Assembly: GCF_032197885.1 (NCBI RefSeq)
Contig: NZ_CP134159.1
Coordinates: forward strand, 496,001 to 560,000
DNA: 64,000 bases
Direction of reading: 5' to 3'
From: Levilactobacillus namurensis
Lineage (GTDB): Bacteria; Bacillota; Bacilli; Lactobacillales; Lactobacillaceae
Made by a program: the position numbers and the translations under genes. The notes beneath the pieces were generated by a model. That model made no database searches. It was not told the origin of the DNA and was given only the letters and a program-made list of their open reading frames with translations. Of the stretch, positions 1-64,000 are shown piece by piece; the stretch's first letter is position 1, and every line of letters begins with the position of its first letter.

Positions 1-264
1 GAGACGGCTGACTACATCTTGATGTACACCCTCGACCACGGGACCTTCATGGTCGACACCTACGCCCGGCGGCTCTTTACCTGGCTGGGCGCGACCATGC
101 CCAAGACCTACCCGGCGTTTCAAAAGCGGGTCCGTTCCCAGTTGGACCTGCCGTTAAGCGATTGGCAGGAGTTTCACGCCTTGATCGACGAGTTCGGCAA
201 GGCCCATAAGACCGCAGCCGACTTTGCGGCGTCCTTCTTAGCGGGACACCAGTTGACGGTCTGA
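1..264 (+). CDS. Endonuclease III-like (HhH-GPD) DNA glycosylase, C-terminal fragment
   Basis: Only the last 87 codons lie in the window; the frame is open from base 1 and ends in TGA. The stretch ETADYILMYTLDHGTFMVD followed by TYARRL matches the end of the HhH-GPD fold, in which the Asp of the VDTYARRL segment is the conserved catalytic residue of base-excision glycosylases. There are no cysteines after this segment, so the 4Fe-4S loop of classical Nth is absent, as in the shorter Gram-positive paralogues. Role by family: removal of damaged bases. The gene continues to the left of the window, so its start and substrate type cannot be judged. The family call is fairly safe, the exact subfamily is not. 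Confidence 0.7.
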   Translation, partial: ETADYILMYTLDHGTFMVDTYARRLFTWLGATMPKTYPAFQKRVRSQLDLPLSDWQEFHALIDEFGKAHKTAADFAASFLAGHQLTV

Positions 265-353
265 ATCCTTAAGCAACGGTAAAGGAACTGCACGACTCAG
301 CACTTATTGGAAGCACCCACCCAGGCTTCGTGATATGATAGGTGCAATTGAAA

Positions 354-367
354 TGTAACCGTTTCCT
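354..367 (+). promoter_or_regulatory. Possible CcpA (cre-like) site ahead of glpK
   Basis: TGTAACCGTTTCCT matches the cre consensus TGWNANCGNTNWCA except at two positions near its 3' end. It lies about 30 bases upstream of the glpK ribosome binding site. Carbon catabolite repression of glycerol kinase is expected from family knowledge; the site itself is only a sequence match. Confidence 0.35.
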
Positions 368-398
368 TATGAAGCGGTATTCTGGAGGGAGTTTGAAC

Positions 399-1916
399 AT
401 GTCACTGAAGCAACCTGAGAATTATATTTTAGCGATCGACCAAGGGACCAGTAGCACGCGGGCACTGATCTTCGACCACACCGGCCGGAAAGTTATCGAG
501 GGCTACAAGGAAGTTCCCCAGTACTATCCCCACGCTGGTTGGGTCGAATCTGACGCCAATGAAATCTGGAATAGTGTGTTGTCGGTGATTGCCAGTGCGC
601 TAATCGATGCGTCGATTCACCCGGAAAACATCCAGGCCATCGGGATCAGTAGTCAACGGGAAACCACGATCGTGTGGGACAAGGCGACTGGCGAACCCAT
701 CTACCACGCCATTGGGTGGCAAAGTCAGCAAACGGCCAAGTACGCCAAGCAACTCGCGGCCGACCACGGTCAGGAGATTCAAGACAAGACGGGCCTGGTG
801 GTCAACGCCTACTTCAGTGCCACCAAGGTTCGGTGGATTCTCGACCACGTGGCCGGCGCGCGTGAACGGGCGGAAAACGGTGAGTTGGCCTTCGGAACGG
901 TCGACAGCTGGTTGGCTTGGAAGCTGTCTGGTGGCCGGATCCACGTGACCGACTACAGTAACGCCAGTCGAACCATGTTGTTTAACATTCACGACCTACA
1001 GTGGGACGCCGACATCTTAAGTTGGCTGGACATTCCGGCGGCGATGTTGCCGGAGGTCAAGTCCAGTTCCGAAATCTACGGCGTGACCCAGAACTTCCAG
1101 TTCTACGGCGTGGAAGTCCCAATCGCCGGGCTAATCGGGGACCAATCGGCCGCTTTACTGGGCCAGTTGGCCTTGAAGCCGGGGATGGTCAAGAACACCT
1201 ATGGTGACGGGGCCTTCGCCATGATGAACACGGGGACACAACCGCAGACGTCCAAGCATAACCTGTTGACCACGATTGCGTACAAGTTGGATGGTGACGT
1301 GACCTACGCCCTAGAAGGGTCCATCATGGTGGCCGGGACCGCGCTGGCCTGGCTCCACGATAGTCTGAAAATCATTGACAACGTTCCCGAGTCGCGGCAG
1401 GCTGCCATGGCCTCGACCGACGATGACGAAGTGTACGTGGTACCGGCCTTCAACGGGTTGGGGGCGCCGTACTGGGACCCCGATGCCCGCGGTGCGGTCT
1501 TCGGGTTGACCCGGGGGAGTAACCGCAACGACTTCGTGAAGGCTACGTTGCAGTCAATCGCCTACCAGACCCGCGATGTCTTGACCACCATGACGCAGGA
1601 CACGGGCATCACCATCTCCGAATTGATGGCCGACGGGGGCGCCTCACGGAACCGTTACTTGATGCAGTTCCAAGCCGACATCTTGAACACGCCGGTGCAA
1701 CGGTCGTCGGATGAAGAGACCACGGCCTTGGGGGCCGCGATTGCAGCGGGCCTCGCGGTTGGCTACTGGCAGGACCTGGAAGAGGTCAAGCAGATTCGCC
1801 AGGCCGGTCGGTTATTCACGCCCGATATGACCAGCGAACGCCGGGAACGACTCTACGCGGGCTGGCAACAGGCCGTCTCCGCCACGCGGGCGTTCAAGCC
1901 ACAGCCTAAGGACTAG
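399..1916 (+). CDS. glpK: Glycerol kinase GlpK
   Basis: 505-residue FGGY-family kinase that phosphorylates glycerol with ATP to sn-glycerol 3-phosphate in the cytoplasm. The N-terminal phosphate loop reads [18 protein letters not shown], and the later segments [38 protein letters not shown] and [19 protein letters not shown] are the adenosine- and substrate-binding blocks of the family. The length equals the usual 500-505. The start at 399 was chosen because GGAGGG lies 10 bases upstream and the protein then begins with the usual short leader; an in-frame extension to 342 has no ribosome binding site. The gene stands alone with a terminator behind it; glpF and glpD are not in the window. Expression may be CcpA-controlled. 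Confidence 0.96.
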
Positions 1917-1945
1917 TAAAAGTAACAATAAAACGACAAAAAGAA

Positions 1946-1987
1946 ATCGGTTCGCAGTGCCCATCCAAGGCATTGCGGACCGATTTT
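1946..1987 (+). terminator. Intrinsic terminator of glpK
   Basis: Long hairpin (arms beginning ATCGGTTCGCAGTGCC and ending GGCATTGCGGACCGAT, with two internal mismatches) followed by TTTT, 30 bases after the glpK stop. Confidence 0.8.
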
Positions 1988-2184
1988 GAGTTGAGTGGGA
2001 CAAGGAAGGTAAAGGAAAGATTCTGTCTAACTGCATAGTTGTGGCCGGCGAATCATGACTACCGGCAACTATGGTTCTCATTTTAGGCCGATTCGCGCGG
2101 AGCACAAGCTAAGCGTCTTACAAATTAATTTATGATGGGTGGACTGAAGTGCTGAGACGGGCACCCTAAAGTCGCCAGTTCCGC

Positions 2185-3039
2185 TTACTTGTATTTTGCT
2201 TCTAACCGGCTCATCCACCAGCCTAACGCGGCTCCGACGATGCAGGCGACCAGACTGGCTAGCCAGGTGGTCAACGTTACGTGGGCGTAGGAGATGCTTT
2301 CGGCGGCGGAAGGGTTGGGCACCAGGATCAGGACGGTGCTGGCCACGACCAGGCCCAGGATAAAGTGATGGACCCGGGAGTGGTAGTGCTGGAGTAAGAA
2401 CTCCACGCCTTTGGCGAAAACGGCCAGCGTGATCAGGGCGCCAATGGCGATGGGCAGGTATACGCCCAACAAGTCGAAACGTTTGAACCCGGTCAGCATT
2501 GGCCCGAACAGTCCCAAAATCAGTAAGAGGTTAGATGGACTCAGGCCAGGGACCAGCACTCCTAAAGCAATCAACCCGCCGGCAACTAAGAAGCCGATGA
2601 AGTTGGCGGGGAGGGTCCCCAAGAGGTCACTCATGAAGTACAGGCCGAAGCCGCCGATGAGCAGGGTCCCCAGGAACCAGAGCCAGTCGATCCCGTCACG
2701 GGGCGACTGAGCGGTCGCCGTGGCAGTCAGCGCGGGCAGAGTTCCAATGATGGCGCCCGCGAAGCCCCAGAGGACCACGACTTGGACGTGGGTCAATAGG
2801 TAGGCTAGGGGTGCCGAGAGTAGGGCGATGCCTAATAGGCCACCGATACCTACGGGGAGAAAGAACGGAAAGTCCTCGCGCCAGCGCTTGGTCGGGTGGG
2901 CCATGAAGCTGAGTAGGCGTTCGTACAGGCCCAGGATGGCGGCTAGGACACCGCCGGAAACGCCGGGGAGAATGAAACCGAGGGCGATGATCATGCCTTT
3001 CAGGCAGCGGCTCACGAAGCCGGATTTGTGTTGCGTCAT
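2185..3039 (-). CDS. DUF368 membrane protein, PopT-type undecaprenyl phosphate translocase
   Basis: 284-residue polytopic membrane protein. The N-terminal block KGMIIALGFILPGVSGGVLAAILGLYERLL and the second-half block GLIALGVLVPGLSPSNLLLILGLFGPML are the inverted-repeat signature of DUF368. Members of this family (PopT) were shown to recycle the C55 lipid carrier undecaprenyl phosphate across the membrane, so the inferred role is cell-wall precursor carrier recycling. About eight to nine hydrophobic segments are visible. The start at 3039 has AGGAGGAC nine bases upstream; the longer reading to 3111 lacks one. The gene is monocistronic, with palindromic element A immediately upstream of it. 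Assignment to DUF368 is confident; the transport function is transferred from family knowledge. Confidence 0.85.
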   Translation of the reverse strand: MTQHKSGFVSRCLKGMIIALGFILPGVSGGVLAAILGLYERLLSFMAHPTKRWREDFPFFLPVGIGGLLGIALLSAPLAYLLTHVQVVVLWGFAGAIIGTLPALTATATAQSPRDGIDWLWFLGTLLIGGFGLYFMSDLLGTLPANFIGFLVAGGLIALGVLVPGLSPSNLLLILGLFGPMLTGFKRFDLLGVYLPIAIGALITLAVFAKGVEFLLQHYHSRVHHFILGLVVASTVLILVPNPSAAESISYAHVTLTTWLASLVACIVGAALGWWMSRLEAKYK

Positions 3040-3218
3040 AAAGTCCTCCTTGGCACCGAAAACGGTGGTCGTCAATGACGTCAGTGTATCAAGGTTAGCG
3101 GGGGGAAGCAACAGAATTCGTCACCCGGGGCAGAAACTTAGCCTTTTCTTGAAAAAGGCGTGCGCTCCAGCGAAAAATCAACCCGCATTGCCGGAACTAG
3201 TCTTTGTCCCACATAAGA

Positions 3219-3635
3219 GGTGTTCATTCGCCTTACCGGGCCCCCAGACAGGGCTGGAACGCCGTGGGCACCACTTCGAGCCAAAGAGCGGTCTCGAAGC
3301 TGGGCCTTATTCTAAGCCGGCTAAGGAACGCCGACTAAGAATAATTTCACGGCTGAGCCCTGTCTGGGGACCCTCACGGCTTACGGTTGTGCGGGTAATG
3401 GGGGGCATCCCCGTTAGAAATATTTACTGTGTGCGGTCTCGCCAGCCGATAGGGCCCAGCCGGTGACATTAGCGTTAGGCCAGCGGTCTTCTGGCCTTAG
3501 GCTAAGGCCGAGCTTTGAGATTCGCGGGTTGGGCGAAGCTCAAAGTCGTGCCCACTGGCGTCACGGTCCTGCCAATCGGCTGGTGAGACCAGATGGGGAG
3601 CGCCACGTTGACTGCCCGGTAAGGCGAATGACACC
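3219..3635. repeat. Long palindromic repeat element, copy A
   Basis: Noncoding element of about 415 bp bounded by perfect 17-bp inverted ends: CATTCGCCTTACCGGGC at 3225-3241 and its complement at 3614-3630, extending imperfectly outward (GGTGT). Inside are two long hairpins. Hairpin 1 pairs 3242-3255 (CCCCAGACAGGGCT) with 3356-3369; hairpin 2 pairs 3435-3450 (GGTCTCGCCAGCCGAT) with 3575-3590 (one mismatch). The apical parts of the two hairpins are inverted copies of each other: GTGGGCACCACTTCGAGC in one matches GTGGGCACGACTTTGAGC read on the other strand. A second copy lies at 58023-58674 and differs by compensatory changes. It encodes no plausible protein. It could be a miniature transposable element or a structured RNA or attenuator repeat. 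Confidence 0.85.
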
Positions 3636-3710
3636 GCACATCGATGCCAACAAAGTCAACAAGACCAGCAAAAAGGCCGGCAAGGGAGGCTTGTCGGCCA
3701 GAAAAATCAA

Positions 3711-4142
3711 TTAGTTTTTGGGTGCCTTCCAATAGTGCGCGTTGGTCAATAAGTCACGGGAACGTTCATCCGCGGGAACGAATCCCTTATTGAACAAGTG
3801 CTTGAAGTACATCATGTTGTAGATGAACCCCCACAGAAGTTCCAGGCCCAGCTGAACCAGAACGACGATTTCGGCGTTATTGCCGACAGTCATCCTCAGA
3901 ATCATCTGCACGCCGGCAGTGACCCCTAAGATACACAGGAGGTTGTACCAGTCGGCCCGAAAAATGGGCGGAACGACGGGGAATAGAAGGGCAATCCACG
4001 CAAAGCCAACTTTGGCGATCCGCATGTTCCCGGTTTCCGGGTTCACCACGGTCGCGTAGTTCGGGGGCAACGGTAGTCCTTGAGGGCCATTACCGTTGTT
4101 ATTGTCGTTGTTATCGTTAAAGCCCTTAAAAGGATCTTGCAT
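3711..4142 (-). CDS. Small DUF2628-like membrane protein
   Basis: About 143 residues. An Asn/Gly-rich soluble N-terminus precedes two to three hydrophobic segments (IAKVGFAWIALLFPVVPPIF, NLLCILGVTAGVQMIL and VLVQLGLELLWGFIYNMM). The C-terminal FKHLFNKGFVPADERSRDLL resembles the closing motif of DUF2628/HrgC-type proteins that face the cytoplasm. The function is unknown. The start is uncertain: the ATG at 4142 has only a weak GAAAG 12 bases upstream, while a TTG at 4154 would extend it by four residues but sits directly on that GAAAG. It lies between palindromic element A and the rRNA methyltransferase, on the same strand as the latter. Confidence 0.6.
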   Translation of the reverse strand: MQDPFKGFNDNNDNNNGNGPQGLPLPPNYATVVNPETGNMRIAKVGFAWIALLFPVVPPIFRADWYNLLCILGVTAGVQMILRMTVGNNAEIVVLVQLGLELLWGFIYNMMYFKHLFNKGFVPADERSRDLLTNAHYWKAPKN

Positions 4143-4213
4143 GTCATTAGCCAACTTTCTAACTAAAATCGTTAATAAAAGTCTAACACGAAATGCGAGA
4201 ACTGCCTATTAAT

Positions 4214-5653
4214 CTATCGTTGCGACAGCTTGACGACGGCTTCACAGCGTGCCGTCTGGGGCATCATGTCGACGGATTGAATGTAGTCGACGCGGTAATC
4301 CTCCGTTAGCGTGACCAGGTCTTTGGCTAACGTGGACGGGTTACAGGAGATGTAGACCAGCTTTTCGGGGTGGACGGCTAGGATGGTGTCCATCAGCGTC
4401 TCGTCCAGGCCCGTGCGGGGTGGGTCGACCACGATGGCGTCCGGCCGGAACCCGGCCACGGCCCACTGGGACATCACGTCTTCGGCGGTCCCGACTTCGT
4501 AGTGGGCGTTGGTGATACCGTTGGCTTCTGCGTTAGCGTTAGCGTCCGCGACGGCTTCGGGGATGACGTCCATCCCCCGGACTTCCTTGGCGGTGTTGGC
4601 CAGGGATAACCCGATGGTCCCGATTCCCGAGTAGGCGTCGACGACGGTTTGCCCTGGTTGCAGGTCTAGGGCCTGACGAGCCTGGTCGTAGAGGACTTCG
4701 GTTTGGGCCGGGTTCAACTGTAGGAATGCCCGGGCGGACAGCTTGAAGGCCAGACCGCCCAGCTTTTCGGTGATGGCGTCTGCGCCAGCCAGGTGCAGGG
4801 TCTGGTCACCCCAGATCAAGGACGTCTTCCCCGGGTTCACGTTCTGCATCACGGACGTGACTTGTGGTAACTCGTCGGCAATCCGCAAGAGCAGTTGGTG
4901 CTTGTGCGGGAGCTTTTGAGAGTTGGTGATGAAGACCACTTGGACGTCGTTGGTGTTGGCGGCCGCACGGACCACTAGGGTCTTGACGATACCGGAGTTG
5001 TGTTCCTCGTCGTAGATCGGCACCTCGAGGTCTTGGAGCATGGTGACCAGGGCACGCATGACCGTCATGGTCACAGGCATCTGGACGGAACAGGTCGGCA
5101 GGTCGACTAAGTCGTGACTGCGTTCGGCGTAGAGTCCGGCTTGAACGGTCCCGTCAGCGGTCTTGCGGACCTGGAACTGGGCCTTGTTCCGGTAAGCGTA
5201 GGGGTCGTCCATGCCCAGAGTCGGCCGCACATCGTAGTACTTGAAGCCGCGGGGCTGGTAGCGTTCCAGCGACTGACGGACGATGTCGCGTTTGAATTGT
5301 AACTGTTGGGGGTAAGCTAAGTGTTCCAGTTCGAACCCGCCGACTTGATCGGCGTAGCTGTCGCGTGGTTCCACCCGGTAGGGGCTGACCTTACGCAACC
5401 GGTGGATCTTCCCGCGTAAGAACCGGTGGGCGACGGTGGTGACTTCGACCACGGCTTCTTCGTTGGTCAGCGCGCCGGGAACGAAGACCGCCATGCGCTT
5501 GTAGTACCCGATGCCTTCCCCGTTGATGCCCATGCGTTTGATGGTCAGGGGGAAGCGTTGGCCGACTTCCACGTCGATCTGCGGGGTTTCGTGCCGGTCG
5601 TGACGCTGGTGGCCGGAGCGGTAGTTGGAACGGTGTGATTCGTATTTTGCCAT
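4214..5653 (-). CDS. rlmCD: 23S rRNA (uracil-5-)-methyltransferase, RlmCD/RumA family
   Basis: 479 residues. An N-terminal TRAM domain (about residues 27-85) precedes a class I SAM methyltransferase domain. The SAM loop is VDAYSGIGTIGLSLA, followed by the VVDPPRTGLDE motif and the catalytic cysteine in VYISCNPSTLAKDL. The family transfers methyl from SAM to U747/U1939-type uridines of 23S rRNA (one enzyme does both in Gram-positives). The region where many relatives carry four Fe-S cysteines (C-x5-CGGC-type) reads SYADQVGGFELEHLAY with no cysteine, so no cluster is expected, as in other Lactobacillales homologues. The start at 5653 is preceded by a GGAGAAAT-type ribosome binding site. Monocistronic. 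Confident at family level; the exact target uridines are inferred. Confidence 0.9.
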   Translation of the reverse strand: MAKYESHRSNYRSGHQRHDRHETPQIDVEVGQRFPLTIKRMGINGEGIGYYKRMAVFVPGALTNEEAVVEVTTVAHRFLRGKIHRLRKVSPYRVEPRDSYADQVGGFELEHLAYPQQLQFKRDIVRQSLERYQPRGFKYYDVRPTLGMDDPYAYRNKAQFQVRKTADGTVQAGLYAERSHDLVDLPTCSVQMPVTMTVMRALVTMLQDLEVPIYDEEHNSGIVKTLVVRAAANTNDVQVVFITNSQKLPHKHQLLLRIADELPQVTSVMQNVNPGKTSLIWGDQTLHLAGADAITEKLGGLAFKLSARAFLQLNPAQTEVLYDQARQALDLQPGQTVVDAYSGIGTIGLSLANTAKEVRGMDVIPEAVADANANAEANGITNAHYEVGTAEDVMSQWAVAGFRPDAIVVDPPRTGLDETLMDTILAVHPEKLVYISCNPSTLAKDLVTLTEDYRVDYIQSVDMMPQTARCEAVVKLSQR

Positions 5654-5842
5654 TTAATTTCTCCTATATACTGTTGACGTAAAACCTAATAATCCTGCCC
5701 CATTATACCAGAGATTCCCGCCAGGCGGGGGCTTAGCGATTAAGGGGCGAAAAAGATGAAAAAATGGAGCCGCTTCCATAGAAAAATGGCGGTCGCTTGG
5801 GTACAATTAGAGTATCAACTCATTACTCAAGGGGGCTTTCTT

Positions 5843-6679
5843 ATGCATCATCGTAAAGTGGCGTTGGTCACGGGCGCGTCTTCGGGAATCGGGAACGCCA
5901 TTGCGAAGAGTCTGCATCGTAACGGGGTCGCCGTCTATGCCGGTGCCCGGCGGGTCGAACGGATGAACGACCTCGACGACCTGGGCATCACCACGTTGCC
6001 GTTGGACGTGACCGACGCCCAGAGTGTCGAGCACACGGTCGACCGCATCGTTAGCGAGACGGGGCGGATTGACATTCTGGTCAATAACGCCGGCTTCGGC
6101 CTCTTAGGGGCCCTGGAAGACCTAACCATCGACCAGGCCCAAGCCCAGTTCGACGTGAACCTGTTTGGCGCCGCTCGGTTGATTCAATCGGTCCTGCCCA
6201 TGATGCGCCAGCAACACACCGGCCGGATCATTAACGTGACCTCAATCGATGGTAAGGTGGCCCAGCCGTTGGCGAGCTGGTACGTGGCTTCCAAGTTTGC
6301 TTTGGAAGGCCTGTCGGATGCCTTGCGGTTCGAACTGCGGCCCCACGGTATCGACGTGGTGGTGATCGAGCCCGGGAGTATCCAATCCGAGTGGGCCGAT
6401 ATTGCTAGCGACCACTTACAGGCCGCGTCGGGAACGGGACCTTACGCCGCGACGACCATTCAGGCCGTGGCGATTCTCAAGGCCGCTAAGCGCTTCGCGA
6501 GTGGCCCCCAGGTGATTGCACGCTTGGCGGACCGGGCGGCCTTGTCCCGGCGGCCTAAGACCCGCTACCACGCGGGGGCCGGAAGCTCGATCCTTTGGTT
6601 GCGTCAGTGCTTGAGTGACCGGGCACTCGACCGCATCTGGCGGGTGGTTGGTCAAGCCGCCCAACGGATTACCCGTTAA
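5843..6679 (+). CDS. Short-chain dehydrogenase/reductase
   Basis: 278-residue classical SDR. The NAD(P)-binding glycine motif is VTGASSGIGNAIA, NNAGFG follows near residue 85, and the catalytic Ser-Tyr-Lys are in VTSIDGK and WYVASKFALEG. The GARR segment after beta-2 favours NADP. The start at 5843 follows AAGGGGGC at good spacing and places TGASSGIG at residue 10, typical for the family; the longer reading to 5756 has no support. The C-terminal extension (Arg-rich, RRPKTRYHAGAGSSILWLRQ) resembles oxidoreductases of the retinol/fatty-acyl type, but the substrate cannot be assigned. It sits alone, followed by the thiamine riboswitch. Confidence 0.85.
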   Translation: MHHRKVALVTGASSGIGNAIAKSLHRNGVAVYAGARRVERMNDLDDLGITTLPLDVTDAQSVEHTVDRIVSETGRIDILVNNAGFGLLGALEDLTIDQAQAQFDVNLFGAARLIQSVLPMMRQQHTGRIINVTSIDGKVAQPLASWYVASKFALEGLSDALRFELRPHGIDVVVIEPGSIQSEWADIASDHLQAASGTGPYAATTIQAVAILKAAKRFASGPQVIARLADRAALSRRPKTRYHAGAGSSILWLRQCLSDRALDRIWRVVGQAAQRITR

Positions 6680-6730
6680 CGCGAGAACCGTTGACGCCGT
6701 TGACCAAGACGGATATGCTAAAGATAATCT

Positions 6731-6818
6731 AACACTAGGGGTGCCCGTCATGGGCTGAGATGCAGAGCTGCGATCCCTTGGAATCTGTTCAAGTTAAGAC
6801 TTGCGAAGGGAACGTGTT
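6731..6818 (+). promoter_or_regulatory. TPP riboswitch (thi box)
   Basis: The hallmark bases of the THI element are in order: GGGGTGCC, GGGCTGAGAT, CCCTTGGAATCTGTTC and CTTGCGAAGGGAACGTG. The ends pair (AACAC at 6731 with GTGTT at 6818) to form P1. It stands directly ahead of thiM-thiD-thiE. Binding of thiamine pyrophosphate should favour the terminator just downstream. Confidence 0.95.
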
Positions 6819-6828
6819 TTGTGGAAAC

Positions 6829-6873
6829 AACGCCACCAGACCACGACCTGTTCGTGAGCTGGTGGCGTTTTAC
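6829..6873 (+). terminator. Riboswitch-controlled terminator
   Basis: AACGCCACCAG at 6829-6839 pairs perfectly with CTGGTGGCGTT at 6859-6869, followed by TTTTA. It lies between the TPP aptamer and thiM, so it is the likely expression platform for transcription attenuation. Confidence 0.85.
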
Positions 6874-6956
6874 GTTTAGGGTTAGACCAACGGCGGGCCG
6901 GGGCCGAAACGCGTTTGGAACTGGCCGCCAACTACTTAATACGGGGAGTAATACTT

Positions 6957-7745
6957 ATGAAGTTAACTTTACTGGATCAGTTACGCGAACAAAATCCAAT
7001 CGTTTTTAACATTTCCAACTTCGTCACGGTTCAAGACGTGGCCAACGGACTCAACGCCTTGGGCGCGTCGCCCATCATGTCCGAAGAGGTCGCCGAAGCT
7101 GGCGAAATGGTCGGCTTGGCGGGGGCGGTCTGCCTGAACCTGGGGGCGTTTACCGTGCCGCAGGTCAAGCAGATCACCACGGTTGGCCAACTGGCTAACC
7201 AGGCCCACAAACCGCTGGTCATCGACCCGGTCGCCGTGGGCGCGGTGGCTTACCGGAAGCAGGTCGCCACGGAGCTCTTGCGGACCGTCCACCCCGACGT
7301 GATTCGGGGGAACGCGGGCGAAATTGCGGCTTTAGCTGGTCTGGACTGGCAAGCCAAGGGCATCGACGCCGGCGAAGGCGCCGGGGACCTGGTCACGATT
7401 GCGCAGACTTGTGCGCAGAAGCAACGGTGCGTGGTGATCCTATCCGGGCCGACCGACGTCATCACCGATGGCACGCGCACGATCCAAGTGGAGAACGGTA
7501 CGCCGCTGTTCCAGACCCACGTGGGGTCCGGCGACATGCTGTCTAGCATCGTGGGCGCCTTCTGTGCGGTCGAAGACGATGCCTTTGAAGCGGCCCAGAC
7601 CGCGTGCCTGGTCTTTGCGGCGATTGGTCAGTTGGTGGCTGGCAGCCAGGACCGGATGGGGTCGGGAACCTTTATCGTGAAATTATTAGATGCCTTACAA
7701 TTCACCACGGTGGCGGAGATTCAAGCCATCGCGAATTACCATTAA
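6957..7745 (+). CDS. thiM: Hydroxyethylthiazole kinase ThiM
   Basis: 262 residues, ribokinase-like fold. It phosphorylates 4-methyl-5-(2-hydroxyethyl)thiazole with ATP. Family blocks visible: PIVFNISNFVTVQDVANGLNALGASPIMS at the substrate site, LVIDPVAVGAVAYR, VIRGNAGEIAAL, and the anion-hole/catalytic HVGSGDMLSSIVGAFCAV. The start at 6957 follows GGGGAG at eight bases; an upstream in-frame start at 6915 is unsupported. First gene of the thiM-thiD-thiE salvage operon under the TPP riboswitch. No thiC or thiG is visible, so the route is salvage of thiazole and pyrimidine rather than full synthesis within this window. Confidence 0.95.
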   Translation: MKLTLLDQLREQNPIVFNISNFVTVQDVANGLNALGASPIMSEEVAEAGEMVGLAGAVCLNLGAFTVPQVKQITTVGQLANQAHKPLVIDPVAVGAVAYRKQVATELLRTVHPDVIRGNAGEIAALAGLDWQAKGIDAGEGAGDLVTIAQTCAQKQRCVVILSGPTDVITDGTRTIQVENGTPLFQTHVGSGDMLSSIVGAFCAVEDDAFEAAQTACLVFAAIGQLVAGSQDRMGSGTFIVKLLDALQFTTVAEIQAIANYH

Positions 7746-7771
7746 GTAGGGTGCAGGAAGGATGAGTAAGT

Positions 7772-8587
7772 ATGACCAATGAATTTCCACAAACACTAAC
7801 CATCGCGGGAACTGATAGTGGCGGCGGTGCCGGGATCATGGCCGACTTGAAGACCATGCAGGAACGCCACGTCTTCGGGACGGCGGTGGTCGTGGCGGTG
7901 ACGGCCCAGAATACGCTGGGGGTCCAAGATTTCATGGCGCTACCTAAGCAGCTGATCGACGAACAATTCGCGTCTTTGGCCGCTGATTTTAAGATTCGGG
8001 CCTGCAAGACGGGGATGCTGGCGGATGCCGAACACGTCCATATCGTGGTTGAGAACTTGAAGAAGTACCACTTCGGTCCGTTGACGGTCGATCCCGTCAT
8101 GATCGCCAAGGGGGGCGCGGCGTTGTTAGCCGATGATGCGGTTGCTACGGTCCAAAAGGAGCTGGTACCGCTGGCCGACGTCTTGACGCCCAACCTGCCG
8201 GAAGCCCAACGCCTCACGGGGCTGACCATCACGACTTCGGAAGAGATGGAACAGGCCGCTGTCAAGCTCCAGGAAATGGGGGCCAAGAACGTCCTGATCA
8301 AGGGCGGTCACGAGGCCACACCGGATAAGGCCAGTGACTTCGTGCTGTTGGCCGACGGGCGGTCGTTCTGGTTAAGTGCACCGCGAATCGATACGGTGCG
8401 GACCCACGGAACTGGCGACACCCTGTCGTCGTGCATCACGGCCGAGCTTGCCAAGGGGACGGACTTCGAGAGCGCCATTCGGTTAGGGAAGGACTACGTG
8501 ACCGCGGCCATCGCCCATCCAATCGAGGTGGGCCACGGTCACGGACCGTTGAATCATTGGGCTTACGGACAAGGAGGCACCATCTAA
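7772..8587 (+). CDS. thiD: Hydroxymethylpyrimidine/phosphomethylpyrimidine kinase ThiD
   Basis: 271 residues, ribokinase family. It converts HMP to HMP-P and then HMP-PP. Diagnostic blocks: TIAGTDSGGGAGIMADLKTM at the N-terminus, ACKTGMLADAEHV, VDPVMIAKGGAALL, LTPNLPEAQRLTG, and THGTGDTLSSCITAELAKG carrying the catalytic Asp. The ribosome binding site GGAAGGATG lies upstream of the ATG. The stop TAA shares its last base with the thiE start (TAATG), indicating translational coupling. Middle gene of the TPP-regulated operon. Confidence 0.95.
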   Translation: MTNEFPQTLTIAGTDSGGGAGIMADLKTMQERHVFGTAVVVAVTAQNTLGVQDFMALPKQLIDEQFASLAADFKIRACKTGMLADAEHVHIVVENLKKYHFGPLTVDPVMIAKGGAALLADDAVATVQKELVPLADVLTPNLPEAQRLTGLTITTSEEMEQAAVKLQEMGAKNVLIKGGHEATPDKASDFVLLADGRSFWLSAPRIDTVRTHGTGDTLSSCITAELAKGTDFESAIRLGKDYVTAAIAHPIEVGHGHGPLNHWAYGQGGTI

Positions 8588-9234
8588 TGTCAGTGACGTT
8601 TGAACCAGGCCTATTACGGGCCTACTTTGTAGCGGGGAGCCAAGACGTTCCCGGAAAAGACCTCCGCGTGGTTTTAGCGGAGATGTTACAAGCCGGCATC
8701 ACGGCCTACCAGTTCCGCGATAAGGGCGCCAGCACCCTGACGCCCGCGGAACGACTCGCGTTAGGTCGCGACTTGCGCGACCAGTGCCGGGCGGCCAGCG
8801 TGCCGTTTATCGTCGATGACGACGTCGACATGGCCCTGGCGTTGGACGCGGATGGCGTCCACGTGGGCCAGAGCGACGAACGGATCCAACAGGTCTTGGC
8901 GGCCACGAAAGACCGGCAGATGTTCGTGGGACTGTCCTGTTCGACGTCGGCGGAAGTCGCGGCGGCGAACCAGTTAACGGGCTTAGCCTACATCGGTAGT
9001 GGGCCCATCTACCCCACGGTCTCCAAGGACGATGCCGACCCCGTGATTGGAACGGCGGGCCTGCAGGCCTTGGTGGCCCAGGCCAACGTGCCAATCGTGG
9101 CCATCGGCGGGGTCACCCAAGAGTCGTTGCCGGCGATTGCCCAGACCGGTGCGGCGGGGGTCGCGGTGATCACGCTGCTGACCCGCAACCCGCAACCGGA
9201 ACGCGCGGTTCAGGGGATGCTGGCGGCGTTTTAG
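8587..9234 (+). CDS. thiE: Thiamine-phosphate synthase ThiE
   Basis: 215 residues, TIM barrel. It joins HMP-PP and thiazole phosphate to thiamine phosphate. Visible motifs: YQFRDKGAST, FIVDDDVDMALALDADGVHVGQSD (pyrophosphate/Mg site), LAYIGSGPIYPTVSKDDADPVIG, and IVAIGGVTQESLPAIAQTGAAGVAVIT. The ATG at 8587 overlaps the thiD stop by one base and has GGAGGC eight bases upstream; longer in-frame starts lie inside thiD and are rejected. Last gene of the operon, providing the condensation step for the products of ThiM and ThiD. Confidence 0.95.
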   Translation: MSVTFEPGLLRAYFVAGSQDVPGKDLRVVLAEMLQAGITAYQFRDKGASTLTPAERLALGRDLRDQCRAASVPFIVDDDVDMALALDADGVHVGQSDERIQQVLAATKDRQMFVGLSCSTSAEVAAANQLTGLAYIGSGPIYPTVSKDDADPVIGTAGLQALVAQANVPIVAIGGVTQESLPAIAQTGAAGVAVITLLTRNPQPERAVQGMLAAF

Positions 9235-9319
9235 GCGGCGAGGTGCCGGTGAATTAATTGCTTTTAGCGGGTAAAAAGGTTATCGTATAGGTCATTATGT
9301 TTTTAAAGGAGTTTAATCT

Positions 9320-11245
9320 ATGAGCTTTCTAGAGCTAAAGGATATCCACAAGTCCTACCGGATGAACAAGTCGGAGTTCCCCGTGTTGAAGGGCATCAGC
9401 CTTAAGTTCGACCGCGGCGAGTTCGTGTCGATCTTGGGCGAGTCCGGTGGCGGGAAGACCACTTTGATGAACATCATCGGTGGGTTGGACGCCCAGTATG
9501 AAGGAGACGTGCTGCTCAACGGCCAATCGTTGCGCCAGGCGTCCACCAAGCAACTGGATACTTACCGGCGCCAGACGATTGGGTTTATCTTCCAGAACTT
9601 TAACCTGATTAGCCACTTAAGCATCCTGGATAACGTGATGGTCTCCCTCCAGATGACCAAGCTCAGCCGCAAGGAGCAGCGCGACCGGGCCACGGACCTG
9701 TTGGACCAGGTCGGCTTAAAAGAACACCGGCACAAGCACCCCAACCAACTGTCCGGGGGCCAGAAGCAACGGGTCGCCATCGCGCGGGCGTTAGCGTCGG
9801 ACCCGGACATCATCATCGCCGACGAACCGACCGGGGCGCTGGATTCCCAGAACACGAAGGAAATCTTGGCGTTGATGGACGACATTGCGGCCAGTGGGAA
9901 GTTGGTCATTTGTGTGACCCACTCCCAGGAAGTCGCCGACCACGGGACGCGTATCGTGCACATGGCCGACGGGGTCATCGACCACGATACCGCGCTAAAG
10001 GACCCGTTCCCGGTCAAGGACGGCGCTGAGATGCCGGCCAAACACTTGGGCTTCGGTGCCACGGTCCGAATGGCCTTGCAACATATGCGCTATAACCTGG
10101 GACGCAACCTGCTGATTATTTTCGGGGCCTCCATCGGGATCTTCAGTGTCATCCTGATGCTGGGGCTGGGAAAAGGGGTCAAGGGCTACATTAATCATGA
10201 AATCTATTCGCAGATTAAGCCCACCGCCGTTCAGGTGGCTCAGAAGACCGATAGTGAGAACGTGAAGAAACTCGAGATCAAGGACGCCGACGTGCAGCGA
10301 CTGAAAAAGCTGTCCCACGTGAAGAAGGTCCAACCGGGCTTCTTCACTCAGGGGGCCCAGGTCCAGAGTAACGGGACCACCTCAACGGCGCAGTTGGTCC
10401 AGACGGTCAGTGACCAGTTGCTGGCTAAGAGTGTCAAGAAGGGTACCCGACCAGCGACCGGTGAAGTCATGCTGGGTAAGGCCTTCGCCCAGAAGTTCAA
10501 TAAGAAGCACCCGTACCGCCTGATTGGTAAGAAGGTCAAGGTCTCGTTGACGGCGATGGATCAACACCATTTGCCAGTCGTGATGACCAAGACGCTTAAG
10601 GTCAGCGGGGTCAGTGACGGGAGCGGCGGTCAGGTTCAGACCAACCTCCAGACCATCAAGAACATGTACCAGAGCAAGGACTTGACCTTCCGGGCCAACT
10701 TCGCGACGGTCATGATCGATTCCTTGAGCAACGTCACGAAGGTTCAGGATAAGATCCGGACGTTGAAGAACAGTGACGGCAAGGCCCAGTATCAACTGAC
10801 GGGGGCGGGCGCCATCGTCTCGACGCTGAACACCTACATCCAGTTGGCGTTCTACGTCTTGGCTGCGATTGCCGGCATCTCGCTGTTAGTCTCCGCCATC
10901 ATGATCATCGTGGTGCTGTACATCAGCGTCTCCGAGCGGACCAAGGAAATCGGGATTCTGCGGGCGTTAGGGGTCCGGAAGCGCGACGTCAAGAATCTGT
11001 TCCTGTCGGAAGCCTTCTTCCTGGGACTCTTCTCTAGTATCCTGGCATTAGTCTTTACCGAACTGGTCGCACTCTTCGCGAATAGCATCGCGAATAAGTA
11101 CATCGGCTACGCCATCGTTTCCGTGACGGGCAATTACCTGGTCTTCGGCATCGTGGTCTCCGTAGTGATCAGTCTGATTGCGGCCCTGGCACCGTCTAGT
11201 CGGGCGGCTAAGCTGGATCCAATCGAAGCCTTAGCTTACGAATAA
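9320..11245 (+). CDS. MacB-type ABC transporter, fused ATPase and FtsX-like permease
   Basis: 641 residues with both halves in one chain. The ATPase (about residues 1-225) has Walker A GESGGGKTT, Q-loop FIFQNFNLI, signature LSGGQKQRVAIARAL, Walker B IIIADEPTGALD and the switch His in VTHSQ. The permease follows with one transmembrane segment at about residues 262-285, a large extracytoplasmic domain (about 290-500) and three C-terminal segments with the FtsX-type SERTKEIGILRALGVRKRDV motif. Such transporters extrude peptides, antimicrobials or lipoproteins, or act as mechanotransmitters; the substrate is not deducible here. The start has AAAGGAG nine bases upstream. It is a single gene with its own terminator; no regulator or membrane-fusion partner is adjacent. 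Confidence 0.9.
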   Translation: MSFLELKDIHKSYRMNKSEFPVLKGISLKFDRGEFVSILGESGGGKTTLMNIIGGLDAQYEGDVLLNGQSLRQASTKQLDTYRRQTIGFIFQNFNLISHLSILDNVMVSLQMTKLSRKEQRDRATDLLDQVGLKEHRHKHPNQLSGGQKQRVAIARALASDPDIIIADEPTGALDSQNTKEILALMDDIAASGKLVICVTHSQEVADHGTRIVHMADGVIDHDTALKDPFPVKDGAEMPAKHLGFGATVRMALQHMRYNLGRNLLIIFGASIGIFSVILMLGLGKGVKGYINHEIYSQIKPTAVQVAQKTDSENVKKLEIKDADVQRLKKLSHVKKVQPGFFTQGAQVQSNGTTSTAQLVQTVSDQLLAKSVKKGTRPATGEVMLGKAFAQKFNKKHPYRLIGKKVKVSLTAMDQHHLPVVMTKTLKVSGVSDGSGGQVQTNLQTIKNMYQSKDLTFRANFATVMIDSLSNVTKVQDKIRTLKNSDGKAQYQLTGAGAIVSTLNTYIQLAFYVLAAIAGISLLVSAIMIIVVLYISVSERTKEIGILRALGVRKRDVKNLFLSEAFFLGLFSSILALVFTELVALFANSIANKYIGYAIVSVTGNYLVFGIVVSVVISLIAALAPSSRAAKLDPIEALAYE

Positions 11246-11257
11246 GCATGCGTTACC

Positions 11258-11295
11258 AAAAGCCTTGAGGGGCAGGACTCCTCAAGGCTTTTTTA
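11258..11295 (+). terminator. Terminator of the MacB-type transporter gene
   Basis: AAAAGCCTTGAGG pairs with CCTCAAGGCTTTT, with a short loop and a run of six T, 15 bases after the stop codon. Confidence 0.9.
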
Positions 11296-11718
11296 ACGTG
11301 GTTTAAGGGCATATCGTAACGGTTCAGTAAAAGTGTCACCTCAAAAAGTAAGCGAAAAAACAACCAATCACGCCACAAGATAGGTACGGTGGCGTGATTG
11401 GCTACGGTGTTATAAATGAGAAGTCAGGATGACTAAACCCGGCTTTACAAGTACATAGTAGCATGAAACCGATTCATTGCCAATTAACTTGGCTCGCTAA
11501 AAATCGGCCCACGAGAACGGCTAGACAATTAAATCTTGCACAAACTGGTTTAGGGAATGAAACGGCTGATGGCTGGCTGATTAAGGGCCTGATGAACCGC
11601 TAAAAGGTCGTGACGGGGGTTGGTTAAGTGACCGGTGAAACCAGTGCCAGATTCGGATTCAGAGCGGGCGACCGAAAATTCTGGGGGTGTTCCCGTGTTC
11701 CCTGTGCGAGGAGCGTGC
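11296..11718. other. Intergenic stretch with one strong hairpin
   Basis: No gene is seen. A perfect 13-bp hairpin lies at 11367-11404 (CCAATCACGCCAC with its complement). Its flanking A-run on the plus strand becomes TTGTTTTTT on the minus strand, so it looks like a terminator for minus-strand transcription coming from the secreted-protein gene or from antisense transcription of the candidate RNA to its right. Confidence 0.5.
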
Positions 11719-12036
11719 TAGAATGGAAGAGTTGTGGTCAGCTCACCGGCGGTTATCTGGAAGCTGGCGACACCCCCCCGGTCACAGATTCCGCCTAAGT
11801 GGGCGGGCCGTTCGAACCGGGGCTGACCACAAGCTGGTCTTGGTAACGTTGATCAAGTTGTCGTCTGTGTGGCCGACCGTTCACCGGGAAGGGGCGGCCA
11901 GGTGTGAAGACCAGATTGTGGGACGCCTGGTGGTGGGAAACCATCCACCACTAGACGGGAAATCACGTCGGGATAACGGGATTTCTACGACGAACCGCCG
12001 CAGGGCTCAGGGATTGAGTGCTGCGGCGGTTTTTTG
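11719..12036 (+). ncRNA. Candidate standalone structured RNA, about 310 nt, unclassified
   Basis: An extended -10 element (TGCTAGAAT, hexamer 11719-11724) is followed by GC-rich sequence without a convincing ORF and then by a strong plus-strand terminator at 11993-12036. Internal helices are visible: GTGGTCAGC at 11734-11742 with GCTGACCAC at 11822-11830; a GAAA-capped GGTGG/CCACC hairpin near 11928-11953; GAAATC at 11959 with GATTTC at 11980. The next gene downstream is on the opposite strand, so this is not a leader. It lacks RNase P, tmRNA and T-box hallmarks. The -35 region is weak, so the call is tentative. Confidence 0.45.
11993..12036 (+). terminator. Strong plus-strand terminator
   Basis: AACCGCCGCAG pairs with CTGCGGCGGTT (11 bp) followed by TTTTTT. 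The T-run is on the plus strand, whereas the nearest gene to the right runs on the minus strand, so it ends a transcript coming from 11.7 kb. Confidence 0.8.
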
Positions 12037-12039
12037 TGG

Positions 12040-13122
12040 TTAGTAAGTCTTTTGCGTCGTCTTCATCACTTGGGCGGATCGGTTGGTTAAGAGGTAGCCG
12101 GTGCCGTTGCTGGTGAACTGGAGTCCTTCGAACTCACGACGGCCGTTGAAGTTGGCGGCTTCGACTTGGCGAGCTTTGAGGTGCCCCAGTTTATTGACGG
12201 GGATGGAGGCGATACTGCCATCGCTGACGAAGTAGAGCCGGTTACGCTTGGGATTGTAAGCCAACGATTGGTTTTTGGTTCCGGGGCGGTGCCGGAGACC
12301 CTGCATGATTAAGTGAAACTTGACGGATTTTTGACCAATTTTTCCTTGGTAGAGTTTAACGGTGCCCTTAGGTGCCCAGCCGCCGTTAGAGTAGGTGTAG
12401 AAGTAGGCGTTACCGTGTTTGTCAAACGTTAAATTTTCCCCCATTGGAACGGTATGCTTTAAGGTGAAGTTGATGCGTTTGATGGGCTTGAGGGTCCTGG
12501 TACTGACCTGCTGAACGTTACTATGAACGGCCTTGGCGCCTACAAACCAAAGCTGGTGGTTCTTGGGGTTCAAGGCTAGCGACTGACCGTGACCGCAAGC
12601 AAACGTGGGGCCGATATGGATGTGCTTTAAGATTTGGCGGTCTTTAGGCGATAAGGACTGGGTCGCGTGATCTGCGCCAGCGGTGGCCAGTGCAGCGACA
12701 TGTTGGCCCGTGATTCCCAGTCGCTTAAGAGCGGCGAGGTCGTACTTGGCGATGAATCCCCGGTTGGCGTGATTGGTACTTAAGATGTAGAGGGTCTTGC
12801 CATTGGGGGTTAACACCATGCTTTGCGGGTTACGCCAGTTCTTAGCCGAGCGGTCGTAGCCTGAGGGGAGGAGAAAGTTAGTCTTGAAGGTGGCACGTTT
12901 GCCCCGGGTACTGGTAACCGTTGAGCCCGTTCCTGTAAAGGCGTAACGCTTAACGAAAAGGTTACGGTTATTGACGGTTGAATAGCGCGAAACGTTATAG
13001 GCCCGCAAGGCGTTACCGGATTGCGTGTAGGTCTTGACCGCGGCTGTTGCGGTGGTGCCGCTTAAGTACAGGGCGCCAGCCAGGGTCGCGGTTAACCAGG
13101 CCAGCTTGATGAGATGTTGCAT
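12040..13122 (-). CDS. Secreted protein with propeller-like repeats, function unknown
   Basis: 360 residues with a clear signal peptide (LAWLTATLAGALYLSGTTATAA). The mature part contains recurrent beta-propeller-like blades such as NPQSMVLTPNGKTLYILSTN, GQSLALNPKNHQLWFVG, MGENLTFDKHGNAYFYT, NQSLAYNPKRNRLYFVSD and FEGLQFTSNGTGYLLTN. These resemble NHL/YncE-like repeats, suggesting an extracellular binding role. No LPXTG or transmembrane anchor is visible at the C-terminus. The ribosome binding site GGAG lies about ten bases before the ATG. It is monocistronic. Related proteins are common in lactobacilli but uncharacterised; the function remains open. Confidence 0.75.
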   Translation of the reverse strand: MQHLIKLAWLTATLAGALYLSGTTATAAVKTYTQSGNALRAYNVSRYSTVNNRNLFVKRYAFTGTGSTVTSTRGKRATFKTNFLLPSGYDRSAKNWRNPQSMVLTPNGKTLYILSTNHANRGFIAKYDLAALKRLGITGQHVAALATAGADHATQSLSPKDRQILKHIHIGPTFACGHGQSLALNPKNHQLWFVGAKAVHSNVQQVSTRTLKPIKRINFTLKHTVPMGENLTFDKHGNAYFYTYSNGGWAPKGTVKLYQGKIGQKSVKFHLIMQGLRHRPGTKNQSLAYNPKRNRLYFVSDGSIASIPVNKLGHLKARQVEAANFNGRREFEGLQFTSNGTGYLLTNRSAQVMKTTQKTY

Positions 13123-13414
13123 TGATCATCGTCTCCTAGAAATAATTTATGTGCTTCTTTAGTTATACCACAACCTAAAAATTTAATTGTGGCAATCGGG
13201 GCGCCGATTTGCAGAAAAAGCGCTTCCAGAGGTGCGGGTAGCGATTCCTAATGGTTCACCAACCGTTGGAGGTTATACGAATAATTTAATATTTAGACCC
13301 CTGGATATACGGTTTTACCTGCCAATCCCAGCGGTTCGCGGTGAGCGGGGAGATCCGCTAAACTGGTCTCGACCATAGCGCTATGGATCATCAGATCAAA
13401 GGATGGTTCAAAAA

Positions 13415-13966
13415 ATGACGAACAATACCGATGCCGTTGCGTATGCTTTTCTCTTCAGTGGGGACCACGAACAGATTATTTATGGTGCCCTGAGTCGCTT
13501 ACACCTCTCGCCAGTCCACGCTGACTTTGACGACTACGTGCAGGAGTGCCGCTTGGCGTTTCCCGCCATCTACCGGGCCTTTCCGGAGGACCCGCAGACC
13601 AAGCCCCACCAGTTCTTAGCCTACGCCCAGCTAGCCCTGTACCGTCGAATCCTGGACCAGTTGCGGAAGGCTTGGCGCCACCAGGACCACCAGGAGACGG
13701 GCGACCCCGAGCTTGCGTTGGCGGCGGTCCCCGTTGCCGAACGCTTAGAGGACCTGGTCCACGCCCGGCAGTACCGTCTGCGGCTCCTACAGGTGGTGGG
13801 AACCACCGGGACATTGGGTGAATGGCGGTATCTAGTGGGCACGTTGATCGACCACCGGAGCGCTGCCGAGCTCGCAACCCACCATGGGGTCAGTCGCCAG
13901 ACCGTTTACCGTTGGCGGCGGGCCCTCTTACGCCGAGTGACCCAAGAGTTTTTCGATCAATTTTAA
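13415..13966 (+). CDS. Sigma-70 family (ComX/SigH-like) sigma factor
   Basis: 183 residues. The first half has a region 2-like helix set (DDYVQECRLAFPAIYRAF ... FLAYAQLALYRRILDQLRKAWR). The C-terminal region 4-like helix-turn-helix reads AAELATHHGVSRQTVYRWRRALLRR. Length and organisation match the alternative sigma factors called ComX/SigX in lactobacilli. The ATG at 13415 was preferred over 13403 because AAGGATGG then sits at a usable distance. It is followed within 110 bases by two tiny DUF1659 and DUF2922 genes, an arrangement repeatedly found with this sigma type. Promoter specificity, and whether it controls competence genes, cannot be told from the sequence. Confidence 0.75.
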   Translation: MTNNTDAVAYAFLFSGDHEQIIYGALSRLHLSPVHADFDDYVQECRLAFPAIYRAFPEDPQTKPHQFLAYAQLALYRRILDQLRKAWRHQDHQETGDPELALAAVPVAERLEDLVHARQYRLRLLQVVGTTGTLGEWRYLVGTLIDHRSAAELATHHGVSRQTVYRWRRALLRRVTQEFFDQF

Positions 13967-14071
13967 AAATGTGGGGACAAGGGGTGACAAACGTCCCGTG
14001 GATTTCGTTAGTAGGCATGTAAGGGTTGGCCAACCGACTTACACACTACGGATTCGAGAGGAGATTCACCC

Positions 14072-14269
14072 ATGCAAAGTACTTGGAAGAAGACCACCAT
14101 CACGTTCAACCTGGGCACCGATCCGCAACACCCCATTCGCATCACGCTGGCTAACGGGATTGCGAACCCCACGCCCGAAGCTGTTGAGACGTTTGGCGGC
14201 TATCTCGCCACTTTGACCGGCCTGCCGTTCCAACACGCGGCGGTCACCACGCAAAATGACGTTGCCTAG
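14072..14269 (+). CDS. DUF1659 family small protein
   Basis: 65 residues, beginning with STWKKTTITFNL and containing NPTPEAVETFGGYLATLTGL, the pattern of DUF1659. A GAGGAGA ribosome binding site lies eight bases before the ATG. It precedes the DUF2922 gene by 22 bases and follows the sigma factor gene, forming a three-gene unit. The biochemical role is unknown; family members are small soluble proteins. Confidence 0.75.
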   Translation: MQSTWKKTTITFNLGTDPQHPIRITLANGIANPTPEAVETFGGYLATLTGLPFQHAAVTTQNDVA

Positions 14270-14291
14270 GGCCTAACGAAAGGAAGATTCC

Positions 14292-14528
14292 ATGAAAACT
14301 TTAGAAATGAGCTTCAAGAGTGCCGACACCCGAATCAAGTACCTGCGGTTGAAATACGTCAACGAAACCTTGAGTGCCGAAGACGTCCAGGAGACCATGT
14401 TGAAGATGGCAGCGGCCAAGCTGTTCGCCAAGGGCGACGTGGCCCTCTACGACCAACCCGTCGCGGCCAACATCGTTGAGACCACTAAGACCCCGTTCCC
14501 AGCGGCGGAGGCGGTACCAGCCGCTTAA
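14292..14528 (+). CDS. DUF2922 family small protein
   Basis: 78 residues. The opening KTLEMSFKSADTRIKYLRL followed by LSAEDVQETMLKMAAAKLF matches the beta-hairpin/helix pattern of DUF2922, usually encoded directly after DUF1659. The ribosome binding site AAAGGAAG is well placed. It has an Ala/Pro-rich tail. The gene ends 60 bases before a terminator shared with the convergent lysR. Function unknown. Confidence 0.75.
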   Translation: MKTLEMSFKSADTRIKYLRLKYVNETLSAEDVQETMLKMAAAKLFAKGDVALYDQPVAANIVETTKTPFPAAEAVPAA

Positions 14529-14588
14529 CGTTGGCGGTCTAGAAATTAAGTCCGTAAGTCAGATCAGAAATATCGCGACACAACCGAG

Positions 14589-14622
14589 AAAGTCGGTCAT
14601 CCTGGGGATGGCCGACTTTTTT
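14589..14622. terminator. Terminator between DUF2922 gene and lysR
   Basis: AAAGTCGG(T)CATCC pairs with GGATGGCCGACTTT, followed by six T on the plus strand; a shorter TTTC on the minus strand may serve the convergent lysR. Confidence 0.85.
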
Positions 14623-14624
14623 CG

Positions 14625-15533
14625 TTAACTCATATGGGGGTGGTGCAAGATTTTGTCTGGATAATGCTGGGTCACGTAGCTGGTGATGGCCTTGATCATT
14701 TTAGCGGTCGATGGCGCCTTGGCCTGTTCACTGTTGACCACCAGGCAGATGGTCCGGTAGAAGCGGGTGTCGAACGGGTAGACGTTGACGTCCCCGCTGA
14801 TGCGCTCGAGGGCCAGTTCCGGTAAGATGCCCATGCCCATGCCGGCTTCGACCATGGCCAGGATCGATTGGTCGTCGATGGAGAAGCGCAGGGCGTTGGG
14901 TTGAATCTGGTAGTGGTCCAAGGCGGCCTTGGTGTCCTTGTCGTAGTCGCCGCGTTGGAGGATGAAGTTCTGGTCGACCAGGTCGGCCGCGGTGACCGTG
15001 GTCCGGTTGGCGGGGATGAAGTCGGTCGGTGTGATGCAGTAGATTTCGTCCTTGATCAGTGGTAGGACCGTCAGCTTTTCGGTCACCGGTAACGCGGAGA
15101 AGCCCAGGTCGAGGCGGCCGGTCTTGACCGCCGAGGCGATGCTACTGAAGTCGGCCTGTTCGACGTTGATGGCGATTTTGGGATAGTCTTGTTTGAAGTT
15201 TTGAATGATGGGGGGCAGCCAGTTGATGCAGACTGACGAGAAAGCGCCCAGCCGCACGGACCCAGCGTTGAGCCCCTTGATGTTTGCGGCGGCTTGTTCC
15301 AGCCGGTCCTCAGCGTTGACGATGTCCTGGATCAGGGGCTGGATGGCCTGGCCGTCCGGGGTCAGTTCGACGCCCGAGCGACTGCGGATGAAGAGGGTGA
15401 AGCCCAATTCCTTTTCCAGTTGGTTGACGGAATGGCTGATGGCCGACGGGGTCACGTTTAGGACCTGCGCTGCCCGGTAAAACGTATGCTCTTGAATAAT
15501 GGCCTGAAAGACACGGTAGGCAAAGGGAAGCAC
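14625..15533 (-). CDS. LysR family transcriptional regulator
   Basis: 302 residues. The N-terminal winged helix-turn-helix reads FYRAAQVLNVTPSAISHSVNQLEKELGFTLFIR, followed by a linker helix and a periplasmic-binding-like effector domain (from about residue 90). The GTG at 15533 was chosen because GGAGGT lies seven bases upstream and the protein then starts LPFAYRVFQAI; the longer reading to 15548 overlaps the ribosome binding site. A TGAA-N5-TTCA dyad at 15552-15564 lies directly upstream of its ribosome binding site, and an identical 18-base copy lies ahead of the aminotransferase gene at 18.0 kb. It probably autoregulates and controls that gene; the effector is unknown. Confidence 0.9.
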   Translation of the reverse strand: MLPFAYRVFQAIIQEHTFYRAAQVLNVTPSAISHSVNQLEKELGFTLFIRSRSGVELTPDGQAIQPLIQDIVNAEDRLEQAAANIKGLNAGSVRLGAFSSVCINWLPPIIQNFKQDYPKIAINVEQADFSSIASAVKTGRLDLGFSALPVTEKLTVLPLIKDEIYCITPTDFIPANRTTVTAADLVDQNFILQRGDYDKDTKAALDHYQIQPNALRFSIDDQSILAMVEAGMGMGILPELALERISGDVNVYPFDTRFYRTICLVVNSEQAKAPSTAKMIKAITSYVTQHYPDKILHHPHMS

Positions 15534-15548
15534 GGGTAACACCTCCAA

Positions 15549-15566
15549 AGTTGAATAAAGTTCATG
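15549..15566. promoter_or_regulatory. Probable LysR box (copy 1)
   Basis: AGTTGAATAAAGTTCATG contains the T-N11-A-type dyad TGAATAAAGTTCA. It lies directly upstream of the lysR ribosome binding site and is repeated exactly at 17892-17909. Confidence 0.6.
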
Positions 15567-15930
15567 TAAAAGTAGAAAAGATGAATTCGACTAGAAGTAT
15601 AGCATATGCGGGCCGGAGATGGTATGGAAGAGCGGGCGGCATGGGTGAAAATGGCGTGTGAAGTAACAATCTAAAGTGTAGCTGTCGGATGGTACCTAAT
15701 GAGACAAACTTGGCTGGCCTTTTTTTCGGAAACATAACGAATTTGTGGGGCAGGATGTACTTGGTAAATGAGACGCTATCGAAAGCATAGGTCTATGGGT
15801 GAAACCAAGATGGCCCGCTAAATTAATGTGATCAACAACTTGGATGAAACGGCTAGCTATTGATTGACGAATGGTAGGCGGGTCAGTTATTCTTATTAAG
15901 AACGAAAAAACGTTTTTAAAGGAGAAATAA
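15567..15930. other. Intergenic region between lysR and the RloA-like gene
   Basis: No gene is seen. The first 50 bases resemble those following the second LysR box at 17.9 kb. Close to the RloA-like start is AACGAAAAAACGTTTTT, a short dyad that could be an operator, then AAAGGAGAAATA as ribosome binding site. Confidence 0.4.
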
Positions 15931-17157
15931 ATGCTGGTAGATTTTAAGGTTAAAAACTATAGATCTTTTAAAAATGAGCAAGAATTTTCGATGGAGACAG
16001 GTAAACGGTTAAGAAAGTATCAGAAGAGCAATACGATTTCGGTCATGGGTGAGCGAATGCTGAAATCGGCGTTATTGTTTGGCGCCAATGCAAATGGAAA
16101 AACGAATCTCATCAAAGCCTTGTTAATGCTTAAGAGTTTAGTGATGGTACCGACTAAAAATGCCCTGCAGCCGTTGAATACGGATACCTTTGGCTACAAC
16201 CAGGAAGCGACCCGTTTTGAGATTACGTTTATCAAACATTCCAATAAGTACACCTATTTTTTGACATATGATAAGGAACATGTTCTCCAGGAGAAGTTGT
16301 TGGTTAATGGTGTTGCAATTTTTGAAAGAAATGAGCAACACTTCGATCTGATGCCCTCACAATTGGTGCCTTTGAAGGATAACATCAGAAAAAATCAGTT
16401 ATTACTGTACTTCGCGCAACAAAACAATGAAAAAAATTCCAAAGAAGCCTTCGAGTGGTTTTCTGAAGATTTAGTATATGTTGATACAGACAGAATTAGA
16501 AACGATAGATTTAAATTACTTGAAAACGAGGACTTTAAAAAGCGTTTTCTTAACTTCTTGAAAGCCGCCGATTTTAACATTGTGGATGTTGAGGTCAGAG
16601 AAAAGAAGGAAGAAATTCCTGATCTAGGATATCTATTTAAGCAGTTAAATGACAATGGTGACGGCGATATAGATGATGCGAGAACCGTGCAAAATGTATC
16701 GTACGAGGTTTATTCAACGCACAAGGCGGAACATGGTCATTTTTCAGTGTACTTTGGGAATGAAAGCACCGGTACAAAAGTCTTCATGTTTTTAGCACTC
16801 TACATTTTGAACAATACCAATAAAACGTTGCTTATTGACGAGTTTGACAGGTCCTATCATTTGGAATTAGCGAAAGCTCTTTTGAAGCTGATCAATCATG
16901 AAAAGCAAACCAATCAGTTCGTTTTAACCACCCATGAATTGTCCTTGATGGATACAAATTTACGACAAGATCAAATATGGTTCGCTGAAAAAAATCGGTT
17001 TGGTGAAACTGAGTTATTTAGCGTATTTGACTTTGACGATGTGGGGTTGAAGCGTAGTGACTTCAATTATAAAAAGCGGTATTTAGAGGGTCGGTACGGC
17101 GCAACACAAATGGTTAATACGGATTTGTTGTTGGAGGTGCTGGACTCAAATGAGTAG
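15931..17157 (+). CDS. AAA15-type ATPase, RloA / AbiLi-like defence protein
   Basis: 408 residues, SMC/RecF-type ABC ATPase. Walker A GANANGKT is at residues 51-58, the signature-like segment NESTGTKVFMFLALYIL precedes the Walker B LLIDEFD near residue 305, and the H-loop is in VLTTHELSLMD. Its start overlaps nothing; AAAGGAG precedes the ATG. It overlaps the next gene, a RloB homologue, by eight bases (ATGAGTAG). AAA15 plus RloB pairs are the AbiL-type phage abortive infection systems and are architecturally related to PARIS (AriA/AriB). Codon use is AT-rich compared with the flanking lysR and aminotransferase, consistent with horizontal acquisition. Defence activity is inferred from family and pairing. 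Confidence 0.8.
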   Translation: MLVDFKVKNYRSFKNEQEFSMETGKRLRKYQKSNTISVMGERMLKSALLFGANANGKTNLIKALLMLKSLVMVPTKNALQPLNTDTFGYNQEATRFEITFIKHSNKYTYFLTYDKEHVLQEKLLVNGVAIFERNEQHFDLMPSQLVPLKDNIRKNQLLLYFAQQNNEKNSKEAFEWFSEDLVYVDTDRIRNDRFKLLENEDFKKRFLNFLKAADFNIVDVEVREKKEEIPDLGYLFKQLNDNGDGDIDDARTVQNVSYEVYSTHKAEHGHFSVYFGNESTGTKVFMFLALYILNNTNKTLLIDEFDRSYHLELAKALLKLINHEKQTNQFVLTTHELSLMDTNLRQDQIWFAEKNRFGETELFSVFDFDDVGLKRSDFNYKKRYLEGRYGATQMVNTDLLLEVLDSNE

Positions 17158-17758
17158 GGAGCGAAAGAAAAAGAAGCTTAAGCCTAAGATCATTTTCTTG
17201 GTTGAAGGAAAATCGGAAAAAGTGTTTTTTGAAATGTTGGCGCAAAGGTATAAGTTGACCGCTTCTAAAGTGGTGAAAATCTTAGATGGTACGGGCCATG
17301 ACTTTATGGATAAAGCCAAGAGTAAATTAAACGATCCCAAGTTAAAAGCCGATAATAAAACACAGGTTTTCGTGATCTTTGATAATGACAATCAGCTTTC
17401 TGACGTAGAGGCAAAGGGGAAAATTAATGTCAATGATTTGCATAGGAAAGCACAGAAATTGGGGAAAGTAGAGAGTTGTGACTTAGTTGTCTCTAACGTT
17501 TGTTTTGAGGTGTGGCTGCTGGCTCACTTTCAGAAGATGACGCCCGGCCTCAAAGAAAAACGATGGTTAAACCAAAAGCTCGGGCAGTATTTAGGCGAAG
17601 AATACACTAAAGGGGATAGCGCGCAGATAGAAAAAATATTAGACGATGATAAAGTCTTTACAGCAATTAAAAACACTGAGGAAATCAGCTCAATTAATTG
17701 TGCAAGCCAATCAACGAATATTGGGGTTATTGTGAAGCGCGTCATAGAAGAGGAGTAA
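17150..17758 (+). CDS. RloB / AbiLii-like TOPRIM-type effector
   Basis: 202 residues. The basic N-terminus (SRERKKKKLKPK) leads into FLVEGKSEKVFFEML, whose Glu is the first TOPRIM-like acid, and then VFVIFDNDNQ supplies the second acidic cluster. CFEVWLLAHFQ matches the conserved FE-WLL-HF block of RloB. Such proteins are the proposed nuclease or toxin partner of the AAA ATPase encoded just upstream, with which it shares eight bases of overlap. A terminator follows at 17767. AT-rich composition marks it as part of the same acquired cassette. Family assignment is good; activity and trigger are inferred. Confidence 0.78.
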   Translation: MSRERKKKKLKPKIIFLVEGKSEKVFFEMLAQRYKLTASKVVKILDGTGHDFMDKAKSKLNDPKLKADNKTQVFVIFDNDNQLSDVEAKGKINVNDLHRKAQKLGKVESCDLVVSNVCFEVWLLAHFQKMTPGLKEKRWLNQKLGQYLGEEYTKGDSAQIEKILDDDKVFTAIKNTEEISSINCASQSTNIGVIVKRVIEEE

Positions 17759-17766
17759 CAACAAGT

Positions 17767-17799
17767 ACGTCGTGCTAAAGAGCATGACGTTTTTATTTT
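17767..17799 (+). terminator. Terminator of the RloAB-like pair
   Basis: ACGTCGTGCT - AAAG - AGCATGACGT (one G-A mismatch) followed by TTTTATTTT. Confidence 0.85.
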
Positions 17800-17891
17800 C
17801 CCCAAAACCGGTGAAGGACTATCAGAATGGAAGGCTGTGATCGTTAGTCGCCAAGGCACTGACCAGTGCAACAGTCTAGTCCTAGATTGAT

Positions 17892-17909
17892 AGTTGAATA
17901 AAGTTCATG
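17892..17909. promoter_or_regulatory. Probable LysR box (copy 2)
   Basis: Identical to 15549-15566 over 18 bases, with weaker similarity continuing about 40 bases. It lies about 125 bases upstream of the aminotransferase start, a normal place for LysR-type activation. Confidence 0.6.
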
Positions 17910-18034
17910 CAAAAATAAGATACGTGAATTGTACTTTTGGATGGAAGTATTCTATCATGATTGGTGACAGGATGATCGTCCACAAGGATGGTTAGGTCAG
18001 CGTGTGACCCGACCCAGAAAGGTGTGTCTTCTCA

Positions 18035-19246
18035 ATGAAAGAATTATTAGCGCAACGGGTGAACCCGGATGTCTCTTCAGCGTTAGCGGGGTTGTTTCCT
18101 AAGGACCCGGATCCTTCGGCGGTGACTTTTGCGGCCGGGAGTCCGAACGAGCAGTTGTTCCCGGTCAAGGCCGTTCAGGCAGCCTTCAACACGGCCATTG
18201 AGACCCAGGGCGCTCACCTCTTTCAGTACCAGTCGTCACAGGGGAACCTGGCGTTACGTCAGAAGTTAGTGGCGCGCATCGCGAAGTGGGGCCAGGTGAC
18301 CACTAAGGCGGAGAACATCGTCTTGACGGTCGGTGGTCAACAGGGAATCGAGCTGGTGGCCAAGGCGTTGCTGGACCCGGGGGATGATATCGCCGTGGAA
18401 GTGCCGACCTACATCGGGGCGTTGGCGGCCTTTGACCTCTATCAGCCGCACTACCACGCGGTTCCGCTGCAAGCGGACGGCCTGGACTTGGACGCCCTGG
18501 AGGCGACTTTGAAACGCTACCCGAAGACCAAGCTCCTCTACACGGTCCCGGATTACCATAACCCGACTGGTATCACCATGAGTGTGGCCAAGCGTCAACA
18601 GCTGGTCGCCCTGGCGAACCGGTATAACGTCGTAATCTTAGAGGATACGCCGTACCGGGACTTGGGCTACGAAAACGCGCCGTTACCGGCAATCAAGAGC
18701 TTCGATACGGAAGGGCGGGTCATCTTCCTGTCCAGTTTCTCGAAAATCCTGATGCCCGCCTTGCGGACCGGGTGGCTGGTGGCCGACGGTGATATCTTGC
18801 AGGCCATCTTGAAGGTCCGGTTGGCCAGTGACCTGGAAGCTACCGGGGTGACCCACGCGGCGATCAACGCCTACATGGACGCCAACGACATCGACCAGCA
18901 CATTGCCCACATGACGACCCACTACAAGCAACAGCGGGACGCCATGTTGCGCGGGCTGGCGGCGTACTTCCCGGATGAGGCGACCTACACCAAGCCGGCC
19001 GGGGGCTTCTTCGATTGGGTCACCTTACCACAGGGCATCGATGCGGATCAGTTGATGTATGACGTCATCAGCCCGCAAGCCCACGTGACCTACGTGCCGG
19101 CGACGAACTTCTACCCGAACCGCGACGTGCACAACGCGTTGCGCTTGAGCTTTAGTGGCTTGGCGCCGCAGACCATCGATAGCGGGATGCATCGGCTGGG
19201 GGACCAGCTGAAGGCTGCCATTCACGCGGCGAGTCCCGTGATTTAA
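18035..19246 (+). CDS. PLP-dependent aminotransferase (class I/II, 2-aminoadipate or aromatic type)
   Basis: 403 residues, fold type I. FAAGSPNEQLFP, LTVGGQQGIELVAKAL, YTVPDYHNPTGITMS and the PLP lysine in FLSSFSKILMPALRTGWLVA are all present, and the C-terminal LRLSFSG holds the carboxylate-binding Arg. It resembles the stand-alone aminotransferase domains related to MocR regulators (LysN/AraT type), acting on amino acids and 2-oxo acids; the specific substrate is not determined. A copy of the LysR box lies upstream, so the LysR protein at 14.6 kb is the likely regulator even though the RloAB cassette now separates them. Ribosome binding site AGAAAGG upstream; a terminator follows. Confidence 0.88.
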   Translation: MKELLAQRVNPDVSSALAGLFPKDPDPSAVTFAAGSPNEQLFPVKAVQAAFNTAIETQGAHLFQYQSSQGNLALRQKLVARIAKWGQVTTKAENIVLTVGGQQGIELVAKALLDPGDDIAVEVPTYIGALAAFDLYQPHYHAVPLQADGLDLDALEATLKRYPKTKLLYTVPDYHNPTGITMSVAKRQQLVALANRYNVVILEDTPYRDLGYENAPLPAIKSFDTEGRVIFLSSFSKILMPALRTGWLVADGDILQAILKVRLASDLEATGVTHAAINAYMDANDIDQHIAHMTTHYKQQRDAMLRGLAAYFPDEATYTKPAGGFFDWVTLPQGIDADQLMYDVISPQAHVTYVPATNFYPNRDVHNALRLSFSGLAPQTIDSGMHRLGDQLKAAIHAASPVI

Positions 19247-19263
19247 CTTAAAAATGCTAAACG

Positions 19264-19298
19264 AAAAGCCAGTGACCACAACAGTCGCTGGCTTTTTA
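19264..19298 (+). terminator. Terminator of the aminotransferase gene
   Basis: AAAAGCCAGTGAC pairs with GTCGCTGGCTTTTT across a seven-base loop; one A-C mismatch. It may also serve the convergent surface-protein gene. Confidence 0.85.
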
Positions 19299-19309
19299 AC
19301 GTATACTTT

Positions 19310-21043
19310 TTACTTCAAGACGGGGGAAACGAAGCGCTTGTTCCCGGTCAAATACTGACCGTTGGTGAGTTGGTAACGGGTAGTCATCCCGTGGTGGACC
19401 AACTTTTTGACTTTGACCGTGGTGCCAGGCTTCAAGAACTTTCGCCGGTTCTTTTGCGTGAAGCTGGTTTTCCGATATAGGTAAGCGTCTTTAGGGTTGG
19501 TCACCGTCAGCTTAGTGGAAGGGATGCCTTGCCAGTAGAGATTGGCAACGAACCGTGGTTGGGCCGTGATGTAGGTGCCGTTGGCCAACTGGTACCGCAG
19601 AAGCCCCTGATTAGACCGCGCCGTGCCGACTACGGTCAAAGTTTGAGCCTTGACCCGGGGCCGCTTAACGTAGTGCTTGACCCGTTGACTAGTTTTAAAG
19701 GTCGGGTGCCGGTAAGCGTAGAGGCTGTGCTTGACGTAGAGCTTGAACGGCTTAAAGGTCGCTTGATTAGCGTTAGAACTTGGCGTTGCCGTCGAACTCT
19801 GGGAACTCGATGAATTGGTAGTTGTCGCGGAAGACGTCGGCGTAGTTGGACGGTTGACGGGTGCGGGAGTACTACTCGAAGTAGTGGCGCTACTGGTGCT
19901 ACTGGTGCTGGTTACACTGCTAGTCGTGCTGGAGCTGGTACTAGTAGTGGCACTGCTGGTGGCGGAACTTTCGCTAGAAGTACTTACACTGGCGCTACTG
20001 TCACTACTCGATGAAGAGGATGCCGGTGGTGTGACTGGGTCCTTCTGGTAAGTGAAGGTCAGTTCTTGTTTAGCGGCGGTAAACGTTGGTGTCAAAGCGG
20101 CCTGATCCGGCGTGTAACCGTCAATTACGGGGGCCGTGATGGTGGTCGACGAATCCACGGGTCCGTGGTAGAGTTGGTCAGCCTGAGCTGTCTTACCATC
20201 CGCGTATTGGTAGTGCACTAAGACTACGCTGTCATCTTTGGGGATGATTGTGTAAGTATGAGTAGCTTGCCCGTCTAGCGGAACCGGAAGAACTTCGTTG
20301 AAAGGCACACCAAAATCTTCCGTAAAGTTTTCAGAAATCAAGCTAACGGGATCGCCAGTAGCGTCGACGATTTTAGCGGTCGTCGGGTCGAACGGCACCC
20401 GACTGGCGCCCACCACGAAGTTCGCGTGGGTGTTGGCAAGTCCCATCAAGCGAAATTGTTTCGTAGTCGGCGTTGGTGTGGTCTCATCGTGGAAGATGGC
20501 CGTCGTTGCGCCAGTACACTTTTCAGCTTGCATGTAGTAGTTGAGCGTCTGGTGGTCGACGGACCACTGGGGATGACTCGCGAGGAACACCTTCTGGTTA
20601 GCAGCCGTGACCACGTAACCCTGGAACTGGTCAGTGAGGGTCTGAAAACGTTCGCGGAGGGATTGCACGTATTCGGGAATCGGTTTTGCGGTAGGATCCG
20701 CTCGAAGAGAGAGCACGTAGATGTCGTCGAAGGTGAAGTCGTTGTTGCCTAAGTCGTTGGCGTAGGTAAAGTCGATGGAATAGGTGGCCAAATCCGAATG
20801 CTGGAAAGCGGGATTATCCAGGACACTGGAAAAGGGGGTGTCTAGGGTAATGATTCCCTTTGAATTGGGATCCGTCAGTAGGGCGGTGGCGGGTTTGCCG
20901 GCTTTCGCGGCGGCGACACTTACGGGAGCGTAAAGATTCACCGTCGTTGAGGCGTGAACTGGTGTGGGGGCCAGAAAACTCAGTCCGATAGCCAGGAGGA
21001 ACCCTAGCGAGAATGTCCAAAACGTCCGGTAAAATCTTCTCAT
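19310..21043 (-). CDS. Secreted MucBP-domain protein with Ser/Thr linker and C-terminal DUF5776 repeats
   Basis: 577 residues. A signal peptide (FWTFSLGFLLAIGLSFLAPTPVHA) is followed by a novel N-terminal domain (about 35-270), one MucBP-type repeat (VLVHYQYADGKTAQADQL ... TFTYQKD, about 275-340), a long Ser/Thr-rich linker (about 345-430) and two DUF5776-like repeats (YAYRHPTFKTSQRVKHYVK ... RYQLANGTYITAQPRFV and YLYRKTSFTQKNRRKFLKPG ... YLTGNKRFV). There is no LPXTG; the basic C-terminal repeats probably attach it non-covalently to the wall. Inferred role: adhesion to mucus or matrix. The ribosome binding site AGGAAG precedes the ATG. Confidence 0.85.
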   Translation of the reverse strand: MRRFYRTFWTFSLGFLLAIGLSFLAPTPVHASTTVNLYAPVSVAAAKAGKPATALLTDPNSKGIITLDTPFSSVLDNPAFQHSDLATYSIDFTYANDLGNNDFTFDDIYVLSLRADPTAKPIPEYVQSLRERFQTLTDQFQGYVVTAANQKVFLASHPQWSVDHQTLNYYMQAEKCTGATTAIFHDETTPTPTTKQFRLMGLANTHANFVVGASRVPFDPTTAKIVDATGDPVSLISENFTEDFGVPFNEVLPVPLDGQATHTYTIIPKDDSVVLVHYQYADGKTAQADQLYHGPVDSSTTITAPVIDGYTPDQAALTPTFTAAKQELTFTYQKDPVTPPASSSSSSDSSASVSTSSESSATSSATTSTSSSTTSSVTSTSSTSSATTSSSTPAPVNRPTTPTSSATTTNSSSSQSSTATPSSNANQATFKPFKLYVKHSLYAYRHPTFKTSQRVKHYVKRPRVKAQTLTVVGTARSNQGLLRYQLANGTYITAQPRFVANLYWQGIPSTKLTVTNPKDAYLYRKTSFTQKNRRKFLKPGTTVKVKKLVHHGMTTRYQLTNGQYLTGNKRFVSPVLK

Positions 21044-21048
21044 GTTTG

Positions 21049-21508
21049 TCAGTTCTTCCTATAAAATAGTTTCTAGACAAGTCAAGTCTAACCCCAATCG
21101 TGTTGAATATAAACTATTTGATAAACCGATTACAAAACCGATGATATCGGCGTTTAGGTTCTGTTACCTGAAACGAACCTAGAAAAGGGCCGTTAAGCCG
21201 GCTGGTAGCGACCTACCGACCCCCCTGGTCCGCTAGTTTAGTGGGGATGGGGTGACTAACGGCTGGTGTCCGGCCGGAAAATCAGATGCCCGGTTTAGCG
21301 GACGCTACGCTTAAACTGGGGGATTAAGGCTAAGCTCAAGGTAATAGTAGAAAAGGGTAAAGGGGTCAGAAAGTGGGTTCTGACAAGGGATGGTGAGGAC
21401 TTGACAGCGAAACGGGTAAGCTTAAAGAATTTTAAGATAACCTCGAAATCGCGAATGAAGTCGGTGGCTTAAATGACAAATGAAATACTTTAATATCCCC
21501 TTATAATA
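21049..21508. other. Intergenic region, short hairpins only
   Basis: No gene is recognised. Small hairpins include TAGGTTC/GAACCTA near 21155-21181 and GGTAG/CTACC near 21208. The promoter of the surface-protein gene should lie at its left edge. Confidence 0.4.
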
Positions 21509-21566
21509 GGAAAAAGCCCACCCGGTATGCGTAGTCGATGGGACGACCAACGCATACCGGGTGGGC
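21509..21566 (-). terminator. Terminator of the small minus-strand gene
   Basis: Perfect 16-bp stem GCCCACCCGGTATGCG (21516-21531) with its complement at 21551-21566; on the minus strand it runs into TTTTT. Confidence 0.9.
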
Positions 21567-21614
21567 AGTTGGTGGGTTGAGCTCTCAGTCCAACGTCACT
21601 GACAGATCAGGCCA

Positions 21615-21848
21615 TCAACGGAAGAGAATCTGGTACTTCTGGGTACCATCGATACTGCGGACGGTCTCTTCTAAGCCGTCGGTCAGCGCGCCTTCGTGCC
21701 AGAAGCTAGGGTGAGCGTGGCCCGTGAACGTGAAGGTATACCGGTCGGCGCCATCGGTTTCGGGTTGAACGGACAGGTAGCCGCGATCTTGATCAGACAA
21801 CTGAACAACTTGATTTTGCTTCTTAGGATCAACGTAAATGGTTAACAT
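21615..21848 (-). CDS. Small hypothetical protein, 77 aa
   Basis: Not recognised. The sequence starts LTIYVDPKKQNQVVQLSD and continues with alternating hydrophobic residues (GYLSVQPE, RYTFTFTGHAH, TVRSI, KYQILFR), suggesting a small beta-rich cytoplasmic protein without signal peptide. The ATG at 21848 is preceded by GGAGGT at eight bases; the longer GTG start at 21857 would overlap this ribosome binding site. It has its own terminator at 21509, which supports it being a real gene. Confidence 0.65.
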   Translation of the reverse strand: MLTIYVDPKKQNQVVQLSDQDRGYLSVQPETDGADRYTFTFTGHAHPSFWHEGALTDGLEETVRSIDGTQKYQILFR

Positions 21849-21954
21849 ATCCCGCACCTCCAGTGATTAGTATAGGTGGATGCAAGCAAAGTTACAATGA
21901 ATTGGTGTTTAAGATTAGGGATACCTCAACTAATTAACCAATTAAAAATGGGCA

Positions 21955-21987
21955 AACTAAAAGGCCGGCGAGATCATTTCGCCGGCC
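21955..21987 (-). terminator. Minus-strand terminator without an obvious gene
   Basis: GGCCGGCGA (21963-21971) pairs with TCGCCGGCC (21979-21987); on the minus strand it is followed by TTTTAG. A short minus-strand transcript from about 22.08 kb would end here. Confidence 0.7.
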
Positions 21988-22283
21988 AATCCTGAAGGTT
22001 AATCGTTTCCGTTCTCCGCGGAAGCGATGACCTTAAGGCTATTTCCTGTAGCCAAAAAGCATCACCCCCTTTCATAAGATATGGTTAGTCTAGCAGTGAA
22101 TAGAATGAAGAACAAGTAAAGAGACTCTTTTTAAAGCGGAGGTTAGTGAATATGAAGGTTAGACATAACTTAGCCTTAAGATTATTGGTTTCTTAAATAA
22201 GCATCGTAAACAGGCTGAATATAACAGGTTTGTTACAAGACGACTGTTTTTATTTCAATCGAGCTACAATACAAGCGTATTCC
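21988..22283. other. Region with a possible minus-strand micro-ORF or toxin remnant
   Basis: On the minus strand GAAAGGGGGTGATG is a strong ribosome binding site leading into a region ending in GGAAACGATTAA. The readable peptides are only 7 (from ATG) or 18 codons (from a TTG, ending GNSLKVIASAENGND). It resembles the ends of holin-like type I toxin genes with the middle missing. Otherwise no gene is seen. Confidence 0.3.
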
Positions 22284-22312
22284 TTGTCTAATTGCGTAGA
22301 ACTAGCTATAAT
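22284..22312 (+). promoter_or_regulatory. S-layer gene 1, upstream promoter P1
   Basis: TTGTCT (22284-22289), a 17-base spacer, and TATAAT (22307-22312). Confidence 0.8.
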
Positions 22313-22367
22313 TTATCTGTAGTTGAGTAGTGGTAAACGTTTATCAGTTTGGTTGGGAATATAAATC

Positions 22368-22396
22368 TTAACAAATTTTCTGATTTAATGTATACT
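22368..22396 (+). promoter_or_regulatory. S-layer gene 1, downstream promoter P2
   Basis: TTAACA (22368-22373), a 17-base spacer, and TATACT (22391-22396). Two tandem promoters match the arrangement described for L. brevis slpA. Confidence 0.75.
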
Positions 22397-22444
22397 ATTA
22401 CTGCTTGATAGATTACATACAATATGTTTGGAGGAAAATAGATT

Positions 22445-23887
22445 ATGCAATCAAGTTTAAAGAAATCTCTTTACTTGGGTCTTGCTGCATTGAGTTTTGG
22501 TGCCGTTGCTACGGTTTCCACGACTGCTTCAGCTAAGTCCTACGCTACTGCTGGTGCTTACAGCAAGCTGACTATTGACGCTACTAAGCGTAACGTAGAA
22601 GCTACTGGTACTAACGCACTTTACACTAAGCCTGGTACTGTTAAGGGTGCTAAGGTAGTTGCTTCTAAGGCAACGATGGCTAAGTTAGCTTCTTCTAAGA
22701 AGTCTGCTGACTACTTCCGTGCTTACGGTGTTAAGACCACTAACCGTGGTTCTATCTACTACCGTGTTGTAACGATGGACCAAAAGTACCGTGGTTATGT
22801 TTACGGTGGTAAGGTTGCCGACACCTTTGGTGGTGGTATCAAGGCTGCTGAAACGACTACTGCCAACACGACTGACAGCATGATTGGTAAGACTGTTACT
22901 TTCACTAACCCTGGTACTGCAAATGTTACCTGGACTGCGCCTAAGTACACTCAATACAAGTCTGGTGCTGCTAAAGTTGTTAAGAACACCACTCCTTTCG
23001 CCGGTGACACTTTAAAGGTTACTAAGGCTGAAACTAAGACTCGTGAAGGCTCATTATACTACTACGTTGAAGACCAACAAAACCCTACGGTTAATGGTTG
23101 GATCTACAGCAAGGCCGTTACGACTGATGCTTCCGCTGTTTACAACCAAGCAACTGATGTTAAGGTAAACTTTGTTGCTACTGATGGTACGACTGTAAAG
23201 TCCACTACTTTAGCTAAGTTGACTGCAAACAACGCTGACAACACTGCTGTTGGTACTGCTAAGGCAAATGCTAAGGGTACTGCTGTTGGTTTTGACGCTC
23301 AAGCTAAGGCAACTAATGACTGGGCTACTCCTTTATTGAAGGGTACTGGTTATGACTACAACGCAGCTACTGCATCTAACACTGCTGCATTGTTAAGTGC
23401 TAAGACTGGCGACACTATCAACTTGACGGTTACTAAGGGTGCACAAGCTGTTCAAAGCATTGCTGCATACTACCAAGATGGTGTTAACAACCCAGTTAAG
23501 TTGAGCTCTGTTGCTGCAACTTCTGACGCTAACTTGGTTTACTAAGTAACGTTCCCAACGTTAACTGCTGCCTTCTCTGGCGCTAATGGTGTTAACTACA
23601 CCGCTGCTGACGTTCAAAACTTCTTGACTACTAACAAGGCCAACACTTTGAACTCTGTAGATTACGCTAAGGATGCTGATGGTAACATTGTTAAGGCTGA
23701 CGCCGATAACGCTGTTAAGGAAAACGGTAAGGTTGTTGTATACCACACTGTTTACACGTTAACTTCTGGTGTTGCTGGCACTTACACTACTAATGGTACT
23801 GCATCTGCCTTCTACAACACTGCTAAGGAAGTTAAGGGTAGCGCATCTACTACCACTAACACTGGTAATGTCAGTGTCTTCGGTTAA
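22445..23887 (+). pseudogene. S-layer protein gene (slpA-like) interrupted by an in-frame TAA
   Basis: The frame opens at 22445 after TTTGGAGGAAAATA and would give 480 residues, but TAA at 23543-23545 stops it after 366 residues. The same frame continues without another stop to 23887 (VTFPTLTAAFSG and onward). The product has the Levilactobacillus Slp signal peptide ([18 protein letters not shown] ... TTASA) and the N-terminal wall-anchoring repeats ([33 protein letters not shown], then [13 protein letters not shown]). Codon use is extremely biased (GCT, ACT, GGT, AAG, CAA), the mark of a very highly expressed gene, so the stop looks recent: CAA to TAA is one C-to-T change. A truncated secreted form retaining the anchor could still be made. 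A sequencing error or strain variant cannot be excluded. Confidence 0.88.
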
Positions 23888-23911
23888 TATTTAAATATTA
23901 ATTGATCATGA

Positions 23912-23940
23912 AAAAGTCCGAATTTATTCGGGATTTTTTT
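23912..23940 (+). terminator. Terminator of S-layer gene 1
   Basis: TCCGAAT pairs with ATTCGGG around a two-base loop, extended by AAA/TTT and followed by seven T; it lies after the end of the full 480-codon frame, not after the internal stop. Confidence 0.85.
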
Positions 23941-24177
23941 GTTGCAAAGGTACATAACAGTTCTTTGCTAACTGGTACTGATAAGGATTAGAGTATGGAT
24001 CTAGTCCAATTATAGATTGGATTTCTTGCTTAAAAGTCTGGATCTTAAATTCTGATCGATTAAAAACGATTTGAATTAATTACAATTTTTAAATGTGTTT
24101 AAATATGCTAACGCTTTTGCAGATTATCTGCTAAACTAAGATTTGTTACGTAAATCATTACCAGAGGAGAGTACATC

Positions 24178-25554
24178 ATGCAATCACGTTTAACTAAGAC
24201 ATTGTACCTTGGTTTAGCTGCATTAAGTTTGGGTGCCGTTACGGCGGTTTCTACAACTGCTAACGCTGCTTCTAAGGCTAAGGTTACTTCTACCAAGAAA
24301 TTAAGTTCAGCACCAGAAACTCGTAATGTTGTTGCGACGGGTAAGAATGCACTTTACACGAAGCCAGGGACGGTCAAGGGTGCCAAAGTTGTTGCTTCAA
24401 AAGCCAAGATGGCCAAGTTAGCTAATTCCAAGAAGTCTGCAGACTATTTCCGGGCTTATTCCATTGCAACGACGAACAAGGGATCTGTTTACTACAAGGT
24501 CGTTACTATGAATGGTAAATACCGGGGCTACGTTTACGGTGGTAAGAGTGCTGACGCATTTGCAAAGGGTATCGTTTCTGCAGAAACGACTAAATCAGCG
24601 GCATTACCATCACGTACTGCTGGCTTTAAGCTAACGGATGTTAAGAAGAACACTTTATGGAATGCACCTAAGTACACGCAATACAAGGCTAAGAAGGTTA
24701 GCATGTATGGTGTGAAGGATACGGATACTTTTACGGTTTCTAAAGCTGCTACCAAGACCCGTGAAGGCTCTTTATACTACTACGTGACTGACGCGCAACG
24801 TCCGTCTGTTTCTGGCTGGATTTACGTCGGTAACGGGTATCAGGATGCAACTACGGTAACTTTGGGTGGACTGACTTTAGGAACTGCTGAAGCGGCTGCT
24901 ACGAACGATAACAGCGTTAAGATTGTTTATCGTGATGCTGCGGGTCAAACGGTAGGTAATGCTACTTGGATCACCGCTGCTGCTAAGACTAAGGCCGGAG
25001 ATAAGGTTAATGATGCTAAGAACGTTGCAGGTGTTAGTCTGTCTGACTTCATTGCCAACTCCAAGCCAGCAAATTACAAGTTGAATGCTACGGTTGATAC
25101 AGCCAATGCTACTTACGGCAACACCGTTTATGTTGACGTGGTAGCCGCTGCAACGTCTAAGATTCAGATGGTTATTGATAACGTTGATGCCAAGGCAGGG
25201 ACGGTTACAAATCCACTTGGCGTTAATGATGTATTATCTGCCAGTGATTTATCAGCAACGTTAAGCACGGCTGGAATTAACGCTTTGACGGGGACGCAAG
25301 GCCAAGCCTTCTCAACCACTGATCTTAATGCTGTAAAGACGGCCTTGGGTGCTAATAATGCGGTTAAGGGTGCTAAGGTGTACCATGATGCTAATGGCAA
25401 GTCTTACTACTATGAGTTCACTTTTGAACCTGAAAACTTCAATAGTGACAACCGAACTAAGAATTACGGCGACACGTTGAAAGCTAGCTTTAAGGCAACG
25501 TTAGTTGAAGGTAAGCTGGGGACGACTACCTCAAATAGTAACTGGATTGCCTAG
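24178..25554 (+). CDS. S-layer protein, second copy (SlpB/SlpD-like)
   Basis: 458 residues, intact. Signal peptide [29 protein letters not shown], then the same anchor repeats as the upstream copy ([61 protein letters not shown]). From about residue 230 the assembly half diverges fully from copy 1 (SVKIVYRDAAGQTVGN, NYKLNATVDTANATYGNTVYVDV). Length and layout match L. brevis S-layer proteins of 435-480 residues. Codon bias is weaker than in copy 1 (more GCA, ACG, GCG), suggesting it was not the dominant layer protein. Ribosome binding site AGAGGAGAG. With copy 1 truncated, this may now supply the layer. Confidence 0.93.
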   Translation: MQSRLTKTLYLGLAALSLGAVTAVSTTANAASKAKVTSTKKLSSAPETRNVVATGKNALYTKPGTVKGAKVVASKAKMAKLANSKKSADYFRAYSIATTNKGSVYYKVVTMNGKYRGYVYGGKSADAFAKGIVSAETTKSAALPSRTAGFKLTDVKKNTLWNAPKYTQYKAKKVSMYGVKDTDTFTVSKAATKTREGSLYYYVTDAQRPSVSGWIYVGNGYQDATTVTLGGLTLGTAEAAATNDNSVKIVYRDAAGQTVGNATWITAAAKTKAGDKVNDAKNVAGVSLSDFIANSKPANYKLNATVDTANATYGNTVYVDVVAAATSKIQMVIDNVDAKAGTVTNPLGVNDVLSASDLSATLSTAGINALTGTQGQAFSTTDLNAVKTALGANNAVKGAKVYHDANGKSYYYEFTFEPENFNSDNRTKNYGDTLKASFKATLVEGKLGTTTSNSNWIA

Positions 25555-25578
25555 TTAATTATTTTTATAGTGTAAATG

Positions 25579-25614
25579 AATGGCATGCTGGCTTTGACTG
25601 GCATGTCATTTTGT
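25579..25614 (+). terminator. Terminator of S-layer gene 2
   Basis: AATGGCATGC pairs with GCATGTCATT (one G-T pair) followed by TTGTTTT. Confidence 0.75.
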
Positions 25615-25971
25615 TTTGGAAAATTTAGGAGTTGTCTTGAAGATAATAAGTTTCGGTATAATTTGCTTTCTGTTTTCAAAATTGAAGTACATCACTTAAA
25701 CAAAGTTTGAGTAGCGTTCCATATTAGTTGATTATGGGATATTCGGAATAAATTAGTATACATGGTGTGATCAACTTTTAAGTTGCAGATATTAAAAGTG
25801 GTTCTTCATGACCGTTTTATTCCGACCGCTTAAGTAGTATGTTTGAATCTAGTGTTATCTTTGGGTATTCATGAATAGCAATCTAAGCAGGCATCGTACG
25901 AATATACATAAAATTAGAAAATATTTTAATCATGAATGGTATAATTGATTTAATAAAAAGCGAAAGTAAAG
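25615..25971. other. AT-rich intergenic region
   Basis: No gene or strong structure is seen. TATAAT-like sequences near 25939 (GGTATAATTG) could be the promoter of the IS-split membrane gene that follows. Confidence 0.4.
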
Positions 25972-26342
25972 GTGAATGTTATGGATGAATTTTTGCAAAA
26001 TGTTGTATATCCGATATGTACTAACATCGTATCGCCATTATTACTATTCCTAATAGCTAGTTGGCTCATGAAAGTAAACTGGATTTCGAGAGTTGTCGCG
26101 CGAATATACCAGACAGTTGTGACTGGTTTAAAGATGAATTTGGACGATAATAGTGATGATGCACCAACTAAAGATGCTATTGATGCGACTGATTCTAAGA
26201 TAACTTATAGATCAGATATTAGCCATGAAAACGGTGTTTTACAAAAAATCAGTAAAGATTATGGAGCCATTAATGATTGGAAAATCAGAACTTTCTACCT
26301 TATAAGTCGGAATATGTTAAGCGACAATAAGTTTATTAATTT

Positions 26343-27385
26343 GGTAGATTGTAAAATTAATCCGAACGCTGTTCGGACAAAAAAGATCAGCTTCCTTTAA
26401 AATGGTGTTTACCACAAACCCATCTTTTAGGAGCTAATCTTTTGTCTAGTATAACCTATTCCGAACGAATTAAAATCGAAACCTTTTGTGAACTAGGGCT
26501 GTCCAATATCCAAATGGGCGTTCGGCTGAACCGATCACCGTCAACAATTTCTTATGAATTATCTCGATGTCAACCTTATCAGGCTGAATTAGCACAAACA
26601 GATGCCGAATACAAGCGATCACGATGTGGTCGGAAAACTAAGCTGAGCGATGAGTTAAAGCAAAAAATTCTCAACCATTTACGTCTAAGCTGGTCACCAG
26701 GAATGATTGCTCACGAATTTAAACTAGCTACTAAATCTATTTATAATTGGCTAAATCAGGGGAGAATTGATTTCTCCTTGAATGATCTACCTGAACATGG
26801 CGTACGCCAACGGCGTAACGTTGACCAACGATCCAAATATAATCAATCTTTGGGGCGATCAATTGAACAGCGTCCCATGATGATTAATCAACGTAATCGC
26901 ATCGGCGATTTTGAACTAGATACAGTCGTTGGTCCTCGTGGGCATAGTAAGGCAGTTTTATTAACTTTAATCGATCGAAAATCACGGTTCCTTTGGGCAT
27001 ATCGGTTAAAGGACCGAACGACAGCGAGTGTTAATGAAGCACTGACTAAGTTCCTAACCACTTTTAATGGACCGGTGCACAGTTTTACTGTGGACCGTGG
27101 TACTGAGTTTAGTGGGCTAGTATCATTTGAATCACAATATGGTATTAAGACCTATTACTGTCATGCTTATACGCCAGCTGAACGTGGTAGTAATGAACGC
27201 TTTAATCGGAATTTACGTTATTTTTATCCTAAGGGGACTCGTTTTGAGCACATTAGTGCTCAAGATTTAACGACGACGTTACTCCAAATTAACCAGCGAC
27301 CGCTTAAAATACTTGACTGGAAAACACCGTATCAGGTTATGCTGACCAATTTGTCCAAAAATTCGGATTAAATTTGCAATCTACC
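26343..27385 (+). mobile_element. Complete IS30-family element, ISLpl1 type (1043 bp)
   Basis: Inverted ends begin GGTAGATTGTAAAATTAATC at 26343 and, on the other strand, GGTAGATTGCAAATTTAATC at 27385 (two mismatches in the first 20). The span is 1043 bp, the length of ISLpl1. A 4-bp direct duplication ATTT flanks it (26339-26342 and 27386-27389), so insertion was by transposition and is probably recent. Confidence 0.95.
26442..27371 (+). CDS. IS30-family transposase
   Basis: 309 residues, full length. The N-terminal helix-turn-helix (SNIQMGVRLNRSPSTISYEL) and the DDE core (GDFELDTVVG for the first Asp, FTVDRGTEFSG for the second, CHAYTPAERGSNERFNRNLRYFYPKG for the Glu) are intact. It matches ISLpl1-like transposases common in Lactobacillaceae. 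It probably starts at the TTG at 26442, with TTTTAGGAGC upstream. The stop lies inside the right inverted repeat. It appears active by sequence. Confidence 0.95.
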   Translation: MSSITYSERIKIETFCELGLSNIQMGVRLNRSPSTISYELSRCQPYQAELAQTDAEYKRSRCGRKTKLSDELKQKILNHLRLSWSPGMIAHEFKLATKSIYNWLNQGRIDFSLNDLPEHGVRQRRNVDQRSKYNQSLGRSIEQRPMMINQRNRIGDFELDTVVGPRGHSKAVLLTLIDRKSRFLWAYRLKDRTTASVNEALTKFLTTFNGPVHSFTVDRGTEFSGLVSFESQYGIKTYYCHAYTPAERGSNERFNRNLRYFYPKGTRFEHISAQDLTTTLLQINQRPLKILDWKTPYQVMLTNLSKNSD

Positions 27386-27788
27386 ATTTTAAGATCAAAG
27401 GGCACAATGCTATAAATATTGGGATAGCAACTCAGAAGCTTAATGATATGTTTTTGAAAGGGGTAGGGAATGAGAACGATGTTATTGATGGTAAGGGCAA
27501 AATAAGAATATATATTTATCAAGAAACTGGCGACGAAGGGAATTTTTATTTAGTTCGTTTTGGAAAACACGTCTTGGATAAACCGGTGTTGTTGGAAAAA
27601 GAATCATAGTATGATTTTGATATAGTGGACTATGAAAGTACTCTTTTCTCAAGTTGTGGTGTTTAAGAATAGACTTTCATGGCCTTTTTTATGTGGGCAT
27701 TTAATTTTCAATTTAGGTAACCTATGTTGTCGAAGTCACGTATAATTATTTCTGAAAGCACTTTAATTTAGAAGGGATATGTTACGTT

Positions 27789-28730
27789 ATGGACTATGCA
27801 CAATTTAATGCAGTTAAACCCAAATACGAGGTTCGTGCGAATGAAGTCTGGGATCAACATCATACTGACCCTGCTGTGTATTCGGATAGTCATGCGTTCG
27901 AATGTCCTAATCCTAAATGTCGTTGCCAATTAATTTTAGTTGGATTAGACTCGCTCTCTCCTAAGCGGGTCTACTTCAGAACCTTTCCACATAGTAATCA
28001 TGTAGAGGGGTGCCCGGCTGAGACTATGACTCAGGAAGAATGGCATGAATATATTGGAGAAGGCTCTTCGGAAACTGGAGTACTCAGTCATAATGAATCT
28101 GGTAAAATCATATTTAAACAGCAGAATCGTAAAAACATTATTCAATCAGCACATAATGGAGATGAGGGTGAGCCTTTAAAAGTTCATGTTGACAGCACCT
28201 CAAAATCTCCTTCTGCGCAGGAATACCACGCACGAAGTGTGACAAGCTTTTCACTACACCGTATGTATTTAGAGATTCAACAATCTATTGAGGATAAGGT
28301 GGACTGGCGGAAAATCCCGGTGAAGGTAGAATGGCCTCTATTGGATAAGCATGATAATGTCGTTTCCTGGGCAAAGGATTTTTCTGAAGCCAGCACACTG
28401 GGTGATGTTGTTTTTGACGCTAACAGCGGCCACATTCCACTGCTAAATCAGCTTTTCGTTTTTGCAGGTGAGGCAACCGTTAGCGTGGAAAAAACTGATT
28501 ATGGTGTTCAATATTTTATGCGATTTGTTAATTCACCACTGATGGTACATTGGACAGACAGAACTTTACAGGGGTTGACAAATATTAGGATGCTGAGAGA
28601 TGCCGCTAATTCTAACGATCATCGAAAAATTAAGCTATTGCTGTGTGGATATTTTTACCAAAAAGAAGGGAAGCTGATCTTTTGTCGACGGACTCACCAC
28701 TTATCTGATTATATTTCAATCGTAGATTAG
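27789..28730 (+). CDS. Zinc-ribbon-containing hypothetical protein
   Basis: 313 residues, not recognised as a named family. Near residue 40 is FECPNPKCRCQL, followed by FRTFPHSNHVEGCP, a likely Cys/His zinc site reminiscent of the N-terminal zinc motif of CoiA-like and DUF6035-like proteins. The rest is soluble, with no signal or membrane segment. An AGAAGGGATATG ribosome binding site precedes the start. It sits in the AT-rich accessory segment directly upstream of a decayed Panacea antitoxin gene (38-base gap), so a toxin-antitoxin relation is conceivable but unproven. Codon use is AT-rich, unlike the core genes. Confidence 0.6.
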   Translation: MDYAQFNAVKPKYEVRANEVWDQHHTDPAVYSDSHAFECPNPKCRCQLILVGLDSLSPKRVYFRTFPHSNHVEGCPAETMTQEEWHEYIGEGSSETGVLSHNESGKIIFKQQNRKNIIQSAHNGDEGEPLKVHVDSTSKSPSAQEYHARSVTSFSLHRMYLEIQQSIEDKVDWRKIPVKVEWPLLDKHDNVVSWAKDFSEASTLGDVVFDANSGHIPLLNQLFVFAGEATVSVEKTDYGVQYFMRFVNSPLMVHWTDRTLQGLTNIRMLRDAANSNDHRKIKLLLCGYFYQKEGKLIFCRRTHHLSDYISIVD

Positions 28731-28767
28731 TATTTTATAAAAATATTCTATTTGCTTTTGGGGAGAA

Positions 28768-29206
28768 ATGGCAATGACCATGGAAGCTTTAGCGAAGCAC
28801 ATCATCGGTGTTGCACGGCAACACCGATGTCTTAGTGACCAATCTGCAATTACAAAAGGTCCTGTTTTTTACACTAAAACAGGCGCTTAACCAGCAACTA
28901 CTTAATGAATCTGCGATTGAAAAAACTTATAATCAGCCGTTTGAAGCTTGGCGGTACGGGCCGGTTGAGCGTGAGATTTACGAGAAGTACAAGGTCTATG
29001 GTGCTGACCCAATTACGGAGCGAGACACTGAGAATTCTGAGTATCAGGTATTGAATTCTGTGATTTTTCAATTTTTGCAACGGGACCCTTTCGAGCTTAT
29101 CCATATTTCACATCAGGAGAAGCTTTGGAGTCAGCATGAAACGTATCTAATCGGTTGACGAAGTCAGATTGCCTATACTTTGGACGACGTTGCGGTGGAA
29201 GATTAA
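28768..29206 (+). pseudogene. Panacea (SocA-like, DUF4065) antitoxin-domain gene with frameshift and early stop
   Basis: The proper start seems to be ATG 28768 (GGGGAGA just upstream), encoding TMEALAKHIIGVARQH. The conserved Panacea core (VTNLQLQKVLFFTLKQAL, EAWRYGPVEREIYEKYKVYG) is in another frame from about 28820, so a frameshift lies near 28803-28829, exactly where a perfect 11-bp hairpin sits. A TGA at 29156-29158 then cuts the domain after HETYLIG, and the same frame continues RSQIAYTLDDVAVED to TAA at 29204-29206, resembling the missing family C-terminus. The only open reading, from GTG 28808 (116 residues), lacks a ribosome binding site. Probably inactive, unless frameshifting restores it. 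Confidence 0.7.
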
Positions 29207-29252
29207 TTTTGATGGTCAAGTCAATGAAAAGCTGAAATTCAGATTGATAATC

Positions 29253-29288
29253 AAAAGGCACGATTCCCAGACGGAATCGTGCCTTTTT
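29253..29288 (+). terminator. Terminator after the Panacea pseudogene
   Basis: AAAAGGCACGATTCC - CAGAC - GGAATCGTGCCTTTTT, a perfect 15-bp stem; it works in both directions. Confidence 0.92.
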
Positions 29289-29380
29289 AAGGCGCCAGCT
29301 AACTTGGCCACACTTAGGGGGTCAATGGTTGTTGGACGACTTGAATGGTATAGTTACTGACCTTACGAACCTGGGTATGG

Positions 29381-30019
29381 TCAATCGATTTGTTGGTGGG
29401 TTGACTGCTGGAGGGCGAAGCGCATCAGCTGATCTAAGTCGGGCGTTTGGGTGAACGTGGTCAGGTCATCGGTGTTGAGGAGGGTGCAGAGCCACTGGTC
29501 AATCTCGTCGCTAAGCGGAATCAATCCCACCTCCATCTGCCAATAAAGCAGATCGGGGAGCTCGAAGTAAGCGGCCATGTGGGCGACCGTCCAGCGGGAA
29601 GCCAGCCGGACATAACGCAAGATGTCTTCCGGCCGGTGCGTGGCCGCGGGCCTGGTTGTGGGGTCCGTCAACTGAGCGGCGGTCATAGCGCTATCCGGCC
29701 AAGCCAACCGTTCGCGGCGGTGTTGCCACTGCTGGTGCGCCCGGATAGCCTCAGTGTGGGCGTGAACCGCGGCGGGAAGGTCGGGAGCGACCTGGAGTTG
29801 CGCGAAGCTTTCCGGGGTCAGGTCATAGATCTGACAGACGAGCGCTAAGCGTTCCTGGTCCAATTGACCCGCGCGTTGGCGTTCCAGGTACCAGTAGGCC
29901 CAGGGCTGAATGTCATAGATGGTGCGGATATCGTACTCAAAGTCAGCGGTGCCGGCTGAGTCGCCGTATTTTTCGAGGCGCAGGGCCTTCAGTACGGCAC
30001 CAATCGTATGTTTTGTCAT
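29381..30019 (-). CDS. Hypothetical regulator-like protein
   Basis: 212 residues after choosing ATG 30019 (MTKHTIG), which has GAAAGGAAG upstream; the longer reading to 30046 overlaps that site. Two XRE-like helical segments are visible: TIGAVLKALRLEKYGDSAG near the start and LRYVRLASRWTVAHMAAYFELPDLLYWQMEVG near residue 150, the latter resembling a Cro/CI-type helix-turn-helix followed by a partner-binding tail. No signal peptide or membrane segment. GC-rich like the core genome, unlike the accessory segment to its left. Probably DNA-binding, but the family is not recognised. Confidence 0.55.
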   Translation of the reverse strand: MTKHTIGAVLKALRLEKYGDSAGTADFEYDIRTIYDIQPWAYWYLERQRAGQLDQERLALVCQIYDLTPESFAQLQVAPDLPAAVHAHTEAIRAHQQWQHRRERLAWPDSAMTAAQLTDPTTRPAATHRPEDILRYVRLASRWTVAHMAAYFELPDLLYWQMEVGLIPLSDEIDQWLCTLLNTDDLTTFTQTPDLDQLMRFALQQSTHQQID

Positions 30020-30353
30020 GGAACAGCTTCCTTTCCTATTTAGCACTTCCCATCATATCAAGTCCGGCCAGCGAGTTCATGTGATTTCGTTAAGAATTTA
30101 CGAAGAAGTCGAATTTTTATCTTATAAATATATTTATAGTTCGCTTTACTAGTGATTAAAACGTTGTGGCCAAACACTTGGATAGCCCAACAATATCAAC
30201 CACTGTGCAAATTACATTTTAAATAACAAATGAGCCAATATCTTGCCATTGTTCGTGATTTATGACATTATAGCAGTGGTAAGGATAACTGCTTAGGCAG
30301 TTAAATACCCTTACTGGTCGGGTTGAAGCAAGGAGTTTTTGGAGGCGGTTTCG
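30020..30353. other. Divergent intergenic region
   Basis: Lies between two divergently transcribed genes. TATTTATAGTTCG and GACATTATAGCAG supply -10-like sequences; no further feature can be supported. Confidence 0.35.
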
Positions 30354-31163
30354 ATGATTTCTCTTAGAGGACTCACGACTGAATCCCGGACAGGACTTCA
30401 ACGAACGGGGGTCTTAAACCTTGTGGATTTACATCCAGAAGATGTGACGATTGAAATTCCTGGTGATGATCCTGAGATTGACTGGGAACATGTGCTGTAT
30501 ATCAAGAATTGTCGGGGATATGACAAGTATTCGGGCAGTATCGTTTGGACGACTACTGGTGGTTTTTTCCGGACGCCATTAAGTGCGATAAAGGTAATCA
30601 ATCTGCGGGCCAATACCGGGGTTGTTTGCTGGTTAGACATGAAGGTGTATCGCGACCTGATGAATCGGGAGTACCTGCACCAACAAGTCTCAACGTTGCC
30701 CTATGTTTTAGGGAATTTGCAGCTGGTAACGATTGGTGCAAAAGTCAACAGTCAGTATAGTTGGCTGAACTGTACGATTATCAACACGATTAATCGAACA
30801 GCTTATGAGACACATTCAGAGGTTTTACTGGATGATGGGTTCGATGAGAGCTTAATGATCGAAGTAGGGGAACGTCCGGGTACGCTGAAGAAGAAGGCTC
30901 GTTGCGCAGCTTATATTCATCGTAATGAGCAACAGCACCTGGGACTGATTCAAGCCCAACATCGGGCCGGATACGGTGTCCGTCGTGGCGCTCATCCCAA
31001 TGATACTTATCTGGCCGATATTCGGGCCGCGTTACACGCATTACATATCAGCCGGGATGTTAGGTTAGTTCGTCAGGCTTTTGATAATATTCAATATCCG
31101 ATGCCGAATGATCAATTGCGTAAATTAGTGATTACGATTCGACAGGACGAACGCTTAAATTAA
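30354..31163 (+). CDS. Hypothetical protein, 269 aa
   Basis: The start at 30354 (ISLRGLTTESRTG) was chosen because GGAGGCGG lies six bases upstream; the TTG at 30339 lies before that site. The sequence alternates short beta-type segments (VTIEIPGDDPEID, HVLYIKNCRGY, GSIVWTTTGGFFRTPLSAIKVINL) with a conserved-looking middle (CWLDMKVYRDLMNREYLHQQ ... YSWLNCTIINTINRTAYETHSEVLL) and ends in a helical C-terminus. No signal or membrane segment. Faintly reminiscent of ComK-like competence factors in layout but not enough to assign. Function unknown. Confidence 0.55.
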   Translation: MISLRGLTTESRTGLQRTGVLNLVDLHPEDVTIEIPGDDPEIDWEHVLYIKNCRGYDKYSGSIVWTTTGGFFRTPLSAIKVINLRANTGVVCWLDMKVYRDLMNREYLHQQVSTLPYVLGNLQLVTIGAKVNSQYSWLNCTIINTINRTAYETHSEVLLDDGFDESLMIEVGERPGTLKKKARCAAYIHRNEQQHLGLIQAQHRAGYGVRRGAHPNDTYLADIRAALHALHISRDVRLVRQAFDNIQYPMPNDQLRKLVITIRQDERLN

Positions 31164-31408
31164 TGAGAACTAAGAATCCACTGGAGGAGATGACCGCAGT
31201 GGCTGGATTAGAAATCAAATTTGAGCAAAAAATTCACACTCCCGTGATTTGTTTACAGTGTAGCTGTTTGTTCTATGTTACAATACGAAGAGTATCAACT
31301 TAGTCCATCAGTATTTTGGGTTCTAGGTTGGTTTGCGATGACTATGTTTTAGCGGCCATGGCTGGGCCAACCACCTAGGCCATGACTGCCATGAGGAGGA
31401 AGAGCGTC

Positions 31409-31792
31409 ATGACAGATGTTGACGAAATGGCCGTAGACATCGAACGGATTCACCAATTGAATTCGGTGCTACGTCCCTTTATTAAGCGGCCAAGCAGTGG
31501 GGATGCGGTCACTTTTGAACAATACCGGATCTTACACGAATTGATGAAGGAAAAGACCAGTACCAGTGAATTATCCCGGCGGTTGAACGTCGGCCAATCG
31601 ATGATTTCCATTCAAATCAGTCGGTTGCTGAAGAACGGGTACATCCAAGACGAAACGTTACCGACTGATCGGCGGTACCACGTCTTCCAGATTACCGAAC
31701 GCGGAGAAGCGATTCACGAGCACGTTAGTCTGGTCTTAGCCCACGAATTGCCGCAATTGATGTCAAAGTTATCATCATATGTTAAGTCATAA
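31409..31792 (+). CDS. MarR family transcriptional regulator
   Basis: 127 residues. The winged helix-turn-helix comprises TSTSELSRRLNVGQSMISIQISRLLKNGYIQDETLPTDRRYHVFQITERGEAI, with the D-x-R-x-x wing typical of MarR. The ATG at 31409 has GAGGAGGAAG upstream; the ORF opened at 31382 includes that site and is rejected. Stand-alone gene with a shared terminator. MarR proteins are ligand-responsive dimeric repressors, often of drug or phenolic stress genes. No target operon is adjacent, so the regulon is unknown. Confidence 0.88.
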   Translation: MTDVDEMAVDIERIHQLNSVLRPFIKRPSSGDAVTFEQYRILHELMKEKTSTSELSRRLNVGQSMISIQISRLLKNGYIQDETLPTDRRYHVFQITERGEAIHEHVSLVLAHELPQLMSKLSSYVKS

Positions 31793-31796
31793 TCAA

Positions 31797-31835
31797 AAAG
31801 CGCTGGTAGACGAATTGTCCATCAGCGCTTTGTTG
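31797..31835. terminator. Bidirectional terminator
   Basis: AAAGCGCTGGT pairs with ATCAGCGCTTT, one mismatch, between the convergent MarR and DUF2187-like genes; T-rich on both sides. Confidence 0.8.
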
Positions 31836-31850
31836 TGTGTTCAACGAAAC

Positions 31851-32108
31851 TTATTCAGCGGCCTCTAACTTTTCTTCTGGTTCTGGTAAGGGCGCGCCAT
31901 TCTCATCGACTAGTTGTAATTCGGTTTGCCGAATGACCACTAAGTCCCCGAAAGAGTCAATTTTGTCGGTTTCCTTTTTCTTCAGTTGGTCTGGTTCAAC
32001 TTTGACCAACGCAGCGTGTTCGTAGATCTTGGTGATGGTGCCGTAAAAGGCATCGGAAAACAGTTCGGTTTCCTTGCAGTAAACCCGGTCATTTTCGTGT
32101 AAAGCCAT
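31851..32108 (-). CDS. DUF2187-like KOW-domain small protein
   Basis: 85 residues. LHENDRVYCKETELFSDAFYGTITKIYEHAALVKV is an SH3/KOW-like barrel of the DUF2187 (YkvS) kind; the tail is acidic (PEPEEKLEAAE). ATG 32108 follows GGGGGACGATC. Family members are small cytoplasmic proteins of unknown function. Monocistronic. Confidence 0.7.
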   Translation of the reverse strand: MALHENDRVYCKETELFSDAFYGTITKIYEHAALVKVEPDQLKKKETDKIDSFGDLVVIRQTELQLVDENGAPLPEPEEKLEAAE

Positions 32109-32236
32109 GAATGATCGTCCCCCATTGAAAGTATTTCTAACAGGGTAAAGGTAAACCGCGAAAATGTCAAGGAATAATCTTAAAATTGTTCGAGAAATCT
32201 AACTGACCGGGCCAAATTGGGGGACAGCGCGACGTT

Positions 32237-32857
32237 TTACTTACGCCGCAACCGTTCGATCCGGGATTGCGTCTGGAAATTCTGCAGGATTTCGGTTTGT
32301 TTGGCGACCTGAGCGGCCATGTCCGTAAGGAAGGTGATCTCCAGGTCGTCTAGGGGCGCAGTCTGCTGCGCGGCGTCTAGGAGTTGGTCCATGCGGACGG
32401 TCAGGTCCTGGGTGGCTGCCTGGAGGGTCGCAAAGGCGGGCGTACCCACTAATCCCGTGGCGGGCAACGCGGTGGTCCGCAGGGGTTGGGTGACGCGTGG
32501 CGTCGCGGCAACGGGCCGGCTGTTCACCGTTGCCTGGGCGGTATTGGGCCGGGCAGGTGCTGCGGCCGCCCGTTTGGGTTTGGCCGCCGTCGCGTCAAAG
32601 TAATAGTAGACTTCGCGCGGTTTTAAGGCCGCCTTCTTGATACGGTGGTCGATCGACGGGGCGGCGGAGACAGCGCCCATCACCACGGAAGCCACGTAGC
32701 CCTGTTCCCCCAGCATCTGCCGCAACTTAACGGCTCGGATGCCCTGAATCCCCGGGAACTTTTGCTCGGAGACCGTTTCGACCTCTTCTGGATCTTGCAA
32801 CCAGGCGATGATTTGTGCGCAAATCTTGGCCGCCTGGCTATTCTTGGTGTTTGCCAC
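32237..32857 (-). CDS. Hypothetical protein with Ala/Pro-rich linker
   Basis: 206 residues. The N-terminal domain (ANTKNSQAAKICAQIIAWLQ ... GIRAVKLRQMLGEQGYVASVVMGAV) is helical, followed by DATAAKPKRAAAAPARPNTA, a flexible Ala/Pro/Lys linker. A helical, probably coiled-coil C-terminus follows (FATLQAATQDLTVRMDQLLDAAQ ... QVAKQTEILQNFQTQSRIERLRRK). GTG 32857 is preferred because GGAGGGTG lies seven bases upstream; the longer reading starts inside that site. No membrane segment. Role unknown; the winged-helix-like N-terminus could bind nucleic acid. Confidence 0.6.
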   Translation of the reverse strand: MANTKNSQAAKICAQIIAWLQDPEEVETVSEQKFPGIQGIRAVKLRQMLGEQGYVASVVMGAVSAAPSIDHRIKKAALKPREVYYYFDATAAKPKRAAAAPARPNTAQATVNSRPVAATPRVTQPLRTTALPATGLVGTPAFATLQAATQDLTVRMDQLLDAAQQTAPLDDLEITFLTDMAAQVAKQTEILQNFQTQSRIERLRRK

Positions 32858-33004
32858 GAAATTCACCCTCCAATGTGGAATTTAGTCATTGGTTCTATTA
32901 GACCATGTTTAATTGGGTGGGTGCAAGCGTCGGCGCTGGGTTTCCGTGGTTTTTTCGCGCTTTTTTAGCCGACTGCCAAAATTCGCGGTGAAGTATGGTA
33001 CAAT

Positions 33005-33152
33005 CGACTTACACAGAGAATTTTAAGAGTCGTGTCGGGTCTACGGCACAGGCTGAGGGTTCGTGGCGTCACGGCGCGGATCCACCGACGAGAAGCTTCC
33101 ACGTAAGCGCCAACGCGGGGAGGCCGCACAGTGACGTGCGCCTGCCTTTTTT
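33005..33152 (+). promoter_or_regulatory. Candidate structured leader/attenuator RNA
   Basis: An extended -10 TGGTACAAT ends near 33004. The following 145 bases are GC-rich and end in a terminator-like hairpin (AGGCCGCAC 33121-33129 with GTGCGCCT 33136-33143, then GCCTTTTTT). CGTCAC at 33067-33072 is complementary to GTGACG at 33131-33136, which occupies the loop and first base of the terminator's right arm, so the two could form a pseudoknot or antiterminator. GTGG/CCAC and GGCGC/GCGCC helices lie between. The downstream gene begins 48 bases later. It looks like a riboswitch or attenuator, but no known class is recognised. Confidence 0.55.
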
Positions 33153-33199
33153 GTTTGGACGTCGTCAGCCAGCTTGAAAGAATATAGGAGTGAACGATT

Positions 33200-33469
33200 T
33201 TGCATATTTTTAGAGATGAAAACGGTATTCGCCTCGTGGTGTCACACCAACTGGGTCACTTTGCCGCCCGTTTCGCAGAGTACGCCCCTGAACAGGAGTT
33301 TATCAACTACGCACTACGTAAGGATGCTAAACGTGGCCGTTATCATCTGACCATTGAAAAGACCAACGTTCCCGAATTAGACCAAAACGTCTTCAAGCAA
33401 GAATTAATCTTCGGTGACTTGGGAGACAGCCTCACGCCAGTTCCAGGCGTTACGTTAATGTTAATCTAG
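33200..33469 (+). CDS. Small hypothetical protein, 89 aa
   Basis: Starts at TTG 33200 with TAGGAG nine bases upstream; no better start exists. The sequence (HIFRDENGIRLVVSHQLGHFAARFAEYAPEQEFINYALRK) is soluble and mixed alpha/beta; the family is not recognised. Its placement behind a 145-base structured leader with terminator suggests regulated expression. It has its own perfect terminator at 33479. Confidence 0.65.
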   Translation: MHIFRDENGIRLVVSHQLGHFAARFAEYAPEQEFINYALRKDAKRGRYHLTIEKTNVPELDQNVFKQELIFGDLGDSLTPVPGVTLMLI

Positions 33470-33478
33470 GAATTCGCG

Positions 33479-33505
33479 ACCAGCCGTTTTGACGGCTGGT
33501 TTTCT
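33479..33505 (+). terminator. Terminator of the 89-aa protein gene
   Basis: ACCAGCCGT - TTTG - ACGGCTGGT followed by TTTCTTTT. Confidence 0.9.
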
Positions 33506-33606
33506 TTTGGCCTCAATTTACTGATAAAAAGTTAGCCATTTGGCTTGCATACTGTAATTATTAGCGTTACAGTATGGTCAGAAACCAATAGAAAAGGGGT
33601 TATCTT

Positions 33607-34248
33607 ATGACAAATATCCTAGTTCTGGGCGCCCACGGGAAGATCGCCCAATTAGCCACGGCCATGATGGTTAAGCACCATGACTTGCACCTAACGTTAT
33701 TCTTGCGGAACGCGCAACGGTTGGCAGGCCAAGTCAGCGACCAAGTCACGGTCGTTGAAGGCGACGCGGGCCAGCCGGCCGACCTGAAGGCGGCCATGAC
33801 GGGAATCGACGTGGTTTACGCGAACCTCGCCGGTAGTAACATCGAAGACCAGGCCAAAAACGTGGTCGCTGCGATGGACACGGCGGGCGTGAAGCGGTTG
33901 ATCTGGATCTCCACGTTAGGCATCTACGACGAAGTACCGGGGAAGTACGGCGAATGGAATCACCAGCAACTAGACGGCGGCTACCTGGAGACCTACGCGG
34001 CAGCGGCCAAGGTTATCGAGGCGTCGGACTTGGAGACCACCGTGATTCGGCCGGCCTGGTTGAGCAACCACGATGAGATCAACTACGAGACCACCCAGAA
34101 GGGCGAACCCTTTAAAGGGACGGAAGTTTCTCGTAAGAGTATCGCGGATCTGGTCACCAAGCTGGTGCTGGACCCTAGTCAGGCGATTCATGAATCCCTG
34201 GGGGTCAACAAGCCCAACACCGATGGCGACAAGCCGGCGTGGTATTAA
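33607..34248 (+). CDS. NAD(P)-binding NmrA/YwnB-like oxidoreductase
   Basis: 213 residues, Rossmann fold of the atypical SDR (NmrA/HSCARG) type. The dinucleotide loop is ILVLGAHGKIAQL, followed by LFLRNAQRL (NADP-type Arg after beta-2), VVYANLAGSN, RLIWISTLGIY and TTVIRPAWLSN. Catalytic Tyr-x3-Lys is replaced by YAAAAKVIE in the proper place. Such proteins act as NAD(P)H-linked reductases or redox sensors. AAAAGGGG ribosome binding site. Monocistronic, with a terminator at 34432. Confidence 0.85.
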   Translation: MTNILVLGAHGKIAQLATAMMVKHHDLHLTLFLRNAQRLAGQVSDQVTVVEGDAGQPADLKAAMTGIDVVYANLAGSNIEDQAKNVVAAMDTAGVKRLIWISTLGIYDEVPGKYGEWNHQQLDGGYLETYAAAAKVIEASDLETTVIRPAWLSNHDEINYETTQKGEPFKGTEVSRKSIADLVTKLVLDPSQAIHESLGVNKPNTDGDKPAWY

Positions 34249-34431
34249 GCCGGCGGCCGTTCCTAAGCTAAACGTGTGCAATACCGTAAGTTTCGCGTTA
34301 TAACGAAGGTGAGTGGTGAGTCCCACCACCTAGAGACGCGTTTCTAATCAACACCCGACCGGCGCCTAAGCGGCTAGCGTCACTTTTCCTCCAAACAAGA
34401 CCCCATAGCGGGGGCGCTCCCCGGGTGTCTG

Positions 34432-34472
34432 ATACTGATGATTCGCCAATGACGGATCGTCAGTATTTTTTT
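34432..34472 (+). terminator. Terminator after the NmrA-like gene, with structured 3' region
   Basis: ATACTGATGAT pairs with ATCGTCAGTAT (one bulge) and runs into seven T. Upstream, ACACCCG near 34350 is complementary to CGGGTGT near 34422 and CCCC-ATAGC-GGGG lies between, so the 180-base 3' region is itself folded. Confidence 0.85.
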
Positions 34473-34528
34473 GTCCAGTGGGTGGTTTGGGGGTTAAACT
34501 GTCCAGGAAATTTTTTGTGTCTATTCTG

Positions 34529-34557
34529 TTGCAAACGCTTACAGTATATGGTATATT
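34529..34557 (+). promoter_or_regulatory. Promoter of the large noncoding RNA
   Basis: TTGCAA (34529-34534), a 17-base spacer, and TATATT (34552-34557), preceded by TGG (extended -10). A cre-like sequence overlaps the spacer. Confidence 0.85.
34530..34543 (+). promoter_or_regulatory. Cre-like CcpA site overlapping the ncRNA promoter
   Basis: TGCAAACGCTTACA matches TGWNANCGNTNWCA except at the third base. It overlaps the -35 and spacer, which would give carbon catabolite repression of the RNA. Confidence 0.55.
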
Positions 34558-34563
34558 ACCAGT

Positions 34564-35181
34564 GTAGAAAGGATTAGGAGTTGCGATTCACAGCAACACT
34601 TGATCTAGTTGATACACTGCTTTAGTTAGAAACAGATTTCCGTTTTCACGTAAGTCTGAGTCAACAAAGTACCAGTTCCAGAATGCAACACATGTACCAG
34701 CGCACCAAGCTTAAATGTTTTAGGTTTCAGGTTTAGGCAACAGTAGAGGTACCTTTTCGAAACGTGTAAGACAGGTAAACCTTCTAACGAACTCTAGAAG
34801 AATCAATTGGCAAGACACTTCACAGAAAATTGAATAGCTTTGTGGTAACTGAGATGTTTTAAGATTTAGCAAACAGAGTCACGAATGCAGTACTAGAGCT
34901 CGAATGTTGGTCTGGCAGGCAGCACAAAGATTTCAGTAAGAATCGTTACCAGTGACAGTTGGTCAGAACCAATGAAGGAATTAAGTTCTTCAGTATCACC
35001 GAGACGGTAGTCAGAAACTAAACAAAATGAAGAACGACTGCGGCAGCTCGGGAGAAATTAAAGTTTATGAGGCGATTAAGGATTAATACGATTACGAAAC
35101 GGAAATTAACGGATCGCAACCTCCTTTCTACGAACTAATGGACTTCAAGCTGATTCCTAACCTTGCTTGAAGTCTATTTTT
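34564..35181 (+). ncRNA. Large structured noncoding RNA, about 617 nt (ROOL/GOLLD-like candidate)
   Basis: Promoter at 34529-34557 and terminator at 35141-35181 frame about 617 bases with no ORF of note on this strand and a base composition unlike coding DNA. The ends pair over 500 bases: AGAAAGG (34566-34572) with CCTTTCT (35123-35129) and TTGCGAT (34581-34587) with ATCGCAA (35113-35119), forming a closing helix. Many local hairpins are visible inside: CTTCTA/TAGAAG near 34790-34800, TTGGT-CAGA-ACCAA near 34959, ACCG-AGA-CGGT near 35000. TTTAGTT (34621) can pair with AACTAAA (35016). Size, closing helix and independent transcription recall the ornate large RNAs ROOL (about 580 nt, known in Lactobacillus) and GOLLD. 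Family membership is inference; that it is a discrete RNA gene is well supported. Confidence 0.8.
35141..35181 (+). terminator. Terminator of the large ncRNA
   Basis: GACTTCAAGC (35141-35150) pairs perfectly with GCTTGAAGTC (35165-35174), followed by TATTTTT. Confidence 0.9.
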
Positions 35182-35396
35182 ATGGTTTAGCTCCTCGGCG
35201 CAATTTGGATACATAGGATTTTGAGAATTGCTTCGCGTGTTGTCAAAAATGAGAAAGGGATTAGTGTCATAGGTAAATCCTTTTAGCAAACACTGAGCAG
35301 GGATTGAGAGCGGTAACAACTTCCGAAGCCAATCGGTGAGGCTCTCAGATAATGTTCGGTAAAAATGCTTTTTCTTAAGTTTTCCCGCGAGAAGCA

Positions 35397-35425
35397 TTTA
35401 CAGCCCCCACCGGAAAAGGTATATT
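35397..35425 (+). promoter_or_regulatory. Promoter of the DeoB-like gene
   Basis: TTTACA (35397-35402), a 17-base spacer and TATATT (35420-35425), 64 bases before the TTG start. Confidence 0.75.
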
Positions 35426-35489
35426 ATTACTAAGGCCGGCGCGGGAAAGCGATTCTTTCTTGTCGCCGATGAGAAAGGAAGGGTGTCCG

Positions 35490-36314
35490 TTGGCTTTTCA
35501 TCGCATTTTTGTCTTAGACCTTGCCGGTGTCGGCATGGGAGAAGCCCCCGATGCCAACCGCTTTCAATCCGTGGGTGCGGATACCATTGGCCACGTTGCC
35601 CAGCAATGGCCCGGAGACCTGAGTCTCCCAACATTACAGCAATTAGGCTTTGGCAATATTCGGATTACGAACCCAATCCCGGGAATTCCGCCCGTGGAAC
35701 AACCGACTGGTTATTTTGGTCGCTTGCACATGGCTGCACAAGATAATCGGCGGGCAACGGGTCTACGAGAGATGTGGGATTACACGGGTCCGATTCGTAC
35801 CGAAAGCGTCTTCACGACGTTAACGGCGGCGGGGTACTCGGTAACCTTAGCCGGGCCGTTCTTGAGCTACCTGGCGACCCAGACGCCCGCCGAGCGGTTC
35901 CAAGTTGGGACCAATCAAGCGGCCTTCCAGATCTTATACGATCGGTTGAACGCGCCGGTCTCTGGTCTGACTTACGTGGTCTTGCCGGAGTTTCGCTTTG
36001 CGGGGGAACATCAGGACTTGGAGGCCAGCGCGCAAGCGTTGCAGATGACGGATCAACATTTGGCCCAGGTGATTCATGACTTGGGCGCCAACGACCTGTT
36101 GATCCTGACTGCGACCCACGCCGCCGACCCGATCTTTGGGCCGACACCGACCCGCGAGTACCTGCCCTTGTTGGTCTATTCACCGTCCCGGCAAGCAAGT
36201 CATGCGTTGGGCATTCGCCGGACGTTAGCGGATGTGGGGGCCACGATCCTCGAGAATTACGGGGTCGCTCCGACGACGACCGGACATAGCTTATTAAATG
36301 AATTAACGCAATAA
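35490..36314 (+). CDS. Catalytically degenerate phosphopentomutase (DeoB) paralogue lacking the cap domain
   Basis: 274 residues, homologous to the true DeoB at 42.7 kb (395 residues) along both ends but missing about 110 central residues that form the cap. It opens (L)AFHRIFVLDLAGVGMGEAPDA, parallel to [22 protein letters not shown], so the first metal Asp is Ala. The nucleophile loop [13 protein letters not shown] is AAQDNRRATGLREM, and [18 protein letters not shown] is TATHAADPIFGPTPTRE. At least three metal or catalytic positions are therefore lost, so mutase activity is improbable. The TTG start at 35490 aligns exactly with DeoB's Met and has GGAAGGGTG upstream. It precedes nupC and is close to the deo operon; a regulatory or binding role in nucleoside metabolism is inference. 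Confidence 0.85.
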   Translation: MAFHRIFVLDLAGVGMGEAPDANRFQSVGADTIGHVAQQWPGDLSLPTLQQLGFGNIRITNPIPGIPPVEQPTGYFGRLHMAAQDNRRATGLREMWDYTGPIRTESVFTTLTAAGYSVTLAGPFLSYLATQTPAERFQVGTNQAAFQILYDRLNAPVSGLTYVVLPEFRFAGEHQDLEASAQALQMTDQHLAQVIHDLGANDLLILTATHAADPIFGPTPTREYLPLLVYSPSRQASHALGIRRTLADVGATILENYGVAPTTTGHSLLNELTQ

Positions 36315-36572
36315 ATGAAGAAAACTGAAAGGGGGTGGGGCAACGAGTTCCAACCGGATATCGAATGATCACGGATGCAAGGGTTAGCGGTTACTGTCAT
36401 ATCACTTATTTTTTCACCAAAATCCCGCTAAGTTTCGTGGTCGTTGGTCACCGGTTTGTTGGTCGTAACAGAAATTATGCGTACATAGTTTCTGCAGCAG
36501 CATCGTGTCATAAACGTTGAACGTGGGGCGCCACGTTGCGTTAAACAATATCGGAAAGAGGTATTTTGACCA
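36315..36572. other. Spacer between DeoB-like gene and nupC
   Basis: No gene or clear terminator. TGCGTACATAGTTTCTGCAGC and an AAAGAGG ribosome binding site for nupC are present. Confidence 0.35.
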
Positions 36573-37841
36573 ATGTTAGTCGCAATTAATATTTTAGGGG
36601 TAATTGTTTACCTCGCTATCGCTTTCCTGTTCTCTAAGGACAAGAAGCATATCAACTGGCGGTCTGTTGGGATCGTTTTAGTCATCAACCTGTTACTGGC
36701 CTGGTTCTTAACTGGGTTCCAGATTGGACGGGACATCGTGCAAGGTGCCGCGGACGGATTCAACTGGTTGGTTGAAGTTTCCTACCAAGGAATCATCTTT
36801 GCCTTACCTAACTGGGTAACGCCAATGTATGGTGGGACTGCGAAGTCTATGAACTTCATTACCAGTGCTCTGCTGCCAATCTTGTTGATTGTTCCACTGT
36901 TCGATATCCTGACTTACATCGGGGTATTGCCTTGGATCATCAAGTGGGTTGGTCGTGGCCTGTCCTTCATTACTGGTCAACCTAAGTTCGAATCATTCTT
37001 CTCTGTTGAAATGATGTTCTTAGGGAACACGGAAGCCTTAGCCGTTTCCAAGTTACAATTACAGACCATGCGTAAGGAACGTGACTTGACCTTAGCCATG
37101 ATGTCTATGTCTTGTGTCACGGCGTCAATTTTGGGGGCTTATACCCAAATGGTGCCTGGTCAATTTGTTTTGACCGCCGTTCCACTGAACATTTTGAACG
37201 CGATTATTATTACCAACATGCTGAACCCTGTTAAGGTCGCACCTGAAGAAGATACGATTGCCAAGGTCGGCGGTGCTGGTGCTGCTTCTGAAGCTGCCGA
37301 AGCCGATGGTGCCGAAGAAAACGGGAAGCGCGAACCATTCTTCTCCTTCTTGGGTGACTCCATCTTGGGTGCCGGTCGTCTGGTTCTGATTATCACGGCC
37401 AACGTTATCGCCTTCGTTGCCTTAGCGGCCATGATCGATAAGATCTTGATGCTGTTCAACCCATGGCTGACTTTGGAACACATCTTGGGTGTAATCATGT
37501 TCCCATTTGCTTGGTTAATGGGTCTGAACGTCCACGACGCCTTCCAATTCGCCCAATTCATGGGAACTAAGTTAGTCACGAACGAATTCGTTGTCATGGG
37601 TAAGTTGGTCGGCAAGATCAACAACCCAGACCTCTTCTCCGCTCACTACCGTGCTGTCTTGACCGTCTTCATCACGTCATTCGCCAACTTCGGGACGACT
37701 GGGATGATCATCGGTGCCTTTAAGGGTATGGTTGACCGTGAAAAGAACGATTTGATTTCCAAGAACGTTGGTTACATGTTACTTTCCGGGATTCTGGTAT
37801 CCTTAATGTCTGCCGGGATCGTTGGTCTGTTCGTTTGGTAA
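36573..37841 (+). CDS. nupC: Concentrative nucleoside transporter NupC (CNT family)
   Basis: 422 residues, about ten membrane segments. The CNT hallmarks are YGGTAKSMNFITSALLPILLIVPLFDILTYIGVLPWIIK, GQPKFESFFSVEMMFLGNTEALAVSK (nucleoside-binding hairpin) and FANFGTTGMIIGAFKGM. It imports nucleosides with a cation down the proton or sodium gradient. Length is standard. Codon use is more biased to preferred codons than that of its neighbours, suggesting high expression. An AAAGAGG ribosome binding site lies upstream. Supplies substrates for the hydrolase and the deo operon farther right. Confidence 0.93.
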   Translation: MLVAINILGVIVYLAIAFLFSKDKKHINWRSVGIVLVINLLLAWFLTGFQIGRDIVQGAADGFNWLVEVSYQGIIFALPNWVTPMYGGTAKSMNFITSALLPILLIVPLFDILTYIGVLPWIIKWVGRGLSFITGQPKFESFFSVEMMFLGNTEALAVSKLQLQTMRKERDLTLAMMSMSCVTASILGAYTQMVPGQFVLTAVPLNILNAIIITNMLNPVKVAPEEDTIAKVGGAGAASEAAEADGAEENGKREPFFSFLGDSILGAGRLVLIITANVIAFVALAAMIDKILMLFNPWLTLEHILGVIMFPFAWLMGLNVHDAFQFAQFMGTKLVTNEFVVMGKLVGKINNPDLFSAHYRAVLTVFITSFANFGTTGMIIGAFKGMVDREKNDLISKNVGYMLLSGILVSLMSAGIVGLFVW

Positions 37842-37875
37842 TCACCGTTTAACATCTGATTGATAGACAATCAGT

Positions 37876-37911
37876 GATAGCCCAGAGGCGCTTAGTTTCT
37901 GGGCTATCTGT
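37876..37911 (+). terminator. Hairpin after nupC
   Basis: GATAGCCCAGA (37876-37886) pairs perfectly with TCTGGGCTATC (37898-37908). No real T-run follows, so it may be a weak terminator or a 3' stabilising stem. Confidence 0.55.
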
Positions 37912-37938
37912 GTCTAATGGGCCCGTCGATTTAGGGGC

Positions 37939-37968
37939 TTGACGACCGTTGTGGGTTCAGTCTATGAT
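37939..37968 (+). promoter_or_regulatory. Promoter of the NCS2 permease gene
   Basis: TTGACG (37939-37944), an 18-base spacer, and TATGAT (37963-37968). Confidence 0.75.
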
Positions 37969-37972
37969 GGTT

Positions 37973-38075
37973 GCACGGGTGCCGACCTTCCTAGTGGGGA
38001 GTGAAACCCAGCCGGGTGCGTGAGACCATTCGGTTGCAATGCCCGTGAAGTTTGTACGGTGGGATTAGCCGTATT
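37973..38075 (+). promoter_or_regulatory. Candidate riboswitch-like leader of the purine permease
   Basis: Starts at the predicted +1. A closing helix (CACGGG 37974-37979 with CCCGTG 38042-38047) encloses three short hairpins: CTTCC/GGGAG, ACCC-AGCC-GGGT and ACC-ATTC-GGT. Then TACGG/CCGTA forms a separate hairpin around GTGGGATTAG close to the ribosome binding site. The multiloop-plus-expression-platform layout fits a metabolite sensor, but it lacks the invariant bases of the purine riboswitch and no known class is recognised. Confidence 0.5.
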
Positions 38076-38093
38076 GAAAGCTAGGGAATTTGT

Positions 38094-39428
38094 ATGGAAA
38101 AGGAACCAGTTCAGGTAGACCAAGTTGCGTCACTGAATGATCTTGCCAATGAGATGCCTATGCGTGAAGTGTGGCATCACAAAGATATTTTACGGAATGA
38201 GATTATCGCCGGTGTCACCGGCTTCTTCGCCATTTCGTACATCATTGTCGTTAATCCGGCAATTCTAAAGGACGCGGGGATCCCCATGGATCTCAGCATC
38301 TTCGCCACTATTTTCTCGTCGTTCTTCGGATGTATGGTCATGGCCTTCTGGGCCAACGCACCCATCATCCTGACGCCGGGAATGGGGGTCAACGCCTTCT
38401 TCACCTACACCATCGTGGTCAATATGGGCCTCAGTTGGCAGGAAGCGTTGGGAATTGCGGCGGTATCCAGCTTTGTCTACATGCTGATTGCGTTTACCCG
38501 GGTCTCCACGATCCTATCGGCGTCGATTCCGGAGTCGTTAAAGCACGGCATCACCGCCGGTATCGGCCTGTATCTGGTCGAGATTGGTCTGGAAAAAGCC
38601 GGCTTGATTGTGGCCGGTAAGTCGTCGTTGATTGAATTGGGGGATTTGACCCAGCCAACGCCGCTATTAGCACTGTTCGGTTTGGCCTTGAGCTTGATTT
38701 TGTATCTGCGTAAGGTCAAAGGAAACTTCTTCATCGCCATCGTGGCGACCAGCCTCCTCGCGTTCTTCTTGGGCGTGAAGGATAGCGGGACCCCGACGGT
38801 CGACTTGGCCCGTTTAGGCCAGTATCACAAGATTGTCTTTCAGAATGATTTTTCAAGCTTCTTCACGATTCCGTTCATCCTGGCCGCCTTCTCGATGACC
38901 ATGATTCTGGTCTTCGAGTCCATGGGGCTGGTCCAAGGCTTGTTACCGAACCAGAAGAAGTTCAAGAAGACCTTTGAGGGCGGATCGGTCACGACCTTTC
39001 TGTCCGGGTTCATGGGAACCAGTCCCACGGTTGCCGCGGCCGAGAGTGCCTCGGGAATCGAGAGTGGGGGTCGAACGGGAGTCATGGCGTTAGTCGCCGG
39101 CCTACTGTTCTTGCTCTCACTGCTCTTCGTCCCCTTACTGGCTTACGTGCCGTCCGCAGCGATTGCGCCCGTGATCATCATCACGGGGGCGCTGATGATG
39201 GCTGCCATTGCTGGGATTGATTTGAGCGACTTTTCTGAATGGTTTCCCGCGTTTCTGATTATCGTGTTGATTCCATTCACCAACAGTATTTCGACCGGGT
39301 TAGCGTTTGGTTTCGTGGCTTACCCGATTATGAAGCTGGCCCTAGGGCGGACTTACGAAGTCACCGGGCCACTCTACCTGTTGGGAGGATTGTTCTTACT
39401 AGACTTGGTGTTTAGCACCCTGCTGTAG
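38094..39428 (+). CDS. NCS2-family purine permease (PbuG/AzgA type)
   Basis: 444 residues with about 13 membrane segments. Hallmarks: EIIAGVTGFFAISYIIVVNP, APIILTPGMGVNAFFTYT, ESLKHGITAGIGLYLVEIGL and FMGTSPTVAAAESASGIESGGRTG. It is of the hypoxanthine/guanine/adenine type that imports nucleobases with protons. The gene follows nupC and precedes a nucleoside hydrolase, consistent with purine salvage. It has its own promoter and a structured leader. Substrate choice among purines cannot be read from the sequence. Confidence 0.92.
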   Translation: MEKEPVQVDQVASLNDLANEMPMREVWHHKDILRNEIIAGVTGFFAISYIIVVNPAILKDAGIPMDLSIFATIFSSFFGCMVMAFWANAPIILTPGMGVNAFFTYTIVVNMGLSWQEALGIAAVSSFVYMLIAFTRVSTILSASIPESLKHGITAGIGLYLVEIGLEKAGLIVAGKSSLIELGDLTQPTPLLALFGLALSLILYLRKVKGNFFIAIVATSLLAFFLGVKDSGTPTVDLARLGQYHKIVFQNDFSSFFTIPFILAAFSMTMILVFESMGLVQGLLPNQKKFKKTFEGGSVTTFLSGFMGTSPTVAAAESASGIESGGRTGVMALVAGLLFLLSLLFVPLLAYVPSAAIAPVIIITGALMMAAIAGIDLSDFSEWFPAFLIIVLIPFTNSISTGLAFGFVAYPIMKLALGRTYEVTGPLYLLGGLFLLDLVFSTLL

Positions 39429-39453
39429 TGGGGGCTTTCCTTTTGCGGGTAAT

Positions 39454-39469
39454 CGTAAGCGGTTACGAG
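39454..39469 (+). promoter_or_regulatory. Cre-like dyad ahead of the nucleoside hydrolase
   Basis: TCGTAAGCGGTTACGA is a nearly perfect palindrome whose core GTAAGCGGTTAC matches cre; the outermost T and A of cre are replaced. It lies 40 bases upstream of the start. Confidence 0.5.
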
Positions 39470-39509
39470 AATTACTTAAACCAAGTTTTATCCTGAGGAG
39501 GAAATCACA

Positions 39510-40424
39510 ATGACAATTAAAATTTTGATGGATACCGACCCCGGTATCGACGATGCAGCGGCTTTGACGATGGCCATCAACGACCCGAAGATCGACTTGA
39601 AGTTAATCACCACGGTCGCTGGGAACGTTACGGTCGACAAGACCACTAAGAATGCGTTGAAGATCGTGCGGTTCTTCAACCAATCCATTCCAGTGGCTGC
39701 CGGTGCCGAACAACCTTTGTTCAAGGACTTCGAAGATGCTGCACGGATTCACGGGGAATCCGGGATGCCGGGTTACGACTTCCCAGAAGACCTGCCGAAG
39801 CCACTGAACAAGACGGCCGTTGAAGCCCTGCATGATGAGATCATGGCTAGCCAAGATCCCATTACTTTAGTGCCAACGGGTTCTTACACCAACATCGCCT
39901 TACTCTTCTCTGAATACCCAGAAGTGAAGAGCCATATTGACCGGATCGTGGCCATGGGTGGTGCCCTGGGTAAGGGGAACATGACCAGTGCCGCTGAATT
40001 CAACGTCTTCACCGACCCAGATGCAGCAGCTATCGTCTACAAGTCCGGGATTCCGATTGTCATGGTTGGCCTGGATATCACCATGAAGGCGCTGTTGACT
40101 AACGAAAACATCGAGAAGTTGCAACACATCAACGAAGCGGGCCAGATGTTGCACGACATCATCATCAACGATGGTGACCACAGCGACAAGGGTAGCGCGA
40201 TGCACGATGTGAACACCATCTTCTACCTGCTGCACCCAGAAGCCATCAAGACCGAAGACATGTGGGTCGACGTGGTTACCCAAGGCCCAGCTATCGGTGA
40301 AACGGTTGGGGACATCCGGGGGGCTTACCACAACGGCAAGACCAACGCCAAGGTTTCCGTCGACATCGACGACCAAGCCTTCAACGACTGGTTCATGCAA
40401 GAAGTTCGGAACATCAAGATGTAA
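39510..40424 (+). CDS. Ribonucleoside hydrolase (inosine-uridine preferring)
   Basis: 304 residues. The calcium-binding signature ILMDTDPGIDDAAAL opens the protein. VPTGSYTNIALL, VAMGGALGKGNMTSAAEFNVFTDPDAAA and MHDVNTIFYLLHPE hold the ribose and base contacts. It cleaves the N-glycosidic bond of ribonucleosides to base and ribose. The gene lies after the NCS2 permease and has a strong GAGGAGGAAA ribosome binding site. Probable catabolite repression through a cre-like dyad. Specificity (RihA/B/C type) is not resolved. Confidence 0.92.
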   Translation: MTIKILMDTDPGIDDAAALTMAINDPKIDLKLITTVAGNVTVDKTTKNALKIVRFFNQSIPVAAGAEQPLFKDFEDAARIHGESGMPGYDFPEDLPKPLNKTAVEALHDEIMASQDPITLVPTGSYTNIALLFSEYPEVKSHIDRIVAMGGALGKGNMTSAAEFNVFTDPDAAAIVYKSGIPIVMVGLDITMKALLTNENIEKLQHINEAGQMLHDIIINDGDHSDKGSAMHDVNTIFYLLHPEAIKTEDMWVDVVTQGPAIGETVGDIRGAYHNGKTNAKVSVDIDDQAFNDWFMQEVRNIKM

Positions 40425-40470
40425 GCAACGTCACGGCTTAGTTGACACGGGTTAAGTTGACTAAGTTGAA

Positions 40471-40531
40471 CGGCCCCGTCACTGCGGGCTTCCTAGCCGG
40501 GAAGTCGCGGCGGTGACGGGGCCGCTTTTTG
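40471..40531 (+). terminator. Terminator of the nucleoside hydrolase gene
   Basis: CGGCCCCGTCAC (40471-40482) pairs perfectly with GTGACGGGGCCG (40513-40524), then CTTTTTG; a further small stem lies inside. Confidence 0.92.
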
Positions 40532-40621
40532 TTTGCAATCTTTACACGAACGAAACGTTATCGATACGGTTTCGCGACACGCCCGTGCTACGATTAAGGT
40601 GATCGGAAGGAAGATGATTGG

Positions 40622-40708
40622 ATGACGGTCATGCAAGGTGGGATGTTGCTTCTGATTATTTTGTCCTGGTTACCCATGCTGTGGTTTCGCCAGAAACCCG
40701 GCAAGTAA
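40622..40708 (+). CDS. Small single-span membrane peptide, 28 aa
   Basis: ATG 40622 preceded by GGAAGGAAG. The peptide is TVMQGGMLLLIILSWLPMLWFR then QKPGK: one hydrophobic helix with a positively charged end, facing the cytoplasm at its C-terminus. It is followed 24 bases later by a terminator and preceded by a terminator, so it forms its own small transcription unit, which argues for a real gene. Function unknown; size and topology suit a membrane regulator or a type I toxin-like peptide. Confidence 0.5.
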   Translation: MTVMQGGMLLLIILSWLPMLWFRQKPGK

Positions 40709-40731
40709 GTTGAAGATGGTCGATTGAGTTT

Positions 40732-40775
40732 GGCGCAATGGTTCCCGACTGCGAGCGGGGCGTTGCGCCTTTTTA
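40732..40775 (+). terminator. Terminator of the small peptide unit
   Basis: GGCGCAA pairs with TTGCGCC, then TTTTT. Confidence 0.75.
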
Positions 40776-40813
40776 GTGCGCGGTGGGGACGGGCAACTGT
40801 GAAAACTTTACAC

Positions 40814-40930
40814 GATGTTGACACGGAACATACGAATTCTTTACATGATTCCGCTATCCTGAGAGGTAGCTTCACCATTGGTCGAGCTATGCAGTCGTCC
40901 GGGGGAAACACGGCGACTGCCACTTTTTTG
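40814..40930 (+). promoter_or_regulatory. Promoter and leader hairpin of the phosphoesterase gene
   Basis: TTGACA near 40819, 17 bases, TTACAT form a promoter. Further down GCAGTCG (40891-40897) pairs with CGACTGC (40914-40920) and is followed by CACTTTTTT, a terminator-like structure only 21 bases before the start codon. This suggests attenuation or an upstream short RNA. Confidence 0.5.
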
Positions 40931-40950
40931 CGATGGGGGGACGCGCGAGT

Positions 40951-41796
40951 ATGAATAAATTTGCAGTGGTTCATTTATCCGATATCCAACTGACACCGGC
41001 AACCCGAGCGGGCGAGTCGCCGACCCCGGGACCCTTAGCGACCATTTTGGCGGATCTGACGACCCACGACCTGGACCCGGACTTGATCGTGATCAGTGGT
41101 GACTTGTTTCAGAACGGGGCCCCGACGGATTACCAGTGGCTCCGCACCTACTTGCACCGGCAGAGCCACCGACTGGGTGTCCCGATTCAGGTGGTTTTGG
41201 GGGATCAAGACGACCGGACGGCCTTTAACGCGGGGTATCTCCAGCGCACGGTGCCGTATTACGCTTATAAACAGGTCTATCAGAATATGGACTTTTACTT
41301 TTTAGACAGCAAGTGGCGTTCCCGGCGCACCGCCGGCTGGCTGGGGCGCGACCAGCTGGATTGGTTGAACAAGAACCTGCACCTGGCACCGCGGCGGCGG
41401 GCTTTTCTCTTCCTACACCACCCGCTAGACGCTCCGTCCTTGCGCGACATGCGCTATACGTTGCTCCAGAATAATCGCGAGTTGCTGGCGATTCTCCACG
41501 GGCACAACATTGGCGGGATTTACGCGGGGCACGTCGAGTTTGCGGCCAATTACTTAGTCGATAACGGGTTGCCGGTAACGGTGGTCGGCGGGGCGGCCAA
41601 CTACGTGGATTGCCAGGATCCGCACCAACACCGGGTCCATCCGGCAACCAGCTACAATGTCATCACGATTCAACGCGGTGTCGCCAGTGTGACCACGCGT
41701 CCGTTAGCGTTTGAGCCACAGGTCGTGCGGACAATCGACGTGGGGAACACGGGGTTTGCCAAGCACCGGCCAAGGTTGAGCCAGCCGTACCATTAG
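40951..41796 (+). CDS. Metallophosphoesterase-like protein with altered metal ligands
   Basis: 281 residues, calcineurin-like fold of the CpdA type. The landmarks are in order but changed: HLSDIQL for the usual D-x-H (His to Gln), VISGDLFQNG for the intact GD, VVLGDQDD for GNHD (Asn to Asp, His to Gln), FLFLHHP intact and YAGHVEF for GHxH (His to Glu). Several direct ligands are therefore not the canonical ones; the protein may bind metal differently or be inactive. ATG 40951 has GGGGGGAC upstream; the longer reading to 40933 includes it. It is a single gene with a structured leader and its own terminator. Substrate unknown. Confidence 0.75.
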   Translation: MNKFAVVHLSDIQLTPATRAGESPTPGPLATILADLTTHDLDPDLIVISGDLFQNGAPTDYQWLRTYLHRQSHRLGVPIQVVLGDQDDRTAFNAGYLQRTVPYYAYKQVYQNMDFYFLDSKWRSRRTAGWLGRDQLDWLNKNLHLAPRRRAFLFLHHPLDAPSLRDMRYTLLQNNRELLAILHGHNIGGIYAGHVEFAANYLVDNGLPVTVVGGAANYVDCQDPHQHRVHPATSYNVITIQRGVASVTTRPLAFEPQVVRTIDVGNTGFAKHRPRLSQPYH

Positions 41797-41813
41797 CCAT
41801 TAGATTTGTTCAG

Positions 41814-41848
41814 AGGATTACCGTGAGGGATTGCGGTGATCCTTTTTT
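41814..41848 (+). terminator. Terminator of the phosphoesterase gene
   Basis: AGGATTACCG pairs with CGGTGATCCT (one mismatch) followed by TTTTTT. Confidence 0.85.
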
Positions 41849-41926
41849 AGCTACTGCGTGGACCAGCGCTATTAATGGTCAGTGAACCGGATTCTTGAAT
41901 GCGAGAACAAAATTTCAAAAATCATG

Positions 41927-41970
41927 TTTACATTTGTTCAATAATACGATATCCTATTATTGAACAAATG
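41927..41970. promoter_or_regulatory. deo promoter with DeoR operator
   Basis: TTTACA (41927-41932), 17 bases, TATCCT (41950-41955). A perfect 15-bp dyad CATTTGTTCAATAAT (41931-41945) / ATTATTGAACAAATG (41956-41970) brackets the -10 region; ATTGAACAAA is the half-site known for DeoR of the SorC type. The regulator is encoded in the same operon. Confidence 0.9.
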
Positions 41971-41987
41971 AAAGGGGTTTCATAAAA

Positions 41988-42677
41988 ATGACATTAACGA
42001 CTCAAGCACTCGCCAAATACATGGATCACACGAACTTAAAGGCTGACGCGACGGAAGCGTCCATCAAACAGACTTGCGACGAAGCCAAGCAATTCAATAC
42101 GGCTTCGGTTTGCGTCAACTCGTATTGGATTCCATTTGTGACCGAACAATTAAAAGATAGTGACGTTAATCCCATCGCCGTTGTAGGGTTCCCCCTCGGA
42201 GCCATGGCAACGGCAAGCGAGGTCTTCGAAGCACAGACCGCGATCGACCAAGGTGCCGAAGAAATTGACATGGTCATCAACATCGGTGAATTAAAAGCCG
42301 GAAATGAAAGCGTTATCAAGGACGACATTCAAGCCCTCGCCGACGCCGTTCACGCCAAAGGCAAGCTCTTGAAAGTCATCTTAGAGACCTGCTTGTTGAC
42401 TGACGACGAAATTGTGCTGGGTTGCCAACTCAGTGAACAGGCCGGAGCCGACTTTGTGAAGACGTCGACCGGATTCTCCACGGCCGGGGCGAAGATCGCC
42501 GACGTGAAGTTAATGCGGCAGACCGTCGGTGACCGGTTAGGGGTCAAAGCTTCCGGCGGGATTCACAGTAAAGCCGAAGCCTTAGCCATGATTGATGCCG
42601 GTGCCAGTCGTTTAGGGGTCAGCGCGACCGTGGCCATTCTGACGGACCAGACGGCCGACCAGAACGCCGGTTATTAG
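41988..42677 (+). CDS. deoC: Deoxyribose-phosphate aldolase DeoC
   Basis: 229 residues, class I aldolase, TIM barrel. It cleaves 2-deoxyribose-5-phosphate to acetaldehyde and glyceraldehyde-3-phosphate. [13 protein letters not shown] opens the fold, VVGFPLGAM and [12 protein letters not shown] follow; the Schiff-base Lys is in [13 protein letters not shown] and the second Lys in [10 protein letters not shown]. First gene of deoC-deoB-deoD-deoR-pdp behind the DeoR operator; AAAGGGG ribosome binding site. Confidence 0.96.
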
Positions 42678-42698
42678 TGGGAACAGGGGGTAAGAACG

Positions 42699-43886
42699 AT
42701 GGCATTTAAGCGAATTTTTGGATTAGTCATGGATTCAGTCGGTGCGGGAGCGGCGCCTGATTCCGAGAAGTACGGTGACCAGGGGGCCGATACCTTGGGT
42801 CACGTGGGTCAGTTCTACGAAGGTAACTTACAGTTGCCCAACCTGGCTCGCTTAGGGTTATCCAACCTGCATGGCACGCCAATCATGGGCGTCCCCGTTA
42901 ACCCTGACCCGCACGCCTACTACGGTAAGATGCAGGAAATCTCCGCCGGTAAGGATTCCATGGATGGTCATTGGGAAATGATGGGGCTGCCTGTGACCAA
43001 GGCGTTAAGCACCTTCCCTAATGGCTTTCCCCAGGACCTGCTGGACAAGCTAGAAGCCTTCTCTGGCCGTAAGATCATCGGGAACCGTCCTGAATCGGGA
43101 ACCAAGATCATCGCGGAACTTGGCGAACAACAGATGCAGACCGGCGACCTGATCGTCTATACCTCGGGTGACTCCGTTATCCAGATTGCCGCCCACGAAG
43201 ACGTGATTCCTTTAGCGGAACTTTACAAGATTTGTGACTATGCCCGTTCGTTAGTGAACGGCCCCGAATACTTAGTTGGTCGGATCATTGCTCGGCCGTA
43301 CGTTGGACCGGACGCTCAGCATTTTACCCGGACGGCGAACCGGCGTGACTTCACCTTAGAACCGACCGGTGAGACGGACTTGGACCGCTTGCAAAGTGCC
43401 GGCGTTCACGTGGTAGGGGTTGGGAAGATCAACGATATCTTCTCCGGCCACGGCATCGACGAAGGTTACCATAACGAAAGCAACATGGATGGAATGGATC
43501 ACGTGGACCACGTAATGGCGGAAGACTTCGAGGGCTTTTGCTTCATCAACCTGGTCGACTTCGATGCGATGTACGGCCACCGGCGGAATCCGCAAGGCTT
43601 TGGCCAAGCCCTCATGGACTTTGACCGGCGACTCGGGACGGTGTTGGCGAACCTGCGCGATGATGACCTGCTGTTGATCACGGCCGACCACGGGAACGAC
43701 CCGACCTATACGGGGTCGGATCACACCCGCGAATTGGTGCCGTTGCTGGCCTACTCACCTAGTTTCAAGCAGGGAGGGAGCTTAGGCATCCGCTCACCAT
43801 TCGCTGACTTGGGGGCCACGGTCCTGGATAACTTTAACGTCGTAGGGAACGGCCAAGGCCACAGCTTCTTGGCAGACCTTAACTAG
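42699..43886 (+). CDS. deoB: Phosphopentomutase DeoB
   Basis: 395 residues, alkaline phosphatase superfamily, full length. It interconverts (deoxy)ribose-1-phosphate and -5-phosphate with two manganese ions. Ligands: Asp12 in [10 protein letters not shown], the nucleophile region [13 protein letters not shown] (Ser where many relatives have Thr), the cap domain at about residues 100-220, [10 protein letters not shown], and the C-terminal [18 protein letters not shown]. It lies 21 bases after deoC. Links nucleoside phosphorolysis (DeoD, Pdp) to DeoC. Compare with the degenerate copy at 35.5 kb. Confidence 0.96.
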
Positions 43887-43910
43887 ACAACCGACAGGAG
43901 GACGTCGATT

Positions 43911-44615
43911 ATGAGTAATCATTTAGAAGCCCGAATGGGTGACATTGCCGACACTGTGTTGATGCCCGGTGATCCGTTACGCGCGAAGTACATTGCCGAG
44001 ACTTTTCTGGACAACCCCGTTTGTTATAACCGGGTGCGCAACGCCTTCGGGTACACGGGGACCTACCAAGGCCACCGGATCTCCGTTCAGGGAACGGGGA
44101 TGGGGATTCCGTCCATTTCAATCTACGCCAACGAACTGATCAACGATTACGGCGTTAAGAAGCTGTTTCGCGTAGGCACGGCTGGTGGGATGAGCCCGGA
44201 CGTACAGCTCCGAGACGTGGTGCTCGCCCAAGGGTCCTCAACCGATTCAGCAATCATCCAGAACACGTTTGGTCCGGGGATGTATTACGCCCCCATCAGT
44301 GACTTTGGGTTGTTGGACACGGCTTACCACGCCGCACAAGACTTGAAGATTCCCGTTAAGGTTGGTAACATTTTAGCCGAAGATCGGTTCTATAACGATG
44401 AGATGGACCGCCAGAAGTTGATTGACTATGGGGTGGTCGCTACGGAGATGGAATCGGCAGCACTGTTTATGCTGGCGGCCAAGTACCAGGTCAAGGCCCT
44501 TTCCGTTCTGACAATCAGTAACCATCTGATCACGGGTGAATCGACAAAACCAGAGGAACGGGAAAAATCATTTAACGATATGATCAAGGTGGCGTTAGAA
44601 GCCGCGATTCGTTAA
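43911..44615 (+). CDS. deoD: Purine nucleoside phosphorylase DeoD
   Basis: 234 residues, hexameric NP-I type. [18 protein letters not shown] carries the phosphate-binding loop, [21 protein letters not shown] and FRVGTAGGM follow, and [12 protein letters not shown] is the ribose-binding motif; ISNHLITGE holds the catalytic Asp position as Asn, as in many members of the lactobacillar group. It splits purine (deoxy)nucleosides with phosphate. Third gene of the deo operon, 24 bases after deoB, ribosome binding site AGGAGG. Confidence 0.95.
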
Positions 44616-44658
44616 ACAAACCAGCAGACAAATTCGGATAGATGGGAAGTACCAGAGA

Positions 44659-45615
44659 ATGGCAGAGACTAGAGACGAACGACTAAAACAAAGCTTGGTG
44701 GTGGCCAAGCTCTACTATCAAGGTGATCAGAGTCAAAGCCAGATTGCGCAACAACTCGGCATCTCCCGGCCTACGGTATCACGGTTGCTCCAGTTCGCCC
44801 GCCAACAGGGATTGGTTCAGATTAAAATCGTGGATCCCATGCAGACGGTTCAGGCACTGGAGACGGCCCTTAAGCAACAGTATGCCATCGAGGTTCACGT
44901 GGTGCCCACGCAGATGACGCCGCTAAACGACCTGGTCAACAAGGTCGGGCAGTACGCGGCACGCTACCTTGAGCAGATCGTGACCGAACACGATATCATC
45001 GGCATCGGGTGGGGGAAGACCATCTACGCCATTGGGATGAACCTGGAACCGGACGCGTTGACCGGAGTCGAAGTCGTTCAGCTTAAAGGGGGTGTGAGCT
45101 ACGCCAAGGAACACACCTACGCTTTTGAAAGCCTGGAAGCCTTCGCGAACGCCTTCCACACGGTGCCCCAGTACCTACCCTTACCCGTCATCTTTGACCA
45201 CCAACAGACTAAGGAATTAGTGGAAAAAGAACAGCATATTCAACACCTGCTGGCCTTAGGGCGGCGAGCCAACATTGCCATCTATTCGGTGGGGACCGTC
45301 CGGAAAACGGCGCGGCTCTTCCAACTCGAATACCTGCAGGACCAAGAGAAGCAGTACCTGCAAGCCCACGCCATCGGGGATATCTTTTCCCGGTACATCG
45401 ACCGACGGGGCCAGATTGTCGACCCCGAGTTGAACCAGCGGACCATTGGCATCTCGTTGGATGACCTCCGCAAGAAGCAACATTCGATCCTGGTGGCGGC
45501 CGGGGATGCGAAGGTGCCGGCTGTTCAGGCAGCTTTAGAGGGCGGTTATCCCAATTGCCTGATTATTGATCAACACGCTGCGGCCGAATTGCTGAAAGCA
45601 ACGGCGGCTGACTAA
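44659..45615 (+). CDS. deoR: Deoxyribonucleoside regulator DeoR (SorC family)
   Basis: 318 residues. The N-terminal helix-turn-helix QSQIAQQLGISRPTVSRLLQFARQQGLV is followed by the SorC sugar-binding domain (IIGIGWGKTIYAIGMNL, VVQLKGGVSYA, RRANIAIYSVGTV, GISLDDLRKKQHSILVAAGD). By analogy with the Bacillus DeoR it represses the operon until deoxyribose-5-phosphate binds; the 15-bp dyad at 41931-41970 fits its operator. It is encoded within the operon it should control, giving feedback. Confidence 0.92.
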   Translation: MAETRDERLKQSLVVAKLYYQGDQSQSQIAQQLGISRPTVSRLLQFARQQGLVQIKIVDPMQTVQALETALKQQYAIEVHVVPTQMTPLNDLVNKVGQYAARYLEQIVTEHDIIGIGWGKTIYAIGMNLEPDALTGVEVVQLKGGVSYAKEHTYAFESLEAFANAFHTVPQYLPLPVIFDHQQTKELVEKEQHIQHLLALGRRANIAIYSVGTVRKTARLFQLEYLQDQEKQYLQAHAIGDIFSRYIDRRGQIVDPELNQRTIGISLDDLRKKQHSILVAAGDAKVPAVQAALEGGYPNCLIIDQHAAAELLKATAAD

Positions 45616-45648
45616 GCGATCTTCAACAAGGAATGGAGTGATCAACCC

Positions 45649-46947
45649 ATGCGAATGGTTGATATTATTGATAAGAAACGTAATGGTAACGAACTGACGT
45701 CTGCCGAAATTCAGACTTTCGTAGACGGCGTGGTGTCGGGGAAGATTCCGGACTACCAGATCAGTGCTTTTCTAATGGCCACTTACTTCCAGGACATGAC
45801 GGACGCGGAACGTTCGGCGCTGACCATGGCCATGATGAAGTCGGGGGACCACCTGGACTTATCCGGAATTGACGGCATCAAGGCCGACAAACATTCGACC
45901 GGTGGCGTGGGCGACAAGACCAGTATTCCGTTGGCGCCCATCGTCGCTGCCTTAGGGATTCCGGTCCCCATGATCTCCGGGCGGGGACTCGGCCATACGG
46001 GTGGAACCTTGGATAAATTGGAAGCGATTCCAGGATACACCGTAGAAGTTGCTGAGCAGGACTTTTTAAAGCAAGTTCAGGACGTAAAATGTGCCATCGT
46101 CGGGGCAACGGGAAACATCGCCCCCGCCGACAAGAAAATCTACGCCTTACGGGATGTGACGGATACGGTCGACTCGATTCCGTTGATTGCCAGTTCAATC
46201 ATGAGTAAGAAGATTGCGTCCGGGACTGACGCCTTGGTTATCGACGTCAAGACGGGTTCCGGGGCCTTCATGAAGACGCTCGATGATTCCCGGGCTTTAG
46301 CGCACGCCTTAGTGGAAATCGGTAAGGGCGTCGGGATGGATTGCATGGCCATCATCTCGGATATGAATCAGCCGTTAGGAAACGCCATTGGAAACGCCTT
46401 AGAGATTCAAGAATCCATTGACATCTTAAAGGGTGAAGGACCTCAAGACATCACTGATTTGGTGCTGACGCTAGGGGCCCACATGGTGGTGATGGCTAAG
46501 CAGGCTGACGACTTAGACACGGCCCGGGCCATGTGTGAACGGACCATCACCGATGGGTCCGCCCTGGCCAAGTTTGGAGACATGATTGCGGCTCAAGGCG
46601 GCGATCGACAGGTCATCGACCACCCTGAAATCATGCCGCAAGCGACCTATCAGATTGCGCTACCGGCGAAGACCAGTGGCGTCGTCAGTCACGTGGCCGC
46701 CGATGAGATGGGCATCGCGTCGATGCTCCTGGGTGGCGGTCGCCAGAAGGCGGATGACCAGCTGGACTACGCGGTCGGCATCATGATGAATAAAAAGATC
46801 GGGGATGCCGTGGAAGCCGGCGAGCCCTTGCTGACCATTTACAGCAACCGGGAAGACATCGACGACATCAAAGATCTGCTGTACCAAAACATCACAATCA
46901 GCAATCACGCGGACCCCGTCACGTTAATTCACGAAACCATTCGTTAA
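45649..46947 (+). CDS. pdp: Pyrimidine-nucleoside phosphorylase Pdp
   Basis: 432 residues, NP-II family. The signature region [47 protein letters not shown] binds phosphate and potassium; [16 protein letters not shown] and the C-terminal domain follow. It cleaves uridine, thymidine and deoxyuridine. ATG 45649 has GGAGTG upstream; a second ATG two codons later is possible. Last gene of the deo operon. Confidence 0.95.
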
Positions 46948-46955
46948 AGTTTTAA

Positions 46956-46969
46956 TGTAAGCGTTTACC
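46956..46969 (+). promoter_or_regulatory. Cre-like site just behind pdp
   Basis: TGTAAGCGTTTACC matches the cre consensus at every position but the last. It lies eight bases after the pdp stop; no gene start follows within 500 bases, so it is an orphan or acts on read-through or a short RNA. Confidence 0.55.
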
Positions 46970-47029
46970 ACAACGGATTTAGAGTCCCGCTGAATGGTTC
47001 GCTAGGCCAATTAAACATCCTAAGATGAG

Positions 47030-47064
47030 CTCTGTAAAACCAAAACAGTTTTACAGAGTTTTTT
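47030..47064 (+). terminator. Terminator of the deo operon
   Basis: CTCTGTAAAAC (47030-47040) pairs perfectly with GTTTTACAGAG (47048-47058), then TTTTTT. Confidence 0.92.
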
Positions 47065-47432
47065 GAGTGGCATATTTATTTAGCGCTGTAGGTTGAACGG
47101 AGACCCTATTAGGGCCGGTCTTAAAGCAAAACCATGGTGATGCATATCATCGATTCGAGGCCCAACCGGTAAGGCGGGTGATTGCCACTACCCCTTGACT
47201 AAAAGTAGGAAAGATTTCTGCCGGGTCTTTTGGGCGGAAAGTAGACCACGGTGACGGCTGGGCGGCCTAGACTTGGAGGTGAGCCGTTGGCGAATCCACA
47301 GGTGGCCAATTTCCCGCACTCGGCCGTTTCATGTCGCGCCAGTTTTCGGTATAATAGGAAACGACGTCGATGCACCGGGTCAGCCTATCTGTCCGGTTGC
47401 GTTTCGACTATAAGTACGGTAAAGTAGACTCA
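47065..47432. other. Intergenic region with rsmG promoter
   Basis: TTTCAT, 17 bases, TATAAT (ending near 47355) forms a promoter for rsmG with a leader of about 120 bases. A sequence similar to the right end of the palindromic elements (CCAACCGGTAAGGCG) occurs near 47161-47176 without a partner. No gene is seen. Confidence 0.5.
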
Positions 47433-47462
47433 GACGTGAAACAATTGTGTTTCACAGGAAAT
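47433..47462. promoter_or_regulatory. Perfect dyad resembling everted parS half-sites
   Basis: GTGAAACA - ATTG - TGTTTCAC is a perfect 8-bp inverted repeat. Each arm equals one half of the parS consensus TGTTTCACGTGAAACA, but the halves face outward. It lies 20 bases ahead of rsmG, at the head of the noc-soj-parB cluster. It may be a degenerate parS pair or simply a leader hairpin. Confidence 0.4.
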
Positions 47463-47480
47463 CAAATGGGAGAATGAACA

Positions 47481-48209
47481 ATGAATCCAGAAGCCTTCAA
47501 GGCCGCGCTGGCTGAACAGGGAATCGACTTAACGCCGACCCAGATGCAGCAGTTTGCGACGTATTATGAATTTTTGGTGGCGACGAACGAACACGTCAAC
47601 CTCACCACGATTACCGAAGAGTCCGAGGTCTATCTGAAACACTTCTACGACTCATTGACGCCCGCCTTCTATCTGCCGGCGTTGCGGGACCAACCGCTGA
47701 CGCTGTGCGATGTGGGGGCTGGTGCCGGGTTCCCGTCGTTGCCCTTAAAAATCGCCTTTCCGCAGTTGCAAGTCACAATCGTGGATTCGCTGAACAAGCG
47801 CATCACGTTTTTGAATGAACTGGCGGCGAAGCTGGACCTGACCGGCGTGGCGTTTTACCATGCTCGGGCCGAGGAATTCGGCGGCAAGCGGGCCCCACAC
47901 CGGGAAGCCTTTGACCTGGTCACGGCCCGGGCCGTGGCACGGATGTCCGTGTTGAGCGAGCTCTGCCTGCCACTGACCAAGGTCGGGGGCCAGTTCGTGG
48001 CGTTGAAGGCCGCGAAGACCGCCGATGAGTTAGCAGTTAGTCAGCAAGCCATTGCGACGCTGGGCGGCAAGCTCAGTGCCGACCACGACTTTGCGTTGCC
48101 GGTCTCGAACGACCCGCGGCACATCGTGGTCATCGATAAGCTTAAGCAGACGCCTAAGCGTTATCCGCGTAAAGCCGGCACACCCAACCGGGAGCCGTTA
48201 GAAAACTAA
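47481..48209 (+). CDS. rsmG: 16S rRNA (guanine-N7)-methyltransferase RsmG (GidB)
   Basis: 242 residues. It methylates G527 of 16S rRNA. The conserved [24 protein letters not shown], the SAM loop [37 protein letters not shown] and [12 protein letters not shown] are all present. TGGGAGAATG is the ribosome binding site. It heads the cluster rsmG-noc-soj-parB that marks the origin region of Firmicutes. Confidence 0.95.
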
Positions 48210-48229
48210 TGGGATGGGGGTAAGTTAAG

Positions 48230-49063
48230 TTGCCATTTTCATTATTTGGGAATAATCGGGATAAGGCGCAACGCTCAGCCCATCCCGTGAAGCAAAACGT
48301 GGTGATGATTCCGGTCGCGCAGATTATCGCGAACCGGTTCCAGCCACGCCAGCGGTTCGACGCCACGGCAATTACCCAATTGGCCCAGACGATTGACGAG
48401 CACGGGTTATTACAACCCATCGTGTTACGACAGTACCAACCGGACCATTACGAGATCATCGCCGGGGAGCGGCGTTTTCGGGCCGTGTCCCAGCTAAAAT
48501 GGGCGGAGGTTCCCGCCATTGTCGAAGACTTCGACGATGACGAGACGGCGTCGATGGCGCTGATCGAGAACCTCCAACGTGAGGAACTGACCGCGGTCGA
48601 AGAAGCCACGGCCTACCGGCAATTAATGGACCTGAACCACCTGACCCAGGCCCAATTGGCAACGGGCATCGGGAAGAGTCAGGGGTTCGTGGCCAATAAG
48701 TTGCGCCTGTTGAAGCTGACCAAGCCGGTCCAAGACGCCATCTTGAACCGCCAGATCAGCGAGCGTCACGGTCGAGCCTTACTGGCCTTATCCGACGCCC
48801 AGCAGGTCACGATTCTGCACCAGGTGATCGACCGGCAGCTGACGGTCAAGGAGACCGAAGCGCTGATCAAGGCGCAGAAGGTCGAACCCAAGCACCGCCG
48901 GAAGATCAGTCGGCAGGGCGTCAACGGCGACACCCGCGTGGCGGTCAATACGATTCGCCAGTCGGTCAAGATGGTGACCGACGCGGGCTTGCCACTGACC
49001 ACGAAAGAAGAAGAGACGGCGGACCATTACCGCATCATCATTGACATTCCAAAAGAAAGCTAG
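48230..49063 (+). CDS. noc: Nucleoid occlusion protein Noc (ParB family)
   Basis: 277 residues beginning at TTG 48230 with GGGGGTAAG upstream; the N-terminal PFSLFGNN segment is the membrane-targeting helix region typical of Noc. The ParB/Noc core follows: QIIANRFQPRQRFD, GLLQPIVLRQYQ, IIAGERRFRAVSQLKW (CTP-binding) and the helix-turn-helix LTQAQLATGIGKSQGFVANKLRLLKL. It binds NBS sites on DNA and prevents division over the nucleoid. Position directly after rsmG distinguishes it from ParB further on. Confidence 0.9.
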   Translation: MPFSLFGNNRDKAQRSAHPVKQNVVMIPVAQIIANRFQPRQRFDATAITQLAQTIDEHGLLQPIVLRQYQPDHYEIIAGERRFRAVSQLKWAEVPAIVEDFDDDETASMALIENLQREELTAVEEATAYRQLMDLNHLTQAQLATGIGKSQGFVANKLRLLKLTKPVQDAILNRQISERHGRALLALSDAQQVTILHQVIDRQLTVKETEALIKAQKVEPKHRRKISRQGVNGDTRVAVNTIRQSVKMVTDAGLPLTTKEEETADHYRIIIDIPKES

Positions 49064-49077
49064 AGGTGGAACGAAGT

Positions 49078-49845
49078 ATGGGCTATATCATCGCATTAGC
49101 CAATCAAAAGGGGGGCGTCGGTAAGACGACCACCGGCGTGAACCTGGGCGCGGCGTTAGCGAGCATGGGGAAGCAGATCCTGCTTGTCGATACGGATGCG
49201 CAAGGGAACGCGACCAGTGGGGTCGGCATCCAGAAGGCCTCCATTGAGCGGGAAATTTATGACGTACTGGTCAACGAAATTCCAATTCAGGATGCCATCT
49301 TGCATACCGAACATCCCGGATTAGACATCGTTCCGGCAACCATTCAGCTTTTGGGGGCCGAAATCGAACTGACCCCCATGATGGCTCGGGAGACCCGGTT
49401 GAAGGCCGCCCTAGACGAGGTCCGCGACCAGTACGATTACATCTTGATCGACTGTCCGCCATCGTTAGGCCTGCTGACCATCAACGCGTTCACCGCAGCG
49501 GATTCCATCCTGATTCCGGTGCAGAGTGAGTACTACGCGCTGGAAGGGCTGACCCAACTGTTGAACACGGTCAAGCTGGTCCAGAAGCACTTCAACCGCG
49601 ACCTGAAGATCGAAGGGGTCCTCTTGACCCTCTACGATGCCCGGACCAACCTGGGCAAGCAGGTCAACGAAGAAGTGAAGAAGTATTTCAGAAACAAGGT
49701 CTACGCCACGATCATTCCGCGGAATGTGCAGTTGGCGGAAGCCCCAAGTCATGGGATGCCGATTATTGATTACGCGCCGAAGTCCAAGGGCGCTGTCGTG
49801 TACACTGAACTCGCAAAGGAAGTGCTAGCTGCCCATGGCAAGTAA
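49078..49845 (+). CDS. soj: Chromosome-partitioning ATPase ParA (Soj)
   Basis: 255 residues, deviant Walker A KGGVGKTTTGVNLGAAL, switch I DTDAQGNATSG and Walker B YILIDCPPSLGLL. Works with ParB in origin segregation and DnaA control. ATG 49078 follows AGAGGTGG; the GTG at 49066 overlaps this site and is rejected. Its 3' end overlaps parB by 11 bases, indicating coupling. Confidence 0.95.
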   Translation: MGYIIALANQKGGVGKTTTGVNLGAALASMGKQILLVDTDAQGNATSGVGIQKASIEREIYDVLVNEIPIQDAILHTEHPGLDIVPATIQLLGAEIELTPMMARETRLKAALDEVRDQYDYILIDCPPSLGLLTINAFTAADSILIPVQSEYYALEGLTQLLNTVKLVQKHFNRDLKIEGVLLTLYDARTNLGKQVNEEVKKYFRNKVYATIIPRNVQLAEAPSHGMPIIDYAPKSKGAVVYTELAKEVLAAHGK

Positions 49846-50719
49846 GAAAGAGAAAAGTTTGGGGCGTGGAATCGACGCGCTGTTCGCTGAAAACGGAGTC
49901 GATACGGGTGAAGAGACCGTGGTCGACCTGACCCTGGCCAACATCCGCCCGAACCCCTACCAGCCCCGCCAAAAGTTTGATCAGAAGGGCCTTGCTGATT
50001 TAGCGGCCTCCATCAAGAAGACCGGCGTGTTCCAACCCATCATCGTCCGGCAGCCCAATAAGCAGGTCGAACGCTATGAGATTCTAGCAGGCGAACGGCG
50101 TTACCGGGCATCCAAGCTCGCGGAGAAGACCACGATTCCGGCCATTGTCCGTGACGTGACCGAAGAACAGATGATGGAAATCGCCGTGTTGGAGAACTTG
50201 CAACGTGAAGACCTGACCCCGCTGGAAGAAGCCGAAGCTTATGATACGCTGATGACCAAGCTGACCCTGACCCAAGCGCAGGTCTCCGAACGGCTGGGCA
50301 AGAGTCGGCCCTACATCGCCAACTACCTGCGCCTGTTGGGCCTGCCGAAAGTGGTCAAGGACATGCTGCAGCACAACCAGTTGTCGATGGGTCAAGCGCG
50401 GACGCTGCTGTCCTTGAAGGACAAGAGCAAGTTGGTCGCGTTGGCCAAGAAGGCCGTCACCGAGGGGATGACCGTCCGGGCACTGGAAGCCGAAGTGGGC
50501 AAGCTAAACGGCGCGGCCAAGAAGTTGGCCAAGAAGCCCGCCAAGAAGAAGTCCCCGTTCCTCCGCTCAACGGAAAACCAGTTGCAGGAACGGTTTGGGA
50601 CGCAGGTCTCCATTAATCAGAGTACCCATGACGACCACCAAGGCCGTATCGAGATTGAGTACCTGTCGACCGATGATTTGAACCGCATTTTAAGTTTGTT
50701 AGACATCCACTCGGATTAA
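49835..50719 (+). CDS. parB: Chromosome-partitioning protein ParB (Spo0J)
   Basis: 294 residues, CTPase clamp that loads at parS. SLGRGIDALF opens the protein, IRPNPYQPRQKFD and LAGERRYRASKLA form the CTP pocket, and LTQAQVSERLGKSRPYIANYLRLLGL is the DNA-binding helix-turn-helix. A Lys/Ala linker (AAKKLAKKPAKKKSPF) and the C-terminal dimerisation domain follow. Overlaps soj by 11 bases. Confidence 0.95.
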   Translation: MASKKEKSLGRGIDALFAENGVDTGEETVVDLTLANIRPNPYQPRQKFDQKGLADLAASIKKTGVFQPIIVRQPNKQVERYEILAGERRYRASKLAEKTTIPAIVRDVTEEQMMEIAVLENLQREDLTPLEEAEAYDTLMTKLTLTQAQVSERLGKSRPYIANYLRLLGLPKVVKDMLQHNQLSMGQARTLLSLKDKSKLVALAKKAVTEGMTVRALEAEVGKLNGAAKKLAKKPAKKKSPFLRSTENQLQERFGTQVSINQSTHDDHQGRIEIEYLSTDDLNRILSLLDIHSD

Positions 50720-50755
50720 CCGGGTGGTGGGACCCAAAGTACTGGAGGGATAACC

Positions 50756-50965
50756 ATGTACGACTTAGGCGATGTGGTGGAAATGAAGAAGCCCCATCCA
50801 TGTGGGGCGAACCGCTGGGAAATCACCCGGATGGGTGCGGATATCAAGATCAAGTGTACCAATTGTGGGCACGTGGTCATGCTATCCCGGCGAGAATTTG
50901 AGAAGAAACTAAAGAAGGTACTGGTCCGCAAGGCCGATGCCGAAAATTCAGAAAAGAGTGAATAA
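50756..50965 (+). CDS. DUF951 small protein
   Basis: 69 residues. VVEMKKPHPCGANRWEITRMGADIKIKCTNCGHVVMLSRREFEKKL matches DUF951, including three cysteines that could bind zinc. Always found between parB and ychF in lactobacilli; function unknown. TGGAGGG ribosome binding site. Confidence 0.9.
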   Translation: MYDLGDVVEMKKPHPCGANRWEITRMGADIKIKCTNCGHVVMLSRREFEKKLKKVLVRKADAENSEKSE

Positions 50966-50970
50966 GCTTT

Positions 50971-52071
50971 ATGTCATTAACTGCAGGAATCGTTGGGTTG
51001 CCCAACGTGGGGAAGTCAACGTTATTTAACGCGATTACCAATGCCGGGGCTGAAATGGCCAACTACCCGTTCGCGACGATCGATCCGAACGTGGGGATGG
51101 TGGAAGTTCCTGACAAGCGGCTGGACCGGATTCAAGAACTGATCCCCGCCAAGAAGGTCGTGCCAACGACCTTTGAATTTACCGATATCGCCGGGATTGT
51201 GAAGGGTGCCAGCAAGGGTGAAGGACTGGGGAACCAGTTCTTGGAAAACATCCGGCAAGTTGACGCCATCGTGCACGTGGTCCGGGCTTTCGATGACGAC
51301 AACATCACCCACGTGTCCGGGAAGATCGACCCCATCGAAGATATCGAAACCATCAACTTGGAACTCGGCTTGGCCGACTTGGACGCCGTGAACAAGCGGT
51401 TAGCCAAGGTGGAACGCGCTGCCAAGGGGAGCGACAAGGAAGCCAAGGCGGAACTGGCCGTCTTACAAAAGATCAAGCCCGTCTTGGAAGCCGGTGGTGC
51501 GGTGCGTTCACTGGACTTCGACGAAGAGGAACAAAAGATCGTGAAGGGCCTGTTCCTGCTGACCAGCAAGCCGGTCTTGTACGTTGCGAACATTGCGGAA
51601 GATGACATGGCCGACCCTGAACACTCCAAGTATTTCAAGAGCATCCAGGACTACGCCGCCAAGGAAGGCGCCGAAGCCATTGGGGTCGCTGCGGAAGCCG
51701 AAGAAGAGATCGCCGAACTTGACGATGACGAAAAGGCGGACTTCTTGGAGGCCGAAGGGGTCGAAGAACCTGGTTTGAACCGGTTGATTCGGGCCTCCTA
51801 CCACCTGTTAGGACTGGAAACGTTCTTCACGGCTGGTGGTAAGGAAACGCGGGCCTGGACTTACAAGACCGGGACTAAGGCGCCACAAGCTGCCGGGATC
51901 ATTCACTCCGACTTCGAACGTGGATTCATCCGGGCCGAAGTAATGGCGTTTGACGATTTGGACAAGTACAAGACAGAAGCGGCCGTTAAGGAAGCCGGCA
52001 AGTTACGGGTCGAAGGTAAGGATTACGTGATGCAAGACGGTGACATTGTCGAATTCCGCTTCAACGTTTAG
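50971..52071 (+). CDS. ychF: Redox-regulated ATPase YchF (Obg family)
   Basis: 366 residues. The P-loop GLPNVGKSTLFNA, G2/G3 regions (DIAGIVKGASKGEGLGNQFL) and the C-terminal TGS domain (IHSDFERGFIRAEVMAFDDL) are clear. YchF hydrolyses ATP rather than GTP because the G4 NKxD is altered (YVANIAEDD). Associated with ribosomes and stress response. It follows the DUF951 gene by five bases. Confidence 0.95.
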   Translation: MSLTAGIVGLPNVGKSTLFNAITNAGAEMANYPFATIDPNVGMVEVPDKRLDRIQELIPAKKVVPTTFEFTDIAGIVKGASKGEGLGNQFLENIRQVDAIVHVVRAFDDDNITHVSGKIDPIEDIETINLELGLADLDAVNKRLAKVERAAKGSDKEAKAELAVLQKIKPVLEAGGAVRSLDFDEEEQKIVKGLFLLTSKPVLYVANIAEDDMADPEHSKYFKSIQDYAAKEGAEAIGVAAEAEEEIAELDDDEKADFLEAEGVEEPGLNRLIRASYHLLGLETFFTAGGKETRAWTYKTGTKAPQAAGIIHSDFERGFIRAEVMAFDDLDKYKTEAAVKEAGKLRVEGKDYVMQDGDIVEFRFNV

Positions 52072-52085
52072 AAGGGATCAAGTTT

Positions 52086-52811
52086 ATGAGTACAGAAAAT
52101 AAGCAACCCCGGAACGCTGGGGTGCGGCAAAATCGTAATTCCGTCGCCGTTAACGAACGGTCGGCGTTTGAGAACCTAGGTCTGACCAAGCGGAACGCCG
52201 AGTACATGTACCGCTTCAACAAGGCCTTAGAGAGCACCAAGTTGGCGCCCGAGAAGAAGGCAGCGGCTGTGCAAGCCATGGTCGACGAACTGGTCGAGGG
52301 TCAGAAGTCCGGGAAGACGGCCAAGAACCTCTACGGTAGCGTCGAGGACCGCGTGAAGTTCGTGGTCGACGGTCCCCAGAAGGAAGTCGTCACCTTTGGC
52401 GGCCCCAACTACTGGCCGAACATGATCTACAACGCGTTGACGTTCTTCATGATCTTCAACCTGATGTTCGGGATCATGTACCTCTTCTCACCGAAGCTGA
52501 TGCAGACCAGCAGTCCCGTCGGAATCACGGCAATCTTGATCAGTGCGGTGGTCGCCGGGTTCATTCTGCCGATCATGCCACGGTTATTCGACCCCAAGAT
52601 CAAGCACAAGTACAACGGTTGGATTCGGGTGACCTTAGTGGTGCTAGGCTTCTTAGTCTGGATGGCGATGTTCTACGTGGCCCAACTCTTACCACGGGCG
52701 ATCAACCCCGTCCTGATGCCATGGCCAAGTATTATCGTGGGCTTATTGTCCATGGCCGGCATGTTCTGGATGCGGCGGCGCTACCCGATTCGTGGGGGCT
52801 TCTTCGGTTAA
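52086..52811 (+). CDS. DUF1129 membrane protein
   Basis: 241 residues. The first third is soluble (FENLGLTKRNAEYMYRFNKALESTKL ... YGSVEDRVKFVV), then five to six membrane segments (MIYNALTFFMIFNLMFGIMY onward). This matches DUF1129 proteins encoded behind ychF in lactobacilli. Function unknown. It lies 14 bases after ychF; a terminator follows. Confidence 0.85.
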   Translation: MSTENKQPRNAGVRQNRNSVAVNERSAFENLGLTKRNAEYMYRFNKALESTKLAPEKKAAAVQAMVDELVEGQKSGKTAKNLYGSVEDRVKFVVDGPQKEVVTFGGPNYWPNMIYNALTFFMIFNLMFGIMYLFSPKLMQTSSPVGITAILISAVVAGFILPIMPRLFDPKIKHKYNGWIRVTLVVLGFLVWMAMFYVAQLLPRAINPVLMPWPSIIVGLLSMAGMFWMRRRYPIRGGFFG

Positions 52812-52833
52812 ACTTAATGTTGTTACAAGTCAG

Positions 52834-52865
52834 CGGTCGTCCCTCAGTGGGATGGCCGTTTTTGA
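52834..52865 (+). terminator. Terminator of the parB-ychF cluster
   Basis: CGGTCGTCCC pairs with GGGATGGCCG (with G-T/C-A irregularities) and TTTTTG follows. Confidence 0.75.
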
Positions 52866-53060
52866 TTGCTCATGCAGGTGAATCGGGGGCTTAGAGGGTG
52901 ACCAGCCTAGGGATTTGGCGGCCAAATGGTCACCCGGCAAAGTTAGCTGACCGTCGAATTGACCGGTGAGCCGTACCGGCGCGGACGCTTACGTGCAAGC
53001 GGTGTTTCGTGAAAACGGTGGTCGTCTAAATTTTCGTAAAATCAAGTTATGAAACCCATT
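52866..53060. other. Intergenic region with one long-range hairpin
   Basis: GGGTGACCA near 52896 pairs perfectly with TGGTCACCC near 52927. No gene is seen. Confidence 0.4.
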
Positions 53061-53061
53061 C

Positions 53062-53089
53062 TTGACACGGCCAGCAGGCGCTCTATGAT
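53062..53089 (+). promoter_or_regulatory. Promoter of the Ser-rich secreted protein gene
   Basis: TTGACA (53062-53067), 16 bases, TATGAT (53084-53089). Confidence 0.75.
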
Positions 53090-53146
53090 GGGGGCAGATA
53101 GCCAGTTCAGACTACCTAAAATTTTAGTCGGTAGGGGGGAGTTTGC

Positions 53147-53692
53147 ATGTTGCGTCTCTTAAAATATGCATCGGCGATTTTGGCGGCCTTAGCTCTCGGG
53201 GGAGCTGCCGCAACGACGGTATCTGGTAACGCCAGTGACACGGAGAACGCGGACAGCAGCTTGGTCTCCAGTAGTCCGTACGCATCCAGAAACTTGCCAA
53301 CGGATTACACGGATAACGGCGCGGTCAGCAGCAGTAGCAGCAGTGTCGCCAGCAGTTCTTCGAGCGCTGTCAGTTCTACGTCTTCCAGCAAACCAACTGC
53401 TAAGCCGGAGAAGGTCGTTCCCAGTGCTAAGAAGCTACGGGGCCGGGCACATTACCGGAAGTACAGTCGGTTGATTCGGTTCCAGAAGGGTCGTCGTGGG
53501 GATGTCGTGACGTTACGAGATCGTCACGGTCGCTTTGTGGCCAGCTTTAAGGTTCGTCACAACGGCAAGTTCGATGTCCGTTTGAGCCGGCATCAGGCTT
53601 ACCTGTTGAGCCATGACGGCGGCTACTTCAAGTTCACGGTCCAAAAGAAGGGTTACCGGGCTTACACGATCCATTACAAGATCTACGCATGA
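53147..53692 (+). CDS. Secreted Ser-rich protein with basic C-terminal domain
   Basis: 181 residues. A signal peptide (LLKYASAILAALALGGAAATTVSG) is followed by a Ser-rich linker (about 60-85) and a basic beta-type domain (RLIRFQKGRRGDVVTLRDRHGRFVASFKVRHNGKFDVRL ... YRAYTIHYKIYA). It looks like a small exported wall-associated protein with an Ig-like C-terminal fold. No anchor motif. Function unknown. Start ATG/TTG region has GGGGGGAG upstream. Own promoter and terminator. Confidence 0.75.
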   Translation: MLRLLKYASAILAALALGGAAATTVSGNASDTENADSSLVSSSPYASRNLPTDYTDNGAVSSSSSSVASSSSSAVSSTSSSKPTAKPEKVVPSAKKLRGRAHYRKYSRLIRFQKGRRGDVVTLRDRHGRFVASFKVRHNGKFDVRLSRHQAYLLSHDGGYFKFTVQKKGYRAYTIHYKIYA

Positions 53693-53720
53693 CCCGATGA
53701 TGCGTCAAATTGGTGAAAAA

Positions 53721-53748
53721 AACGTACCTGCGGGTGCGCTTTTTTTTC
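53721..53748 (+). terminator. Terminator of the Ser-rich protein gene
   Basis: Short stem GTACC/GGGTGC around TGC, then eight T. Confidence 0.7.
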
Positions 53749-53889
53749 GGCTTGCGACCAGGACGTCTGGCCCCACGTTTAGCGAGGATGGTGCTATACT
53801 TTGAGCGGTGAAATCATTCCGGCAAAGCTTAATCACCAGTCTTTACGGGTTAACGATACATACAGTTTGCCGGGCGAACGGAGTAGACG

Positions 53890-54324
53890 ATGAACGCAAA
53901 AATCATGGTGGCCAGTGTGGTCGCAATTCTGGGGCTAGGGGCGACCGTTCCCGGCATCTCAGCCTTAGAGCCGGTTCCGGTGCAGGCCAAAGCTAAGACC
54001 CGGATGATTCCCAAGAAGTGGCGGGGAACTTGGCACTCTAAGGCGGGTTACTATTACCAGACCAAGCACGTGAAGAAAAACATGAACGAGCCCAAGATGA
54101 AGGCGACGATTCATGCCAAGACCGTCACTTGGAAGTGGGTCGGCTATCGGCCGAAGGGCTTCGACAAGAAGACCCACGTGATGCGGTTAGGCAAGAAGAT
54201 GGGGCCGCAGTATTACAGATTGCGGGGCCAAGTGCCGTATGGTATCTTGTCTTATCTGGCGTATGATAATGCACACCACATGCTGATTCTATACAAGGGG
54301 ACTCATACTGACCTCTACCGGTAA
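53890..54324 (+). CDS. Small secreted hypothetical protein
   Basis: 144 residues, signal peptide AKIMVASVVAILGLGATVPG then ISALEPVPVQAKA. The mature part is basic and rich in Trp/Tyr (RMIPKKWRGTWHSKAGYYYQ, TVTWKWVGYRPKGF, YGILSYLAYDNAHHMLILYKG), resembling lipocalin-like small exported proteins of lactobacilli that start KKWRGTWYS. No anchor. Function unknown. GGAG seven bases before ATG; strong terminator behind. Confidence 0.75.
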   Translation: MNAKIMVASVVAILGLGATVPGISALEPVPVQAKAKTRMIPKKWRGTWHSKAGYYYQTKHVKKNMNEPKMKATIHAKTVTWKWVGYRPKGFDKKTHVMRLGKKMGPQYYRLRGQVPYGILSYLAYDNAHHMLILYKGTHTDLYR

Positions 54325-54343
54325 CCTCGTTCAAAACTTTTCA

Positions 54344-54394
54344 GGCTCCGAGAAAGTTGCATCGTTGCGGATGCGACTTCCCCGGAGCCTTTTC
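54344..54394 (+). terminator. Terminator of the small secreted protein gene
   Basis: GGCTCCG ... GTTGCATC pairs with GGATGCGAC ... CGGAGCC, followed by TTTTC. Confidence 0.88.
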
Positions 54395-54558
54395 TAGTGG
54401 TCGTCATTCCGTAGCGTAACCGTTAAGCGCCGGTTCAATCATACTGGATTGGCCTTGGTTAGGCCATTTTCCAATCAAGTTTCAGCCACCGATAAAAGTT
54501 TGAAAGCCAGGAAGTTTGCTCCCTATAATGCAGGTGACTGGGCTGGTAGGGTCGTGGT

Positions 54559-56265
54559 ATGCGGGCCCTGACCAGTCGGGATTTTGGAAATCAGGTGAGT
54601 CCTATCTTAGTAAAATTGAAGCACTGGCTTCACCAGCGAGACACCCAGTATTTGGCGTTCTACGCGCTGGTCGGAACCTTTATCATGGCCATCTGTACCT
54701 ACACGTCACCGGTCTTCTATTTTGATTATTCGCCCGATAATAACGCGTTCTTTAGCGTGGGGAAGGCTATAATGCATGGTAAAGTCCTCTACAAACAGAT
54801 TTTCGAACAAAAGGGGCCGTACATCTATCTGATCCACGGTCTGGCCTATCTAGTGGACCACCGGAGTTTTGTGTTGATCTACGTCTTCGAAGCGTTGACG
54901 TTGATTGCAGCGATGTTTCTGACCTACCGAATCGCCAAGCTGGTCTTGAGGAACCACTTACAGGCGCTGCTGGTGGGCTTGCTGTCGCCTGCCTTGTTCC
55001 TGTATCACCCGTATTACGATTACGGCGACACCGCCGAATTCTACGTGATTCCGCTGATTCTGTCGTTGATCTACCTGATCTTGATGCTCAAGGCACGGCA
55101 TTTCAACGTCAGTCACTGGTGGTTATTCGCTCAAGGGGCCTTCGTGGGGATCGAGTTTCTCTCGAAGTACACGCTGTTGGGGTCCTGGATCGTCTTCTAC
55201 CTGTTCGTGGGCGTCTACTTATTACGGCACCGAGACTGGCGGCACCTGGGCCAATTAGTGGGCTGGAGTGGCGCCGGCTTTCTGGTGACCACGGTACCTT
55301 GGCTGGCTTACTTTGCCCTCAACCACGCCCTGGGCGCCTTCTTCTACGTCTACTTCTTCTTCAACACACACGTCTACCTGACGTCGTCCGTCTCGTTCGT
55401 GTCGAACCTGATTCAGTCGACCAGCTTGTTGTCCCAGTTCTTCTTGTCCAGCGTACCGTTCTTTGTGTTGGGCTTGGTCGGGACCTTGGCGTTGACGTTT
55501 CGAAGCGACATCTTACCGGACGCCTTCACCAAGCTGCTGTACCTCTTGACGTTTCTGGGCAGTGATATCTTGGCCCTCTACGGCTACAGCAGTGGCAACG
55601 TCTTCCAGTACTATCAACTGGCTTACTTTCCGTTCTTCGTCCTGCCGTTCATCTACTTCTGCAAGTTCATCTTCGACCGGCAAACCATCAAGAGCGACAA
55701 CGACACCCTGGTGATCCTGACCACCATGATGGCCAGCCTCTTCTTGGTCTTAGGGGTCAACAACAACTTCACCAGTTCGCGCCTGTTTCCCAACAACGCG
55801 TCGGTGACTACGCTGACCACTAAGGTCCCCCAGGAGCCTGCACAGACAGAGTTCGGGCGGATCATGCGGGCCAACAGCTCGGGCAAGGACCTGACCCTGT
55901 TGAACTATGGGTCGATCGACATGGGGTTCTATACGGCGTCGGGCGCGGTGCCTAACCTGTATTACTTCCAGAACTACAACATTCCGACCAAGAGTGACCC
56001 CACGATTCTAAATTCGCAACTGCAGGCGATTCGCCAGAAGAAAGTCGAGTGGGTGGTCTTCAACACGCCGGAAGGCAAGTCACCGACCAATTGGCGTGGC
56101 GTCTCGTACCATCCGGGACAGATTACGGGCGGTAACCTGAACCCGGGCACGGCCCGAATGGCACCAGTGTTGTACCGCAATTACCGGTACGTCACCAAGC
56201 ACACCCAGAGTTTTGAGAGTGTCAACGTGACCTACTGGCTGTTCCAGCGGAAGTCCGCTGAGTAA
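54559..56265 (+). CDS. GT-C-type integral membrane glycosyltransferase-like protein
   Basis: 568 residues with about ten membrane segments in the first 420 residues and an extracytoplasmic C-terminal part. The first loop FYFDYSPDNNAFFSVGKAIMHGKVLYKQIFEQKGPYIYLIHGLAY has the acidic residue and EQKGP motif of lipid-linked-sugar GT-C enzymes (ArnT/PMT-like). It likely modifies wall polymers or glycans using an undecaprenyl-phosphate sugar. ATG 54559 is supported by TAGGG upstream, though a GTG at 54595 is possible. The gene 18 bases downstream encodes another large membrane protein, probably the same operon. Donor and acceptor are unknown. Confidence 0.75.
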   Translation: MRALTSRDFGNQVSPILVKLKHWLHQRDTQYLAFYALVGTFIMAICTYTSPVFYFDYSPDNNAFFSVGKAIMHGKVLYKQIFEQKGPYIYLIHGLAYLVDHRSFVLIYVFEALTLIAAMFLTYRIAKLVLRNHLQALLVGLLSPALFLYHPYYDYGDTAEFYVIPLILSLIYLILMLKARHFNVSHWWLFAQGAFVGIEFLSKYTLLGSWIVFYLFVGVYLLRHRDWRHLGQLVGWSGAGFLVTTVPWLAYFALNHALGAFFYVYFFFNTHVYLTSSVSFVSNLIQSTSLLSQFFLSSVPFFVLGLVGTLALTFRSDILPDAFTKLLYLLTFLGSDILALYGYSSGNVFQYYQLAYFPFFVLPFIYFCKFIFDRQTIKSDNDTLVILTTMMASLFLVLGVNNNFTSSRLFPNNASVTTLTTKVPQEPAQTEFGRIMRANSSGKDLTLLNYGSIDMGFYTASGAVPNLYYFQNYNIPTKSDPTILNSQLQAIRQKKVEWVVFNTPEGKSPTNWRGVSYHPGQITGGNLNPGTARMAPVLYRNYRYVTKHTQSFESVNVTYWLFQRKSAE

Positions 56266-56283
56266 GGAAAGGGGCGTTGTGCT

Positions 56284-58014
56284 ATGCGGACAACAGTTAA
56301 GAAAATTTTGAAACAGTATGGTTGGCAGCTCGAACTCCTCTTGTTCCTGGTGCTCAGCCTCTTATGGGTCCTCCCTTGGGCCACGTCGGGCAAGCTTTAT
56401 ACCGGTGACGACCTGGGCTTTCACCTGAACCGAATTCAGGGTTTGGCCCAGCAATTAAAGTTGGGGGGCCACTGGTGGCAGATTCCGGCCGTCTCCACCA
56501 CCGCGTTTAGTCAATGGGGGTATCCCATCAACCTGTTCTATCCGGCCGTGACCCTGTTACCAGCGGCGTGGCTACAAGCCCTAGTTCCGGGATTGGGCGG
56601 GTACTACCTCTACCTGATTCTCCTGACCTTGGCAACGTTGGTCATTGCCGCGGCGGTCGCCCATAAGCTATTGGGAAACCGGGCCTTGGGCATCTTGGCC
56701 GCGGTTCTCTACACCTTTGCCCAGTACCGTTTTCTGGACTTCTTTGTCCGGGGCGCTCTGGCGGAAGGCGTGGTCTTCGCCTTTCTGCCCATCGTCTTCT
56801 ACGGCGTCTACTGCCTGGCCTACGGGGACGATTGCCAGTGGTACTGGCTAGCCGTGGGGATGGCGTTGGTCGCGCTGACGCACGTGGTTTCCCTGCTCCT
56901 CTGTGCGGTCGGGGTGGTCCTGATGGCCAGTCTCTGGTTCCTCCGGCGAGAAGGCTTAGCGCGGCGAGTAATCCACTTGGGTTACGCCGCGGGATTCGCC
57001 ATTTTCTTGGCGGCGACCTTTCTGGCGCCGTTAGCGGAACAGTTGAAAACCATGGGCAAACTGGGCGTGCAACAGTACACGTTGATCACCAGCGCAACGG
57101 ACCCCGGCGAACTGCTCCGAAATTCGCTGGATAACGCCTTATCGTCGGCCCAGATTAACTTCGGGATTATCTTCATCCTGTTGACGGTCCTCGCGTTAGT
57201 GGTTTGGCGCAAGCTGTTACCGTTAGACCGGTATTGCCTGATCATCGCGTGGGTCTTCATTTTCCTGGCGACCAAGCTCTTTCCTTGGCAACTCTTCCAG
57301 AACTTACTGGGCGCCATCCAATTTCCTTGGCGCTTCCTGGCGCTAGCGTGCTTCCCGTTGGCGCTGGTGGGTGCCCGAGCCATCAGTGTGGCCTGTCGCA
57401 TGGTCACGGTGCCCCGGCAGTTCCTGGTCGTGGGAATCGCTACGGTAGCCGTGGTGGGGTTGTCTTTGAGCCTAAACAATCAGCTCTATCAGCAGACCAC
57501 TGGTGCGAACACCAAGATCGTCACGGCGGCGACCTATCCGGCGGTCGCGAGTGGGGACATCACCACGGACTACGTCTCCCAGAAGGGACAGGTCTCCATG
57601 GCGGCGGTCCGGACGCATTCAATCCCGGTGATGAACACTCAGACCAACGGCCAGCAATTAGCGGACCTGCAACAACAGGGCCGGCAGACCGTGGCTAACG
57701 GCTTTATCTACCAGATCACTAGTGAAGTCCCGCAGACCATTAAGCTCCCGCAGATCTTCTATCCGGGCTACCACGTCACGGTCAACGGCCGGCCCCAGCG
57801 GCCGTCCCTGGACGCTAACGGTGTGGTGCACGTGAAGGTTCCCACTGGGCGCAGTACCATTAGTTACCGCTACCAGCGGACGGTGGTTCAACGATTAGCT
57901 GCCCAGTTGTCGTTCTGGAGTTGGCTGTTCCTACTGGCGACCCCACTCTGGCGCCGCTACGGCAGCGGCCTACAGATGCGCTTCCGGGCGTACTGGCAGG
58001 CGCACCGAAAGTAG
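56284..58014 (+). CDS. Large membrane protein, YfhO/PTPS-related GT-C-like
   Basis: 576 residues with about 12 membrane segments and an extracytoplasmic domain near residues 400-545. The first loop GKLYTGDDLGFHLNRIQGLAQQL carries the paired Asp of the GT-C superfamily, and YTFAQYRFLDFFVRGALAEGVVFAFLPIVFYG follows the pattern of 6-pyruvoyl-tetrahydropterin synthase-related membrane proteins of lactobacilli. Probably a glycosyltransferase acting outside the membrane, perhaps paired with the upstream gene. The ribosome binding site AAAGGGG is present. Palindromic element B begins directly after its stop. Confidence 0.72.
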   Translation: MRTTVKKILKQYGWQLELLLFLVLSLLWVLPWATSGKLYTGDDLGFHLNRIQGLAQQLKLGGHWWQIPAVSTTAFSQWGYPINLFYPAVTLLPAAWLQALVPGLGGYYLYLILLTLATLVIAAAVAHKLLGNRALGILAAVLYTFAQYRFLDFFVRGALAEGVVFAFLPIVFYGVYCLAYGDDCQWYWLAVGMALVALTHVVSLLLCAVGVVLMASLWFLRREGLARRVIHLGYAAGFAIFLAATFLAPLAEQLKTMGKLGVQQYTLITSATDPGELLRNSLDNALSSAQINFGIIFILLTVLALVVWRKLLPLDRYCLIIAWVFIFLATKLFPWQLFQNLLGAIQFPWRFLALACFPLALVGARAISVACRMVTVPRQFLVVGIATVAVVGLSLSLNNQLYQQTTGANTKIVTAATYPAVASGDITTDYVSQKGQVSMAAVRTHSIPVMNTQTNGQQLADLQQQGRQTVANGFIYQITSEVPQTIKLPQIFYPGYHVTVNGRPQRPSLDANGVVHVKVPTGRSTISYRYQRTVVQRLAAQLSFWSWLFLLATPLWRRYGSGLQMRFRAYWQAHRK

Positions 58015-58022
58015 TCGTCATT

Positions 58023-58674
58023 TTCCGCCTTACCGGGCGGTCAGACAGGGCTGGAACGCCGTGGGCACCACTTCGAGCCAAAGAGCGGTCTCGAAGCTGG
58101 GCCTTTTCCTAGGCGAGCTAAAAACGCTCACCAAGGAAAATTTTACGGCTGAGCCCTGTCTGACCGCCCTCTCGGCTCACACTGGCCGTTGATGGCAATC
58201 AAACGTCATGTTTAAGCTGACCATCATGGGCGCAGCCCCAGCCAACGGAATAACTCTCGATAATCTGCTGACTTTAGGTTAAAACTAACCGTTGTTCAGC
58301 TTAAAGTCGGGTTTGTTGTCCCCAGAACTCTGCTAATCGGTTGTTGCCTTGGAGATAGTGGTGTGCCAGATAAAGTCGTTACCATAACACGAGCGAACTT
58401 TCTGGTTAGCAATGGTCGCAATCCGTCTCATTAGCCGATGGTTGCCAGTAATTTTAGGGTTAAATTATCCGCCAGTTGATAGCCCGGAGGTGAGCAGGGG
58501 CTCAGCTAGCGAAATGATGGTTAGTCAGCGTTTTGTGCTGGCTTACCATCAGGCCGAGTTTTGAAATTCGCGGTCTTGGCGAAGTTCAAAATCGTGCCCG
58601 CAAGCGTTCCAGCCCCTGAGCACCGGAGGGCGGCCAGTTTTATCCCAAGTACATGGCCAACCGGCAAGGCGGAA
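58023..58674. repeat. Long palindromic repeat element, copy B
   Basis: About 650 bp, homologous to the element at 3219-3635. Its ends are inverted (TTCCGCCTTACCGG at 58023-58036 and its complement with one mismatch at 58661-58674). Hairpin 1 is a perfect 18-bp stem: GGGCGGTCAGACAGGGCT (58035-58052) with AGCCCTGTCTGACCGCCC (58152-58169). Hairpin 2 uses GGTG-AG-CAGGGGCT near 58491-58504 with AGCCCCTG-AG-CACC near 58611-58624. The core CTGGAACGCCGTGGGCACCA is identical in A. Compared with A the distance between the hairpins is longer by about 250 bases of unrelated sequence. Confidence 0.85.
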
Positions 58675-58760
58675 GCTCCCATCAACGTGAAAACTTAGGG
58701 GTCAATTCGTTGAAATTGGGGTGGTTTCCGGGAGTTAACCTAAAAGTTCAATGAGAAACC

Positions 58761-58789
58761 TTGACCTGTCAACGTTTGGCTGGTACATT
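58761..58789 (+). promoter_or_regulatory. Promoter of guaB
   Basis: TTGACC (58761-58766), 17 bases, TACATT (58784-58789), preceded by TGG as an extended -10. Confidence 0.8.
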
Positions 58790-58818
58790 AGAAAACAATA
58801 TCTCCCAGGATTTCCTAG

Positions 58819-59997
<1,179 letters not shown>

Positions 59998-60021
59998 TAA
60001 TCCTATTAAATAGTAGTCAAG

Positions 60022-60054
60022 AGACGCCTTCCGCGGATGGAAGGCGTCTTTTTA
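60022..60054 (+). terminator. Terminator of guaB
   Basis: AGACGCCTTCC pairs with GGAAGGCGTCT around GCGGAT, then TTTTT. Confidence 0.92.
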
Positions 60055-60073
60055 TAATCCCAATTTAGCTGCA

Positions 60074-60110
60074 CAAAAAAACACCGAACCCTGGGATAGG
60101 GGCTCGGTGC
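60074..60110 (-). terminator. Terminator of the matrixin gene
   Basis: CACCGAGCCC/GGGTTCGGTG on the minus strand (one mismatch), followed by TTTTTTT. Confidence 0.88.
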
Positions 60111-60154
60111 TTGGTTTTTAGAGGTTATTCGGAATTTGTTTAACAAGTGGTCGC

Positions 60155-60721
60155 TTAGTCGTTGTAGGCGTTTTGTAAAGCAGCCTTGTCTTGGGAATCA
60201 ATCGTAGCGTACCGTTCGGAGGCGTACATGACGCTGCTTTCGGACTTGGAGTGGCTCAGGCCTAAGGCGTGGCCAATTTCGTGGGTCGCAACGTTAGCGC
60301 GTTGCTTCTTGGTGTAGTTGTACTTGGTCAACAACTTCTTGTTTAAAGTGGACTTGGCGGAAACGATTTCGTTATCGCCACTCTTTTGGTAGTAGGAGTA
60401 GTTGGTGTAACCGGCTAAGTCGGAACCTTGAGACTTCAAGGACTTGGAAGAAGTCAAGGTGATGTCAGCTTTTTGGCTGCCCTTGGCTGGGACTAATTCG
60501 ACAACGTCTTGCTTGTTCCAGTTCTTAACGGCTTGCTTCCAGATGCTTTGGTAGTACTTGGAGTTCACGTCGCACTTGTAAGTGATGGTCGTGGACTTCC
60601 AGCTCCCCCAAGAAGGCGTCTTGGCTAAGGAAGCGGCTTTGATGGATCCGGTGAAACCCGTTAACGTTAAGGCAACCGTGGCAGCGACAATCGCGATGTT
60701 TTTGATCAACTTGTTAAACAT
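60155..60721 (-). CDS. Secreted matrixin-type zinc metalloprotease (M10)
   Basis: 188 residues. Signal peptide LIKNIAIVAATVALTLTGFTGSIKAA. The zinc motif THEIGHALGLSHSKSESSVM has the HExxHxxGxxH pattern followed by the Met-turn SVMY, the metzincin hallmark. The chain is short and has no hemopexin or propeptide cysteine switch, as in the minimal matrixins of lactobacilli. Inferred role: extracellular or wall protein cleavage. Start ATG 60721 with AAAGTGGGATATAAATT upstream is a weak ribosome binding site. Own terminator at 60074. Confidence 0.9.
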   Translation of the reverse strand: MFNKLIKNIAIVAATVALTLTGFTGSIKAASLAKTPSWGSWKSTTITYKCDVNSKYYQSIWKQAVKNWNKQDVVELVPAKGSQKADITLTSSKSLKSQGSDLAGYTNYSYYQKSGDNEIVSAKSTLNKKLLTKYNYTKKQRANVATHEIGHALGLSHSKSESSVMYASERYATIDSQDKAALQNAYND

Positions 60722-61891
60722 AATTTATATCCCACTTTCTGTAAAATCCCGAATGTTTCTTTTTTCGTTATTGCTTATCCCTTTGAACACCATTAGTATG
60801 CCTTGAATCTAATCAGCTGTGGTGCAACATATTTGAAGGTATGGACAATTTTAAGGGGACAGTTTTTCACTTATGGGTATAAACGACTTTTTTGACCCCA
60901 AAAGTGGCCGAAAAATGGGACAGAATGGCGTTTCTGGCTAGAGGTGAAAAGTCGATTGTGTATGATACATTCGTCTGACGGAAATGATTCATAGTGATAA
61001 TAGCTGGGCCGCAGTGGCGAATTATAAATTGAACGGTCGATAAATCAAACCTGAAAATGGAATGAAAGTGTCACGAACGTTAACCCCTTGTTTGAATTTA
61101 AAGTACGTATTCGTTCAGGGGCGTAGTCGTTTAGGGGTATCGCGGTTAAGTGAAAAAGGCGCCAATATAGGATGTGATTTTGAAGTGGGGGTAAAAATCC
61201 AGTCGGAAAATGTGTACGCGTGGGGCGTTGGAAATCTCTAAAACGAAGGAATCAGGTGGCGGAATTTGGCCGTCCTCAATGAGGGGGCTGAATCAGAAAA
61301 CCGATTGAAAACTTGTCGGGGCGGGCTACCGAGTTGGCGCAACTGGCGACGGGGGGCCAGCGGGAAAAGTGTTCGGAAAAAGGAACTCGGTCGGTGGCGA
61401 AAAAAAGCGCCCGGGCCGATATGGTCGAGGGGATGGTTAAATCGTGGAATGAAAAGCTCAGCTGGTAGGCGATTTTTTCACAAACTGAGTGGCTAAAGTT
61501 GGTAATCAGGCGATTAATCAAAGCTGATCTTTGTTCAAAAAACAGTTAAAATCCGGGTGGTCTAACCAATTTTGACAAAGTGCCACCTTTTACCGCCGAC
61601 TTTAAAATGAAAACTTTTCACCTGGAAGGTGGTATTTTTGCCCCCGTGACGGTTCGCCAGCTGAACCGCACAGTGGGGTGATGGTTCAGCTGGATTAAGT
61701 GGGGGGCGTGACTGGAAGTCCACGGTAGCGACGACCTGCGGATTAGTGTAAAATTAAGAACTGTTAAAGGGCCTTACGCCCAGTTAAAGGTTGTGGCACA
61801 AGCCGGTCTGTCCAAGGGATTCTTTGGTAGAATAGGCTTAAACACCGAGAATAATTGCTCGGCAATGATCGCTGCGAAGGAGAAACGCACT
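60722..61891. other. Long noncoding region between the matrixin gene and the two-component system
   Basis: No credible gene in about 1.1 kb; the open frames near 61270-61520 are out of keeping with coding composition and lack start signals. Visible structures are GCCACCTT/AAGGTGGT (61580-61635, long loop, ATTTTTG after) and a perfect 10-bp hairpin CAGCTGAACC/GGTTCAGCTG near 61659-61693. A -10-like TAAAAT lies near 61750. Confidence 0.45.
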
Positions 61892-62581
61892 ATGAAAATT
61901 TTAGTTGTCGACGACGATAAAGAAATCGCACAATTACTTGAAATCTACATTAAAAACGAAGGATACGAACCCCTGACTGCGTACAACGGGAAGGAAGCCC
62001 TGACCAAGCTCCACACCACGCCAGATATTGCGTTAATGATTCTGGACGTGATGATGCCCGAAATGAGCGGCATCGAAGTCATCAAGGAAGTTCGTAAAGA
62101 CTCCCAGATTCCAATCCTGATCCTGTCGGCCAAGACGGGCGACATGGATAAGATTCAAGGGTTGATTACCGGGGCGGACGACTACGTGACGAAGCCGTTC
62201 AACCCGCTAGAAGTCATGGCGCGGGTCAAGTCCCTGTTGCGGCGGAGCCAAGACCAAGTGACCGATGATAGTCCGGACATCTTGGACATTGGCACGCTGA
62301 CCATTAACAAGGACTCACACGAGGTCAAGACCATTACCGGCAAGACCGTCTCCTTGACGGCGCTGGAGTTTGGCATCTTGTATTTGCTGGCGAGTCACCC
62401 CAACCGGGTCTTCTCGGCGGACGAGATCTTCGAACGGGTCTGGCGCCAAGAGAGTATCGTGTCGGCCAAGACCGTCATGGTCCACGTGAGTCATTTGCGC
62501 GATAAGATTGAAGAAGCCACGAACGGCGAGAAGGTCATTCAGACGGTCTGGGGCGTGGGGTACAAGATTGAATCCCACTAG
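61892..62581 (+). CDS. OmpR/PhoB-family response regulator (VanR-like)
   Basis: 229 residues. The receiver domain has ILVVDDDKEIAQLL, the phospho-acceptor Asp in LMILDVMMPEMSG, ILILSAKTG (Thr/Ser and Lys as ILSAK) and DDYVTKPFNPLE. The winged-helix domain reads LTALEFGILYLLASHPNRVFSADEIFERVWRQ ... VMVHVSHLRDKIE ... VWGVGYKIE. ATG 61892 with AAGGAG upstream; the reading opened at 61793 has no start signal. The sensor kinase starts ten bases after the stop. Position before a probable DacA gene suggests cell-wall responses. Confidence 0.93.
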   Translation: MKILVVDDDKEIAQLLEIYIKNEGYEPLTAYNGKEALTKLHTTPDIALMILDVMMPEMSGIEVIKEVRKDSQIPILILSAKTGDMDKIQGLITGADDYVTKPFNPLEVMARVKSLLRRSQDQVTDDSPDILDIGTLTINKDSHEVKTITGKTVSLTALEFGILYLLASHPNRVFSADEIFERVWRQESIVSAKTVMVHVSHLRDKIEEATNGEKVIQTVWGVGYKIESH

Positions 62582-62591
62582 TCCGACCAGC

Positions 62592-63770
62592 ATGAAGCTG
62601 ACCACCCGGGAGAAAAGCGCCTTATTTATGGAAGGCGTGGTTACGGTGATCTTGCTCCTCATGCTGAACTTGGCCTTGTTGGTGTTGATCGTTCAGGCAA
62701 TCGAGAGCAACCCCGGACTCCGCGATGGGATCTTCATCATTAAACGCTCCGTGGTGTTAGGTCCCCACCACTATCAATTGTGGAGTTGGGAGAATCTCTT
62801 CATTAGTCTGATGATGGTCGCCGACGCGATGGTGGTCTGGTGGCGCCTGATTCGCCGCTACCGGCAGATGCAACTGCACCACATCATTGAGGAACTGCAT
62901 TACATTGCCAATGGTCACTTCGACCACCGGATTCCGTTCCGCATTAGTGGGGACGTGCAACGGGTCGTGGACTCGGTCAACGCTTTGGTCGACTCGGTCA
63001 TCCACTCGATGGATGAAGAACGGGCCATTGAGAAGTCGAAGGATGAGCTGATCACCAACGTCAGCCACGATATCCGGACACCATTGACCTCGATCATCGG
63101 GTACCTGGGCTTGATCGAAGACCAGCAGTACCATTCACAAGATGATTTGCTCAAGTACACCCACACGGCCTTTTTGAAGTCGAAACAAATGAAGTCGTTG
63201 GTCGACGACCTCTTCGAATACACCAAGGTGCGGCAGACCGATACACCGTTGAGCCTGACCAGAATCGACCTGGGGGCCATGCTGGAACAATTGGCGGCCA
63301 GCTTCGAACTGGAAGCCCAGAAGAAGGGGATGGCCATCAGTGCCACCGACGATTCGGCCGACCCACTGATGATGGAAGCCGACCCCGAGAAGCTGGTCCG
63401 GGTCTTCAACAATCTGGTTGCCAACGCCCTGAAGTACGGGGATGGCGGGAAGCAGATTACCCTGGCGGCTCAGCGCGTGAGTCCCGGCGAGTTGGAAGTC
63501 CGGGTCTCAAACGACGGTCCCAAGATTCCTAAGGCCTCGTTGGCGTTGATCTTCGAACGGTTTTACCGGGTCGAAGAGTCGCGCTCCAAAGAGACTGGTG
63601 GGACGGGGCTAGGCTTGGCCATTGCCCAGAGTATCGTCGCGTTACACGGCGGATACATCTACGTGGAATCGGACGATACGCTGACCAGCTTCGTGATCCA
63701 TCTACCCGTTCAGCACGACCATCCGTTGACCGTGCCGCAACGCTTGAAGACGGGTAGCGTGCCGAGTTAA
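62592..63770 (+). CDS. Sensor histidine kinase (VanS-like)
   Basis: 392 residues. Two membrane segments (GVVTVILLLMLNLALLVLIV and LFISLMMVADAMVVWWRLI) flank a short extracytoplasmic loop of about 40 residues. HAMP-like linker, HisKA with the phosphorylated His in LITNVSHDIRTPLTSIIGYLG, and HATPase with NNLVANALKYG, FERFYRVEESRSKETGGTGLGLAI. ATG 62592 lies ten bases after the response-regulator stop and relies on translational coupling; no strong ribosome binding site. The tiny sensor loop suggests sensing in or near the membrane. Confidence 0.93.
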   Translation: MKLTTREKSALFMEGVVTVILLLMLNLALLVLIVQAIESNPGLRDGIFIIKRSVVLGPHHYQLWSWENLFISLMMVADAMVVWWRLIRRYRQMQLHHIIEELHYIANGHFDHRIPFRISGDVQRVVDSVNALVDSVIHSMDEERAIEKSKDELITNVSHDIRTPLTSIIGYLGLIEDQQYHSQDDLLKYTHTAFLKSKQMKSLVDDLFEYTKVRQTDTPLSLTRIDLGAMLEQLAASFELEAQKKGMAISATDDSADPLMMEADPEKLVRVFNNLVANALKYGDGGKQITLAAQRVSPGELEVRVSNDGPKIPKASLALIFERFYRVEESRSKETGGTGLGLAIAQSIVALHGGYIYVESDDTLTSFVIHLPVQHDHPLTVPQRLKTGSVPS

Positions 63771-63849
63771 GGACTGTTGAATAATTGAAGCATTAACCAT
63801 ACCGCGGGCTTCGGCCGGCGATTACATAAGACAGGAGAACTGAATTTCT

Positions 63850-64000
63850 ATGAAACGTTTGCGTAAATTTGTTGTCGGGCTGGTCGCAGCCCTGATGGTC
63901 ACTACCGGAACCCTAGGCGGGAGTTTGACGTTGCCGACGGTAGCCTATGCGGCCACCACTAGCACCACCCAGACGGTGAATCTGAAGGCCGAGGCCGGGA
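63850..64000 (+). CDS. Secreted protein, N-terminal fragment, probable D-alanyl-D-alanine carboxypeptidase DacA
   Basis: Only 50 codons are in the window. KRLRKFVVGLVAALMVTTGT is the start of a signal peptide that ends near TVAYAATTS, followed by TQTVNLKAEAG, a start typical of PBP5/DacA-type carboxypeptidases whose next element is the AxxxDxxTG strand. The ribosome binding site AGGAGA lies upstream. Location after a VanRS-like pair near guaB fits dacA in other lactobacilli. No catalytic motif is in view, so the name is inference. Confidence 0.55.
   Translation, partial: MKRLRKFVVGLVAALMVTTGTLGGSLTLPTVAYAATTSTTQTVNLKAEAG

Follow-up and report, generated by a model that had tools for sequence, protein, structure and literature searches.

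A gene for a large non-coding RNA lies on the forward strand of a 64-kb stretch of Levilactobacillus namurensis DNA (hereafter the window), where it occupies positions 34529-35183 from promoter to terminator. The RNA itself, about 618 nt long, would span 34564-35181 (+), its ends being placed from the promoter and the terminator. The promoter (34529-34557, +) combines a -35-like TTGCAA at 34529-34534 with an extended -10 element, TGGTATATT, at 34549-34557; the spacer measures 17 nt, the -10 hexamer is TATATT (34552-34557) with a TG one base ahead of it, and the consensus is matched at 9 of 12 positions. Overlapping this promoter, TTGCAAACGCTTACA at 34529-34543 is a perfect match to the cre consensus, WTGNNARCGNWWWCA. 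Perfect cre matches number four in the window, two of them being a single palindrome, against 0.28 expected. At the other end of the gene, an intrinsic terminator (35141-35183, +) consists of a stem that is perfect over 10 bp (35141-35150/35165-35174) and a T-rich tail, TATTTTTAT, which comes next; the T-run and most of the stem columns are invariant in a 35-row Levilactobacillus alignment. Judged by these signals, the RNA appears to have both a promoter and a terminator of its own. The original prediction for this locus had described an extended -10 promoter, a near-consensus cre site over it and a perfect 10-bp terminator; all three hold, and the cre match proves to be perfect rather than merely near. 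Its description of the strand as lacking an open reading frame (ORF) holds for ORFs of at least 25 aa inside the RNA body, where the window has none on the + strand. ORFs of at least 50 aa around the body comprise an antisense one inside it (34720-34872), a + strand one that ends just within the 5' end (34425-34577) and a - strand one that overlaps the 3' end (35128-35397).

Downstream of the RNA, and in the same direction, lies an operon for nucleoside use. It is preceded by a second perfect cre (35304-35318, +) and by a separate promoter, TTTACA-17-TATATT (35397-35425, +). The first gene (35484-36314, +) encodes a short phosphopentomutase-like protein and is followed by genes for a NupC-type nucleoside transporter that falls below its NCBIfam cut-off (36573-37841, +) and a RihC-type ribonucleoside hydrolase (39510-40424, +). 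The phosphopentomutase-like protein has about 276 aa, and homologues of DeoB length match it in two pieces, as if its middle domain were missing; short proteins of this kind are also found in genera that lack the RNA. The order of RNA, short phosphopentomutase-like gene and NupC recurs in 34 other members of the genus. Of 35 genus members, 31 have this operon promoter, the other four having been searched over about 300 bases. In 9 of the 35, the interval between RNA and operon holds a cre that is perfect or has one mismatch. The window contains no tRNA gene, in agreement with the original placement of the RNA away from any tRNA.

Distribution among related genera

By blastn the RNA is present in all 35 Levilactobacillus genomes searched, L. 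brevis included. A pattern built on a conserved motif, run over GTDB contigs, returned 52 stretches, of which 31 hold the whole RNA by profile (428-599 bits): 29 from Levilactobacillus (one of them a Candidatus), one from 'Lactobacillus sp. HBUAS51381' and one from an uncultured 'Lactobacillus sp.'. None of the remaining 21 exceeds 11.3 bits. Two further genera came in with R1, a covariance model built on the 3' core: 12 genomes of one, g20, were matched at E 9e-15 to 4e-8, and two of the other, g14, at E 0.06 and 0.1. With R2, a further covariance model that includes all three genera, 64 of the 397 family genomes sampled were matched at E<=0.1, and 58 of these were accepted (25 Levilactobacillus, 13 g20 and 20 g14), every g20 and g14 locus having been inspected; one genome with a weak match (G047, E 0.033) was taken in for its operon, its cre and its closing helix. 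The model matched once per genome in 56 of the 58. The carriers form a group of lactic acid bacteria associated with food. Second copies of the RNA, complete with promoter, closing helix and terminator, were seen in two g14 genomes (L234 at G324:C113 and L237 at G385:C105). Two g20 genomes, G053 and G089, gave no R2 match. Of the 70 homologous loci compared across the three genera, 69 have a perfect or one-mismatch cre over the -35, the locus L230 being truncated by a contig end, and 66 have NupC downstream in the same orientation, with two g14 loci stopping at a contig border.

Several weaker matches were set aside. R2 matches in other genera (G081, G099, G270, G296, G313 and G379, E 0.011-0.074) were not accepted, and three of them (G099, G270 and G313) were judged false; neither were R1 matches in G043, G088 and G102 (E 0.02-0.06), of which that in G088 was judged false. 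Blastn also matched other genera, in 11 genomes (E 2e-4 to 0.01); five of these loci were profiled (L080-L084), and none was convincing. At the level of the order, 8 of 246 genomes matched at E<=0.05, namely the window's own, three of g14 and four outside the family; these last (G421, G434, G507 and G540, E 0.001-0.05) were not accepted, G540 having been inspected and judged false. At 14 loci with a short phosphopentomutase (12 in other genera, two in the g20 genomes G053 and G089), R2 run with filters off over at most 1.5 kb on each side gave a best E of 4.4. Neither phages nor plasmids were matched in blastn searches with the window RNA and a g14 member, nor plasmids with a g20 member, and three pattern scans of viral contigs yielded no convincing match, the single one (L137) scoring 8.8 bits by profile. 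R1 also scored on motif-bearing contigs, both viral (L137, E 0.006) and bacterial (L109, E 0.0006; L121, E 0.003); these matches are taken as chance because the contigs had been chosen for a 19-base motif that R1 itself contains.

Conserved secondary structure

The two ends of the RNA are brought together by a closing helix in two parts. P1a pairs TAGAAAGGA (34565-34573, +) with TCCTTTCTA (35122-35130, +), and P1b pairs GTTGCGAT (34580-34587, +) with ATCGCAAC (35113-35120, +), so encompassing the end pairings that had been predicted for this locus (AGAAAGG at 34566-34572 with CCTTTCT at 35123-35129, and TTGCGAT at 34581-34587 with ATCGCAA at 35113-35119). The closing helix reads GGAAAGG/CCTTTCC or AGAAAGG/CCTTTCT in Levilactobacillus, GGAAGAGA/TCTCTTCC in g20, and GGAAGGGA/TCCCTTCC or the 7-bp form in g14. 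Its pairing is kept through sequence change between the three genera, which is the outcome of the check on closing-helix covariation among homologues that the original prediction had proposed. The helix is contiguous over at least 7 bp in 68 of the 70 loci; in L230 a contig border cuts off the 5' end, and L229 pairs ATGTGGTA/TACCACAT and GGGA/TCCC, interrupted by one bulged A. In Levilactobacillus the 3' strand of P1 contains ACCTCCTTTCTA (35119-35130), a strand that g20 and g14 alter. This sequence resembles the 3' end of 16S rRNA (the anti-Shine-Dalgarno sequence), and ribosome mimicry via CCTCCTTTCT was entertained but dismissed, since in g20 and g14 the helix persists while the P1 3' strand differs.

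Inside the closing helix, a long-range helix, P2, joins GATTTCCGTTTT (34635-34646, +) to GAAACGGAAATT (35096-35107, +) and has counterparts in the g20 and g14 folds. P3 pairs CCTTC (34780-34784, +) with GAAGG (34974-34978, +), and P4 pairs 34788-34798 (+) with the CTAGAGCTC region at 34892-34902 (+). A hairpin domain follows at 34906-34973 (+), built from 34906-34910/34969-34973, 34921-34925/34952-34957 and 34926-34933/34940-34947, and then a two-part hairpin at 34997-35053 (+) with an outer stem (34997-35003/35047-35053) and an inner one (35007-35012/35036-35041). Over the 35 rows of the Levilactobacillus alignment, 93% of cells are paired in P1b, 98% in P2 and 97% in P4; in the two-part hairpin the figures are 65% for the outer stem and 100% for the inner. 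Next comes the conserved motif ATGAGGCGATTAAGGATTA (35067-35085, +), within which TGAGGCGAT is invariant in a 24-row alignment of the three genera; the g14 locus L242, outside that alignment, has AGAGGCGAT. Consensus folds made for each genus separately agree on P1, an inner long-range helix, a two-part hairpin with an ACGG/GGCAG internal loop and then TGAGGCGAT. The g20 fold contains equivalents of P3 (ATTTC/GAGAT, recognised by eye) and of P4, neither of which was recovered in the fold of g14. Mostly-gap columns were excluded from the consensus folds, and L229 and L230 from that of g14. By eye, Levilactobacillus shows three occurrences of a motif resembling GGNATTAAG; it was dropped because g20 does not keep it. 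One metagenome-assembled genome, of Candidatus Levilactobacillus faecigallinarum (L038:3899-4519), carries an insertion of about 60 nt after an ATTAAG motif in the 3' core.

The RNA sequence of the window folds, by itself, only mildly better than its shuffles (z -2.28, 20 shuffles); it is the comparison among relatives that supports the structure. In a held-out test, the structure was derived from 27 Levilactobacillus sequences with no covariation bonus and tried on eight others, where 866 of 1039 cells were paired (83.3%) and 24 pairs showed double changes. Slid controls paired 54.7-69.5% of a smaller number of cells with 9-16 double-change pairs, and partner shuffles gave means of 60% and 8.4 pairs, with maxima of 69.5% and 17. 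Not every helix fared equally in the held-out group: P1b was paired in 49 of 64 cells, P2 showed no double change, and some helices paired poorly, such as 35062-35067/35089-35094 (19 of 48 cells). The three genera were compared in two further alignments. In A3, with 28 rows (13 chosen Levilactobacillus loci and L095 among them) fitted to the model, the paired share of cells was 91.3%, compared with 78.5% in shuffles and no more than 51.2% in slid controls. In A4, which is A3 less four near-duplicates (24 rows) and was aligned without the structure, the corresponding values were 85.8%, 70.7% and at most 48.5%; both sides had changed in 13 of 15 hairpin pairs, and the covariation score, 0.569, exceeded those of shuffles (0.277) and of slid controls (at most 0.170). 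The 31 further pair types in A4 are not unusual, since 80 of 500 shuffles reached that number. For another alignment, A2, 10 of the 35 members were dropped (near-duplicates, and L038 with its insertion). An all-pairs covariation test against a tree-based null, applied to the 35 Levilactobacillus sequences, returned no pair at E<1 at a mean of 2.7 substitutions per column, which leaves it little power; covariation within the genus may therefore be partly a signal of lineage. On the comparisons with shuffled and slid structures the RNA has a conserved secondary structure with compensatory changes, the tree-based null test standing against.

Comparison with known RNA families

The window was scanned with all 4227 Rfam families, with a positive control for ROOL alone among ROOL, GOLLD and OLE. 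Above threshold the only match in the window was a TPP riboswitch at 6727-6829 (64.6 bits), far from the RNA. At E<=10 nothing was matched inside the RNA, and two weak matches both fell in flanking sequence upstream of the promoter; at gathering score, 18 loci of the three genera were likewise without a match within the RNA. Membership of ROOL, GOLLD, OLE or any other Rfam family was rejected on this covariance scan. Outside the RNA, one locus (L171:7545-7737) matches the family of the Listeria sRNA rli28 above gathering score. The ROOL model itself (RF03087, gathering threshold 99.1 bits), run with stricter filters on 121 family genomes, produced three matches and did not report the new RNA in G033 or G000. 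One of the three, in L. zymae (G033, C30:4618-5152, locus L140), is a genuine ROOL that scores 106.4 bits, above the gathering score; it sits on a different contig from the new RNA, ahead of genes for tRNA-Lys, -Asn, -Ser and -Trp, and the genome thus has both RNAs. The other two ROOL loci have no tRNA within their 1.5-kb flanks.

OLE is chromosomal, as is the new RNA, and its gene neighbours differ from those of the new RNA. In length, too, it is similar, at about 600 nt, and the OLE complex has been tied to growth on alternative carbon sources (as described in PMC9723947 and PMC10898510); a further difference is that the new RNA has no Rfam match. With ROOL the new RNA shares free-standing organisation, a length of about 0.5-0.66 kb, an elaborate fold and occurrence in Lactobacillaceae (as ROOL is portrayed in PMC12286853 and PMC5643018). 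A long non-coding RNA of the Ligilactobacillus salivarius megaplasmid (PMC5643018) is counted as ROOL in the account of PMC12286853. ROOL, however, is largely carried by prophages, phages or plasmids, often in tRNA islands, whereas the new RNA keeps a fixed chromosomal place behind its cre promoter (69/70 loci). GOLLD, described in PMC12286853 as large, free-standing, ornate and partly from Lactobacillales, differs in that many of its members exceed 800 nt and are linked to phages, and the new RNA again has no Rfam match. The Lactobacillus plantarum supermotifs (LPSM) are also long RNAs of a lactobacillus, but their published description (PMC5643018) sets them apart as multicopy RNAs of 800-1000 nt specific to L. 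plantarum, whereas the new RNA is mostly single and belongs to other genera. The smtA motif resembles it as a large structured RNA of unknown function and narrow taxonomic range, but as presented in PMC11109978 that motif is confined to Thioalkalivibrio and lies upstream of smtA, whereas the new RNA has its own promoter and terminator; the main text of PMC11109978 contains no occurrence of 'Lactobacill'. Among the literature matches listed, none describes the new RNA, which is weak evidence of absence.

The original prediction had assigned the RNA either to the ROOL/GOLLD class or to a new one, and had proposed a covariance search against the Rfam models of ROOL, GOLLD and OLE, which found no match within the RNA. 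Similar size, closed ends, long-range helices and a home in Lactobacillaceae, together with a ROOL in Levilactobacillus itself, would fit a divergent member of ROOL or GOLLD. Against such kinship stand the empty Rfam scans of the window RNA and of the 18 loci, the new RNA's profile, which finds no match at E<=10 at the three ROOL loci (blastn there giving short matches, the best at E 0.02), and a fixed chromosomal locus together with the absence of any phage or plasmid match. Membership of either family is accordingly highly improbable in our estimation, and it is the other half of that assignment, a new class, that is upheld, as is the proposal of a freestanding gene for a large structured RNA on the chromosome. 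We are highly confident that the RNA is real and represents a new family.

Mode of action and rival readings

The arrangement of the promoter suggests how the gene would be used. RNA polymerase would start at the extended -10 promoter, the -35 of which lies inside the cre box, and the position of that box points to control by CcpA, which when bound there would be expected to block initiation; if it does, the RNA should accumulate when the preferred sugar is scarce. As the comparison of relatives suggests, the transcript would stop at its own terminator and fold into a closed, multi-domain structure in which P1 zips the two ends together and P2 encloses a core of several hairpins with conserved internal loops. 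It would then act in trans, a role suggested by its apparently independent transcription unit and its extra copies, and most plausibly an architectural one, in self-association or in a complex with a protein, after the manner of ROOL, GOLLD and OLE; ROOL forms homo-oligomeric nanocages. These parts are not equally secure. That the RNA is a stand-alone, trans-acting unit we regard as probable; an architectural or assembling function, argued by analogy with those large RNAs, is tentative and falls a little short of an even chance. The reading as a whole, a stand-alone, CcpA-controlled and trans-acting structured RNA of an undescribed family whose function is most likely architectural, is in our judgement somewhat better than an even bet.

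The nucleoside operon provides the main reason to consider a local role, and its presence in 66 of 70 loci may leave room for one, against the stand-alone reading. The RNA could be a cis-regulatory leader that controls the operon through its terminator, as an attenuator or riboswitch of very large size: in these loci of three genera NupC comes after the RNA and points the same way, the RNA ends in a terminator, and nucleoside genes would make a plausible target. In 31 of the 35 Levilactobacillus members, however, the operon is served by a separate promoter, and at three loci a listing of ORFs of at least 110 aa places some between it and the RNA: L236 has two (123 and 119 aa), L238 one (210 aa) and L242 two (210 and 116 aa), the product of 210 aa resembling, by eye, an isochorismatase-type hydrolase. 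Furthermore, the two extra copies have no homologue of the operon in about 4 kb downstream, and an unsystematic look noticed no alternative pairing of the terminator. We consider a leader unlikely; the operon's own promoter, the intervening ORFs, the extra copies and the lack of any ORF that is kept all favour an independent gene acting in trans. That last feature bears also on whether the RNA encodes, or doubles as the message for, a small conserved peptide. Many members do have short ORFs, of up to 67 aa, but a conserved ORF, which the original prediction had named as evidence against an RNA gene, was looked for in 35 Levilactobacillus members and is absent; several members, that of the window included, have no + strand ORF of 25 aa, and two of the 35 have none on either strand, so that a coding function is scarcely credible. 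A trans-acting RNA might instead regulate by base-pairing with mRNAs, for example that of the nucleoside operon, as part of a CcpA circuit. Such a role would suit a cre-bearing RNA gene that adjoins a catabolic operon and would make use of conserved motifs such as TGAGGCGAT, but several of the conserved segments are occupied by helices, and several hundred nucleotides of ordered structure far exceed what a pairing regulator needs; we consider it rather unlikely.

The RNA keeps steady company with genes for nucleoside uptake and hydrolysis, and it may on this account be connected with the physiology of nucleosides or of carbon. A bolder proposal, which we put forward as doubtful, is that it founds a new class of self-assembling, chromosomal large RNAs, built like ROOL and GOLLD but unrelated to them, made by lactic acid bacteria when CcpA repression is lifted and serving the carbon or nucleoside physiology of the normal cell rather than phages or plasmids. 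Bacterial RNAs of this size with so much conserved structure are few, and the functions of ROOL, GOLLD and OLE are poorly understood (as summarised in PMC12286853). ROOL and GOLLD are largely RNAs of phages and mobile elements, whereas the new RNA is a fixed chromosomal gene in every Levilactobacillus genome searched (35/35), with a promoter whose cre predicts when to look for it. A fixed chromosomal gene with a predictive promoter, in a genus that includes L. brevis, should make work on its expression, deletion and structure straightforward. Elsewhere in the window, the palindromic perfect cre at 42304-42319, which reads as a match on both strands, marks a further possible CcpA site.
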